NCBI GenBank assembly: GCA_002189035.1
Contig: NEEC01000017.1
Coordinates: 1,302,001 to 1,366,000, forward strand
Reading direction: 5' to 3'
From: Utricularia gibba
Lineage: Eukaryota > Streptophyta > Magnoliopsida > Lamiales > Lentibulariaceae
Length of the DNA: 64,000 bases
Of the stretch, positions 1 through 64,000 are shown in pieces (the stretch's first letter is position 1; the number at the start of each line of letters is the position of its first letter). The position numbers and the translations under genes are program-made. The notes beneath the pieces were generated by a model. The model was given only the letters and a program-made list of their open reading frames with translations, was not told the origin of the DNA and made no database searches.

Positions 1-45
1 ATTCGACTCGTACAAGTTACTAATTTAGGCAACTCTAGAACGGCA

Positions 46-90
46 CACGTGGAGGTAGATCAGGCGCCCTCGCTAGAATGGCGCCACGTG
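46..90. promoter_or_regulatory. Pair of G-box/ABRE sites upstream of the LEA-like gene
   Basis: Two perfect CACGTG cores lie at 46-51 and 85-90, in the contexts ACACGTGG and GCCACGTGT. They are about 105-150 bp upstream of the LEA-like start codon at 197. ACGT-core elements of this kind bind bZIP (ABF/AREB) factors and are typical of ABA- and dehydration-induced LEA promoters. The pairing and the gene family agree with each other. Functional use is inference. Confidence 0.6.
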
Positions 91-196
91 TGTTTTTTCA
101 CTAACTATGGAAACCGTCAGCTTTTTTATTTATATATTTACTGCTCCACGGTACTCCCTCTTTCCCGGTAGATTGCTGTTCTGACTGTTTTCCGAT

Positions 197-1032
197 ATGG
201 CGGTGAAGACGGCGGCGTTGGTGTTCATGTTGTGCGTCTTTGTGGCGGCGCGTGGGGAGGAAGAGGCGCCGGCCACTTCCGATGACGATAGAAATTCCGC
301 CAGTTCTTGGCGGGTTGGGCCACAAACACTTTCTCTAGGTACATAATTTTTTACTCCTCTTTTTAGTTTTTGTAATTTTGAATTAAATTAATTTATTTTA
401 GAGGAATCAACATGGGCTCGGAGGAAGCCCAGAGAGCGGCTGAGAAAACCCAGGAAGCTGCTGGAGAAGCCACCGACACCGTGAATTCAGCTACATTTGG
501 TGCATTTCTTGCTTCGTTTCATTGTATGTGATTCTGGAAGTTTGATCATTTTTTCTTTCTTCCTCTTTTTTTTCATCTCTCAGAGACGTCGAAGCAGGCC
601 TCTGAAAAAGCGAGCGACTTCGCCCAAAGCACATGGCAGAAAATGAAGCCTGAAGACCAGGACACAGGCAAACAAAACTAAATTTGTTGTGTGGTTTGCT
701 CTGAAATGGGCGCTGCACTCATTCACTAATCATGCTCTGAAACGAATAGTGGGTTGTGCTCTGTTATTGATGATGCATCTTCTGCTGCAGAAGGAACAGG
801 CCAGGGGATCAAAGATGGTGGCTCAGAGGCGTATGAAAAGGGCAAAGAAAAGATAAAAATGGCGACGGAGAAAGCTTCTGATTTGTACGAGGACGCAAAA
901 GAGAAGGTTGGGGAGACGTATGAATCCATGTCTGCAGAAGCGAGGCAAAAATATGAAGCAGCCAAAGAGAGAGCTTCACAGGCAGCAGGAGATATAGGGG
1001 CCCAAATGAGGAGGGGAAGTGCAGAATTGTGA
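197..1032 (+). CDS. LEA-like protein with N-terminal hydrophobic signal
   Basis: Four exons fit one frame: 197-338, 404-480, 586-667 and 791-1032, giving 180 aa. The first 20 or so residues (MAVKTAALVFMLCVFVAARG) are hydrophobic and look like a secretory signal. The rest is Ala/Glu/Lys-rich, with repeated stretches such as KASDLYEDAKEKVGETYES and AEARQKYEAAKERASQAAGD. This is the 11-mer-like amphipathic helix composition of group 3 LEA proteins, which protect proteins and membranes during drying. Intron 3 starts with GC (668-669), not GT. That splice is the only one that joins the two LEA-frame exons (phase 1: G + AA = Glu). The promoter carries two ABRE/G-box cores. The family call is firm; the exact subcellular site (ER, secreted or vacuole) is inferred from the leader only. 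Confidence 0.8.
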
Positions 1033-1211
1033 GAAGTCTCTGTCTTTTGTTCATCAATAAGGTTTTGAACCACTGGAAATCAAACATCTTAGTAACATAT
1101 ATCAGATTTTGGAGTATGCATAGAAAATGATTCTCCATGGAAATCAAGTACGTTGCTTTTCAATGTACACCGTCATACCAAAAAAACAGTAAGAAGCTGA
1201 GAAATTGAAGC

Positions 1212-1595
1212 TCATCCAAAGCACTGTTCGCTGGGAAGAGGACCGGGAAGGGAACCCTGATCGAGAAACTGCAATCCAAACACCACAATTATTCCCAACA
1301 GACACAGATACGAGAGACCCTCAACGGCTCCCAGTAATCCAAATGGCCCGTTCGGAAGACCCGAACCCGTTTTGCTCTTCGTGTACAGAGACCACGCCAC
1401 GATTGCGCCAACCGTCAGAAAACTCACTCCCTCCAGCGCGCCGATTGATCCTCCAGGACCCGGAGGGAGCCCGCATCTGGTGGTCTTAAGTGTGTACAGA
1501 GACCAAACCACCACCGGGTTCGCGATTAGACCTCCTATAATGGCTGCGCTCTCCACGACGGTGGGGCTGCCGCTGCTCCCTTCGCCACGGGCCAT
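1212..1595 (-). CDS. DUF1118 / RIQ-like thylakoid membrane protein
   Basis: The 127-aa core from the first in-frame Met (1595) has the pattern of the DUF1118 family, which includes Arabidopsis RIQ1 and RIQ2. Those are grana thylakoid proteins that affect light-harvesting complex organisation. Seen directly are the paired motifs VVWSLYTLKTTRCGLPPGPGG and AWSLYTKSKTGSGLPNGPFG, each next to a hydrophobic segment, and a C-terminal third hydrophobic segment ending PGPLPSEQCFG. The reading frame continues upstream of 1595 without a Met. It gives a basic, Ser/Arg-rich stretch ending IPRCRILKIHAMA, which looks like a plastid transit peptide. The only suitable ATG (1708-1710) is one base out of frame with it. 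The real start is therefore uncertain: either 1595, or 1710 with a one-base error near the G5 run at 1690-1694, or an upstream exon. Confidence 0.8.
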   Translation of the reverse strand: MARGEGSSGSPTVVESAAIIGGLIANPVVVWSLYTLKTTRCGLPPGPGGSIGALEGVSFLTVGAIVAWSLYTKSKTGSGLPNGPFGLLGAVEGLSYLCLLGIIVVFGLQFLDQGSLPGPLPSEQCFG

Positions 1596-2606
1596 GGCGT
1601 GAATTTTGAGGATACGGCAACGGGGAATGGATTCCGGCCGGTGCAGAAGGCGGCATAGCGACGGCAGCTTGCGATTGCGGGAATTGAAAGGGGGTTGATA
1701 GCAGCAACATTTTTTTTTCTGGATGGAGCTTGTGGCTGCGAACTGGCTGCCTTAGCTTCAGATGCGAGAGCAATGGCTACAAAAATATTAGCTTTTTATT
1801 CTTTATTTCTTTTATTGTACAGAATTACACATCGCATACATCACCCCTAATCAGATCCGTTGCCAAGATCCGAATCATCCACCTCTCACGAACTATTTAG
1901 CTACTGTATTTTGCAAACTCAGGTACAGAGTCCTCGTTCAGATCTGTCCAAGCTACATTTTTTCAACGAAAACTTTAAAAAACGGAATCTGGGTAGCAAT
2001 TTGAAGTGCTAGTTGCAGCCAGGAATGGTGAGGCAGGAGGCAACTCCACTATACGGTGTACAGGCCACGTTGCCCACCGACTCATCACGTGAACGGACGC
2101 AAATTCCTGGCTCATTTCTCGCTTATGTTCCGCTTTAATCGCGAATCGTCAATGCGTTTTGCCTTTAGTTTTAGTTTGTCATCCTCAACACGCTCCCCTG
2201 TTGGTGTCGGTCTGAAATTTCTCTCTTTTATCTCAAATCTCCAAATGGGGTTTCGTTGTTTTTCCTTTCCCTTTGATGGATGCCTCCTGTTGATAGATCC
2301 ATGTTCTTGCATTCTTGCCTAAGGATCATTTTCTGTTTGATTTGCGAATTGGGTAGGAAGTAGTTTGGTTCATCGTTTTGAATCAGTTTCGCAATTGCAC
2401 AGGGTTTTCCATCTAATTCAACTCCAAAAACAATCTGAACTTTTGCTGCGTTACATACGTTTTTGAAGGAAAATTCCATCTTTACAAGGGAAATGGGAAC
2501 ATGGGGTCAATTCTCTCGAGCTTGCAGTTTTCTTGTACAGTACAGTTTCTCATAGATGCAACATTTCTCTTTGCCGTAGGCTGTAAGAAGCTAGCTTTGC
2601 CACAAA
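1596..2606. other. Divergent intergenic region with a G-box
   Basis: This is the shared upstream region of the DUF1118-like gene (minus strand) and the E2 gene (plus strand). It holds the probable transit-peptide sequence up to about 1750, and a CACGTG core at 2086-2091. The stretch from about 2100 to 2600 is T-rich with pyrimidine tracts and probably includes the E2 gene's 5' UTR and possibly a leader intron. No other coding region is supported. Confidence 0.5.
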
Positions 2607-3520
2607 ATGTCCTCCCCTAGCAAGAGGCGCGATATGGACATCATGAAACTGTGAGTATTGCTTTCCCATGGTTTTTCTTCGCTGACGCGATATGGATATC
2701 ATCTACATGACTGCAGAATGATGAGTGATTATAATGTTGAATCGGTTGATGATCGCGCAAATGAGTTCAACATAGAATTTCATGGACCCAAAGAGAGTAA
2801 TCTACCAACCTTGTCATTGTGCAAAGATGACAATTTTGTTTACCTACTGTTGCTGTCTCTTTCACTTGTTGATCACTTTCTTCTCTGCGCTGCATCTGAT
2901 TTAGGTCTGTATGAAGGTGGAGTATGGAAGGTTCGAGTTGAACTTCCTGATGCATATCCTTACAAGTCTCCTTCTATCGTGTTCGTGAACAAAATTTTCC
3001 ACCCCAATGTCGATGAACTGTAAGCTCTGCAAGTCTTTCTGTTTCTGTGTGCATCTGAGTAGCTAGCGCCTTCCTTGTCTTGATAGGTCTGGATCTGTCT
3101 GCTTGGATGTGATAAATCAGTCTTGGAGTCCGATGTTCGGTACGCACAAAGTTTGCTCGAATTCTTCTTGTCGAATCCAGGGCATATTGGTGTCTTCTTC
3201 TAATGCAGATCTGATAAACGTGTTCGAGGTGTTCCTCCCTCAACTACTGCTTTATCCAAACGCAGCAGATCCCCTGAATGGAGATGCTGCCTCCCTCATG
3301 ATCAAAGACAGGACCCAATACGAACAGAAGGTGAAGGGTATGTTCTCTACCTTGATCCTTTCTTTTATCATGGGAGCTGAGATGGTTTCGGTGATCAGAA
3401 TACTGCGAACGCTACGCGAAGCAGACTGTGGGTAACGCCGGATCGGAGGAGAGTAGCGATGAGGCAAGTGATGACGAAGAATTCAGCGACGAGGATGTTC
3501 TGGGTCATGCCGATCTGTGA
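2607..3520 (+). CDS. Ubiquitin-conjugating enzyme E2, UBC4/5/6 (UBE2H) type
   Basis: Six exons (2607-2650, 2717-2796, 2905-3019, 3087-3139, 3209-3337, 3399-3520) join in phase into 180 aa, close to the 180-190 aa of Arabidopsis UBC4/UBC5. The UBC fold is readable: [20 protein letters not shown], then [15 protein letters not shown] with the catalytic Cys, then [20 protein letters not shown]. The C-terminal tail after the fold is acidic ([17 protein letters not shown]). This is a hallmark of the UBE2H class, which takes ubiquitin from E1 and passes it to substrates or E3 ligases in cytosol and nucleus. All introns are GT-AG. It is downstream of, and divergent from, the DUF1118-like gene. Confidence 0.95.
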
Positions 3521-3671
3521 TTTCCCGTTTCCTCAACTCCTTGATGATGCTGTGAAACTAGAACCAGAAACCGGGTGTTTTTTTTTTTTTTTTACCAGAA
3601 AAGATGAAAAGAATTAAGTTTTTGCATTCAAACAAACGTAAATGCAGACAAAAGAGACACTGACCGATCCC

Positions 3672-4136
3672 TCAGTGCGGAGTGCTCTGCAGATTCTTGG
3701 ATCGCCCCCACGGAATCGCCGCGTATCGCGCCGAGAAGTCCCTGAAAACCACATCGCTATCGTCCTCGGCCTCCTGTCCCCGTCCGTCGTCGAAATTGAG
3801 GGCGTAGCTCAAAGGATCGTACTGAAATCTCGTCGGCTTCACTCTTCCGGAAGTCTTGTTAAGCCGCCGAATGAACGTCTTCCACTTAGGCCCAGCGAGG
3901 AGCTCCGACCATTCCCTCACCTTCTTCAACGCATCCACAGAATTCATCGAAAAACTCCGATGGACGTGTTCCGGCACAGAAATCCGCTCCCAACCTTCCG
4001 ATTTTCTGGATCCAAAACAGGGGAATTGGAGGCAGCGGGAGCCCCATCCAGAGCTATCAAAGACACCTGAATTCGATTCATCAACGGGCTCATTCGCGTC
4101 GCTTCTTGAGGGTAAACCGGCGGCGAGTTGCGCCAT
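3672..4136 (-). CDS. Uncharacterised plant-specific protein with FQYDPLSYALNFDDG motif
   Basis: A single uninterrupted 154-aa ORF starts with MAQLAAGLPSRSD. It has a Ser/Gly-rich N-terminal half containing a Cys-rich patch (CLQFPCFGSRK). A basic central stretch, WKTFIRRLNKTSGR, leads into FQYDPLSYALNFDDG. Small plant proteins of unknown function, often listed as stress-induced, share the pattern of a Trp/basic segment followed by F-x-YD-x-x-SYALNFD. That similarity is from memory of the motif only. There is no signal peptide or membrane segment. It converges with the E2 gene, with 151 bp between the stop codons. No function is proposed. Confidence 0.75.
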   Translation of the reverse strand: MAQLAAGLPSRSDANEPVDESNSGVFDSSGWGSRCLQFPCFGSRKSEGWERISVPEHVHRSFSMNSVDALKKVREWSELLAGPKWKTFIRRLNKTSGRVKPTRFQYDPLSYALNFDDGRGQEAEDDSDVVFRDFSARYAAIPWGRSKNLQSTPH

Positions 4137-6443
4137 TAAACCGAACTCAAAAGAAACCCTAGCAGAAAACTCCCATATTCAAAAGCTTTCTTCCCTCTTA
4201 CTTCGAGTTTCCTGCTGATTTCCCTGATCTAAACCGGCGAGTGGGAAAACGGTAACTCGGGAAGGGCTACGGGGAAACGCCGGTTTCAAGAAGCGCCATC
4301 TTTACTACGCTCTTTAAAGAAGTAGCCAGATGGCAACCGGCAGATGACCGGAATACACCTGGGTATAGAATTCCAGGTCAGTGAGGTACAACGGTCGAGC
4401 TACGGCCTAGGTTTTTAAACACTCCATCGGTGGGTTAGGTTTTAGGGCTTTCAACAATAAAAATGATACATTTAATGAAATTCATTATTTATTAATAAAA
4501 TATATGAAAAAAATAAATTATACAAAGAAATAATGAGGTTAAAACATTAAACTTGAGACTTAAACAGTATTTTGAAAATTTTTTGAATCATATATTTACT
4601 TTTTAAAAATAAAAATAATTTTGTTCTAAAATATTAATAATTATAAAAGTAATTTTATCAAAAATATTTTTAAAATTATATTATAAAAATTACTTTTAAA
4701 AAATAATAAATATATTACTTTTACTTTTCTAAAATAATTTTTAAAAAGTAAAAATAAATTCCAAAAATTTTCCAAAACAATATTTTAGATGATATTCTAC
4801 ACGACTTTTTTGAATTACTTCTCCTTATACAATCATAATAATACGAATATAATCAGAACAATAAATAATTATCTTTTTTCTTTTGTTTTTAAATTTTTCT
4901 TTCTTCTTATTCATCCATTCCCTATCATTTAAAATGGGATAGACACCAAGTTTTATCATCCTAAAAATATTATATGAATTTACCTTTAATATGTTAGATT
5001 TTGTTTTTTGAAACTTTTTGATAATAAACTACCTTTTTATAACCTCTTAAAAACAATAAATATCTATATTTTTTTTCAACCAAAAATCGTTTATGTTTTT
5101 CGTCTGATCTACCAAAATCGCTGATTTGTTGAGAAAATATTTAATTTAATCTTCTTTCATATAATAAAAATAGAATTTAGAAAAATACCCATTTTTAGAT
5201 GCCCACATTGAAACTTGTTCGATATTTTGGGCCTCGCCAAGCCACGAGCCGCCCGTTCAGCCCAACGTAGTGGCCCATATTGCAATGTCCACTTTGCTTA
5301 CCGCGTATTCATATGATATTTTAATTTACTCAATATTAAATGTAGGTGGAATTAATTTAGATAAAAAATAAATAATTTCAAAAATACGAATGTGTTTTAT
5401 AAATATTATTATTTAATTAAGAATCATTTCTCACGTGCATGATATAAAGTTTATGATGAAATTCACATATGATATTATCAAAATTCTATATTAAATAATT
5501 ATAAACACACATTAGATTAATATTGAAATTTATCATCAAATGATTAAATAAACTCATTTTAAATAAAATAATTACTTAAATGTACAATCCATATTATTAA
5601 ATATCAGTCCTTAACAAATATGTGACTAAGCTCTAAAATATTATATTAACTAATGAAATATGCAATAAAAATTCTGAAATATTGTTAAGACTGGTCTAGT
5701 GGTGGCAGGTTGTGCAAGAGAAGGGGTTGAAGGCCAATAAGCAATACACGTTTCGTGTGTGCTCCAAGGCGCTAAGGATTAGACACCTACCAGAACAGAC
5801 ATTAACATATACCTAAACCTCTGCTCCCCTCCTCACTGTGCACTACCTTGTGATCATCTTGGCCACATGACACTAGCCGAGCATTCATTTGGAACAACAT
5901 GCAGTTCAGATCCTCCCACCCTCCTCTTAATGCCATCCTTGATTCGCATCCATTCAAACTCGTTGTTCTGTAAAGTATGCGTGGGTGGAGCTAAATCAGA
6001 GAAAGTTAAAAGTTAAATAATCAAGTATATAAAAAAATATATATTAATAATGATTGGTTCTATTTGATATTTTATAATGTAATTCATGTTTATTATGTAT
6101 TTGGATTTTAAGTAATCATTTGATTCATTGGATACTTAAGTTTAATATTAGGTGAACAAGGAAGCATGCTGGCTAGATGTTCCGTTTTTTAATCTTTCTC
6201 ACCCAAGTGCATGAAAATGGTGAAATTTTTTTCGTGTAGTTGAGTTTTTGGTGCAATGAGCGGTATGCATTGTAAAAGTGCTGGTTTAAGAGAGTAATCA
6301 TTTGCATCTTGTGTTCACCAATCATGGCGTATGGTTGAGATATTTCATGGAACTGGTTAGAATACCCACCCCAATAATTTGATATTTCTGCAGTCGCACA
6401 CACAAGCCACACACACGTAAAGCAGCGTCGATCAATACTCGTT
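4137..6443. other. AT-rich intergenic region
   Basis: About 2.3 kb lies between the small unknown gene and the mini zinc finger gene. It is strongly AT-rich with no credible ORF. It contains the 215-bp inverted-repeat element described separately (4568-4782). A GC-richer patch around 5220-5280 carries a TGGCCCA motif, and another patch of mixed composition lies at 5690-5960. I see no gene in either. Confidence 0.6.
4568..4782. repeat. MITE-like foldback element, copy 1
   Basis: An AT-rich element of about 215 bp has imperfect terminal inverted repeats: left end TATTTTGAAAATTTTTTGAA, right end reverse-complementing to TGTTTTGGAAAATTTTTGGA. The interior also folds back on itself. A diverged copy lies at 22127-22352 with the same order of internal motifs (AAAATAATTTTGTTCTA, AAAGTAATTTTAT, AAAAATATTTTT). 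It has no coding capacity, so a non-autonomous transposon origin is the natural reading. No clear target-site duplication was found. Confidence 0.65.
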
Positions 6444-6710
6444 TCAGTTGTGTACTACCTCCATGACGGTTTCCCGACGATGAAAGCTCCGGTGGCAGCC
6501 GCAGGCGGCGCAAATGAGGGCCCCACGGGTGCCGTCCTCGCCGGAGGCCATGAACTCCCGGCAGCCGTCCACTGCGTAGCCGCCCTCATTCGCAACCTGG
6601 TTCTTCTGGCACTCCGCGTACCTCACCGTCCGCACGGTGGAGGCGGAGCCGGTAGAGTTGGTCGGAAATTGGTCGTCGGATTTCAAGCAGACCACGTGGC
6701 GTTTCTTCAT
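6444..6710 (-). CDS. MIF: Mini zinc finger (MIF) protein
   Basis: An 88-aa ORF starts MKKRHVV, matching the usual MIF start. A Met 39 codons upstream (6827) is also in frame but adds a segment not typical of MIFs. The ZF-HD zinc-binding domain is clear: [33 protein letters not shown] and [19 protein letters not shown] proteins are homeodomain-less relatives of ZF-HD factors. They heterodimerise with them and block them in hormone and floral development. One oddity: the normally invariant KNH reads KNQ (codon CAG), which removes a His at a conserved metal-binding position. The Ala after it is Val. The remaining Cys and His residues are present. Confidence 0.9.
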
Positions 6711-7966
6711 TCGGACGGGGGAGTGAGATGCTCCCTGTCTCCTCAAGATTGTTATCTCCACCAAATCGGACTGGTTTTCTTCTTCGTCTATGTGCAGCGG
6801 GGGAACCCTAACCCTAGATAGCTCCATTTATACAGCGAGACAGAAGATTCCTTTCAAACGTGAACCACTAAACATATTTGTTTGGCAGATATTTTTTAAT
6901 TATTCCGTTAATCACCATATTATAACACTTTTGTTCCTGTACGGAAATACCGAAAATCAATAAACAAAAAAACGAGCCATTCCTCCCGTTGCCTATTCAT
7001 GATACATCTGGTTTCATGGACTAGTCAATTCTAAATATTAAATAAGTTATAGTATACTTGTTGAAACTAAGTATCGAAGTAATTCAAATATATAAAAAAT
7101 ATAGATCACATTAGAAAAAATTATATTCAACTAATATTTAATTATTTTTTCTAATAATACTTTGTATTTTCACTTAGCTAGTATTATATTAATATCAACT
7201 AATTATCTTTATATTTCCACTAGAGTCATAAGTAACTCCCCTCACCCTATTTTAGTCTCAACTAATAATGAATTGATGGCGCCCAACTACCCTGCTTCCA
7301 AGCCTCACTTAGCGAGGGCCCACTCACTAGATTATTGGAAGACCCCTGGCCCCACACCACGTTCACTTCATTTCACCCCTCAGGACCGACGGACGACGCC
7401 GTTTCCTACAGGAGGCGACGGGGTGTTATTAAATAAAAATATAGATTATATTACATACTGTATTTCACGAATGCTTTAATTCAACTGCAAATTTGTCGTC
7501 AAAATTATTTTATTTTGCTTTTCAATCTGAAAAGGTCGACGACAATGGAATGTTTGTCGGTACTAGTAAAATTGAATTGAAAAAAAAATAAGATTATAAA
7601 TTGAGCATCAATTATGTCATTAATATAAATAATAGCAACTGTTTTTTTTATTTTTAAATAATAGAAATCAATTATAAATGGTTTTGCGTAGCTGAGGGGT
7701 CAATGAGATGGGGCCCATGCTTCACCATTTAAAATAATGATATAATAACCAAAAATACGTAAGCCATGCCATGCATGCGGTGTTGGGTTGTGGGGGAGGC
7801 CCATGTGAAGTCATGGGCCCAATCCTCTCCCTGCTGCAGGCCCAGCAGCTGGTGGATGGGTCCTTTTGTCCCCAGTAGGAAGGACATGAGATGGGGGTAG
7901 GGGGCCAGGGGCTCCAATGATGCGGCTCTGCTTGGCCCAGCAGCTGCTTCCATTCAAAGCATTTAT

Positions 7967-7987
7967 GGGTCCGGGTCCGGGTCCGGG
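7967..7987 (+). repeat. (GGGTCC)n microsatellite, G-quadruplex-type
   Basis: Four GGG runs are separated by TCC spacers within 21 bp. The motif fits the simple G3-N1-7 quadruplex pattern on the plus strand. No neighbouring gene is close enough to assign a role. Confidence 0.55.
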
Positions 7988-8355
7988 TTTTGTCCATGTA
8001 ATTTGGTCCACTCCCGAGTTTACATCAACCATTTGGTCCAATCGTACCGCATCACTTCAAATCACATTACGCCCATCATAATCACCCTGTACTGTGTGGT
8101 TCCACAAGCCCAACCACCTGATTTTTATGACCTCCATTAACCCACAAACGAGTAACCAACCCCTGTTTTTTTTTAATCCCATATATATGGAGTTACTTAA
8201 AATTACTTCCCTATTTAACTTTACTTAAAACCAATAATTCTATTTTTAATTTCAATAACTAAACACTACTTAAAATTTAATACCAATATATCAAATTTAT
8301 TTAAATCTAAATAAATTAAACTCATTTTATCTCATTGCTCTCAATTAATACACTT

Positions 8356-8607
8356 AGATTATATTTGATAATATAGTATAAAATCACATAAATTATTGTT
8401 TTATTAACTAATATATATCTATATACAAACTGATTATATCATTCATATACTTATTTTTTAAGTATGTCAATAATATACATAAAATAAAAGAAATTCATAT
8501 ATTAATATTTCTATTTTTGAATATTAAACGTTATATAAAGTTGAGTATATATATATATATACTCAATTACAGTATACTTAAATATACTAATATTCTAATT
8601 TCAAACA
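8356..8607. repeat. Dispersed AT-rich repeat family 2, copy A
   Basis: This shares a long run of ordered similarity with 17093-17400. Shared blocks include ATATTTGATA near the left end, CATACTTATTTTTTAA in the middle, and ATACTTAAATATA followed by TAATAT at the right end. It is about 250 bp with no ORF. It contains the palindrome TTGAGTATAT...ATATACTCAA. It is probably a MITE or other non-coding transposon relic. Confidence 0.55.
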
Positions 8608-9071
8608 ATTTCTAATTATATGGATGAGTGCCCCCATGGATGGTGTGACGGTTGAGACGTTATGAAACCGGCCATTTGAATATAAAGATGACCCGATCCA
8701 CGACAACGACTCCCCACAAATCAAATTCCCACATTGAAGACAAATGTATGCAGCAGAGTGTCAATGCCCGTGGATGCGGTCCTTTTTTTCTTTTTCTTTT
8801 TTTGTTTTTTTAAATATAATTAAAATTAAAATTCAATTCTAAATTTAATAGTAATAATAATAATAATAATAATATAATAATTGAGAGAGACAAGAAAAAA
8901 CAGCATTAAATATATCTCAAGGGTGCCGTGGTAGGGAGGTAGGAAGGGGAGAAGGGACTCCTCCCCTTTTATTTAATGTCTGCTACCTAATAGTAACTGC
9001 ATGCATTTAATTAATTAGCCAACAAGCGCCACATTTTCTTGTATAAGATGGATTAATTAGCATAATCCCCC

Positions 9072-9829
9072 TCAGATTAGGCTCCTAATGATTGCTGCCT
9101 CCGGGCTCTCTGCGTCGACGGTGGACAGCAGCTGCGACAGCCTCTCGCTCAGATCCTCCACCTCCTTGTGCAGGTCCCTGATGTAGTTGCACGTCTCCTG
9201 CAGCACCTTGTTCGCCGGAACCTGAACCCATTACACCCCACGTATCAGCAAGCAAGCACGCAAGCATGCATGTGTAAAAGCTGCTGCAACACAACTCGTT
9301 TCCTTTTTGTTTCTAGGAGAAAGGCACGGACTTGCTTATATTGCTCACTTTTTCAATGAAGAAATCATGCTACCACATTTATAGCTGAGTTTCCTTTATG
9401 GGTAGGAGGGACTAGTGGCTCTAAGAAAGTGGAATTAATCAGCATTGACTTGTGGGAAACAACCTCCACTCCCCAGAGACTCTATCCTCGAGATGTAACT
9501 TTTTTTTTACCTCAGACATAGCTGAGTGTCGGGGTAAAATGGATGGATGGAGTGTTTGGGGTGCATGGTGAATGTAGGGAATGCAATTTCACCTTCTGCA
9601 CGCGGCGCTAGAAGCTATTTGGTGTCTAAAAATTGAAGGGTTTTTTCCTGGTTGGGGATGCCTGATGACAGATGTGATAGGGTAGTTGGAAGAATACCTT
9701 GTTTGATCGACGGTTGCTGCGCATTTCGGGGAGGAGTTGATCCAGTTTGGAGACGAGGTCTCTGATCTGCTGATCAGTTATCCTGGTGGCGGCGCTGGTG
9801 GTGGGCTGCCTTGACCTCCGGCTGGACAT
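9072..9829 (-). CDS. PRE-type atypical (non-DNA-binding) HLH protein
   Basis: Two exons (9698-9829 and 9072-9221, minus strand) join at phase 0 into 93 aa. The PRE/KIDARI/ILI family is typically about 92 aa. Exon 1 gives MSSRRSRQ followed by [20 protein letters not shown]. Exon 2 gives [20 protein letters not shown] and ends [14 protein letters not shown]. Helix-loop-helix residues are present, but the basic DNA-contact residues are absent. Such proteins sequester inhibitory bHLHs (for example IBH1 and HFR1) and promote cell elongation in gibberellin, brassinosteroid and light signalling. The start Met is preceded in frame by a Ser/Pro-rich stretch encoded by a (GAA)n tract. The conserved family start is the one used here. 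Confidence 0.95.
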
Positions 9830-10112
9830 CGTCGGAGACAAGGAAGAAGGTGTTGCAGGTGGGGAGGATGGGGAAGAAGAAGAAGAAGAAGAAGGTGTAT
9901 ATATGCATCGTGGGGGAGGGGCATTTGGAGATATAAAACAAAACAAAATAAAAAAAAGGGTAATTTGGAGTGTTATAAAGGTGGATGGACCACAGAGAAA
10001 GAGATTAGAGGGGAGCGGGGGTAGGGCGCAACAACAAGGACAGTGATGTTGGATGTGAAGAAGACAAGCTAATTAGGAAAACCCAATGGTGTAGTGCAGC
10101 CATACTTCTAAC

Positions 10113-10644
10113 AACCCCTATGTCTTCCCACACTATAACCCTTAAAAACCTTTGATTCGAATTAGGGAGAGAATGTGATTGAATAGATAGATTTTGTTAA
10201 TCTCGTAGGATATTTTTTCCTTAAAATGGAAAAAAACGTAAAATCGTGAGAACCCTAAACATAGAATATCATGTAAAGTAATCGTGAATCAACCCCTATG
10301 TCTTCCCTCACTAGAATCGTTAATCAGTTCCCATTCAAACTAGGGAGAGTATGTGTTTGAATAGATAAATTTTTTTAATCTTGTATGAGATTTATTCATT
10401 AAAATGGAAAAAATATAAAATTGTGAAAAACTAAATGTAGAATATCATGTAAGGTAAATGTGGATCAACCCCTATGTCTTTCAACACTAGAACCATTAAC
10501 CAGCTCCGATTCGAACTAGGGAAATTATGTAATTTAATAGATAGATTTTCTTAATCTTGTATGAAATTTTTTTTCTTGAAATGAAAAAAATGTAAAATCG
10601 TGATAATCTAAAACGCACAATATCATGTATAGCAAGTGTAGATC
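10113..10644. repeat. Three-unit tandem repeat, about 177 bp per unit
   Basis: Units run 10113-10290 (178 bp), 10291-10466 (176 bp) and 10467-10644 (178 bp). Each begins AACCCCTATGTCTT. Each then shows, in the same order, an ACTAGGGA-like block, GAATAGATA or a close variant, TTAATCT, an AAAATGGAAAAAA-like block and AATATCATGTA. The units differ by scattered substitutions, so the duplication is old. There is no ORF across units. The unit length is close to the nucleosome-scale size common among plant satellites. Confidence 0.85.
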
Positions 10645-12975
10645 ATGATAAATGAGGAACGGCTCTGTGTCTTTGGATCATTGAGTGTGCACTTGCAGAC
10701 GATGGATCATTAGTGATTCGCCAGATCGTAGCGGGAGACCTAACATGCAGCGCTGCGGTATGGATCGGGGTGCATCTTGCATCCTAAGTTGGTCTCAAGA
10801 AAATTAAATGCTGCGTGTCCCTGTTAGTTATGAAATTGTACTAACGAGAGTGGGCCTTCATGTGCATGCAGGCAGCAATGCACAAGACCGTGTGTCCAAA
10901 CGGGTCGGTCACTCATCTATCTCTACTCCCAATTTTTATTTCTTTTTAGCATTCTTGATTCGGCCTCCCATTTATCCCATTCCTACTAAAATGGCAAAAA
11001 CTAATAAAAACAAGAAATTTGCCTTAAAAATGGTGAAAGTCTTAACCCTTGTTAGATGCATAGTTTTCGGGTTAGTTTATGACGAGTTTATAAAATTATA
11101 GTTGTTTCGGTATATAGGTATATTTATACGAGTTTGGCATAAATATACTCACATAATATTCAAACCCAAAAGAGGATATAGGTATTTTTTATAGCTATAT
11201 ATCTGAATTTATCTAAATTCAAATAATCTAAAGTCGTAAAAATTTAAACTAACAAACCAAATAATCCCTAAAAATAATAATATTAAAATAGAATTTAATG
11301 AAAAGCAAATATTGTTAAGCACAATTCAATGGTAGTTCAAACCATAATTGAATAGTTTTTTTATTATTTTTGCTTATAAAAAATATGTCAAAGTGTGATT
11401 AAAACATGATTGACCACGAATGAATCTTGGTTTTTTTTTCTATTTTAAAACCTTTGTAACAAGTACTATATAAATATTACAATATCTTATAAATCATGAT
11501 GATTCTAAATGACTGCAACATGTCGTTTTGAAATTCGTTTTAAGTCAAAAGTTGATCGTCCAATGAATAATTGATACTCGAAAAATAAACTTATATTAGA
11601 CTTCCGGAGACGCTCCCATGGCAAGTACGAAATTTAATCAAATGTATATCCGAAATGATATATACCAAAGATGACCTTATTGTAATGGTAGAGGGAGTTA
11701 GGAAGCCCTTAAATTATTCCGTTTTAATCACATTTGGTCCTGATGCGAAAGTAGACCCCTTTATTGTCGTCCTTTTTTGCCTGGGGTGCGAAATTCCTCT
11801 TTTGCCCCTAAATCCTTATCGCGCTTTTCCTTCTGGTAGTTAATCTTCAATTCTTAGTTTTTAATTCATCCGTACGGTTTTCCCATCCATGGGCACACAT
11901 GACCCGATCCACTTATTTTCAGAAAAGAGTTCAATTCAATACCATGAAATCCATCCGCCAAAGTGGGCCGATAGGGGCCCATATTTTGTGAGCCGCATGT
12001 GGACCAATCCTTCTTCCTTTATGCCGTTGGGCCAGCCATTTGCGGCCCAATATGCTCTCATAAGTCATACTATGTTTAACCAAGGTTTTAAATTCCAAAT
12101 ATTCAGAATTTTGACTCATCTTTTTATTTATAAACCTAGGATGTAGTATGTGCAACTTAATCAATAACTTCTACTTAAATCATAAACAAAAGTTATTATA
12201 TAAGTATATATAAAATAAGTAGAAGTAGTTTATTTAAAATTAAACAACTTGCTTATTAAATAAGTCACATTTTCTTAACTTGTGTGATAATTAAATGAAT
12301 TAGTTAAAATTGAAATAATTTAAAGATAAGTCAAAGTAAATGTTGAAATTAAATTTTGAAACAAATAGAAGTATTATATAAAACACTTATTTTTACTTAT
12401 TATTTTAAGTAATAAGTTGCAAAATAAGTCACACATACTATAGACCTAATTTATAGATTTAGCCCATTCCATAACCTGATTTAAAACAATTTTGATTTAA
12501 ATATATATTTTTCGATCTTGAGTGATATAACGAGTATGAAATATCATTTTTTATAATTTTGATAAAAAGCCCGGAGAATATGTAACAGAAATAAAAAATA
12601 TATTTTTATCTTAATAACTAATTTTAATTGTTATTTATATATTAATATAATAAAAAATAAATGGATAAAATGAATTTATAGGTATTAATTTAAAATGGAT
12701 TCAAATTTAAATTCAATTTGTTGGGAGAGGCGCGGGCCGGGTCGGATTCCATACCCGATGGGTACAATATTCGAAAATTGAAGTTTCGTCCACAAAAAAG
12801 GAATAAATAAAAAAAATGATTCTGAATGTCGAGTTGGATGGATGTGGCTTCTTTGGTGACGACACGTGGCGGTATTTTGTTGAGGGAAATTGCTTTTTCG
12901 CGCTTTTTCAGCCACAAAGCCCTTTCTACAAATGGCCGACTCATTCGGCACTCGGCAGTAAGCCTCCCATCCTCC

Positions 12976-13023
12976 TCCTTCTTCTTCTTCTTCTTCTTCT
13001 TCTTCCTCGTCGTCGTCGTCATT
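12976..13023 (+). repeat. (CTT)n / (GTC)n microsatellite
   Basis: About nine CTT units are followed by about five GTC units, in the probable 5' leader or promoter of the MADS gene. CT-rich 5' leader microsatellites are common in plants. The acidic antisense ORF across it is a by-product of the repeat. Confidence 0.7.
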
Positions 13024-13488
13024 GGCGGAGCTGCAGCTTCTCGCCCTCCGCTTTCTTCTCCGGATTCGCGTCAAGTGAAACCTCGACAGGGGCTTTAAGT
13101 TTCCGCGTGAAACGGGCGTGTCGGCGATTTCAAGGCTTTGTGTTGTGCTCGCTCGCTGTAGCTTGGAAGCCGGAGTGTTCTCCGGAAAGTCGACGTGCGG
13201 GAAAATATTTTTCTTTATGTTAATTTGTAGCATGCCTGTTTCCTAGGGTTCTTTTTATTTGAGATGGCGCCGCGCCCTTTGTTTTCATGACTGACGTAGA
13301 GAAAACCGGTATCACACCATAAACCAAAACTTCGCCTTGCAAAAAGGGTTCGGTGTGGAACGCAGATAGAGCCATGATCTTGCTACACTTTTTTAAAAGC
13401 CCAAATCCTCACAAGTCCACACATCATTTGTATTGCTTCGTGATGTTCAGGACGATTCGTGATTAACTGTCGTTGGTTATTGTTCAGG

Positions 13489-16400
13489 ATGGGCAGAGAG
13501 AAAATCGAGATCAAGAAAATAGGCAACTTGGCGGCGAGGCAAGTGACCTTTTCCAAAAGACGTCAAGGTCTAGTAAAAAAAGCTCGTGAACTTTCAGTTT
13601 TGTGCGAGGCTGAGGTGGCAGTCATCGTTTTCTCTCAAACGGGGAGGATCTACCACTACTCCAGCTCCGAGTAATGCACTTTTTGTTTGATCTTGTCCCA
13701 TGTTCTGTTTACTGCAAAGATTGGGTTTTTGTGTGAATTCATTCCCATATTCATGATTTCTAGCTTGAACCCCTCTATGGTAAAACTGATCCTCGTTGGC
13801 AGAATATTTGCTGACGCCTCTTGTGCTGTGGCCATGGAATTATGTTTTGGCAGATTAGAACCAAACACTGTGGATTTTTGTAGTCAAAAATTTTAGAGCG
13901 TTGATGGATATCTTGATGATGGTTCTGTGATAATACTTGCTTGTTTGCATAACTTTTGCTGTCCTACTTGATTAATTTGATGGAATAAGGAGTCTAGTTT
14001 GCTGTAGATCCTGACATGTAAAAAGTTGGAATGGGGAATAAGGATTATGAAATCGTTAATAGAAACAGAAAAGATTCACAAAGCTCCATTGAGATCATGA
14101 AAACGCTATCCATAACAAGGATTCTAGATACTTTCTGTTGATACCCGACAGAAGAGAAGATAGGATGTGATGTTGATTAATTGTATTGTAATGTGTCCAG
14201 GTGAAGATGCTGAAGAAATGCTTTTTGAATGCCACCAATAACTTTGTCCCATGCATAAAAAAGTATATAGAAGAGTTTTTTGGTCATTTAATTCTCAGTG
14301 AGTATAACAAACATTATCTGTTTCTTAATAAGGTGTCATTTTTCACGATGAAAGGCTGAAGGGGCTTCTGACAGGTACGAAGTGCTGCTTTCAGAACTTC
14401 TTTGGCCTTTTGACATTTTCCATATAAAATAGTCATGATACATTTCCATGGAACAGGTTTGCATCTTTGTTCAAAAAAAAAAAAAAAATTAGAAAGAAAA
14501 AAAGTTGTGTTGGGGTAGTAGCGTGTGTGGAAGCCCTTTTCGTCCACAGGAACCAGAAAGCTAGAGTTAGGAAAATGACCAACACCTTACTATTGTTTCT
14601 TGTCTGTTCTTTTCTTTTAGACACTCACACATACACATGCTCTGAAGCTCATTCAAGAACTGACCCTCCTTCAGTGCTCATGCTTCACCATTTAGCAGTT
14701 GCCATGTTTGCTGCCATGAACTAAATCTAACCTGCAGCAGTAACAGATGTCAATCCTAAATTCCAGTAGAAAACATGCTCCATTTTTTACAAGTTCAAAT
14801 TTTTTATGTGACAAAAGCAATTGCCTATTTATTCATCTTTCATGTTCCTTAAAAACAGATTTCCATGGCCATGTTGGAAATTTACGAAGCACATCATTCT
14901 GTCAATATGCTACTGTTAGATAATATTTTTTCGATGTTAATTTGTCTGTTAATTTCTGAAGCATTGATGAAACGCTCAAACAATTTTCTGTGCACTTGGA
15001 CTCGGAGCGGAAACTGGTAGGATTTACTTGTACGAGTTGGGAATATTTTATTCATGATCCTACACTTTAAGCACATAAGCACTTGCATGGTATTCAAGAC
15101 AGTGAGTCAACTTAAGGATACTTTCAGAGTTCTCGAAATGCATCAGCTCAGAATAGTTATGAAAACTTCAAGCATCTACTATCAAAATTCTTTAACTGGG
15201 AAGATGCTATCAATATTTCAAGAACTATATTGTGCCTGAAGTCATTGAAATAGACCTTTAGGCCTAGATTTGTATTCACCTGACTGATACTATTCTCAAC
15301 CAAGACATTTAAACAAATAAAAAGAGATAGCTAAAAAAGAACAGGGCACAAGTTACCTATTGTGGCATCTTGTCCACCATATTTTTGATGCCTGTATTTG
15401 CTTTCAGGTACAGAATCAGGTTCAGCTGAGTACAGATGTTGAGGATAAAATAAATTACCTGAGGTATGATCCCAGGAATTCTCACCAGGGTACTGAAGCT
15501 ATTGAAATTCATATTAACATCCATCCATACAGGAAAATCACTGAAAATCCTCATAAGTTTGGTGAAGAAGAAGTCAACAAGCTAGAGGTGAAGCTTGAAG
15601 AAATACTTACCGGCTTGAAGAACAAAAAGGTTCTTCCCTCGAACTATGCAAATTACAGTCAATTACTAAAATGAAGTTGCCGTTGATATGAATCTTCAAT
15701 TTTGATTCCAGCGAGATGTTCTCATGAGTGAAGTGCCTGCCCTTCAATCAAAGGTGGGTTTACAGCAAAATGCCATCTGCATAAAATGTTGATTGTAAAA
15801 GAGCCTAAATCACCTAAACGATGAAGTTGAAGATGGCTGTTCAATCTTAGATAATTTGGAAGCATTAAAAAACCTTTAGAGCAGTGGAAAGATAACTCCT
15901 CCTTTGAATCATTTCAGGATCCCTGCACCTACAATGCTGCTAGAAGTCAACCGGGAGAGTTAGCTGCTGATGCAGTCACTGAATTCGGTTCCGGAGAACC
16001 TTATTTTTCATACTACCAACTACAAAATGTTCTATCCAACCAACCTGATTCTCCCGGAAGGTGGTCTCCCCCACCTCCAAGTACTTACAAGGTGAATTTC
16101 AGTGGAGCAAACTTTGGTGCTTCCGGGGTTGGAGCGGGAGTTGTGATCCGGAACTGGAAAGGAGAATTTATGGCTGCTCTAGCGAAGTTCTCACCGGAGT
16201 TAATGGACTACAGCAGCACTTCCTTCTTTGCTGCAAAATGTGCTCTAGAATTTGCTGCCGGTTACTCCTTCACTGACATCCTGGTGGAAGGGGATTGCCC
16301 AAGTGCCATCAACCGGCTACAGAGTATCCATGAAGATCTGCCTCTCGCATCCACCAAAGACATGCTAGATGCTAAGACTTGGATGATGCAATTCAGAAAA

Positions 16401-16547
16401 TGCATGTTTTTGCATATACCAACAACAGGAAACATTGCTGCATACATGATGGCACAGTATGCAAAAAATGTTCCCGATGAAGATGTCTGGCTAATCAAAG
16501 AACCTGACTTCCTCGCTGACATCCTTTTGGCTGATCAAACCCCATGA
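13489..16547 (+). CDS. MIKC MADS-box protein fused to an RNase H-like domain
   Basis: Six exons keep one frame (353 aa): 13489-13670, 14962-15016, 15408-15463, 15533-15629, 15712-15753 and 15918-16547. Exon 1 is 182 nt, as is typical of MIKC genes. It encodes a full MADS domain ([19 protein letters not shown] to [18 protein letters not shown]) with AGL15/18- or SVP-like residues. Exon 2 is the intervening region ([18 protein letters not shown]). Exons 3-5 are a shortened K-box ([20 protein letters not shown]). Exon 5 has the classical 42 nt ([14 protein letters not shown]). Exon 6 is a C-terminal linker followed by [49 protein letters not shown] and a final [17 protein letters not shown]. That is the RNase H-like (RVT_3-type) pattern found in plant LINE-derived genes. 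Of the usual acidic residues the first (NFDGA) is Ser and the Glu position is Lys. Only the EGD Asp remains, so catalysis is unlikely. MADS proteins bind CArG boxes in the nucleus. The role of the extra domain is unknown. Confidence 0.75.
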
Positions 16548-17587
16548 TGCTCCTTCCACAAGAGGCCCCTTTCCGTGACGCCCAAAAGACCCTTTTTGCA
16601 GCAAACCATACAAGTACAAGTGTCAGTTCATAATGAGAAAATGATCTCAGTCCCAAGTCCCTGTTACCGGTCCCTCCCGCCGGCTGGTTGCCGAGAGAAA
16701 ACAGCGAAATCAAGCAGTCATGACCCAGCTACACGTTTAGTTTGGAACATCCATGGACATGAGCAGCAAGTTCACTTTTGCACACATACTTTACAGGCCG
16801 CCACCTCTTCATCACACGTAAGGAACCTGATTCCCTTTCCTCGCACAGCACGTGGTGGTGACTCTTGAGCATTGAACAAAGAAACTCTTACCTTTTCACC
16901 TTTTCGCTCCTTGTCTTATTGCTCCACTTTCGCTCCTGATTCCATTTTATGAAACAATATGATACTACCATCAAATTTTGATTGTACAGGTCCCACATCA
17001 AATTCCTGATTAAAACGTTTTATAAATTACTATTAATATTTAAGAAAATATAAATTTGGAGCAACCTAATGAAACGTTAATGGTTTTAATATTTAGAGGA
17101 TATTTGATAGTTGAATATAAAAGATTTATATTTAAATTTACATATATAATAATGTTTAATTAATTAATATATGTATGTCAACCTTATATGGCTATATCAC
17201 TCACATACTTATTTTTTAAATATATGAATGATACATGCAAATGAAATGAGGGGGAAGGGGAGGGGAAGGGAGTAGGAAGTTAATTATATATATGTTACTT
17301 ATATAAATTTTTATTATCGGATATCAAATGTTATATATAATTAATTATGTATACACAATTGCGTTATACTTAAATATATTAATATACTATTATCTAACGA
17401 ACTCATAATATTATATTAATTTTTGGTTTTCTATAATTTTTTTAAAAGATAAATTTTCGTAGGCCAATTTCTTTATATTTATGGGCCGTGGAATCCAGAG
17501 AGGCCCAAAAGGCCTGGATCCGTATTGTGTGCTTGGATTCAACGCAGCGCAGGTATATTACTTGTGGTTGCTGCTTGAAAAAAAGAA
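16548..17587. other. Intergenic region between MADS and DXS genes (convergent)
   Basis: About 1 kb lies between the 3' ends of two convergent genes. The first 400 bp is of mixed composition and probably contains the MADS 3' UTR. A weak ORF there (16575-16868) has no recognisable domain. The rest is repeat family 2 copy B, with a G-rich tract. Confidence 0.5.
17093..17400. repeat. Dispersed AT-rich repeat family 2, copy B
   Basis: This is the second copy of the family at 8356-8607. It shares ATATTTGATA, CATACTTATTTTTTAA and ATACTTAAATATATTAATAT in the same order. It is about 55 bp longer. The extra length includes a G-rich tract at 17250-17270 that copy A lacks. Confidence 0.55.
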
Positions 17588-20578
17588 TTACAGGTCCAGA
17601 AACTGAACAACGTCCTTGTTCCCTCCAACCACAGACAGAACAGTCCCTGCAATGTGCCTTGGGGTGAGCCCGGCTTCTTCCATCTGGTCGCTCTGCGCGC
17701 CGTGGTCGATGTATCGGTCCGGTAGCATCATCGCCCGCCACTGCCGGACAATGGATGCGTTTCGTTAGGAAAATCTGTCCTGTTAGCATGAGATGTTAGG
17801 AGGCTGACTGACCTTGAGCTTGCCGTCGAGTAAGCCGTTCAGACTCAAGAAATGGGAGACATGGGAGCTGAATCCTCCGATGGATCCTTCTTCTACAGTT
17901 AGGAGAAACTCGTGCTCCTTGGCTAGCCGGCGGATCAAGTCGCCATCTAGAGGCTTGCAGAATCGGGCATCGGCTACCGTCACTGAAACGCCGTGATCTT
18001 GGAGAATTCTTGCGGCAGCTAGGCAGTTTTGTACGATTATTCCGAAGCCAAGGATTGCAACTCTGGTTCCCTCCCGCAGGATTCTTCCCCTGCCGATCTG
18101 TGCAGAAAGGACAGTTCTTGGGATGAGAGATTCATGTTGCTCCGTGAAGATGGATGTGACGGCGTACCTCCAAGGGAGAGCCCTTGTTGTCAGGAGGAAG
18201 AGGAGCTCCGACGCCGTTGCCACGAGGGTATCTGACGCAGCTCGGGCGGTCGTCGATCGCGGCTGAGGTAGCAATCATGTGCATCAGCTCAGCCTCGTCA
18301 GATGGAGCCATGACGATCATGTTAGGCAAGCAAGCCATGAAAGTAGTATCAAAGGCTCCACAGTGGGTAGGACCATCGGCTCCGACGAGCCCTGCACGAT
18401 CCATCATGAATCTCACCGGCAGCTTCTGAAGGTCCACGTCATGAACCACCTGTAATCCAGGGACGCTGTTGCTGACTCTTCCATCAGCAGTAAAAATGTG
18501 CAGAAACTACTCAGTGACTTACCTGATCGTACCCCCGCTGAAGAAACGATGAGTATATAGCGCAGAATGGCCTCAAGCCTTCAGTGGCCATGCCAGCTGC
18601 GAAGGTGACTGCGTGCTGCTCAGCAATTCCGACATCGAAACATCGCTCAGGGAAACGTTTCTGGAAAATGTTTAGTCCAGTGCCACCACCCATGGCGGCG
18701 TGGATGGCCACGATCTTGTCGTCCACCATTGCCTCAGCCGCTAAGGAGTGTGCGAAATACTCCGTATAGGAAAGCGTCGCCGATTTGCTTTTGGATTGCC
18801 GCCCTGTTTTAGGATCAAACTTCACCACCCCTGCAGCAACATGATCCAGCTTCAGAATGCAACCAGAACGTAACCCATGAGGAATTTTACGAATAAGTAC
18901 CGTGCATCTTATCAGCAGCAGCTTCCGCCGGCGGATACCCTTTCCCCTTCTCAGTTAAAATGTGTATCATCACCGGTCCCGGTGCCGGCATCTCCTTAAC
19001 CCTACTGAAAATGTAAACCAGATCCTCAATGCTGTGACCGTCAACCGGGCCGATGTAATAAATCCCAAGCTCGTCAAAGAAACATCCTCCGCCGCCAGTT
19101 ATCATTCCTTTGAAGTGAGCATCGACCTTAGCAGCGACATTGTGAACCTGACTCCCCATTCTTTTGGTCATATCCTGCATCGAAAATTATATTCACACAC
19201 CACAGACGTGGAAACAGGTGGGATATTCAAGTTTACTTCTCCTACCTTCGCGGCCTCACGGAGGAGACGGAACTCCCCGTTAGCTTGTAGCCTAGTAAGC
19301 GCCTTGCTCAGTGCCCCCACCGGCGGAGCCGGGCCGTCGATGGTGGCAGTGGGAAGCGAAACTTGCTTATTGTCATTCAAAACAATTATCAGATTGGAGT
19401 CAAGATATCCAGCGTTGTTCATCGCCTCAAAGGCTTGCCCCGCCGTCATGGCCCCATCGCCGATCACCGATATCACGTGGTTTTCTTTGCCCAGCAGATC
19501 CCTCGCCACCGCCATTCCTAATTATAAAATAAACCACATAAATACTTTCACTATACTATAATTTTTTAATCCATTACTTACCCAATTAATTAAATTAACG
19601 TAAATATTTTCTTGAAATATTCTGCTACTTATTTAAATAAAAAATAAATCAATAAAAAATACGATATTTTTGTCTGATTAAAAAAAAAAAAGGCATGCAC
19701 CTAAACCAGCAGAAATGCTTGTGGAGCTGTGACCAGCTCCAAAGGCATCATGCACACTCTCATCCCTTTTGGGGAAACCAGCCAGCCCAAAGCTCTGCCT
19801 GATTGTCTGCATCCTCGACCTCCTCCCGTCAGAATCTTGTGCCCATACGCCTGTCGACATGAGCAGACAACAGGCGTCAATATGCACACAGATTCAGCAA
19901 GATTTGTGTGTTTTCTGTCAAGAGTTTCTTTCCTCTGTGCTGGATCTTGAGTTACGAAGGGTTTTGGGGAGGGTGATTTACCTGATGGCCAACGTCCCAT
20001 ATGATTTTATCTGATGGAGAGTTGAAGACATGGTGAAGTGCGATGGTGAGCTCAGCGACGCCGAGGCTGGAGCTCAAGTGCCCTCCGGTTTTAGAAACTG
20101 CGTACACTATGTCTTCCCTGAGCTCATCCGCCAGCTTCTCCAGATCCTGGAGCAAAAGCATGCATGATTCTAGTAACCGGAGCTTTGCTGTTTTCGAATA
20201 GTCTGTTAGTTACAGACACACGACGCAGATCACCGGAACTACCTCCACAGACAGGTTCTTCATGTGAATGGGGTGGTTGATGGTATCCAGAACCGGAGTC
20301 ACCGGCTTTTCTCCAGTGAATCGGAGAGACGCCGGCGGCCCTCCGCTGGACTTCTTGACGATCGCGTCTTCGTTCTCCTCCGTGTTACTGTGCTGGTGAA
20401 CCGCTGAAATCCCCCATGACTGAAACCAAAGCCACAAGGTAAGAAACCAGACAGAGAAACCTCTGGGAAGAAAGAAACCAAAAAGATCAACCTTTTGTCT
20501 TTGAGTAGTCGGAGAGGAGTCATGGGACTGGAGAAGGGAGAAGAAGCTGTTCCTGAGAATCCCACAGGAAGCCGCCAT
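17588..20578 (-). CDS. DXS: 1-deoxy-D-xylulose-5-phosphate synthase, clade-II-like; one frame break
   Basis: DXS condenses pyruvate and glyceraldehyde 3-phosphate, with thiamine diphosphate, as the first step of the plastid MEP isoprenoid pathway. Ten exons: 20492-20578, 20243-20419, 19982-20146, 19701-19850, 19246-19517, 18901-19174, 18523-18830, 18168-18449, 17813-18097 and 17588-17740. Motifs: [36 protein letters not shown] (TPP site), [49 protein letters not shown] and [18 protein letters not shown]. The N terminus looks like a transit peptide. [20 protein letters not shown] and FAIYSS-type residues resemble clade II DXS, which is linked to specialised or mycorrhizal isoprenoids. Exon 4 is one base short: the frame breaks at the C3 run 19825-19827, between ILTG and RRSRM. 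Exon 4 would need 151 nt for its splice phases to match. Restored length is 717 aa, normal for DXS. Confidence 0.9.
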
Positions 20579-23500
20579 TCTTGTTCCTTCTTTGCTTCCT
20601 TCTTCACGTCTCCTTAGGCGCAGCCGTTTGAATGATTGAGTCTCTCGAGGAAGTACAAGATTGCGCAGATCTAAGCTCCGATTCCAGTCCTTTTATAGCA
20701 AATAGCGTCATTTATAAAAATAGACACAACTATATTATATCTCTTACACCTTAAGTTAAAAACTTTATACTATAAAAAACCATTTTTATCATAACACATG
20801 ATCAGATTTCTAGTTCATCCATAACATAGTAGTAAATATGCCATGTTAAACACATGGCATGTTCATTGATGCCCTAAACCCAACCACCAAACTCCCCATT
20901 TAGGAATCATCCCTTTAATGTCATCTCATGGCCATGCCCCAAAAACTCAATTTTCTGATGCTTGCCTCATCTCATCATCCTTTACATGGGAAGATGAACC
21001 CACCCCTGAACTTGATCATCATGCTTGTTATGCCATTTTTATTTTATTTTATTTTATTTTTCCAAAATTAATAAAAAGTATTTAATTAGATATGCAAACC
21101 TAAGTCCATAATTCTACGGTTATTTAATAGTGAAGTCACCCACGTGCCGGCGCGTGTCCGTGAAATCAAGCAATAGCCCAGCGCACGAGACGTGTGTGCA
21201 CATTAGTTTAATCTTTTATACACGCACATAAATAAATAAATAAATAAAATTTATATATATAAAGTGTGCACGCAATAAAAAATCGCGCGACCGACAAGAA
21301 GAATAAAAGGTAGGGTGAGGTATTTTAAAACTATGTTAAATTCATGGTAAAAAATATTACACAAAATAAAAAATATGTCGAAATTTAATAATTTTTTTTA
21401 TATAAATTACTGAATTAATAATTAATTCAATAAATTGAACAACACAAAATATATTTTGATTCAGTTATTCTTTTTGCCTACTTAAATTACTTATTTGGTA
21501 TACCAACTTTTTTTGCATACTCACTAATCACATAATATTTCCACTTATTTATACCTAGTTTGATACTTTTTAAAATAAATAATTTAAAAAATCGATAGTA
21601 TTTTCAAAATGAACTTTTTTATCACAGCCCAAACAAATTGCAAATACAATTTTTTTAAGAATTATGTGGATTGAAGAGATAGGTCATCATCACTCAATAG
21701 AAGAGAAATATCTCCAATATGAGAATTACAGATATATATGTTAAGAAGTATTTTTTTAAAAGTAGTTATCATAAAATTGATATCAATGTCTCGAGTCTAA
21801 AAAATTAAGAATTGATTTTTATAAATAAATGATATATTTACACATACTTATTAAAATCAATGTTATTATGTTGGCAATTTGAAAATCTGTAGAATCTAAA
21901 CTCATATAAGTATAATTCAATTTTGATAAAAATGAATGTAAATTAATATTTATTTTTAAAATGATGTTAATTATAACTGTTTATTTAAAAATGGGTATAT
22001 TAGTAAATTATTTCTCAAAATCAATTCTAACAAACTAAATATGTATGAGAATAGAAGTCATTCATGATTCTCATTTAATTGAAATGATTTTCAAAAATCA
22101 ATTTTCCCTAGAATAGAATTAAGGAGTGTTCTGGAAAATTTTTAAAATTTATTTTTACTTTTCAGAAGTAAAAATAATTTTGTTCTAGAATACTTTTAAT
22201 TGTAAAAGTAATTTTATTAAAAATATTTTTGAAATTATAACTATAAAAGTTATTTTTGGAAAAATAATAAGTTAGTTATTTTTACTTTTTACTTCTACTT
22301 TTCAAAATTATTTTTGAAAAATAAAAATAGGTTTCAAAAATTTTTCAGAACATTGGTTTAATTACACATTTGAATGGTAGAATCAATTTTATGGGAATAT
22401 AATTGATTTTCAAACCTTAGTTATATATTGTATTCATTAAATATATTTTGAGATTCCCATAGTGATACAGTCCTCTTCATGCTGATCAACAATATTTTTT
22501 ATTTTAATATTTATTAAATATTAAATAACTCATGGGTTATTTCAAATAAAATATACTTCCCATCACTTGACCAAAAAGAAAGAATTATATAAATACATAA
22601 TATCAATAAAAATTCAAATAGGTTTATAGTGGAAAAATTAAAATAAAGTCGATAAAAAACTGATTATTCAAACTATTAAAAATAATTTCGGGAACATATG
22701 GCAATTAAGTTGTGAAAAATCGATTAACCGCCCAAGGGTAAAAATGTCCGCAACAATTTAAAGTTGGAAGGTTTCTTAAACCATCCTTTCCCGAAGTGGA
22801 ATAGCCTTTTGGGGAAACAGCGTATAAAAAAGGAATAATACTTTGCTATTATTGACTTTTAAATATAATAATAATTTATTCACCAGAAATAGAAATGTAC
22901 TGTTAAAGGGAGGAAGAAGATGCTGATGGCTGGTGGTGCACGTTAACATTGTGCACATTTTTTTAATACATAAGCCAGCGCATTTTGTCTGATATTATTG
23001 CACACTCTCCATTTAAAAGCCCACGAGTTGGGGAAAAGTCAAATCCCATGCAGCCCCACCACAGAAATAATTTAGAAAAAGAATTATAAAAGAATAGCAA
23101 CTCTAGTAATTTATATCTCAGAAAAATGATCACTTTTTAAAATAAATATTCATTCAAACAAATCTTTTTTAAATACCCAATTGCTGAATTCAAATGTACT
23201 TAGGTTATCTGTCTTATTTTTAGAAATAAAGAATGTAAAATCGTAAAGTTTGAATATATAAAATAAATAATATTGTATAAGAATAACATGAATCTGAACA
23301 TCAGTTTTGATGTTTCAATATAAAAATATATGAAAATACAATTATTATATCAAAATGAGTGGCGAACAAAATTTGAATTTTTTTTATTTCAAAGAAAAAA
23401 GCGGAATTCAAAATTTCTTGAAATTTAAAATATTGTTTTTATGGACCGTGAACTGCAAAAGCAAAATAAATAAATGGTAAATAGGCCCATGAAGTTCGGC

Positions 23501-24054
23501 CCATTAATATGGGAGGAGAAGGCAGGGGAGCCCCCATTGACGGGGGAGGCGGCGGAGATGGAGGCGATAGCCTCCAATTAATTATTAATTAAAATATTTG
23601 AATTTAACTATATTTTAATAATTTATAATGAAATTAAAATCATTTAACACATCGACATTCTCAGTCCACTAGACAAAGCTGACAATTTTCTCATCTTCTG
23701 TGGGCCGCGCTGCAGCTTCGAGGGTAGAAGATGAGTGATGCTGATGATGATCCAATTTTTCTTGTGATAACGACTGAAAGGAACGAGGTCCCCCATCAGC
23801 ACACTCTCACTGACACCCTCTGTTTTGCATAAGAAAAAGAAAACCACTTCTTCTTCATTCATGCTTCTTCTGCATGCATTGGCTGCCGGTGTCTTGGATA
23901 TGGGAAGAACAACCCGTGTCCCGACAAGGGGATCGGATGGAGGAACGCGGGGGATCACCCGCAGTGCTGTTTCCAGTCGCCACCACTCTGTTCTTTTTGT
24001 ACATTATAGGAACTTGTTGCTGCAACGTGATTGTGGTGGCACTAGCATTTGGCT
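20579..24054. other. Long AT-rich intergenic region
   Basis: This 3.5 kb lies between the DXS start and the OCTOPUS-like stop. The DXS promoter side (20600-21300) has a GC-richer patch at about 21140-21200. The rest is very AT-rich and contains the second MITE-like element (22127-22352). A GC-rich stretch at 23500-24050 has short ORFs without recognisable domains. It probably includes the OCTOPUS-like 3' UTR. Confidence 0.5.
22127..22352. repeat. MITE-like foldback element, copy 2
   Basis: A 226-bp element has terminal inverted repeats TGTTCTGGAAAATTTTTAAA (left) and TGTTCTGAAAAATTTTTGAA (reverse complement of the right end). It is the same family as 4568-4782, with internal motifs in the same order. 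It is longer and better preserved at the ends than copy 1. Confidence 0.7.
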
Positions 24055-25321
24055 TCATCTTCTTCCTGTTCCTCCTCTGCGGCTGTGGGTCATCGGAGCC
24101 AAGTAGAATCGCAGCAACCCACTATCGATCTCGCAATGTGGGTAGGGGTGTGAGTGTCTCAGGCTCCTTTTCGCATCTCGCTTGTGGAGTAATCTGGCGG
24201 TGTTGTTGGAGGTTTTAGTTCTGTTCACTCCATTTTCTGTGGTAGGCGACTCCAGTTCTTTGTTCCCAAGGCCCAGTAAGCGCCAGCTCCACCATTTTCT
24301 CGGTCCCTTGACGCCATCTCTAGATTCTTTTGCTCCATGGAAGTAATCTGCACTTGTTGGGGAAACTCTGGCGTTTGACTTTTTGGTTTCATCGATCTCT
24401 GAGACCTGTGACTTCCTGACGGAATTTGACCGTTCGAGAACCTTTTTTCTTCTGTGAGAAGATGAATCGGCGTAGTACTCCCGCGTCTGGGCTGAGCCGC
24501 CGGGGACGCTCTCCGCCGTGTCGCATTCCGCTGGCATTCGGTGAGAGTTTCTCCTTATGATGTACCCATCCCAAGAAGCTCGCGGCGCCTCCAATGCAAG
24601 CCTCAGATCCATGTCGCAGGATCTTCTTTTGAAGGGGAAATCAGCGATTTCAAACTGGGTTTCGATGTGGCCCCGGGAAATCGGCTTCTCCGGTTGGAAG
24701 TTACTCTGTTTCTTCGTCTTCTGGATTCTCCCCCATTTCTGCAATTTTTCTGTGAAAATCGAAGCCGCAGCCCAAATCCCACCTCTGGAACTCCTTTTAC
24801 CCGCGGGGTCTTCTACAATTTCACCCCCGTTAACATCAGTTTCCACAGAGGATGCTAATTTCTCCAAATGGGTATCCACAGATCCCCGCATTTCGCCATT
24901 CTCGCAATCATGCCCAGAAGCAACATCTACAGGATCCCCAAAACCAGACCCAATATTGCAGAAATTCTCATTACAACAAGAACCCAGATCGCCACTCTCA
25001 TCATTAAGCGTGAACAGAGACAAGAGAGTGCTCACATTACCATCCCTTCCTCTGACATCACAAGATTTCCTCTGGGGCACAAACGTCAACCCCAAACTCT
25101 CATTCTTTGAAACGGAAAAGGATTTCGTGCGTCGTATCGGAGCATCCAAGGTTGAGGATCTGGGACAATCGGAGGTAGGGACGACGACGAGGAGGAGTTA
25201 TCAAGAGAACTGAGACGCTCGCAGAGACAAGAAGGACAGAACCCAGTAAACTTCTCCCCGGGTGCCGGCGGCAATTGACCAACGAGCGCGGCGGAGGGCG
25301 CGAAGACAAAATGGGATCCAT
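24055..25321 (-). CDS. OCTOPUS-like (DUF740) membrane-associated protein; frame broken twice
   Basis: The protein has the layout of the OCTOPUS/DUF740 family, which marks polar plasma-membrane domains during phloem and vascular development. Seen in order: an N-terminal NCRRHPG element; the Cys motif FTGFCPSCLCERLSSLD; a Ser run; IRRTKSFSVSKNESLGLTF; QRKSCDVRGRD; WAAASIFTEKLQKWGRIQKT; RRSCDMDLRLALEAPRASWD; GPRKWWSWRLLGLGN; and the C-terminal GLLRFYLAPMTHSRR. The long 3' frame is open for 364 codons (24055-25149). The N-terminal parts are in the two other frames. Two single missing bases explain this: one in the C4 run 25256-25259 and one in the G3 run 25178-25180. Repaired length would be about 422 aa, shorter than the 500-670 aa common in the family. 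It has a single exon, as in most relatives. Confidence 0.8.
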
Positions 25322-26003
25322 ACCCTCTGAGACAAAAACAAAAAGCGAAACGCCGTCGGCGGCTTCTGCTCCTCTTCACTTCATTCCACGCAAAAAAACC
25401 TGTATCCGCGAACGTGCGCGTGCAGATACATTTAAAAGCAGAGAAAGGAACAGGGAATTTAAGACAAAAAGAGCAAAAATGTTAATGATTTTCACCTTTA
25501 TATCACGTAACTCCATAAACTTCCCACAAATTACAAATGCACCCCAACCGGACACAACAACATGTTCCTTGTCCACATTCTTGCATTTTCTTCATAGTAC
25601 CAAAAGAGATTGTTTGATTGTGAATTTAAATAATATTATTTTTTAAAAATAGTAATTATATTGCAGTAATATTTTGTTGCTTTTCTATATGAAAAAAAAG
25701 TAAAAATTTAGTCATTGAATGGCGAAGGAGACGCTACAGGGTAATCAATGAATGGGCACGTGTTAAAATTTAATAATAATAATAGTAATAAATAAATAAA
25801 AGATGAGAGAAGAGGGAAATTAATTACCTAGTTTTGACTGGGAGTTGAACTGCTCCATCACCGCATAATGCACGAAAACCTCGGAGGATGTTAATGGGCT
25901 GGGCTTCAGATGGGGAGACCCGCTCTAGATGGTGGGCTCTGCTTTAGATACATGGCATCACGGATGGCTTGCTAGACAAGTTTTCTTTCGCTCTGATCCA
26001 TCT
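25322..26003. promoter_or_regulatory. Divergent upstream region of OCTOPUS-like and PI31 genes
   Basis: This 682-bp spacer lies between two start codons pointing apart. It includes an AT-rich centre with an (AAT)n-like stretch near 25770-25800 and GC-richer flanks. A TGGGCTGGGC patch near 25898 contains overlapping site-II-like TGGGC cores, 100 bp upstream of the PI31 start. Core promoter positions cannot be fixed from sequence alone. Confidence 0.4.
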
Positions 26004-27860
26004 ATGGCGACCGAACAGTCTATTCTGGCGGTGGTTCGGGCGGCTCGGCCGTCGTTTCGCAACCGGTATGATAAGGCGGCGTTCGCTATCCACGCGGCTT
26101 TTCTTTCAGCTGGGTATGTGTTGAACTCCACGGGGGCGGCCGCCTTGCGGGATGATACTCTCGCTTCGGCTCCGTCAGGTGAGTAAATTGGAATTACGTA
26201 TTTTTTTATTCGTTTCTTGTGGTGGTGTTATTTGTTTTGTGAATCATCTTTTTTTTTTTTGGTATGGTTTTCCAATTTGTGTTAATCGTGTTTTGCAGAT
26301 GAAGTGGGAACGCGTAATTGGAATGAGGTCGATGGTAATTATGGGTTTGTGTATTCCAGCCCTGAGAAGGGCGGAAAGAGGGTGCTGATGAAGTGTCTTG
26401 GGTTGAAGGATAAGTTGTTTGTCGATGCTTTGCAGGAAGGTGTTTCTGAGCCTCTCCATCTTGAAATTGAGTAAGTGTTAGTAACTGCTTATTGCTCACT
26501 TTGTGAGAGCACGCTCTTTCTTCATATGCACTATAGATGTTAGAGAGAAGCTTCCGGTGTTCCGATGCTTCTTGTTTTTCTGAGAACATGTGCTACGCCA
26601 GCTTCAGTGTTTTAATCATCGTGCTTTTTACAGCGTTGGGGACTTCACTGAAGAAAATGGTGGCGCAAACTATGGGTCCCATTTCAAGAACCTGGGAAAG
26701 CTTGCATCAGAGGTTAATAAAAACCTTTTAAGTAAATTGAGCGGGGATTCTGGTCCAAGTTCATCTACACAGCAAGCACGGTGATCTTTTGCACTTATGC
26801 TCCTGTTATTTTCAGTTCAAAATTTTTTCTTTTTGCTGCGATGATGAGATGGTGCATGGTGATGCTTATGCTGTTGGACGAATGCAGTTCTGAAGAATCA
26901 AATCTTGGATTTGTGGCGCCTGAACACATTGAACTTCAAACTTCTCCAAGACATTCAGGGCATGTTTTTATTGCTTTCGGCTGATTTCTTGACACCTCTT
27001 GTACCCTTTTTGCTTGCATATGCTACACTTTTTTCGTAATGGCTTTGCTTAATCTGATGAAGTTTAATACCATTTTTTCTGTCTTGATATGGGTTGTGTA
27101 TCCAAATCTGGTTTAATTTTCCCTGCTCATCTGTTGAACATTTCAGTATATTCCCGTGTGCCTGTTGATTCAAGTGTTATTACAGCCTTGTGATCTCCTG
27201 TTCATTCTACAGGTTCATTGTTCCACCAGTTCCTGCTTTCGGTGACAGTGATATTTTTCCTGGGATTGGTGCTGGGATGTATCCCCACAGGTTTGACTCC
27301 TGTCCTTGCACTTCAATTCCGTCCAGTTGTGCCTGGTGAAATACTCACACTGATTGTTCAACCTCCTTCTATATGCAGGGGTGATATCGGTGGTGGAAGC
27401 ATGCTAGTCGGTTCGTGCCTTCCCACACAACTTCCTCATATGAATACAGTTATCTTTCATGATATTTCTGATCACAATTTCATCCCAAACGCAGGCCCCA
27501 ACGATCCCAGGTTCTTCGGAGGGAGGACCGGAGGCATTCCTGGGCTACCCGGAAGCCAAGGGTGAGTCTCTTCCCAGTCCTACCATCCTCTCTTCTCAAG
27601 TCCCATCCATTCCCTTATTCATTTCTTCATCACCAACAGGGTTATACCACCCGGTGCCCGTTTCGATCCATTTGGACCTCCCGGCGTTCCCGGTTTCGAG
27701 CCTGGCCGATTTGTGAGGTATGGTGTCTCAGAGATGATCCATCTCCCTTCCCGAAAAACCCTCTGAAACTACTGGTTATTGATGCAGGGATCCACGGAGG
27801 CCCGGAGGAGGGACGCATCCAGACCTGCAGCACTTCCACAATGACTCGGATTTTATCTAG
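26004..27860 (+). CDS. PI31-like proteasome regulator
   Basis: Nine exons join in phase: 26004-26178, 26299-26470, 26634-26780, 26888-26959, 27213-27290, 27379-27410, 27495-27561, 27640-27717 and 27788-27860 (297 aa; Arabidopsis PTRE1 is about 300). The N-terminal FP domain reads ILAVVRAARPSFRNRYDKAA, FLSAGYVLNSTGAAAL and NWNEVDGNYGFVYSSPEKGG. The C-terminal half is Pro/Gly-rich: FGDSDIFPGIGAGMYPH, GDIGGGSMLVGPNDPRFFGG and PGGGTHPDLQHF. PI31 proteins bind the 20S proteasome core through this HbYX-like tail region and modulate its activity or assembly. In Arabidopsis PTRE1 links the proteasome to auxin response. Intron 4 has a GC donor (26960-26961), the only site that keeps the phase. Confidence 0.95.
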
Positions 27861-28510
27861 TGTCGCTTTCATTATGAGATGTATACTTGTTTTGTGATGT
27901 TGTGTTTTGCCTGCATTTATGATGGCGGGTTTTCTTAAAATAGAAATAAAAACTGAATACGCCATTTCCAAAGAACTTGTGACGCGTGGGAAACCCCCTG
28001 CAGATATTCTCAAATTAATAACAGGAGCGGGAACTGGAGGGGGTTGGTAAAGATTGAAGACGACGAGACCTTCGCGCACGATTTCAAGGTTCTCACGTTT
28101 CCGAAGCGGAGGGAGCAAGGAGGCGGCGCGTGGGTGGTAAGTGGTAATTATTTCTCAAGATAGTCTACTTCGGAGAAGTTCGTTTCCCGTTTCGGGATCA
28201 CTGTCGCCGGACTGCCGGAACTGTAGTCGACTGTCTCGGCAGACCGTCTGTGTTTTGATTTTTAAAGATCGAATTTCTTTAGCACATTTCGAGACTTGAG
28301 CGCTTGTCGTAAGGGTTTTCGGCTTCTGTTACTTCACCATCGTTGAACATGTGCATGAGCCCTGGGTTTCAGTTTTTTTTTTTTTTTTTTTTTGTAGTTT
28401 TCTGAACTTCGGCGTGCTGTTTATTTTGGTTTCGCTTTAGTTTTCCGGCAGTTCCGTTTAGTGATTGAAAAGTTGTGATGATTAACATTTGTGCTTGATG
28501 AATTGAGAGG
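27861..28510. other. Spacer between PI31 and DCD-kelch genes
   Basis: About 650 bp holds the PI31 3' UTR and the promoter and 5' leader of the kelch gene. A T-run of about 23 nt starts near 28373. I see no further ORF with a recognisable domain. Confidence 0.45.
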
Positions 28511-31453
28511 ATGGCGTGGGGGAAAGCTGCCGGTTATAAAGATGTTCCGAGAAGGAATTTGGCGAAAAATAAACTTGGTGGTGTTATATTTCTGTGCTCA
28601 AGCTCCACAATGAAAGAATGCCTTGACAAACAGCTGTTTGGTTAGTACTGGATTCGCATCCTTCTTTGTGAATTAGTTTACAGTCACCTCTTTCAGTGAG
28701 GGACATTCTCATCAGTCATTGTTAACAGGACTTCCTTCTTCTCATTCTTCATACGTGAGGCAAATTGATGAAGGCCTACCGTTATTTTTGTTCAACTTCA
28801 ACGAGAAAGTGCTTTATGGTATCTTTGAAGCTGCTTCACCTGGTCGACTTAATATTGACTCCTATGCCTGGACAGAAAATGGGGCGTACAGGACAGACTA
28901 CCCAGCTCAGGTATGCTACATAAACACTTATGTTTGCTTTGAAAAAGTAAATAATTCTCCTTATTCTTGGTTAAGGTTAGGGTACGTTTCCGCCATCGAT
29001 ATGATGGCCTTCCTGAATATCTGTTCAAGCCCATTATTATTGACAATTATGTGGATCAAGTCCATTTCAAGCTTGAGTTGGATCATGCTCAAGTTAGCAA
29101 GTTGATTGCTAAATTCTCCTCTTCAGTAAATCCAAGATCCCTTGATCATGGTAACCTCCAAAGTTGGCTAAGGCAGTGTTGAAGTTTCCTCCCAAGTTAG
29201 TGGAAGACAGCAGTAAAGTGGAAAATGGTATTGGATCTTTAGATGAAGCGGCCAAACATACCAAGGTTGAACACTGTGAGAATAGTTTGGACGGTAGCAA
29301 TAAATCCGTTGTGACTGATTTAGATTTAAAGACCCTAATCTATGAACAGCTGAAAGAGTTGGCTAAAAGTTGTCAACCTTCCGAGGAAAATAGCGGGGAA
29401 CTGGAGTTTGTAAACACAGACGCTACTATTCAGGCTTCTAGTAGTACTACTGCGGCTTATTCTGATTGTAAGGATCCTTCACTTTTCGAAAAGGTTTGGT
29501 TCATTTAACGGTCATCAAATTTTCCAATCAGAATAACTAATTAGTTTCTTACAGTAAGCTTGAGTTTTATTCGGTCTAGGATTTCTACTCTACCAATTGA
29601 GCTGGCCTTCTTTTCTTGTTTCTGTCCTTTCCTTCCCTCCACTGGCTTGAACCTTAATACTTGTGTTTATCTCGCATATCCCGCATAAATGCAGGTTTGC
29701 CTAGAGAATGAAAGTCTGAGGAAGAAATTGGTATTTTTCTTTCTATCAATCATCATTTTTTTGTGAAGTGTGCATCGTTTTGATTGTGAATAACATTCCA
29801 GGCTGAGGCAGAGAATGAAAATCATCAGTTGAAAACGAGAATCTCGTTTTTGGAGTCCCTTTGTGATGCGTCTTCGAAGAAAGGAACGTTAACCTCATCT
29901 TGTGATGGTCTTTCATTTAGATCAAATGAGTCAATCTTGGTAGTTGGTGGTTATGATGGTGAAGCATGGTTATCATCAGTTAATTCCTTCCCTTCCTCAC
30001 ATGATGTGCTTAAGTCACGCAAATCACTGTCCTGTGTTCGAGGTAGTGCCTGTGTTGCAAAATTAGATGGAGAAATTTATTTATTTGGGGGTGGGGACGG
30101 TCACAATTGGCATGATACAGGTATTGTTGGCTCCTCTTGCCATCTTTTTCTATGTAACCAAATTTGAATGCTCTCTTTTCAAATTGTTTACCAAAACCTT
30201 GTTCATGATTATTTGAAGTTGAGTCCTATGATGCTCCAAGGGATGAATGGGTACTCCGTCCATCTCTTAATGTGGCAAAGGGCAGCTTGGGTGGTGCTTC
30301 AGTAAATGGTAAAATTTTTGCAATTGGTGGAGGAAACAGGACTGATTTTTTCTCAGATGTTGAAATGTTCGACCCCAATGTTGGACGATGGATTTATGCA
30401 CGCTCGTTGCTTGAAAAGGTGCCTGCTCTTCTTTATTAGTGATTTTCGTCTTTTTTATACATATTAGATGAAACAATTGTTTTTTTTTTCTTTTATCTGG
30501 CGATGATTTATTCTCGATTATTCTTATGTTGTATTACGTGCTTTAGCTCTTGGTTTCTCATTCAAGCTAAGCTATACGTTTGTTCATCTAGGCTTTTTGC
30601 GTGCCAAAAAAAAAAAAAGGTTCTGCAGAAGGAACTGATAGCACGTTTCATTTTTAGATACTAGTTGCGTCGCACTTTTTCTTACTAGACTTCAGTGTAA
30701 CTGTCAACTCTATTGTTAGTAGAGGTTCGCTGTTGCAGCTGCAGAGCTCAACGGTGCCATCTATGCTGCTGGAGGATTTGATGGTTATAACTATTTGAGG
30801 TGACTTGAAGTGTAAACTGCTACATTTCATATCAAGAAGCACTCACATACAAACAAGGACAACGTCACCCTATCCTTTCTTTTATTGTAGGTCCGCTGAA
30901 AGGTTTGACCCAAGAGAACACAACTGGACAAAGATCCAGCCTATGCTAACAAAGAGGGGCTGCCTTGCATTGGTTGCAATGAATGAGAAGCTGTAAGTTC
31001 AATCCTCTTCCGTTCATGTAAAGATGATCTTCTAGGTGTCGGGTGATACCATCCATCATATGTTAATGTTTTCAGGTACGCCCTCGGTGGCTTTGATGGA
31101 TCTAAGATGGTGCCCAGCATGGAGATATACGATCCTCGCCTTGGGGTATGGAGGGCCGGGGAGCCAATGCATCATGCCAGGGGATACCTCGCTGCTGCCG
31201 CCATCCAAGATACCATCTACACAATAGGAGGGATCCGAACCGACCATGAAATCATTGAACAGGCAAGGAACGCATCCCCTCTCCTGGTTTTCCCAAAGAG
31301 CTGAATCTGGATCACTCCGCGCTCATCTTCGTTTTGTGGATACGTGTGTTGCAGATGGAGTGCTACAAGGAAGACGGAGCCTGGGTGGAGTCCAACCTGA
31401 GAGGGATTGGGAAAAGATGCTTCACTTGCGCTATCTCCTTCCATGGGAACTGA
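28511..31453 (+). CDS. DCD-domain and kelch-repeat protein; one frame break
   Basis: Ten exons: 28511-28640, 28729-28910, 28976-29493, 29695-29730, 29802-30120, 30219-30418, 30723-30799, 30891-30992, 31076-31262 and 31355-31453. The N-terminal DCD (development and cell death) domain shows LGGVIFLCSSSTMKECLDKQ, LPSSHSSYVRQIDEGLPLFL, YGIFEAASPGRLNID, VRVRFRHRYDGLPEYLFKPI and FKLELDHAQVSKLI. A short heptad-like segment follows. Then come at least five kelch blades, for example ILVVGGYDGEAWLSSV, KIFAIGGGNRTDFFSDVEMF, AIYAAGGFDGYNY, YALGGFDGSKMVPSMEIYDP and TIYTIGGIRT. The same architecture occurs in Arabidopsis At5g01660. DCD proteins respond to stress or cell-death signals; kelch propellers bind partners. 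Exon 3 is one base short at the A3 run 29160-29162, where the frame shifts from NLQ to LAKAVLKFPPK. Adding one base makes it 519 nt and restores phase (616 aa). Intron 9 has a GC donor (31263-31264). Confidence 0.9.
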
Positions 31454-32390
31454 TTCCCGGTGAGCATTTTTTCCAGCGGCGAGGGCGTTTCCGGTGTGGC
31501 ATCTCAGGCCTTGCCACCGTGTTTAGAATCCCTCCCAAGCTGCAAGTAAATTCTCACCCTCCCCTGGCTTTGTTTTCAACTCGGCTTTTGCTTTTTGAAA
31601 TCAGAAAATTGAAAAGTAAACAGAGAAATTTGGAAATTAAAATAAATAAATAAATGGTATTTTTGTGTCAGTTAAGTGGGCTGGGCCGTGGATGCGTTGT
31701 GCGTGGTCTAATTAAATGGGTTGGGCTGGGAGTACTTATGGATACAATTAACTGCAAGGTTGTAACATGCCCATTGACTTTTTCTTTTCTTCGATAGTAA
31801 TTGTAATTAAAGTAAATAAAACTAGCATTTCAATAATAAGTAATGATAAGCGGAATTACATAAATACCCTATTTATTACTATGTTACTGGATACAATGAA
31901 TGTAGAAGAGATCAATGTAATTATGTGTATAGATGCCGTACAGAGGTACCGCTACACATGTAAATCGTCTAGATGAACATAATCCGGACACATACAAACA
32001 CACATTTAAAAAGAAAAAGACAAATTATCAGCACCCACGTTCTAGTTAGATAATATTATCCGTTTAAAATATTTAACATTTATGGTTTTATGTTCTAATC
32101 TTTCAAAAAAAATTTATAATACAAAATTAGAAAGTCACTTAATTTAAATACGTTACTTCCCTTATTTATATTCAATATACGATATTTTTATTAGTTCTCT
32201 GGTATTATACTAATGTTTGTCAATTGGAATAGACTTTTATTGTTAGTATATTATTATTATATAATCAATGTAATTAGTATTTGATTATTTTTGCTTCGTC
32301 GTTTTTACGGATCCTGCAACTTGAATCAAGAACAGTCTCTGGATTACTGTCCCCTGTTTTGCTCTTTCTTTTGAGAGTTGATCTTGAAGA
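31454..32390. other. Intergenic region before the PERK gene
   Basis: This 937-bp region holds the kelch 3' UTR side followed by a very AT-rich stretch. A TGGGCTGGGCC patch at about 31676-31687 is site-II-like, but it is 700 bp from the nearest start. No ORF with a recognisable domain is present. Confidence 0.4.
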
Positions 32391-34867
<2,477 letters not shown>

Positions 34868-35456
34868 CAGCTACTTCATGCAGATGTACAGTACATTGAG
34901 ACTATATAGTGATCCATGAAATATAATGATTCATGATATTATTCATTTTTAACATATAAATATCATGATTTTACATTATTTATATATAAGAAAAAGGCAT
35001 CATTCAAAATGATTATAAAAGATATTTATATATAAACTATATCTTTATCGCATCCATAACTAGGACCATGTCCTTCTAGCCCCTTAGAAATTTGGGATCC
35101 TCATTAAAGTTTGTTACTCTATTGGTTATAGGATCATGGTTGATTTTTATATCAAATATAACAACTTACAATCACATTATATGGTATTATTTGTTTCGAG
35201 CATTCAACCCTTAGTTTTATGTTATCCCTATTCAATGAAAATGTTTAATGTAAGATTAAAGAAAATCTATTAATATAAATTATTTTTCTATTCCAATTCA
35301 TACCAATGTGACATTAATCTAAAGATATCCCATCTCTAACCAGCCTAAGGTAAAAGGAACACTCATTCTTGTGTGTCATCAAGTTTGCCTTACTCTAAAC
35401 CGATTGTATTAATTGAATCACCATCAAAACAAATCAAACAACAAGAGACAATAGAT
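34868..35456. other. Convergent intergenic region
   Basis: This 590-bp AT-rich region lies between the PERK stop and the stop of the PR-10-like gene, so it holds two 3' UTRs. No additional feature is supported. Confidence 0.5.
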
Positions 35457-36029
35457 TTAGCAGTATTCCAGAGGGTGAGAATGGAGATACATCTCAACAG
35501 CATTGAACAGCTCCTTGGACTTCGTTTTCCCTTCCTTGATCTTTCCCTCCGTGATCTCGCCGCCGTCCATCACATACCACACGCTCCTAGACTTGACGAC
35601 GGACTCGGAGCCGGCGCCGGCGCCGGCGCCGCCCTCGATCTTCACCGTGGTCTCCACCTTCTCCAGCCCTGCAAGTGCATCACCGGCGACCACGACGTAC
35701 TTGAACACCATCTTCTCCTCATCGAGTTCATCCACCACGTACCTTGCTGTACTGTAGCTGCTCCCTGAAAGCAAACCAAACCAACAAATCAACATCAAAG
35801 TACCTTGCTGAATATGAATCTTTAATATATATATACCTTCCCCGAAGGTGATCAGCTTGATGGAGCCGGCGCCGCCGTCTCCCTTAAGGAGCTCGATGCT
35901 CTTGAAGGCGGCCGGGACGGCCCTGGGGAGGAGGCTGTCTCCGCCGAGGATGAAGGCTTTGAACAGCCTCTCCGGCGCGACGGAGCAGTGGACTTCTTCC
36001 TCACACTCGATCATCTTCATCATGCCCAT
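35457..36029 (-). CDS. PR-10 / Bet v 1-like (MLP-type) protein
   Basis: Two exons (35837-36029 and 35457-35764) join at phase 1 into 166 aa. The single intron sits at the family's conserved position, after ITFGEG. Reading straight through that intron is open, which creates a misleading longer ORF. Motifs: CEEEVHCSVAPERLFKAFIL, LLKGDGGAGSIKLITFGEG with the glycine loop GDGGAGS, and YVVDELDEEKMVFKYVVVAG. The C-terminal helix is KSKELFNAVEMYLHSHPLEY. Bet v 1-fold proteins are small cytosolic ligand binders, induced by pathogens or development; some act in ABA or alkaloid pathways. The chosen start (36029) gives the family-typical N terminus. An in-frame Met at 36089 would add a hydrophobic 20-residue extension. 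A Gly/Ala run in the middle of the domain (about residues 107-114) comes from a (GGCGCC)n tract. Confidence 0.92.
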   Translation of the reverse strand: MGMMKMIECEEEVHCSVAPERLFKAFILGGDSLLPRAVPAAFKSIELLKGDGGAGSIKLITFGEGIYILKIHIQQGTLMLICWFGLLSGSSYSTARYVVDELDEEKMVFKYVVVAGDALAGLEKVETTVKIEGGAGAGAGSESVVKSRSVWYVMDGGEITEGKIKEGKTKSKELFNAVEMYLHSHPLEYC

Positions 36030-37564
36030 GACTTTGCGAACACGCATGAAACAGAAGAATGTGCAGAACCAGGCGCACGACGCCTCCATTTATAGGTTAC
36101 ATGTTACCGTGTTGGCTGACCATTCTTTTTCTTGGTTCCCAGTTCCCACACATTGGTGACTTTTTCTGATTTCTTTTCCAACATATAATATATAATATAT
36201 TATTCTCCCCCTGAAATTGGTGCATCATGAATTCTAGGTTTACACTGAAAGTCAAAGGAGGACTAACAGATTAATTGAGATTTTGTATTTTAATTTGATC
36301 GGTTAATTAAGATTTTTTAATAATTTTTATTTTAATAAATAAGTCGACTAAAAAAATCTAAAATTAATGTATATATTAATAGATTAAACTTGGATTTGGT
36401 TGGTAAAAATAGAGGGTTATATTGAATTATGTTACATTTAGAAAAATTAATCTAAAATTGATTTTAATAAAATTGAAGATTATATTAGAATTGATATATA
36501 TTTAGAATTATTTTTTAAATAAAATTTTATATTCTTTTTTCATCCGTCATTTTTAGGTTTTTCAATATGTTTTGACAGATTTTTATTAATTTATAAAAAT
36601 AGAAAATATCATTTACGTCCATGCTTTTTTTATTTCTAGAATTTATTTAGCAAAATATTAAATGATACATATTTTATTATTATAAATTAAATACCTAAAT
36701 ATTTTTATTTAGTTCTTTATTTATTTGTAAAATATAAATTCATGTATTAGGTAGACTTAATTAATTTCATAATAATAAAATGCAATATTATTTTTATTTC
36801 AAAAAATTATCCTCAATTATTATATAAAATCTAATTATAAAATTTATATCATGTATATAATCAATAATTATTTCTTGAATAATAGTCTATATAAAACATT
36901 TTCATGTTTTTTTAAATAATTCATTTTTATGTAAATTAATTTTATTGTATTTAATTTGAAATGAATCAAAACATCATACTAAAACAATCTTTAAATTTTG
37001 ATATTTTCTAAGAAAATAAATTTTTCCTACAAAAAAAGAAAGGAAATTAAGGTGTGATTACTGCTGGATTAGAGGTTTAACCGGGCTGGGTCCCACCTTA
37101 AACCTCTACTTTTTCATTTCTTGGTACGCTTTTCATCTTACAGCACCGCTAGGTATCCGATCGCGCGCCGCCGCGCGGCTAAATATAACACGATCACCTA
37201 CGGCTAATTCTTCCACTCTAGGGGGACAGGACTCGTGCGTTCTTCGTTTCACTGCGTATTTTTGGTGCAGCGTTCATTTTTCGGCATCTTAGGTTGCCCG
37301 AGTTGTTTTTATTTTTTACATTTCGATGTCCTGTGTGATAATGCGTATGTGAAGATATTCTGATCCCTAACCCGAGCAGCGATTTCATGTGGCCAGAGTA
37401 TGATTTCAAAAGCGTACAGTGGGGTATTCTGTGGACAGAAAAGCATAAATATTGAATGCTTGGATCGGGTGTTTTGTGATGCAAAGGTTCATGTGGGAAA
37501 CTGTTATGATCTAGTTGTTAATCGTTTCTAGCGTGGTCGGTTAACAGGGGATATTGTGGTTTCT
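36030..37564. other. AT-rich intergenic region, divergent
   Basis: About 1.5 kb is very AT-rich between 36180 and 37060. From 37060 to 37564 it is GC-richer and likely contains the promoter and 5' leader of the recycling-factor gene. Short ORFs here show no domains. Confidence 0.45.
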
Positions 37565-39800
37565 ATGCAGGCATTATGGAGGTTTACATCTCTAGTTTCA
37601 GGGGCGATTCTTGGCAAGGGCAATGTCAATAATACTATGAATCATGGTAACATGGAAATGTGCGACTTAGTCACTGCAAAGGATTTTTGCTTTAATGGGA
37701 GAAACCATATCTCACGGTAAGTTCCTTTCGTGTATAGCATCTCTTTCAATGTAAATTGCGTATCTTTATTCCCCGGAGTTTATGACTGCTTGTCGAGTAG
37801 TAGAAACTGTTAATATAGTTTTATTTAATTTTTACTCTTCCATAGGAACGTAGGCCAAACTAAGGAAAGCAATTCGAAAGATCAATTGGAAATTAAGGAT
37901 CCGACTGGACTAATTGGCGGAGCTGCTTTATGGATGCTTCCAAGAAGCAGATTGTGTGATGTTAGTTGTTTTAGATGCTTAACTTTCATTTTCCTTTAAT
38001 AATGAGATGCTATGTTTTGAATTCAATAGTCGCAGACATCTATCTAACTCAAAGTTAATCCATTGTTGAATGCAGCCATCTTGCTTCACCAACATCAAGT
38101 TTTCCCAATTCAATACTAGAAGAGGATTTGCCAAGCAAAGAAAACAAAAATTCCGTACATATTCTTTTCACTCGTTCCTTGGTTTTCATAGTTGCAATGT
38201 GATCTTTCTGCTTTGGACATTGTCTTAAGCTGGGATTAGTTTTTTCTTTCAATTCTCTGGAATGTTCCATTTGCCAAGTGAACGTTTTGAGGATCCCAAG
38301 ATATTCTATTGCTTGAGCACTCACTTCCTGCCTGCAGAATCTTTGTTTTTTAAAGAACAAAAGGTCATCTTAATCAATCCTGAATTTGGAGATCTTGTTC
38401 ATGAAAATGAGTACTTTGTATACTAGGGGAGGAAGAATCTGAGGAAGAGCTAGAAGATGAGGATGCTGAGGATGATCAAAACACATTTGATTTGGCGGTT
38501 ACTGCTAAGACTGCCGCACTTTCACAAATGGAAGCAGCAATGGATGCACTATCACGCGAGTTGGCCAAGTTGCGAGTTGGGAGAGCTTCTGCAGGTGGAT
38601 AGCAGTATACTTGATAACTCCTCCGGATGTGCAATAATTGTCATTTACTTAATACGGGTGAATTTCACAATTTTGTGCAGGGATGCTTGACCACATCATG
38701 GTTGAACATTATGGTGTTGAAACACCCCTTAACAGGATGGCGGTTGTCTCTGTGTTAGACCCGAAAACACTTTCGGTTACCCCGCATGACCCTAATGTAA
38801 TATGATACTACTTTTCTCCGTCAGCAGTTGTGCGCAATTCTTGATTTAGCTACTGAAATGCAAGCAACTGTTGAATTCTTCAGTCCCTAAAGGAGTTGGA
38901 GAAAGCCATCCTCTCATCGCCCTTGGGTTTGAACCCCAAGTCTGATAACCAGCGATTGGTAGTCCCAATACCCCCGTAAGAAACCTATCCCCATCTTCAA
39001 AAATGACATTTGCTTTTGCACCATCTGCAGTGCACTTTTTCTTCTGAAATTTTATGTGAGTCACATTTTTTATGAAAATTCTAAAATTCTGTACTCCTTT
39101 TGTCCATCCTGTTGAAGTTAACGAATTCATATGATTTTTTGGTTGAAATGCAGAATGACGAAGGAACACATGCAAGTAAGTCTTGTTGTATGCCTATGTT
39201 AGTCTTTGTTACGAAGTCTGTCATTCCTGCAGTGCAGTTGAAAAACTGTTAATATTGTTGCCGACAGGCAGTGTTGAAAGTTGTCGCCAAATCTTCTGAA
39301 AATGTGAAGCAGAGTATAAGAAGAGCTCGCCAAAAGGTGTGAAATTGATTATTTCGTGTCCTAGGCTTGCACACACTCCTGACTCCAGGTTTTTTTTTTT
39401 TTTTTTTTTTGAGGAAACTCCTCCAGGTTAATTGGACAAAATGTTTCATGAAATTGATTATGACCGCATGGTCCTTGTTCTTTTGCAGGCCATGGATACC
39501 ATCAAAAAAGCCACAGCACCAAAGAAGGACAAGAGTAAATCAGGCCCCGGTCTACCTGAAGAGGAAGTCAAACGCATGGAGAAAGAGGTGTGTTTTTCAT
39601 TCACAGCTTTTCTTCCTTGACATAGAAAAAAATCAGACACAACAAGGCAAATGAAACCAAAAGCCCACCCTTGGAAAAACTCTCTCCCTGACTCAGCTCC
39701 CATTCTGCCTGCTTACCAGATTGAAGGTCTGACAAAAAAATTCATTGAAAAATCTGAAGAACTATGCAAAGCCAAGGAAAAAGACATTAGAGCTGGCTGA
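37565..39800 (+). CDS. Ribosome recycling factor, organellar (probably mitochondrial)
   Basis: Ten exons: 37565-37716, 37846-37960, 38076-38154, 38427-38594, 38681-38796, 38884-38975, 39154-39175, 39268-39336, 39489-39587 and 39720-39800 (330 aa). The start MQALWRFTSLVSGAILGKGN is a good mitochondrial presequence. Mature domain: MEAAMDALSRELAKLRVGRA, GMLDHIMVEHYGVETPLNRM, VVSVLDPKTLSVTPHDPN, LEKAILSSPLGLNPKSDNQR, VKQSIRRARQKAMDTIKKA and EEEVKRMEKEIEGLTKKFIE. This is the RRF fold, which works with EF-G to split ribosomes after termination. GLNPKSDNQRLVVPIPP followed by MTKEHM is the canonical RRF core order. The exon 3 donor is uncertain (38155 preferred over one about 30 bp later). The other phases fit. 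Confidence 0.92.
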
Positions 39801-40032
39801 AGGAACTGATAAGTGTTCTGATCTCCGAAATGTAGTTGAATGCTGCTGTAGCCTTCTTTGCTGATGAAACAGAATGGCTTATGTTACTGCATTGCCTTTT
39901 AGCGAACTGTGGAATCCATTTCTCATTTACCCTTTTCGAAGTCTCGAATTTGGATCCAAATTTCAAGGCAGTTACATATGAAGATGAACGTTTTACAGCC
40001 AAAAAACGATAGATTTGACGATGATCAACATC

Positions 40033-41560
40033 TTACTCCTTATATGCATCGCAACCGCAACACACGATACTCCTGCTGCACAAGATACAGTCCCATCAAC
40101 AACATGATGTCTCCCTTGTTCACTAAAATGGAGGTAGAAGGGAAAGTGCACTCACGCAAAGGAACTGCTGGTGCTACTTGTGTTTCTCTTCTTCCTGGGA
40201 GTTTCTCTTCTCTGTGAACTTTGAAGCACAACCTTGATTGCGGTATCGAAAACAAGCTTCACGTTCTGAAAACAATTCAACAGGCAAGCAGTCCCTTATA
40301 AGCTAAAATTCTGCATTTTTGGTGTGAGCATAGAAACTACCTGCTGCGTTTTGGAGCTGCATTCTACATAAGCAGCTGCACCGATTTGTCTCCGTAGCTC
40401 CTCTCCCTGAACATAAAAATGTTGAATCTTCAGAAGAAGTGAAATGCAGCAGGGTAATTTGTGCACGACACTTGAAATCCTACACACTTGAGCTGTGGTG
40501 ATGACATTGTTGAACCTCATTCGATCAGCTGAATAGCTTTTGCTCTCTCGGAGATCTGTAAGCGAATAAAACACAAGAAACCATGATCAAACCACTTAGC
40601 AGCACTACACTCCTCGGAAACAACAAACCATGTTACATTCACGCACCCAATTTGGTCCCTACGAGTACAACCGGTACATTAGAAGCGAATCGGCGAAGTT
40701 CAGGCATCCACTGAAATGAGATCAATGTGAACAGATGGATCAACTTAATATGCAGCTACAACTTCATCAGCTGCAAAAACCATGAAGAGATTGATTTCAG
40801 AAGCCATGTTTTACCTTCTTGAGCACATTTTCATAGCTGGCCTTGCTAACTAAAGAGAAGGCAAGGATGAAGACATCAGCACCTCTGTAACTCAAAGGCC
40901 TCAATCTGCTGTAATCCTCTTGACCTTCATATTCGAGGAAAAAAAAAGAAGCCAAGATCAAAGTCATGGCAATTCGAAAAACGGATCACAATCAAAATCA
41001 TGTGGATCATTCAAACCTGCAGTGTCCCATAATCCTAAGTTGACAATGCTGCCATCCACAGTCACATTTGCACTGAAATTGTCAAATACTGTAGGGATGT
41101 AATCCTGCAGAAGGAGATCAGATGTAATAAAGGAAGTTACTGTGGTAAACTTCTCTGCATGGTAAATCTAAATATCAAAGACCGATTTTTTAGATCAAAC
41201 ATTCCTCAACTCTTTTTACCTTCTATTTGACATTCTACAGGTACTGTTACTTACGTTTGAAGCATCACTCCTTTTTTGACATTAACAGTAAGAAAAACAT
41301 CCAAGCATTCAAAAATTCAAATAAACCGCAAGACACTTGATTGGTAAACCCAGATTGTTTCTTAGATCCAAAAACCAAACGTTTTGGATACTAAGGGGTA
41401 AGAAAAAATCAAAATTTGCAAGCAGGTTGTTCAAATGGGAGAAAAACAAGAGCTTTACAGTAGGAAACTTGTTGCTGGTGTAGGAAATCAGCATGCAGGT
41501 CTTGCCTACAGCACCATCTCCCACAGTCACACATTTGATGAACTTTGAAGCACTCCCCAT
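40033..41560 (-). CDS. ROP/RAC small GTPase, type II
   Basis: Eight exons (41459-41560, 41017-41104, 40815-40924, 40647-40710, 40488-40555, 40341-40406, 40156-40265, 40033-40075) give 216 aa. Eight exons with a split 3' end is the type-II ROP structure (ROP9/10/11 group). G1 is GDGAVGKT, the effector loop is [14 protein letters not shown]3 is [21 protein letters not shown]4 is TKLDLRE and G5 is ECSSKTQQ. ROPs are plasma-membrane switches for polarity, actin and ABA signalling. The last exon is only 43 nt and is easily missed. The splice uses a perfect GTGAGT donor after SSSFA and yields [14 protein letters not shown]. The polybasic segment ([11 protein letters not shown]) is retained. In type II ROPs the tail is anchored by S-acylation of a GC-CG box. 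Here the first Cys position reads Ser. The segment before ITTAQ (SADRMRFNN) is also diverged. Confidence 0.92.
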
Positions 41561-42590
41561 TTTCCTGCAACGCTGTTTCTGCTAAAAGCAACGGGAAAAA
41601 AAAAAAACCCAAATGCTCCAAAGATGTAAAGAGGAAGAAAGTAATAGCCGAGGAAAGATTGCTCACAGGAAATACCAAAAGCTGCAGCTGCACAGAACAA
41701 ATAAGTTAGAGTTTTGTGCCGTTGAATGAGGGGGATACACACTTTTTTATTTCCTCGAGGACACAAGAGAACTGTGATATATTTACTTCAGGTCACCATT
41801 TCTGTTCAATTTGACCACCTCACTTCCACTCTTCAACTAACAGCATTTACTAAAAATCTTGACAACACTGCTCTGTACCCAATATGTCTTTTTTTTTTAG
41901 CAGGCAGAAATGTATTATAAAAACATGTATTTAATAATCTTTTTTATTTAATAAAATAAAGAATTTTAAAAAAAACTATTTATCTTTCAATTTCCTTAAA
42001 AGCAGATATGTCTTTGTATTTAAATTATTTATTTTTTAAAATAAAAAATGCTCTTTAAAAAATTTTAAAAATTTGAAATTAATTTTTCACCTAAATACTT
42101 TTACTTTTCATGACCAGCGTCAAGTGGTGGGCCCCATCGCTGTAACGGTTCAAATGTCGGCTGTAGTGCTTTTTAACATCGGATTCGGTAAAAATTCTAT
42201 TTTTTAATATTGTTTTTATAATTGAGCCCCCAAAACATATATTGTACCTTTAAAAAAATATTCTAAAATAATTTTATTATCAAATATAAGCTAGTTCTGT
42301 TATAAAAATAGTAAAAATTTAAAGTAAAATTATTATTCAACGAGAATTGATTTTTGATAAATATAACTAAAAGAACCTTAATTAAAAGTGAAATATGAAT
42401 TTTATCTTTTTACTAAACGGAATTTAATAAAAATAAATTCAACTACCAAAAGGCATCAAACCACCGAACTGCCGAAATATATTTTGTGGATGGGTCGGGT
42501 CGGGTCGGGTTAAGATCCGTCGTCTCCATTAGCGTTGTTACAGTAGTCACTGGCCGGGAAGAAGAGAGCAGTTGGCAGCCCGGCTGCTGC
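41561..42590. other. Intergenic region upstream of ROP, downstream of bHLH
   Basis: This 1-kb region begins with the ROP promoter and 5' leader (a pyrimidine-rich stretch on the ROP strand). It continues as AT-rich DNA to about 42480. A (GGGTC)n tract sits at 42492-42509. No ORF with a domain is seen; the plus-strand ORF at 42486-42830 is antisense to bHLH exons. Confidence 0.45.
42492..42509 (+). repeat. (GGGTC)n tract with four GGG runs
   Basis: GGGTC is repeated three times and then GGG, giving four G3 runs with TC loops. It fits a simple G-quadru­plex pattern and lies about 80 bp beyond the bHLH stop codon, on the opposite strand to that transcript. Confidence 0.5.
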
Positions 42591-44114
42591 TTATCTCAAA
42601 GGAAGCAGACCACAGTGATCACTTCCATGAGCTTCTGCCCCATCCACAAGGCTGCCGGAGATTGGGACCAGGCAAAGCCCTCTGCTCCGCAGATCTCCTG
42701 CACACTCCTGTACCAGCATCCTTTTGAACAGCACACAGTGAACATGCAGTATGAAGAAGAGTTTATTTATAGTTCACCTCGCTCGAGCTGCTCCTCGCGC
42801 TGCGGTGGCTGCCCATGTAAGGGAGGCTGAGCGTCTACACAGAGAAACGATGGCGCATGGTTGGAATAACACGTGATGGTAATCTGGTTGAAGAATGAAG
42901 AAACGAATCCCTGATCAGGAAGTGAGCTGGAAAGTGACCTGGATTTGGGACTGAAGGAATTTGATGTATCCTATGGCTTCGAGTAGGACAGAAGCTGCAT
43001 CAGTCTGCAACATCGGACGCCATTATTGCATCATGAAACAAAGCAGATGTTTTACCCTAGAAATCTACAGTACATGGGGTAAAAGGTACAAAAAGTTTTG
43101 TTTTTCTTACGTACGTACCTTGCCAAACGGGGATACTAGCTGGTGAAGGGCATTGATTCTGTCTCCAAGTTTTTCTTTTCTCACCTGTTCTCATCAAGAC
43201 CCTTTTGATTAGTGTTTGAAAGGTTTGTTGCTGTGAGTCACTGTAGGTGCAATTTGCATTGATAGGTTACCAAACACACGCTCAAATATGAATCTATAAT
43301 GGTGACAGGGAGAGGTGGGAATGGTAAAAAGGAGAAGAAAGCATAAAAAAAGCAAACAGAGGCATCAAATAAGGACAAAGCGTTTAGTTCCAAAGAGAAA
43401 ATTTCGGCATCAGCTGAGTCCATTTCGTTACCTGTACCTTGAATGCGCCCTGTCCTGATGTCCTTGCTTCGACTTTTGGCTTCTTCACCGAACCAGTGCT
43501 CTAAAACACACAGCATACGGTTCAAGGGTCGGTTGCTGTGTGTGTGTTGCAGTGAAGAAAGGAGAACTTTTTTTTTTTTTGAGGTGAGGGATGACAACCT
43601 TGTTGTATGATTGAAGATTGCTGTTGGGGTGCTTTCGATCTGAGGGTTTGGAACTTCGGAGATCTAAAGTTGAAGTCTTTTCTTGTTTAACATCAGCTTC
43701 AACACCAGACCATCCATAGCTGGATGATGATGTCTGCGGATTGAAAACCTGCTTTTTCGTCTCCATCTCTTTCATAATCATCTTCTTCTCCTCATCCTCA
43801 GCAATCATCCCATCCCTAATCAAAAACAAATGATGAGAGAATCAGTGCGTTTTAAGCAATCTCGTAGAAGATTCTCAAAAGGTGAATAATTTACAACAAA
43901 ACTGTGTATTGCATGTGTAACAAGGGTCGGTAGAATGATAAAAACACAAGGGAATATGATCACACCTGAGAAGCTGGCTCCACGACCCAGGGAAATCCTC
44001 ACAGGAAGAAGAAAGATTCACACTCACGGGCTGCTCGCCGGAGAGATGCCACGGCGCAAACGCCGGCCAGCTTACAGAGGTATTCTCCACCATGGGCTGC
44101 CCGGATGGGCTCAT
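42591..44114 (-). CDS. bHLH transcription factor, bHLH112/123-like group
   Basis: Seven exons (43966-44114, 43599-43815, 43438-43500, 43119-43184, 42939-43004, 42778-42834, 42591-42707) give 244 aa. The HLH is split over exons 4 and 5: VRKEKLGDRINALHQLVSPF and then TDAASVLLEAIGYIKFLQSQ. The C-terminal DLRSRGLCLVPISGS is a signature of the bHLH68/103/110/112/123 group. The preceding KKPKVEARTSGQGAFK supplies basic residues, but the classical His-Glu-Arg DNA contacts are replaced, as in this group. Relatives bind E-box/GCG-like sites and act in roots, stress and proline metabolism. The N-terminal half is Ser-rich and of low conservation. The start at 44114 is the first Met giving the MSPSGQPMVENTSVSWPAFA-type N terminus. 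Confidence 0.92.
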
Positions 44115-45713
44115 CTGTGCAATGATACTTTCTGAGCCTCTTCTGCTCTGCTTTGGATGATAGTTATTGCCGGCTTGCTCTTTCTTTCACTCTCTCCAGC
44201 TGAACCTTTTTTCTTTCTTTCTTTCTCTTTTTTCCATGGAAGAGAATATTTTGAAAAGTCGCTGGCACACTTGATGATGCCGGAGAAGAGACAAACAGTG
44301 GGAATAGATTAGGAGGTGGATTAGGAACAACAGCCTTTGTGTTATTGTGTGCTGGTTGTTTGATTTCATTCCTCAAATTCTGTCTCTACCAAAGTACACG
44401 ACGAAAGTGGGTGTCCGCTGTCTACTCCTCTTCTTATTAAAAGATCCAAGCTTGGAAAACGATATCAAAAGAGGGTTTTGGGAGGAGATCACATTCTCAT
44501 CATCAAATCCCAGAAAAGTAAAGTAGGTTAGTTATTTTCTGATTAGAATCTTGAAAAATTCTAATGTTTAATGGTTTGTAGTAAAATCAGAATTCCAAAT
44601 TTTTTAATTAATTTCATGAATTATTAAATTTATTTAATTTTTATTTTGATAATTAATTATAAGAATTATGTCATTCATTTTTTTATTATTCTAAAAATAT
44701 ATTTAATTATAAAATTTATAAAATTTAATATATTAAAATTTATAATGTATATTTTATTTTATTAAATTTTATAAAATAATTTTATAATATCTAATAAAAC
44801 AATTTTACAATCATTCACATACCCTTAAAACTAATTTTATTTTATATAATTTGAAATACAATTTTAAATTACAAAAGAGATCCTAAATACTTGATTCATT
44901 GGGTTAGATGAGTTTAAAAATAGAATTATAAATTATAAGTTGTGGATTTAAATAAACTTGAAATTATATGAACCTTAACACATATATAATTTTATTTAAA
45001 ATCATATTTTTTTCTTTATTTTACTTAATATCATTAAATTCTAATTTTAATCCTATCAATTAAATACTATCAATTTGAACCGGAACTAGAGTTACGATTT
45101 CAATTTGATTTGAGAATATGAGTGTTTGTAAGGTTTCAGTTGATATTTTTTTTCATAAATTTCAATTTTGTTGAGCCCGGTGAACACCAAAATAGACATG
45201 AAAAATATAAATTAAAGTTTTAAAACAGAAATTAGCTTTGTCAAATAATAAAATATTAGGAATCACAATATAGCATTTTCATTAGATAATGAATATCAAA
45301 TATATGTTATTTTGAAAAATATATATCATTTTGATCAAGTTGATCGAATTTCAAATTTTGATTTTAAAATACTATCCATTAGTTGTAAGTTGAGGTAATT
45401 GTAAGCCGACAAGTTTTATGTTACGTTAAAGAAATAATTGAGTAATGAAGAACACATGTTTGTTGGCGTACATATTTGTATGCGAATGGGAGCGCGCAAG
45501 ATTCTTTATGGGATTTCTATCGTATTTTGCACATTAATCCTCAAACTTTATGAGAATTAAAATGTGGTATTGAAATTCATGATAAATGGAATTTTAGCCA
45601 GTTTTGTGAAAGAATTGTTGCCTTGTATGATTCTGAAAATGTGTGAAATCGGTTTTTTAACCCAAGGGTCAAGTTTGTAGAAGAATTTTATCCAAGTCGC
45701 TCGATTTGGGAAG
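44115..45713. other. Divergent AT-rich region between bHLH and METTL5-like genes
   Basis: This 1.6-kb region has a pyrimidine/purine-rich leader next to the bHLH start (44160-44260, CTTTCTTT tracts), then extremely AT-rich DNA to about 45450. No ORF with a domain and no repeat family recognised elsewhere in the window. Confidence 0.45.
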
Positions 45714-47140
45714 ATGAAGTTGAAGCAGTTGGAGAGTCTTCTGGGTTCTCTTCAGCAGTTCGAAAACCCCAAGGTTCTTCTTTTATTGTTTTCAGTTGTG
45801 TTGGTATACTGCTTGCTATATTTCGTAAAGGAATCACCTTTATTGTTCAATAGATTCAATTGGAGCAATATCCAACAGGATCCCATATTGCATCTCGCCT
45901 TCTCTACACTGTAAAGTTTGCTACTTTGGTTAAATGTGTATATATTCCTCTGTTATTGTACAAGCCCAATATCTGATATGTTGGAAGTCTGTTATCTGTT
46001 GATTTTGTTACTGCCATTAGGCTGATACTTCATTTGGCGATGTGAGGGATAAAGTGGTGGCAGATTTTGGATGTGGTTGTGGCACGCTGGGACTTGCTGC
46101 TGGTCTTTTGGGCGCAAGGTGAAGACTTTTGTTTTCTTGCTTCAGAATTATAATTGGAACCCCAATTGGTACTTATGCCCTTTTCAATTGAGCAGCCATG
46201 TAATTGGGTATGACGTTGATGCAGAGTCTATAGAAATTGCAGTTTCAAATGCTGATGAATTGGAGGTACTAGTTGAAGCTTGCTGTTAAGTGAGTAGTGA
46301 AAATGTTTCTGAGATCTACGTTTTGATATGTGAATTCTTCTGGAAATACAGACAGATATGGACTTCGTTCTGTGTAACATCAAGAACTTCAGATTGCCAG
46401 GTAGCTTTCTTCTCTTTATCTTCAAGTTGTTTTGAGTTTACCATGCAGCTCTCGAATGTGTTCTTGCTGAATTTTGACCAGGAGAATCCCTGTAAGCAAT
46501 CACATTGTTGAGTAGTGAATTAATTGTTAACTGATGCACATGGCTTTCCCGCAGACCATCATGTTATTGATACTGTTGTAATGAATCCTCCATTTGGAAC
46601 GAGGAAAAAAGGAGCAGATGTTGATTTTCTGTGTGTTGCTTTGAAGGTAGAGCCGGATGTGTTATAACCTTTGTATATATTCAGGAGTGATCTCCATTCA
46701 CTTGATCTGCAGGTTGCTTCTAAAGCAGTGTATTCCTTGCACAAAACTACCACAAGAGATGTAAGTGTAAACGTCTCTTTGACATGAACAAATTGAGATG
46801 ATAATGCATAGGACGCTTGTTGCGAAACAAGCATCACATAAACACACTACTGCTTCATGGGAGGCCACTCGATTGACTGCTTCTTCTGCTGCTGCAGTAC
46901 ATTCGACGAACCGCCATCCGGGATTACGGTGCTAGCAGCGCTGAGGTCTTATGTGAGGTACCTACATCACCTTCCCCTGCAACTTTCCTGTTTCAGTGAA
47001 TGAATCTTCATGTGAACAAATCTCTCTGTCCCCAGCTCCGTTTCGATGTGCCTCAGCTCTACGAATTTCACAAGAAAAAAGAGGTTGATGTAGCTGTTGA
47101 TCTTTGGCGTTTCGTTCCAAAGAGCAACCATGAAATCTGA
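45714..47140 (+). CDS. METTL5-type rRNA adenine N6-methyltransferase
   Basis: Nine exons (45714-45773, 45854-45910, 46021-46118, 46196-46265, 46352-46400, 46555-46646, 46713-46760, 46898-46957, 47036-47140) give 212 aa, the usual METTL5 length. Seen: MKLKQLESLLGSLQQFENPK, then LEQYPTGSHIASRLLY; the SAM-binding motif I VVADFGCGCGTLGLAAGLLG; motif II IGYDVDAESIEIA; the catalytic VVMNPPFGTRKKGADVDFL (NPPF); and a C terminus with FHKKKEVDVAVDLWRF. METTL5 with TRMT112 makes m6A on 18S rRNA near the decoding centre, in the nucleolus or cytosol. All introns are GT-AG and there are no frame breaks. Confidence 0.95.
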
Positions 47141-47461
47141 CTTGCAATGAAGATGCTATGGCTGAAAGAAAGCAGCTTTAGCCCATAGTTTATTGCTACC
47201 TTAAAATAGATGGCGATGCTGATTTTGTGAGGTGCATGTAAAGCTGCTTTTTGGTGATGGGTTCTCTGGTTCTTGAGGTTGACATCAAATATGATCCGGC
47301 AAATCAGCCGTACCCTCAAAACATTGTCTTGCCGACTGTTAGAATGTGAAGAAAAGCAGCAATACCTTATAAAAAGAAGCTCCATATGCACAGCAATGGC
47401 ATGTTTTTCTGATCTTTGAATCAACCCGACGTCCCATTGAAGAACAGGGAAGTTTTCTTCA
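47141..47461. other. Short spacer between METTL5-like and oxidase genes
   Basis: This 321-bp spacer must contain the METTL5-like 3' UTR and the oxidase gene promoter. No clear TATA box or repeat stands out. Confidence 0.4.
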
Positions 47462-49287
47462 ATGGGGGAGGTATTCGTTTGCCTCATCTTTGTATCAGCT
47501 TTCTTAGGCTGCTCCTCCGCAGCCCAGGTTTCGAATTTCGGGGGCTCATGGATCGTGCACTCGGAGAATGCTGGGGTTTCCGCCATGCACGTCCAGCTTA
47601 TGCCTAACAACAAGGCAGTATGGTTTGATTCCACCAGCAACGGTCTGTCGGAAATTCAGAACAACCCGCCGTTCTGCCGGCCGCGGGTGGGTGGCAGAGT
47701 TCGAGATCCTCCGGAAGATTGCACCGCCCACGCGGTGGAGTATGACATCGAAACGGCCCAAGTTCGACCCTTGAAGGTTTGCGCCGTTTGTAGCAACGTC
47801 GAACCATTTTCAGGGGAACATCACCGTTTCATGACTGGCTTGCCTTTACCCAGGTGGAGACGAGCCCGTGGTGCTCCTCCGGTGGCTTGAACAGAAATGG
47901 CGACCTGATATCCACCGGCGGGGACAAAGACGGTTTCAAATCCATCAGAATCCTGAAGCCCTGCGACGGCTGCGACTTCCAAGAACGGCCGAGAGGCCTA
48001 TTCAACAACCGATGGTACGCGACCCAAACCGCTCTAGAAGACGGCAGTTTGGTGGTCCTCGGCGGCCGCGACGCCTACAACTACGAGACCCTCCCGCCGG
48101 ATTTCGAATCCGGATTCATCACTCAGCCGATGGAGCTTCCTCTTCTCGAGGAAACCAGCGACGACGGCGGCCGGGAAAATAACCTATTCCCCTTCGTCAA
48201 TCTTCTCCCCGACGGAAATCTATTCGTTTTCGCCAACTACAAGAGCATCATTCTCAATCCTCGCACCGGAGAAACTGTACGGGTTCTTCCAGACCTTCCC
48301 GGAGGTTCCAGAAATTACCCGCCCTCCGGCATGTCGGCGCTTCTTCCGATAAATCTCGATATCCCGATGGTGCTGTTCCTCAGGCCGAGGTTCTAGTTTG
48401 TGGAGGTAAACCCCGTTCCCAAATCCATGGTAGAAAAATATCAACTTTTTGTTAATAACCCGATTCTTGCAGGCAACACACGAGAATCATACATATGCTC
48501 CGATCTACGACTGCCAAACAGAACATTTTTACCGGCGGCGACGGACTGCGGACGTCTGATACTCACCGGAGAAGAAGAATCCCAATGGCAGAAAGAGGAA
48601 ATGCCATCACCACGCGTGATGGGCGACATGCTTCTTCTCCCCACAGGAGACATACTTATGATCAACGGAGCCAAGGCAGGAACTTCTGCTTGGAACGCTG
48701 CCGACTTGCCTAATCTCACCCCTGTTCTCTACACCCCAACCGCTCCAATCGGCCTCCGCTTCCGCGAGCTCACGCCGTCGACGATTCCACGAATGTACCA
48801 CTCCGTCAGCGTCGTCCTCCCCAGCGGAGAAATCCTAGTTGCCGGTAGCAATACCAACGCATTCTACATGATGCAAAAGTACCGCGATCGTTTCAAGTTT
48901 CCGACGGAACTGAGGGTCGAGAAGTTCTCTCCGCCGTACTTGGATCCGGCGCTGCAACGACACCGCCTTAGAATCGTGGAAGAGGAGTCGGATAAGGAGT
49001 TGACATATGGACAACAGTTTAGGATCCAGATTGAACCAAGGAACCGGAAGATGGGGAGGAGGGCGGTGAAGGTGACGATGTACGGGCCGCCGTTCACAAC
49101 CCATGGCTACTCTATGAGCCAGAGATTGTTGATCTTGAAGGTGAGATCACTAGACCAGGGACTCGTCACCGCTGTAGCGCCGATGACGGGGACACTTGTG
49201 CCGCCGGGGTACTATCTCTTGTTCGTTAATCACCGGGGAGTTCCTAGCCGTGGGATGTGGGTGCGCATTGATCACAGGATTTGGTAG
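47462..49287 (+). CDS. Glyoxal/galactose oxidase-like secreted protein (GLOX); one frame break
   Basis: Three exons: 47462-47776, 47854-48405 and 48473-49287. A signal peptide is clear (MGEVFVCLIFVSAFLGCSSA). The N-terminal glyoxal-oxidase region reads GGSWIVHSENAGVSAMHVQL, NNKAVWFDSTSNG, WCSSGGLNRNGDLISTGGDK, RWYATQTALEDGSLVVLGGR and YPPSGMSALLP. The C-terminal DUF1929-type domain has PRMYHSVSVVLPSGEILVAG, LRVEKFSPPYLDPA and VTMYGPPFTTHGYSMSQRLL, then PPGYYLLFVNHRGVPSRGMW. These copper-radical oxidases act in the cell wall, oxidising alcohols or aldehydes to release H2O2. They are linked to pollen and defence. Cys in WCSS, Tyr in RWYAT, and later Tyr and His candidates for the copper/radical site are present. 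Exon 2 is one base short at the C3 run 48363-48365; one added base restores AEVLVCGG and the 3' splice phase (560 aa). Confidence 0.9.
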
Positions 49288-49624
49288 AATATTCAGAAAT
49301 TCCTGCTGCTTTAAGAAAAAAGATGTTTGTTTAGATGATCATCATTCACTGTGGCAAAGGCCACAGCTTTTAGTTCATATCTACATGAAAGTTCCTCTAT
49401 TCCAATGACAGAGCAGTTCATATCTACACAAAAGAGTACCAGTCTTCTTCTTCATACCTATGAAACCTGGGTTTTGATTGTTTTTGTTGTTTTTGTCGTT
49501 TTTGGCGTTGATTTGCATTGAGAACGCTCACCGGAGATCGAACCATTCGTAGACAGGCAGCTGCGCCGCGTAGTTAAAGGCACCAAGCTTTCTACCCACT
49601 TCGCAGCGTCGACGAATTCAGACA

Positions 49625-50151
49625 TTCGTGATCAACATCAAGTTCTTGCTAGAGCCATCAAATGAAACCAAGAAATCCTTTCCAATAATCCCAAGGATTC
49701 CACACTCGCTTATCTCTAGTTTCAAATGAACATATGAAACTGTGAAACGGCTATCTCAACTGACATCTCCTTCTCTATTTGAGTGCAGAAACCAGATATC
49801 AACACCGCCTCCATCTCGAAGCAGGCAATGCAAATAGAGCTGTTCACTGAAGACATTCACTTCTGGAGAATTGTAGTACCTGTAAATCATAGGTTTTTGG
49901 GAACGCCAGAGCTCCGAGGTTCTCAGTTGCTAAGTCAAGACGAACTATATCGCAACTGTTTTCAAACCTAACCCAGTGAAGTTTCCCACTTTAGAACCGC
50001 CGGTTTTTATTGAATTCACAAGATGGGCATCGATGGAATGATCGGATTCTATCAAATAACGCCATGACTGCAAAACGCTTCGAAATCGGAGAAGGGATTT
50101 TTCAGGGAATCCGGTTAGAATCTCCGAGATGAAGTTTTGCGGAGATTCCAT
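49625..50151 (-). pseudogene. Relic of an F-box protein gene
   Basis: At 50151 on the minus strand a clear F-box begins: ESPQNFISEILTGFPEKSLL followed by RFRSVLQSWRYLIES. It stops after 68 codons. Pieces typical of the F-box-associated interaction domain follow in other frames: CDIVRLDLATENLGALAFPK at about 49885-49972, LYLHCLLRDGGGVDIWFLHS at about 49775-49850, and GILGIIGKDFLVSFDGSSKN at about 49635-49705. The expected 150-200 residues between the F-box and the first piece are missing, so this is a true relic and not a single sequencing slip. It lies between the oxidase and adenylate-kinase genes, on the opposite strand. Confidence 0.7.
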
Positions 50152-50362
50152 CTCCCACCAAACCAGAAACTGCGATCAAGAAGACCTGTAGCAGCATCCT
50201 TTTCGAAACAGGAAACCGGTAATCAGAATGTAGGCAGTTATGAACCGGTACGGGTAAGATTGGCAAAGGACCGGCTGTCATTAGAGAATGGAGGCAGTTG
50301 CTTACTTCATCTTATCCGTTACGTAGCGGCGTCTCTGGGCGGCTCCTCGCAGTGTCTCAGCC

Positions 50363-53300
50363 ATGTCGAACTGCTGCTGTCACTATGCCGCTGTGAACTG
50401 CCGCGAGGTCCTTTTGGCACCAAGATTGGCCGGTTCTCTCCCTCAGCTTTTCCCTTCTTCCTTCCTCGCTTCATCTCCTAGTCTATCGCAATCATTCTCG
50501 TCAAATCATGCAACTGGGCGTGCGATTTGGAGGCACAAACCGGCGCTTCGGAAGGTTTGATTTGTTACTATTTGAAACGGTGGCTTGTAGACAAATGGCT
50601 TCGATGCTGATGGAAGGTTCTTAAGAAATAACTCTCCTGCTTTCTGTATTAGGAGACGGAGTTAAAGATAACAAGTGGCTTGAAAGTTGAACCGCTGAAA
50701 GTGATCATATCTGGTGCACCTGGTTCAGGGACAGGAACCCTATGTGAGATGATTGCTCAGAAGGTGGTTAAATAACGGGTGATCAATATACGTACTGTGG
50801 CATTAATTGCTTTTCATTCATGTGCATTTTCTTCAGTTTGTCAAGTTGATTAAGCGTTCAAAACTTCAAATGAACCTTCTACCAGACATTGGTTCAGTGT
50901 AGCTCAATGTTGGTTGAAACACTGTGCGCAGCATACATTGGAGTGTAAAATAACACCCTCTTCTTGTGCTGCTTTGTGTTCTCTATCATACTCTGCTTTG
51001 TGGGTATCTATTTGTTGGGTCCGTTAGGTTATACAGGCATTAAGGAATTGAATATGTGGCTTCTGCTTTGTTTGTGGTTTGGGTATTTACATATGCATGA
51101 AAAAAGATTTGAGGCTGCAAATTTTATGCAGCCAAATTAACTACTGTTTTTACAATATAATGAAATTTCAGTTTGGCTTAGTGCACGTTTCTATTGGAGA
51201 TATTTTGAGAGCTGAAGTTGCAGCTGGAACAGAGACTGGAAATAGGGTGAAGGAGTATATGAACTCTATTGATTTAGTTCCAGAAGAAATCATCACACCT
51301 GTATGAAACAACTTAACCTAATAAATCATTCCATGGATTGCACTTCTGAAACTTCCTTTCATAGATGGCCACAGCCAGGCTGTCACTGCAAGATGTGAAG
51401 GAAAAAGGATGGGTATTAGATGGATATCCACAAAGTCTTGAGCAAGCACAAAGTTTAGAGACACTGAATATTAGGCCTGATGTCTTCATTATGCTCGAGG
51501 TATGATGCTGTGTAAATGTTGAGAAGGTTTCTTTATAGTTTGTTTGTAGACAAATTGTTCTTGGAGGACTTTTAATTCTTCAGGTGCGTGATGACATTCT
51601 AATTGATCGATGTGTTGGAAGAAGGCTGGATCCTTTTACTGGGAAGATCTATCATCTAAAAGATTCTCCACCAGAAAATGAAGAAATTGAAGCAAGGCTT
51701 TCTGATTTTCCAGACAATACTGAGGACAAAGTGAGGAACTAGCTTACGTGAATGTTTTCCCTGAAAATGAGCTGTAATGCTATTCCTGCTAGATACTTCC
51801 GGAATTAATATCAATTCTAGCTCTTTCTCATTTTGGAGACAATTCTTTATACATCTCAGAGGTTTTATTCAGGTTATATCAAGGCTAAAAATATACAAGA
51901 AAAGTGCAGAGTCATTTGTATCAACTTACTCAAGAATCATGAAGAAGGTAAACAAAATATTAATATTTCATTATTTTTTCATATTCTTTTAATATGTTAT
52001 CTCATATCAACAGATTGATGGAAACCAGCCGATTGAGGCTGTTTTCAAAGAGATAGATTATATATTGTCGGGACTTGAAGTGTTTAGAAAGGAGGAAGTA
52101 ATACCTGGTTCAAATTTTCATCCTTGGCATTACTGATTATTTCCATATTGCTAAGATATGCTTTAGCGTTAGAACTTGTAACCCCTTGCAGGTGAATCAG
52201 GAAGAAATGATAAGGAGCTTTATAATTCCTCTACTGAGGTCAGTTATAGGAAATCAAAGTGATTTGTGTATGCTTTAAATTTTTTGATATTGATATATTG
52301 TTTCCAGAACTCTTGGAGAGGAATACCGACCAGGTTGAACAACATTCCTCATTCTAGAGAAATTAGAAAATATTTCTATGAAGATGTGTTGCAAGCAACC
52401 CAACGAGCTGTCTTAAATGGTAAAACCCGACTAAAGGTAATTTGACATAATGAGTTTTGATCCCTACATATGCTCTTTCCTCAGCTGTACAAAGAAGGCT
52501 CATTATGTATTACTCTTCTCCAATCACATATAAACAAATGGAGAACAGCAAGAAAACTGTTTCATACGATTTCTTTGCTACCTTTAAGTTTTCTTGTTCA
52601 TCATTTAATAAAGCAAGTTTGAGCTGTAGGTGGAAATCAGTATTCCAGAGCTGAATCCGGAAATGGTGAGAACACTATCATTCTACATATTTTTCTTTTT
52701 TTTTCATGTCATTTTTGTAGTTCTTGATTTTCTTGGCCAGGATGTTTATCGGATAGGTACCTTAATGGAACTTGTACGAGTCCTCGCTCTTTCATTTGCT
52801 CAAGATGGGAAGCGTGTTAAGGTTTGTGTGCAAGGATCCATGGGGGAAGGAGCATTGTCTGGAATGCCACTTCAGCTCTCTGGTAGTCGCAAGATTTTGG
52901 AGTTCATGGATTGGGGTGATGATGGTGCCATTGGTACCTTCATCAGGTTTGGTTCCGTTGGTAAGTCATTTTCTGATAATGTATTGCAATATTGAAGATG
53001 GCAACGATTTAACTAGTCTCTTGCTCCTAATGAAGGTGGCAAAGAGGTCGAAGAGCAAGATGACATGTTTATCATAGTGGCTCCTCAAAATGCAGTGGGG
53101 AACTGTATTATTGATGTGAGCACTGAAGTAACAACCTTAATTTTCCATATTTGAGACGTCTTAGCTGATAAAGATGATGAATCTTGTAATGCAGGATTTG
53201 AAAGCTATGACTGATGCTGCTGCTCAACGTCCAGTCATCCTTGTCAATCCCCGACTGAAGGTTGGTTCTCTAATCAGGAACATGGGAGTCCCTTCTGTAC

Positions 53301-54146
53301 ATCTTCCGAAACATGTAAGCTAACATCTCTATTCTTGAATGCTTAGGATTTACCAGGTTCAAGTGGCATAATGCAAGTAAGTTCCAATCATCAAACTACC
53401 TCTACTTGGAAAATGTTGGAGTCGATTATGCACGTTTTTCCTTGATGCTTATTTGTTTTCTTCTGAGATGTAGAACTAGACAGAATAGTCTTTTGTTTAA
53501 CTTGTTGGAATCTCTGTTCCCAAAAAACACTAGAGAGTTGAGACATGGTCTCTTCAATTTCATACCCCTGAGTTTGTTCATTTACAAGACAATGGGCCGA
53601 GATAAGAGATTGGAGTACGCTGCATCATTTGAGATATGCTACCTTTTCCGGCTGCTGTACTACCTAGGAACGCAATACCCAATAATGGGTGCCCTCAGGT
53701 GATCTCATCGTTCAGAACAATCCATTGGTGAGCTTGGTGTCTGAGAAACATGCTACTCCTCCACCTGACCATGCTTTTCTTATTACCAGGATGTCATATC
53801 CCAACGACTACGAGCTCTACAAGAGGATCGACGAGTCTGCAAAAAAGGAAAAGTATGTGCTCTTATCGAAGTTTGCAAGACGGCCTAGCGGCCAGGAGAT
53901 CAATGACTCCTTCGAAGGGAAAAGCAGGTGACAGCCTCAAACTACTATGATGCACTCCCTTTTGTTCCCCATTGACGCCATTAGTGAATGTGTGTGTTAC
54001 TTGCAGAGGTAAGGCCGAGGACACTGGAATATGGTGAGAATAATCAGACATCCGCCCATCCATTTTCTTCTGAGGGAAAACTAGTTTCACAGATTCTGAT
54101 GAGCTTGATGTGTTTCTGCAGGAGGTTCTTCAGCAACTTATTCTGA
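50363..54146 (+). CDS. Chloroplast adenylate kinase 5-like protein (AK domain + DUF1995); altered active site
   Basis: Eighteen exons keep one frame (594 aa): 50363-50554, 50653-50763, 51172-51300, 51365-51499, 51584-51730, 51873-51947, 52014-52097, 52192-52242, 52308-52436, 52630-52665, 52741-52960, 53036-53115, 53195-53260, 53347-53376, 53589-53698, 53790-53927, 54007-54033 and 54122-54146. The N terminus is a Ser-rich plastid transit peptide. The adenylate kinase domain reads VIISGAPGSGTGT, FGLVHVSIGDILRAEVAAGT, KGWVLDGYPQSLEQAQSLE and IDRCVGRRLDPFTGKIYHLK. The C-terminal DUF1995 half reads WRGIPTRLNNIPHSREIRKY, VCVQGSMGEGALSGMPLQLS, DDMFIIVAPQNAVGNCIIDD and LYYLGTQYPIMGALRMSYP. It matches Arabidopsis At5g35170 throughout. 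Two key residues differ from the family: the P-loop Lys (GKGT) is Thr, and the Arg of DGFPRS is Gln. Both are needed for phosphoryl transfer, so this protein is probably inactive as a kinase. Confidence 0.93.
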
Positions 54147-54796
54147 ACTGAGAAGCAGCACCTGCCATTGAAAACAAAATAAAAAAAAAACTGAGAAGCT
54201 GAATAATTTTTCGTATTTTTATTTATCCCTCATAATTCATTTTCGTGTGAAGTTTGGTGGCGATATCTTAACTTACCGTAGGTACAAAAAATTTAATCCC
54301 TATGACTCAAAATTATATAATAGATTTTTCAATTTACTTTTTTTATAGATAGTTTGTTTTTCAATTTATGAAATTATATATTTAGTTTATTATGTTACTG
54401 AAACTAATTAATTTTAATTTTAATATTGTTACAACATTGCATTATATAAGATGTGATATAATCATTATTATTTTAAATCATATGAAAAATAAATATGATA
54501 TAACTCTAATAGGGATATTATTCAATTCGTTGAACTTAAGACACGAAAAGTATTAATATAAAATTTTATTGAGTTTGAAATTAGAGTCGGTTTATAATCG
54601 GGTGAATCAATTCATTTTTTAAAAATTTTGAAAATCATTTGGATTTTCATTGTATGGTTTTGACAAATTAAGATTACTTTTTTATAATTTTCAAAGTTGA
54701 GGGTTACATTTTTTATACTAACTAAAATTTGAATTGTTGTTTTTACAATTTTATTCTTTATTTTTATATAAAATGTAATACTTGTTTCCAAAGTCG
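54147..54796. other. AT-rich spacer upstream of MCM5
   Basis: This 650-bp AT-rich region holds the 3' UTR of the adenylate-kinase-like gene and distal MCM5 promoter. There is no gene or repeat that I can name. Confidence 0.5.
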
Positions 54797-54856
54797 CACG
54801 TGAGATCACGTGATATGCCCCCACTTCCCGTCCCTTGCCGCCAAATTCTTCCCGCC
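54797..54856 (+). promoter_or_regulatory. MCM5 promoter: two G-boxes and two E2F sites
   Basis: CACGTG occurs at 54797-54802 and 54807-54812. CCGCCAAA (reverse of the E2F consensus TTTGGCGG) is at 54838-54845, and TTCCCGCC at 54849-54856. All lie 90-150 bp upstream of the MCM5 start codon (54946). MCM genes are established E2F targets, switched on at G1/S, so the E2F pair is expected on functional grounds. The G-boxes are an extra, light/bZIP/bHLH-type input by inference. Confidence 0.75.
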
Positions 54857-54945
54857 AAGAACAGCGCTAGGAGTTCCCCTACCCGGCTGATCCAGAATTC
54901 AGCATTTTCAGTTTCACACGCAGAAGCGGTGAGGCAGAGTGAGAA

Positions 54946-59039
<4,094 letters not shown>

Positions 59040-59190
59040 AAAGTCATTCAGTGATGGGAACAAGAAACAGTGAATTTAGTGTAGGGGAGGTGCATCAACT
59101 ATCAAATTATTGGAAAAATGTCATCCCTATGACGAGTTGAAGCAGTAGAACACACATAACTCAATACAAATGTACAATGAATTACAGATC

Positions 59191-61660
59191 TCAGCCTGCC
59201 TTGGATGTTCTCGACACAGCCGGTAATACGACCGCGTCGAGATTTGCAGGGTAAGGCATCCACAGACCCAACCCACCTCGGCTCTCTCTTAACTCAGGGT
59301 GTTTCTTGAACTCTTCTATTGTTTTCACCCACTCTACTTTAGATGAATGTTCTCGGATGTGCGGGTGCAGTGTGAAAATGGAGTTGTATTCACAGTTCGG
59401 AAACATAAAAAATTTGAACTTGGCACCTAGCCTATGCACAACATACCCAAAACTCAGCTGATCTCTTGGTGTGAGGAGGTGAACCTCGTTGAACCATAAG
59501 CAGCTGAACAGGTTATTCATTGCAGTATGCTCACGGATGATGATCGCTCCTTCAGGAACATCTGCATATATAAAAAAAAAAAGGCATGCATGACTATGGG
59601 AAACTGTTGAAGAAAGCTCCAGCGCTTCTGAAATGTGAATAATATGCTTTCAAGGACCTATCTTACCACTGAGGGTGCTTTTGAGTGGACTCCATGGCTG
59701 CATTCCCTCGTACCAGTAGATTTTCATGTGCAGATCGATCAGGGGGCGAGCATATCTTTTCCTCCGCTTGTTTGAATCTGCCTCTTCATATATACTGCGG
59801 TGATGCTTATGCTGAGCAATGGCAAACGTGTGCTTTCCACGCCACAAATATCTACAATAGAGATAAAACCTCAAAGCGTGACTATGAATAGCCTTGTAGC
59901 ATTTTTGGATGAGGCATTGGATTCCCTATCAAAGTTTGTAAAAGATATTTGGTGCAGTTTGGGGTTAGAGAATCATATACCTCTCCAACAGAAGCAATGG
60001 ATCAACAATAAGCTCCATTTTCCCGTCAATCCAAATACTGTATTGGGTTTGTGGAAACAACCTATGGGTTAGAATCTTTGGGACCTTTCCATTTCTCCTG
60101 GGTTCATCATAAGGTTGGTGCTGGAGCAGAATGAGGCGCCAGATGCCGATCCACAGTCCTCCATCACTATCCTCTCTGATAGTGACATTGCTTTTGATGA
60201 ATTCAAGTGAGACTTCATCAACCACCATTAGGAAACAAAATATAGACTTTGATCGTTTACTGACATTTGACGGCTCGTGAGGTGTGTCATATGCATCAAA
60301 AATGCCTGACGCAACAACAAATCTGCATTTCTTCACATACTCAACATCTTTTGGAGCCATTTCTTCGCCTCCACCAGATATAAACCCACAATGCAGCTGA
60401 AGTATTACTTGTCATAGTTAAAGCAGATAGAAGAGGCAGAACATAACTCATCAGAGAATACACGCATGAAAGAAGATTAACAACAAACCCGCTTTTACCA
60501 CTTGATGACATTCGCATTTTTAGAAAGAAAAAAATCTCATATTGCGAAAACCAGATAAATAAAATAAGCATTTAACATTCCAAAGTGTAATGTACTACCT
60601 CCATAGTTGGCTTGACTTTGAAGCTCTCCTCTCTCTGCTCCCATGTAATATACCCACCAAAGAGTGGTTGAGATTCACTGTCACTGGAACTATCTTCCAC
60701 AATATAGGACAGTTCATGCACCACTTCATCAGGTGTCCTTCCTTCCGGGATGACTATTTTATTTGGGTCATTGGCAAGTGGTATAGGACAACCTTCATTT
60801 TGGGTAAGGCCTCTTAATATATCGATCCGCAATATAAAAGATGAAGATAAGGCAAAACAGGGAAAAAAAAAAAGATGAAATGCAGCTCTTACGATGTAGT
60901 GGTGCCACAAGCCCTATTGTGTTTAACACGCCATGTACCTTGTTATCATTGTTGCAAAGTCCTGCAAACCAAAATAACAAATGAGCAACAATGTGTGCCT
61001 GAAAGAGAAACTGACACTCTTTTGTGTAACAAAATTTTCATTGTGGATCCAAAAAAAAAAATCAAAAAACTCACAAAAGAACTTATTACAGAACAAGGAC
61101 AGCTTCAACATTAGAGAAAGTCACGGTAGCATAGCATATGACCGTGGACATAAGCAGCAAACAAGAGAGCATAGCTTGAAAATCTGTAAGCGGCAATTGC
61201 ACGCTATTTTTTTTTTTTTTTTTGTTCTACGGGAAGATAATTGCACGCTAAATTAAGCACCATAAAAATCTGAATGCCCAGTAGCTCACTCTAATTCGGT
61301 AGCTCATAAAAAGCAGTTCCTTATCAAAAAAATTAGGGCGATTCCTACCTGAAAAATCTGAACTAGTAGATTGGCAAGACCAAATATGAATCAAAGAGAC
61401 GGTGACAATCAACAAAATCGCAATAATTCCGCCGATCAAGGTCGATCGAATGAAACCCTTTCTCCATAAGCCCATTGAATAATCTTGCGACACTTTCTCA
61501 CCATACAACGGATCTCCATCGTCTACATTAAGAGTTCAGAGCATAAACACACCGAAACACAACCCATACGAAGCGACATAAATATAGCACCTTTCGGTAT
61601 TTGAAGAGGATTTCTCCGTCCAGCTCGCGAAGAAATAGACCTCTGGGCGTCCGTTTCCAT
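59191..61660 (-). CDS. DUF616 membrane protein (TOD1/MUCI70-related)
   Basis: Seven exons (61591-61660, 61349-61522, 60893-60961, 60599-60792, 59981-60396, 59667-59851, 59191-59561) give 492 aa. A single N-terminal signal anchor (GGIIAILLIVTVSLIHIWSC, about residues 51-70) predicts a type II Golgi/endomembrane protein. Then come the DUF616 motifs: SFKVKPTMELHCGFISGGG; CRFVVASGIFDAYDTPHEPS; DGGLWIGIWRLILLQHQPYD; GKVPKILTHRLFPQTQYSIW; IDGKMELIVDPLLLLERYLW; and MPYPANLDAVVLPA. Relatives in Arabidopsis include MUCI70 (mucilage/pectin) and TOD1 (reported as an alkaline ceramidase), so the reaction is not settled by family alone. The C-terminal lobe is complete. The start at 61660 is the only ATG in frame before the anchor. 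Confidence 0.88.
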
Positions 61661-62090
61661 CCAAATCAAAGCTTCAGCTGACAATGGACATGGGCTTGCG
61701 ATGAGCTCCGGCAAAAGAAAACTGGAGTGGAGCTATAGAAAATAGAAGAAGACGCCTGATTTTCTGGTAATATCATTTTTCATTAATATTAATTAATTAA
61801 TTCGTTGACCCATATTCTAAAACTCGAATCGAATCGAATCGGCGGGTCGGATCTTTCGATCACAGAACAATTAGGGCTCTTTTAAGGGACTCAGGCCCAG
61901 CGAGTCTTCATGTAAATGGGCTCACTGTGACCCAATTACTCAGTGGCCCATCAATACCCAGCGTAGCCCAGAAACGGGGAAAAAGTCGACGAATCGCCTA
62001 GAAACGTGTAGAAGCCAGGACGAAGCTCTCCAATGTGCAAATCGCGTGGTTAGGGTTGATGTACATCTCTTTGTAAAAAGACAACGAGAA
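61661..62090. promoter_or_regulatory. Bidirectional promoter with site II cluster and telo-box
   Basis: Only 430 bp separates the divergent DUF616 and TPR start codons. Four site II cores (TGGGCY or its complement) fall within 77 bp: 61894-61899, 61917-61922, 61945-61950 and 61965-61970. A telo-box TTAGGGTT lies at 62050-62057. Site II plus telo-box is the established TCP-bound signature of growth-linked housekeeping genes in plants. It is closer to the TPR gene, which it most likely serves. Shared control of both genes is inference. Confidence 0.65.
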
Positions 62091-63496
62091 ATGGCAGTGA
62101 TTGAAGAAGCCCCGGCTGACAACGATCGCAAGTCTCCGGAGGCTGCGACGGCTCGTGCGAGTTACAATTCTGACGGTTATGAGACCGCCAGCGATACAGA
62201 GCTGCAGGAGGATGTTTCGGAGGCTGAAAACCATTCTAAACATCCTCGCAGTAATGAGACAGATACTTGTTGTGTCAGCAGTGTTGGACATGGAGAGGAT
62301 TCGGCGAGCGGTGAGAGTAAGGTAAAAGCATCACTGGAGAAAGCTGAAAGTATCGGAGCTGAAGCTATCGAGGTTGTAAACAATTTTATTGGATCATGAG
62401 ATAAAGTTTATGTTACCGGATTTTTTCGGTTGATTCTAGTTTATGAAGATGGCTGGTTTTCATGAATTGATTTTCATTGCTGAAATTGCGTTGGTTGGAG
62501 TCGTATCATTTTGACTTTATTTCTATGTTTTTGAGAAGCAGAAAGCTTTGGTGGAAGCAAATGATGCAAAAGCTGAGGGAAATGCCTTGTTTAAATCAGG
62601 ACTTTATGTAGAGGCATTGTCCAAGTATGAGTTTGCGATACAGATTGCCCCTGAATGTTCTTCATCTAGTGAAGTTCGTTCAATGTGCTTTGCAAACAGA
62701 GCTGTGTGTTTCTTTAAACTGGTATTTTACTAATATCGCCTGTGTTTTTTTCAATGCAATGGTGATGATCATTGACACATATAACATTATATGGGATTCA
62801 GGGGAAGTATGAGGAGACAATCAAGGAGTGTACGAAGGCACTAGAACTGAACCCTGGCTACGTGAAAGCTATTTTAAGAAGAGCGGAGGCCCATGAAAAG
62901 CTTGAACATTTTGAAGAGTCCATTACAGGTAAGATTAACACCTAGGGATCTACATTGTAATGTCTTTTTTGTTTGGTTTTTATGCATTTCTCCACACAGA
63001 TATGAACAAGATCCTGGAACTGGATCCTTCGAATGACCAAGCTAGGAAATCTATCATACGCTTGAAGCCATTGGCTGATGAAAAGCGAGAAAAAATGAAA
63101 GAAGAGATGATAGGTTAGTGAATTTGTGTTGGTAACCCTTTTTACCTATTCAAGCCGTACTTGGCAATCTGAACCACATTTCTCTTTTACCCTTGATCTA
63201 TTTGGCTTTCCCTGAACTCAGCATGGTTTCTATGCCGCAAATATCATTTCATGCGCTGCACTCTTGTAAAGAATAGGAATGTCTTCCTTTCTTTTGTGCA
63301 ACCTCAGCATGGGGCATCCGCCTCTGTTAGATGATGTCTGGCTCAATGCCTGTACTTGATGACCTTGTTCTTGATTGCAGGAAAACTTAAGGAAATGGGG
63401 AACTCCATCCTTGGTCGCTTTGGAATGAGTGTTGAAAATTTTAAGGCTGTCAAAGACCCAAACACAGGCTCCTATTCCATTTCATTCCAGCGCTAA
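62091..63496 (+). CDS. TTC1-like tetratricopeptide repeat protein
   Basis: Five exons (62091-62372, 62542-62721, 62802-62928, 63000-63113, 63381-63496) give 272 aa. Exon 1 is an acidic, Ser-rich, probably disordered N terminus. An alternative in-phase donor near 62322 would shorten it. Three TPRs follow: AEGNALFKSGLYVEALSKYE, EVRSMCFANRAVCFFKLGKY with EETIKECTKALELNP, and GYVKAILRRAEAHEKLEHFE with DMNKILELDPSND. The C terminus GKLKEMGNSILGRFGMSVEN, then FKAVKDPNTGSYSISFQR, is diagnostic of the TTC1 group (Arabidopsis At4g30480 and others), which includes Hsp70/Hsp90-type co-chaperones. No frame break was needed. Confidence 0.93.
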
Positions 63497-63762
63497 GATG
63501 ATGCTCAAGTAAAACTCTTTCACAGTGACTGTGACTTGATTGTGGAATTCATCCCGCATAGTGTGAATTTGGCATGTGTTTGCGTTAATGGTATAATATT
63601 GAATGATAAACGAAATCGGGGAATGTGGCACGTGTTGATTGCTGCCTGATTCGATAATTTAGTAATTTAATTGGGGGCCAAGTCACTGAAAAGTGGCAAT
63701 GCAGAAGGGGAATTTATGAAACTTTCCCAGGGAAAGGAAGTGAAGGGCAGGGGCGGAGGAAG
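63497..63762. other. Spacer before the YKT6-like gene
   Basis: This 266-bp region holds the TPR 3' UTR and a GC-richer leader of the next gene (GGGGCGGAGG just before the start codon). Nothing else is supported. Confidence 0.4.
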
Positions 63763-63958
63763 ATGGTGAAGATCACGGCGTTGCTCGCATTGAAATGCCT
63801 CTCAGAGGGAGGCGATCCGATCATCTTTGCTAACGCTTCCGATCTAAGCAATTTCGGCTTCTTTCAACGTCCCAGCGTTAAGGAGTTTATCGTGTTCTTC
63901 GGTCGCGCGGTAGCGAAGCGGACGCCTTTGAACCAACGCCAGTCGGTGCAGCATGAAG
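63763..63958 (+). CDS. YKT6-like R-SNARE, first exon only (runs off the window)
   Basis: The first exon codes for MVKITALLALKCLSEGGDPI, then SNFGFFQRPSVKEFIVFFGR and a conserved basic end (TPLNQRQSVQHE). This is the longin domain of YKT61/YKT62, SNAREs that cycle on and off membranes through lipidation and act in Golgi, vacuole and autophagy fusion steps. A GT donor follows at 63959, with splice phase 1 as in the family. The C-terminal SNARE helix and CAAX box lie beyond the window. Confidence 0.9.
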
Positions 63959-64000
63959 GTGTGTATCAATCATACCTTATTCCCCCAGGCCACCTCTTTT

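What the first reader, a model, noticed from the sequence alone, without database searches (positions are those of the whole stretch)
13489..16547. MADS-box transcription factor that runs in phase into an RNase H-like domain
Six exons with fully consistent phases join a complete MIKC gene (MADS 182-nt exon, I region, K-box, canonical 42-nt exon) to a 630-nt last exon with an RNase H-like domain of the plant LINE type. There is no stop or reverse transcriptase in between. The exon is open for 210 codons, so it is not a random insertion scar. The domain has lost two of its acidic catalytic positions (Asp to Ser in the NFDGA motif, Glu to Lys), which suggests it was kept for binding and not cleavage. 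I do not know of a described MADS/RNase H-like protein. A domesticated retroelement domain giving a MADS factor nucleic-acid or protein binding would be new.
Basis: partly seen in the sequence, partly recalled or inferred. Interest (0 to 1): 0.88.

Follow-up and report, generated by a model that had tools for sequence, protein, structure and literature searches.

The report
MADS factor fused to RNase-H domain
A plant gene joins the DNA-binding half of a MADS-box developmental regulator to a retroelement-type RNase H domain that has lost most of its catalytic residues, and a second, diverged copy elsewhere in the genome keeps the same join, so it looks like an old, selected fusion gene and not an accident.

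Summary
Six GT/AG exons at 13489-16547 give an open 353-residue protein: a MADS domain (Pfam E 1.1e-23), a degraded K region and an RVT_3 (RNase H-like) domain (E 1.4e-14). The decisive new evidence is a paralogue on contig C98 (1478844-1481155) with the same architecture and phase-0 junction. Within the gene, DNA similarity between the copies lies on exons and splice borders. The RNase H part is 59% identical, dN/dS 0.26 (bootstrap 0.15-0.38), dS about 1.0; simulated neutral drift over that distance nearly always leaves stops. So the fusion predates the duplication and its protein is constrained. Corrections: not a complete MIKC gene (K-box below Pfam's cut-off, no C domain seen), and three of four catalytic acids are lost, not two. 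I infer capture of the 3' end of a LINE ORF2, giving an inactive interaction module. Not testable here: transcripts, other species, biochemistry. Ten searches of an open-access library showed no paper on such a fusion.

The parts
13489..13670 (+). Exon 1 (182 nt): MADS domain, start codon
   Evidence: Pfam SRF-TF E 1.1e-23; similarity to the paralogue over 13477-13676
14962..15016 (+). Exon 2 (55 nt): I region
   Evidence: similarity to the paralogue over 14955-15033
15408..15463 (+). Exon 3 (56 nt; 62 in the paralogue): I/K region
   Evidence: counterpart by position and protein alignment; no DNA match
15533..15629 (+). Exon 4 (97 nt; 100 in the paralogue): divergent K region
   Evidence: similarity to the paralogue over 15530-15634; K-box 15.7 bits, below cut-off
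15712..15753 (+). Exon 5 (42 nt): MIKC-type small K exon; no counterpart found in the C98 paralogue, which stays in frame
   Evidence: no DNA match
15754..15917 (+). Intron 5 (164 nt), GT..AG, between the MADS part and the RNase H-like exon
   Evidence: the acceptor and exon start are conserved (15907-15950 aligned at 75%)
15918..16547 (+). Exon 6 (630 nt): linker, RNase H-like domain, conserved acidic/hydrophobic tail, stop
16128..16463 (+). RVT_3 (RNase H-like) domain, protein residues 215-326
   Evidence: Pfam PF13456 E 1.4e-14; RNase H-type neighbours of a predicted model
16101..16103 (+). First catalytic acid replaced: Ser206 (Ala in the paralogue)
16221..16223 (+). Second catalytic acid replaced: Ser246 (Cys in the paralogue)
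16293..16295 (+). Third catalytic acid kept: Asp270 (Asp in the paralogue)
16443..16445 (+). Fourth catalytic acid replaced: Tyr320 (His in the paralogue)
   Evidence: for the window; for the paralogue; searches align the same columns

Best explanation
This is one real gene of an at least two-member fusion family. SHOWN by sequence: MADS exons splice in phase onto an RNase H-like terminal exon; a diverged paralogue has the same architecture and junction; the MADS and RNase H parts are under purifying selection at the protein level; three of four catalytic acids are gone in both copies. INFERRED: a 5'-truncated plant LINE, whose ORF2 ends with an RNase H domain and a stop, inserted behind the fifth exon of a MIKC-type (perhaps SVP/StMADS11-like) MADS gene and was spliced in as the terminal exon, displacing the K end and C domain. 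That would explain why there is RNase H and a stop but no reverse transcriptase. The protein should still dimerise and bind CArG-box DNA through the MADS domain, form tetramers poorly because the K end is missing, and use the inactive, net acidic RNase H-like domain as a protein-interaction (less likely nucleic-acid-binding) module, acting as a transcriptional regulator or as a competitor of related MADS factors.
Against: No transcript, protein or second species was available. Only two copies, so dN/dS is pairwise and averaged; the linker alone (0.59, 0.26-1.24) is not distinguishable from neutral. No insertion traces were seen. The SVP placement rests on 60 residues and recalled Arabidopsis sequences (91/83, not at the starred level), and by plain identity both copies are closest to recalled AGL15 (44 of 60) among the rows outside the pair. 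What the protein does in the cell is inference.
Confidence: 0.68

Rival explanations
1. Two neighbouring genes read as one: a truncated MADS gene followed by an independent RNase H-like gene.
For: No RNA evidence was available. In the paralogue an in-frame ATG (codon 26 of the exon) precedes the domain.
Against: Both copies keep the same order, strand, short intron (164 and 211 nt) and phase-0 junction, with similarity across the acceptor. The window's last exon has no in-frame ATG before codon 85. The genome search with the RNase H part gave 2 matches from 2 candidates, both behind MADS exons.
Confidence: 0.08
2. The RNase H-like exon came from a host RNase H-like gene, not from a LINE.
For: Intron-split or open RNase H-like stretches that do not look like the abundant retroelement family exist in this genome, e.g. 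C1:2939183-2939482, C508:255555-255764, C213:356613-356819.
Against: In a search of the open frames (40 residues or more) of the loci fetched by then, nothing outside the pair came nearer to the fusion domain than E 0.25, while the recalled LINE-type sequence gave 3.1e-12 in a two-sequence search; the search sizes differ.
Confidence: 0.2
3. An RNA:DNA-hybrid or RNA-binding MADS factor: the dead RNase H domain still grips nucleic acid and steers the factor to R-loops or transposon RNA.
For: The fold seems kept and one catalytic acid is kept; dead nucleases can bind substrate (general knowledge).
Against: More acidic than basic residues in the domain (18 vs 13; paralogue 21 vs 10).
Confidence: 0.2
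4. A decaying chimera: a MADS gene broken by a retroelement, now drifting.
For: The K region is degraded and exon 5 has no counterpart in one copy.
Against: No stop in either copy; dN/dS point estimates below 1 in every part, with the upper bootstrap bound below 1 everywhere except the linker; 55% identity where simulated neutral drift gives about 19%.
Confidence: 0.04

Closest known systems
MIKC-type MADS-box transcription factors, perhaps the SVP/StMADS11 clade
   Same: MADS domain; a 182-nt first exon and a 42-nt K exon, which I recall as typical; groups with SVP-like genes of this genome and recalled SVP/AGL24 (91/83)
   Different: K region truncated and divergent, no C domain seen; RNase H-like terminal exon instead; highest plain identity is to recalled AGL15 (44 of 60)
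Plant LINE (L1-type) ORF2 RNase H domain (RVT_3)
   Same: WxPPP...KxN start as in the recalled LINE-type sequence; RVT_3 profile over nearly its whole length
   Different: No reverse transcriptase or zinc knuckle in the protein; three of four catalytic acids lost; under constraint inside a host gene
FLM allele of Arabidopsis accession Kil-0 (PMC4619661, passages read)
   Same: LINE with an RNase H-like exon copy inside a MADS gene
   Different: Recent insertion in intron 1 that lowers FLM transcripts and alters their splicing; no fusion protein was described in the passages I read
Domesticated transposon genes of plants (FHY3/FAR1, DAYSLEEPER, MUSTANG; PMC7385966, passages read)
   Same: Mobile-element protein retained by the host
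   Different: Those are transposon-derived genes of other kinds; here an RNase H-like domain is joined to a MADS factor

Membership tests
MIKC-type MADS-box protein | MADS (SRF-TF) domain over its cut-off | tested here: met
   82.9 bits vs 26; paralogue 84.8
MIKC-type MADS-box protein | K-box over its cut-off | tested here: not met
   15.7 and 18.7 bits vs 30; match ends at 78 and 69 of 93
MIKC-type MADS-box protein | C domain after the K-box | tested here: not met
   the spliced protein has the RNase H-like exon there; no LxLGL-like motif in 1,053 bases downstream in the window. Alternative transcripts were not testable
SVP/StMADS11 clade | Falls with SVP/AGL24 in a MADS tree | tested here: inconclusive
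   sister to SVP-like rows at 91/83, below the starred level; 60 residues, 15 of 30 rows recalled; plain identity is highest to recalled AGL15
RNase H-like (RVT_3) | Profile match over cut-off | tested here: met
   54.5 and 51.9 bits vs 21.6
RNase H-like (RVT_3) | RNase H fold | tested here: inconclusive
Active RNase H | Four catalytic acids | tested here: not met
   1 of 4 kept in both copies
Plant LINE ORF2 | Reverse transcriptase upstream of RNase H | tested here: not met
   MADS exons lie upstream; Pfam shows no RT match in the spliced protein
Domesticated retroelement-host fusion gene | Protein-level purifying selection | tested here: met
   dN/dS 0.26 (0.15-0.38) on the RNase H part; neutral simulation
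Domesticated retroelement-host fusion gene | Expressed as one transcript | not testable with these tools
   no RNA data held
Domesticated retroelement-host fusion gene | Shared by related species | not testable with these tools
   the genome has no relatives here; protein database switched off

The most novel reading that the evidence does not exclude
A lineage of MADS factors whose tetramerisation and C-terminal half was replaced by a dead retroelement RNase H, giving a new kind of plant regulator that senses RNA:DNA hybrids or recruits a retroelement-related partner at CArG-box genes.
Probability: 0.2. Interest if true: 0.85.

Novelty: new variant of a known kind. Interest (0 to 1): 0.62.

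Why it matters
Domain gain from retroelements is often proposed, but cases in which a plant developmental regulator acquires a retroelement enzyme domain, loses its catalysis and keeps it under selection seem rare (my general knowledge, not a survey). MADS factors work by dimer and tetramer formation; a natural replacement of the tetramerisation end by another fold is a ready test of what that end does. The fusion also gives a marker that can be dated across plants.

Tried and rejected
PDB sequence searches with the RNase H part gave nothing; with the MADS part, 18 MADS chains. The first structure prediction (two rows) failed. The viral fold library gave 1 match at E <= 0.001, an uncharacterized herpesvirus protein with TM-score 0.28 by the query, which I discount; many of the 49 other rows shown are RNase H, reverse transcriptase or Pol proteins. 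Duplication by a shared chromosome block: none of the six non-MADS window genes tested had a match on C98 among the 48 matches (43 of 66 candidates scored), and in the 49.5 kb of C98 read, apart from the fusion gene, only two short stretches matched the window, so the mode of duplication is open. The bacterial promoter/terminator scan does not apply to a plant and is ignored. NCBIfam gave nothing meaningful. A first script to read MADS exons found nothing because of a faulty pattern and was rerun.

Literature: ten searches. Searches found 0 papers; one search matched 2,540 papers at 3 of 4 terms with 10 listed; one search matched 52 at 2 of 5 terms with 15 listed; some searches listed 1, 14, 6 and 5, all that they found. 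I saw listings only, plus passages of PMC4619661, PMC8213826, PMC13317346, PMC7385966, PMC5039176 and PMC7753066; none of these passages describes a MADS/RNase H fusion protein. The other listed papers were not opened. Two papers asked for by DOI are not held; with the taxonomy look-up they belonged to an unproven guess at the species, which I leave unidentified. An earlier count said 10 of 15 zf-RVT matches carry stops; one search shows 11 of 15.

Full report
What is there. Pfam finds a MADS domain (E 1.1e-23) and an RVT_3, i.e. RNase H-like, domain (E 1.4e-14; residues 215-326, profile 13-123 of 123). The K-box scores only 15.7 bits against a cut-off of 30. A stretch of the last exon's composition stays open in 1 of 20,000 first-order Markov simulations, and the domain match is far beyond chance.

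A second copy. A whole-genome search with the last-exon protein found 2 matches of 2 candidates: the window and contig C98 at 55% identity. A search with the MADS part gave the same C98 place as the closest other MADS domain, 80% identical. Reading C98 gives a gene with exons of 185, 55, 62, 100 and 675 nt, open for 358 residues; the 42-nt exon has no counterpart, which leaves the frame intact. It too has MADS (84.8 bits), a sub-threshold K-box (18.7) and RVT_3 (51.9). When 5.1 kb of the window is compared with 4.3 kb of C98, five of the seven plus-strand DNA matches fall on exons 1, 2, 4 and 6 and on the acceptor/start of exon 6 (15907-15950), each with a few flanking bases or none; the other two are 19-21 base matches outside the gene. 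Exons 3 and 5 gave no DNA match. The fusion thus predates the duplication. Two copies is what this search and this assembly show; the genome held may be incomplete.

Selection. Nei-Gojobori values on the codon alignment: MADS dN/dS 0.07 (0.02-0.16; 459 of 500 bootstraps usable), I+K 0.35 (0.14-0.71; 498 of 500), whole last exon 0.32 (0.21-0.47), linker 0.59 (0.26-1.24, so not distinguishable from neutral), RNase H part 0.26 (0.15-0.38) with dS about 1.0. A neutral simulation at the observed distance left 0 of 3000 copies of the exon stop-free, with mean identity 19%; for the RNase H part 3 of 3000 stayed stop-free, and for the exon at half the distance 3 of 3000. Both the MADS and the RNase H parts are therefore kept as protein.

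Catalysis. Aligned to a recalled plant LINE-type sequence (phmmer; profile comparison), the four acids of RNase H read S, S, D, Y in the window and A, C, D, H on C98. MAFFT alignments with more distant domains put a gap at that column; none puts an acid there. With one acid of four, cleavage by the known two-metal mechanism is not expected (established knowledge).

Origin. The exon resembles LINE-type RNase H (E 3.1e-12 window, 5.8e-8 C98, two-sequence searches) and hardly the genome's abundant RVT_3 family (E 0.024 and 0.042). Of the 81 RVT_3 matches I read 57: the two fusion exons; 44 of one retroelement family; ten more in nine stretches, five stretches of that family and four not; and C1:2939183, not of that family. 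The remaining 24 were not read. I call the family Ty3/gypsy from recalled motifs, not from a call. The recalled LINE-type query found the window exon as its best match of 19 in the whole genome; the C98 exon was not among the 19. LINE zinc-knuckle (zf-RVT) matches number 15, 11 with stops inside, so LINEs seem to survive mostly as relics. Capture of a 5'-truncated LINE end explains the RNase H-plus-stop without reverse transcriptase; this is inference, as I saw no insertion traces. A parallel in print is the LINE with an RNase H-like exon copy in the MADS gene FLM (PMC4619661; passages read).

How it may work. The MADS domain should dimerise and bind CArG-box DNA. The K end, which in known MIKC proteins builds tetramers (established knowledge), is missing. 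The attached domain has more acidic than basic residues (18 vs 13, and 21 vs 10), which favours protein over nucleic-acid binding. I therefore expect a regulator or competitor of related MADS factors with a new interaction surface. Which MADS clade it comes from is open: the tree sets it beside SVP-like genes (91/83), while plain identity is highest to recalled AGL15 (44 of 60). Transcription and the situation in other plants could not be tested: no relatives are held, and the protein database was off.

Novelty. Ten searches of an open-access paper library showed no MADS/RNase H fusion in the titles, abstracts and passages I saw; subscription papers and genome annotations were not covered. Host genes with retroelement domains are a known kind, so this is a new variant, with the interest resting on the two-copy conservation.

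Noticed in passing
G000:C402:1167290-1178305 and G000:C505:603659-617056: Two tandem clusters of MADS exons, several copies each; the five of them placed in a tree are SVP-like.
   Followed up: partly
G000:C2:1183943-1194545: Row of four MADS exons; the one placed in the tree (L002) groups with recalled FLC (92/86).
   Followed up: no
window 1212-1751 and 6444-6827; G000:C343:23134-28523: Two window genes have close relatives side by side on C343 (93% and 81% identical), as in a duplicated block; the fusion search gave no match there.
   Followed up: no
G000:C1:2939183-2939482: RNase H-like match split in two pieces 72 bases apart, as in an intron-containing host gene.
   Followed up: partly
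window 17783-18954: Minus-strand open frames just downstream read like 1-deoxyxylulose-5-phosphate synthase (my reading; no family search done).
   Followed up: no
L021:5771-5981: In the C98 copy no counterpart of the 42-nt K exon was found in this intron, which shortens the K region further while keeping frame.
   Followed up: yes
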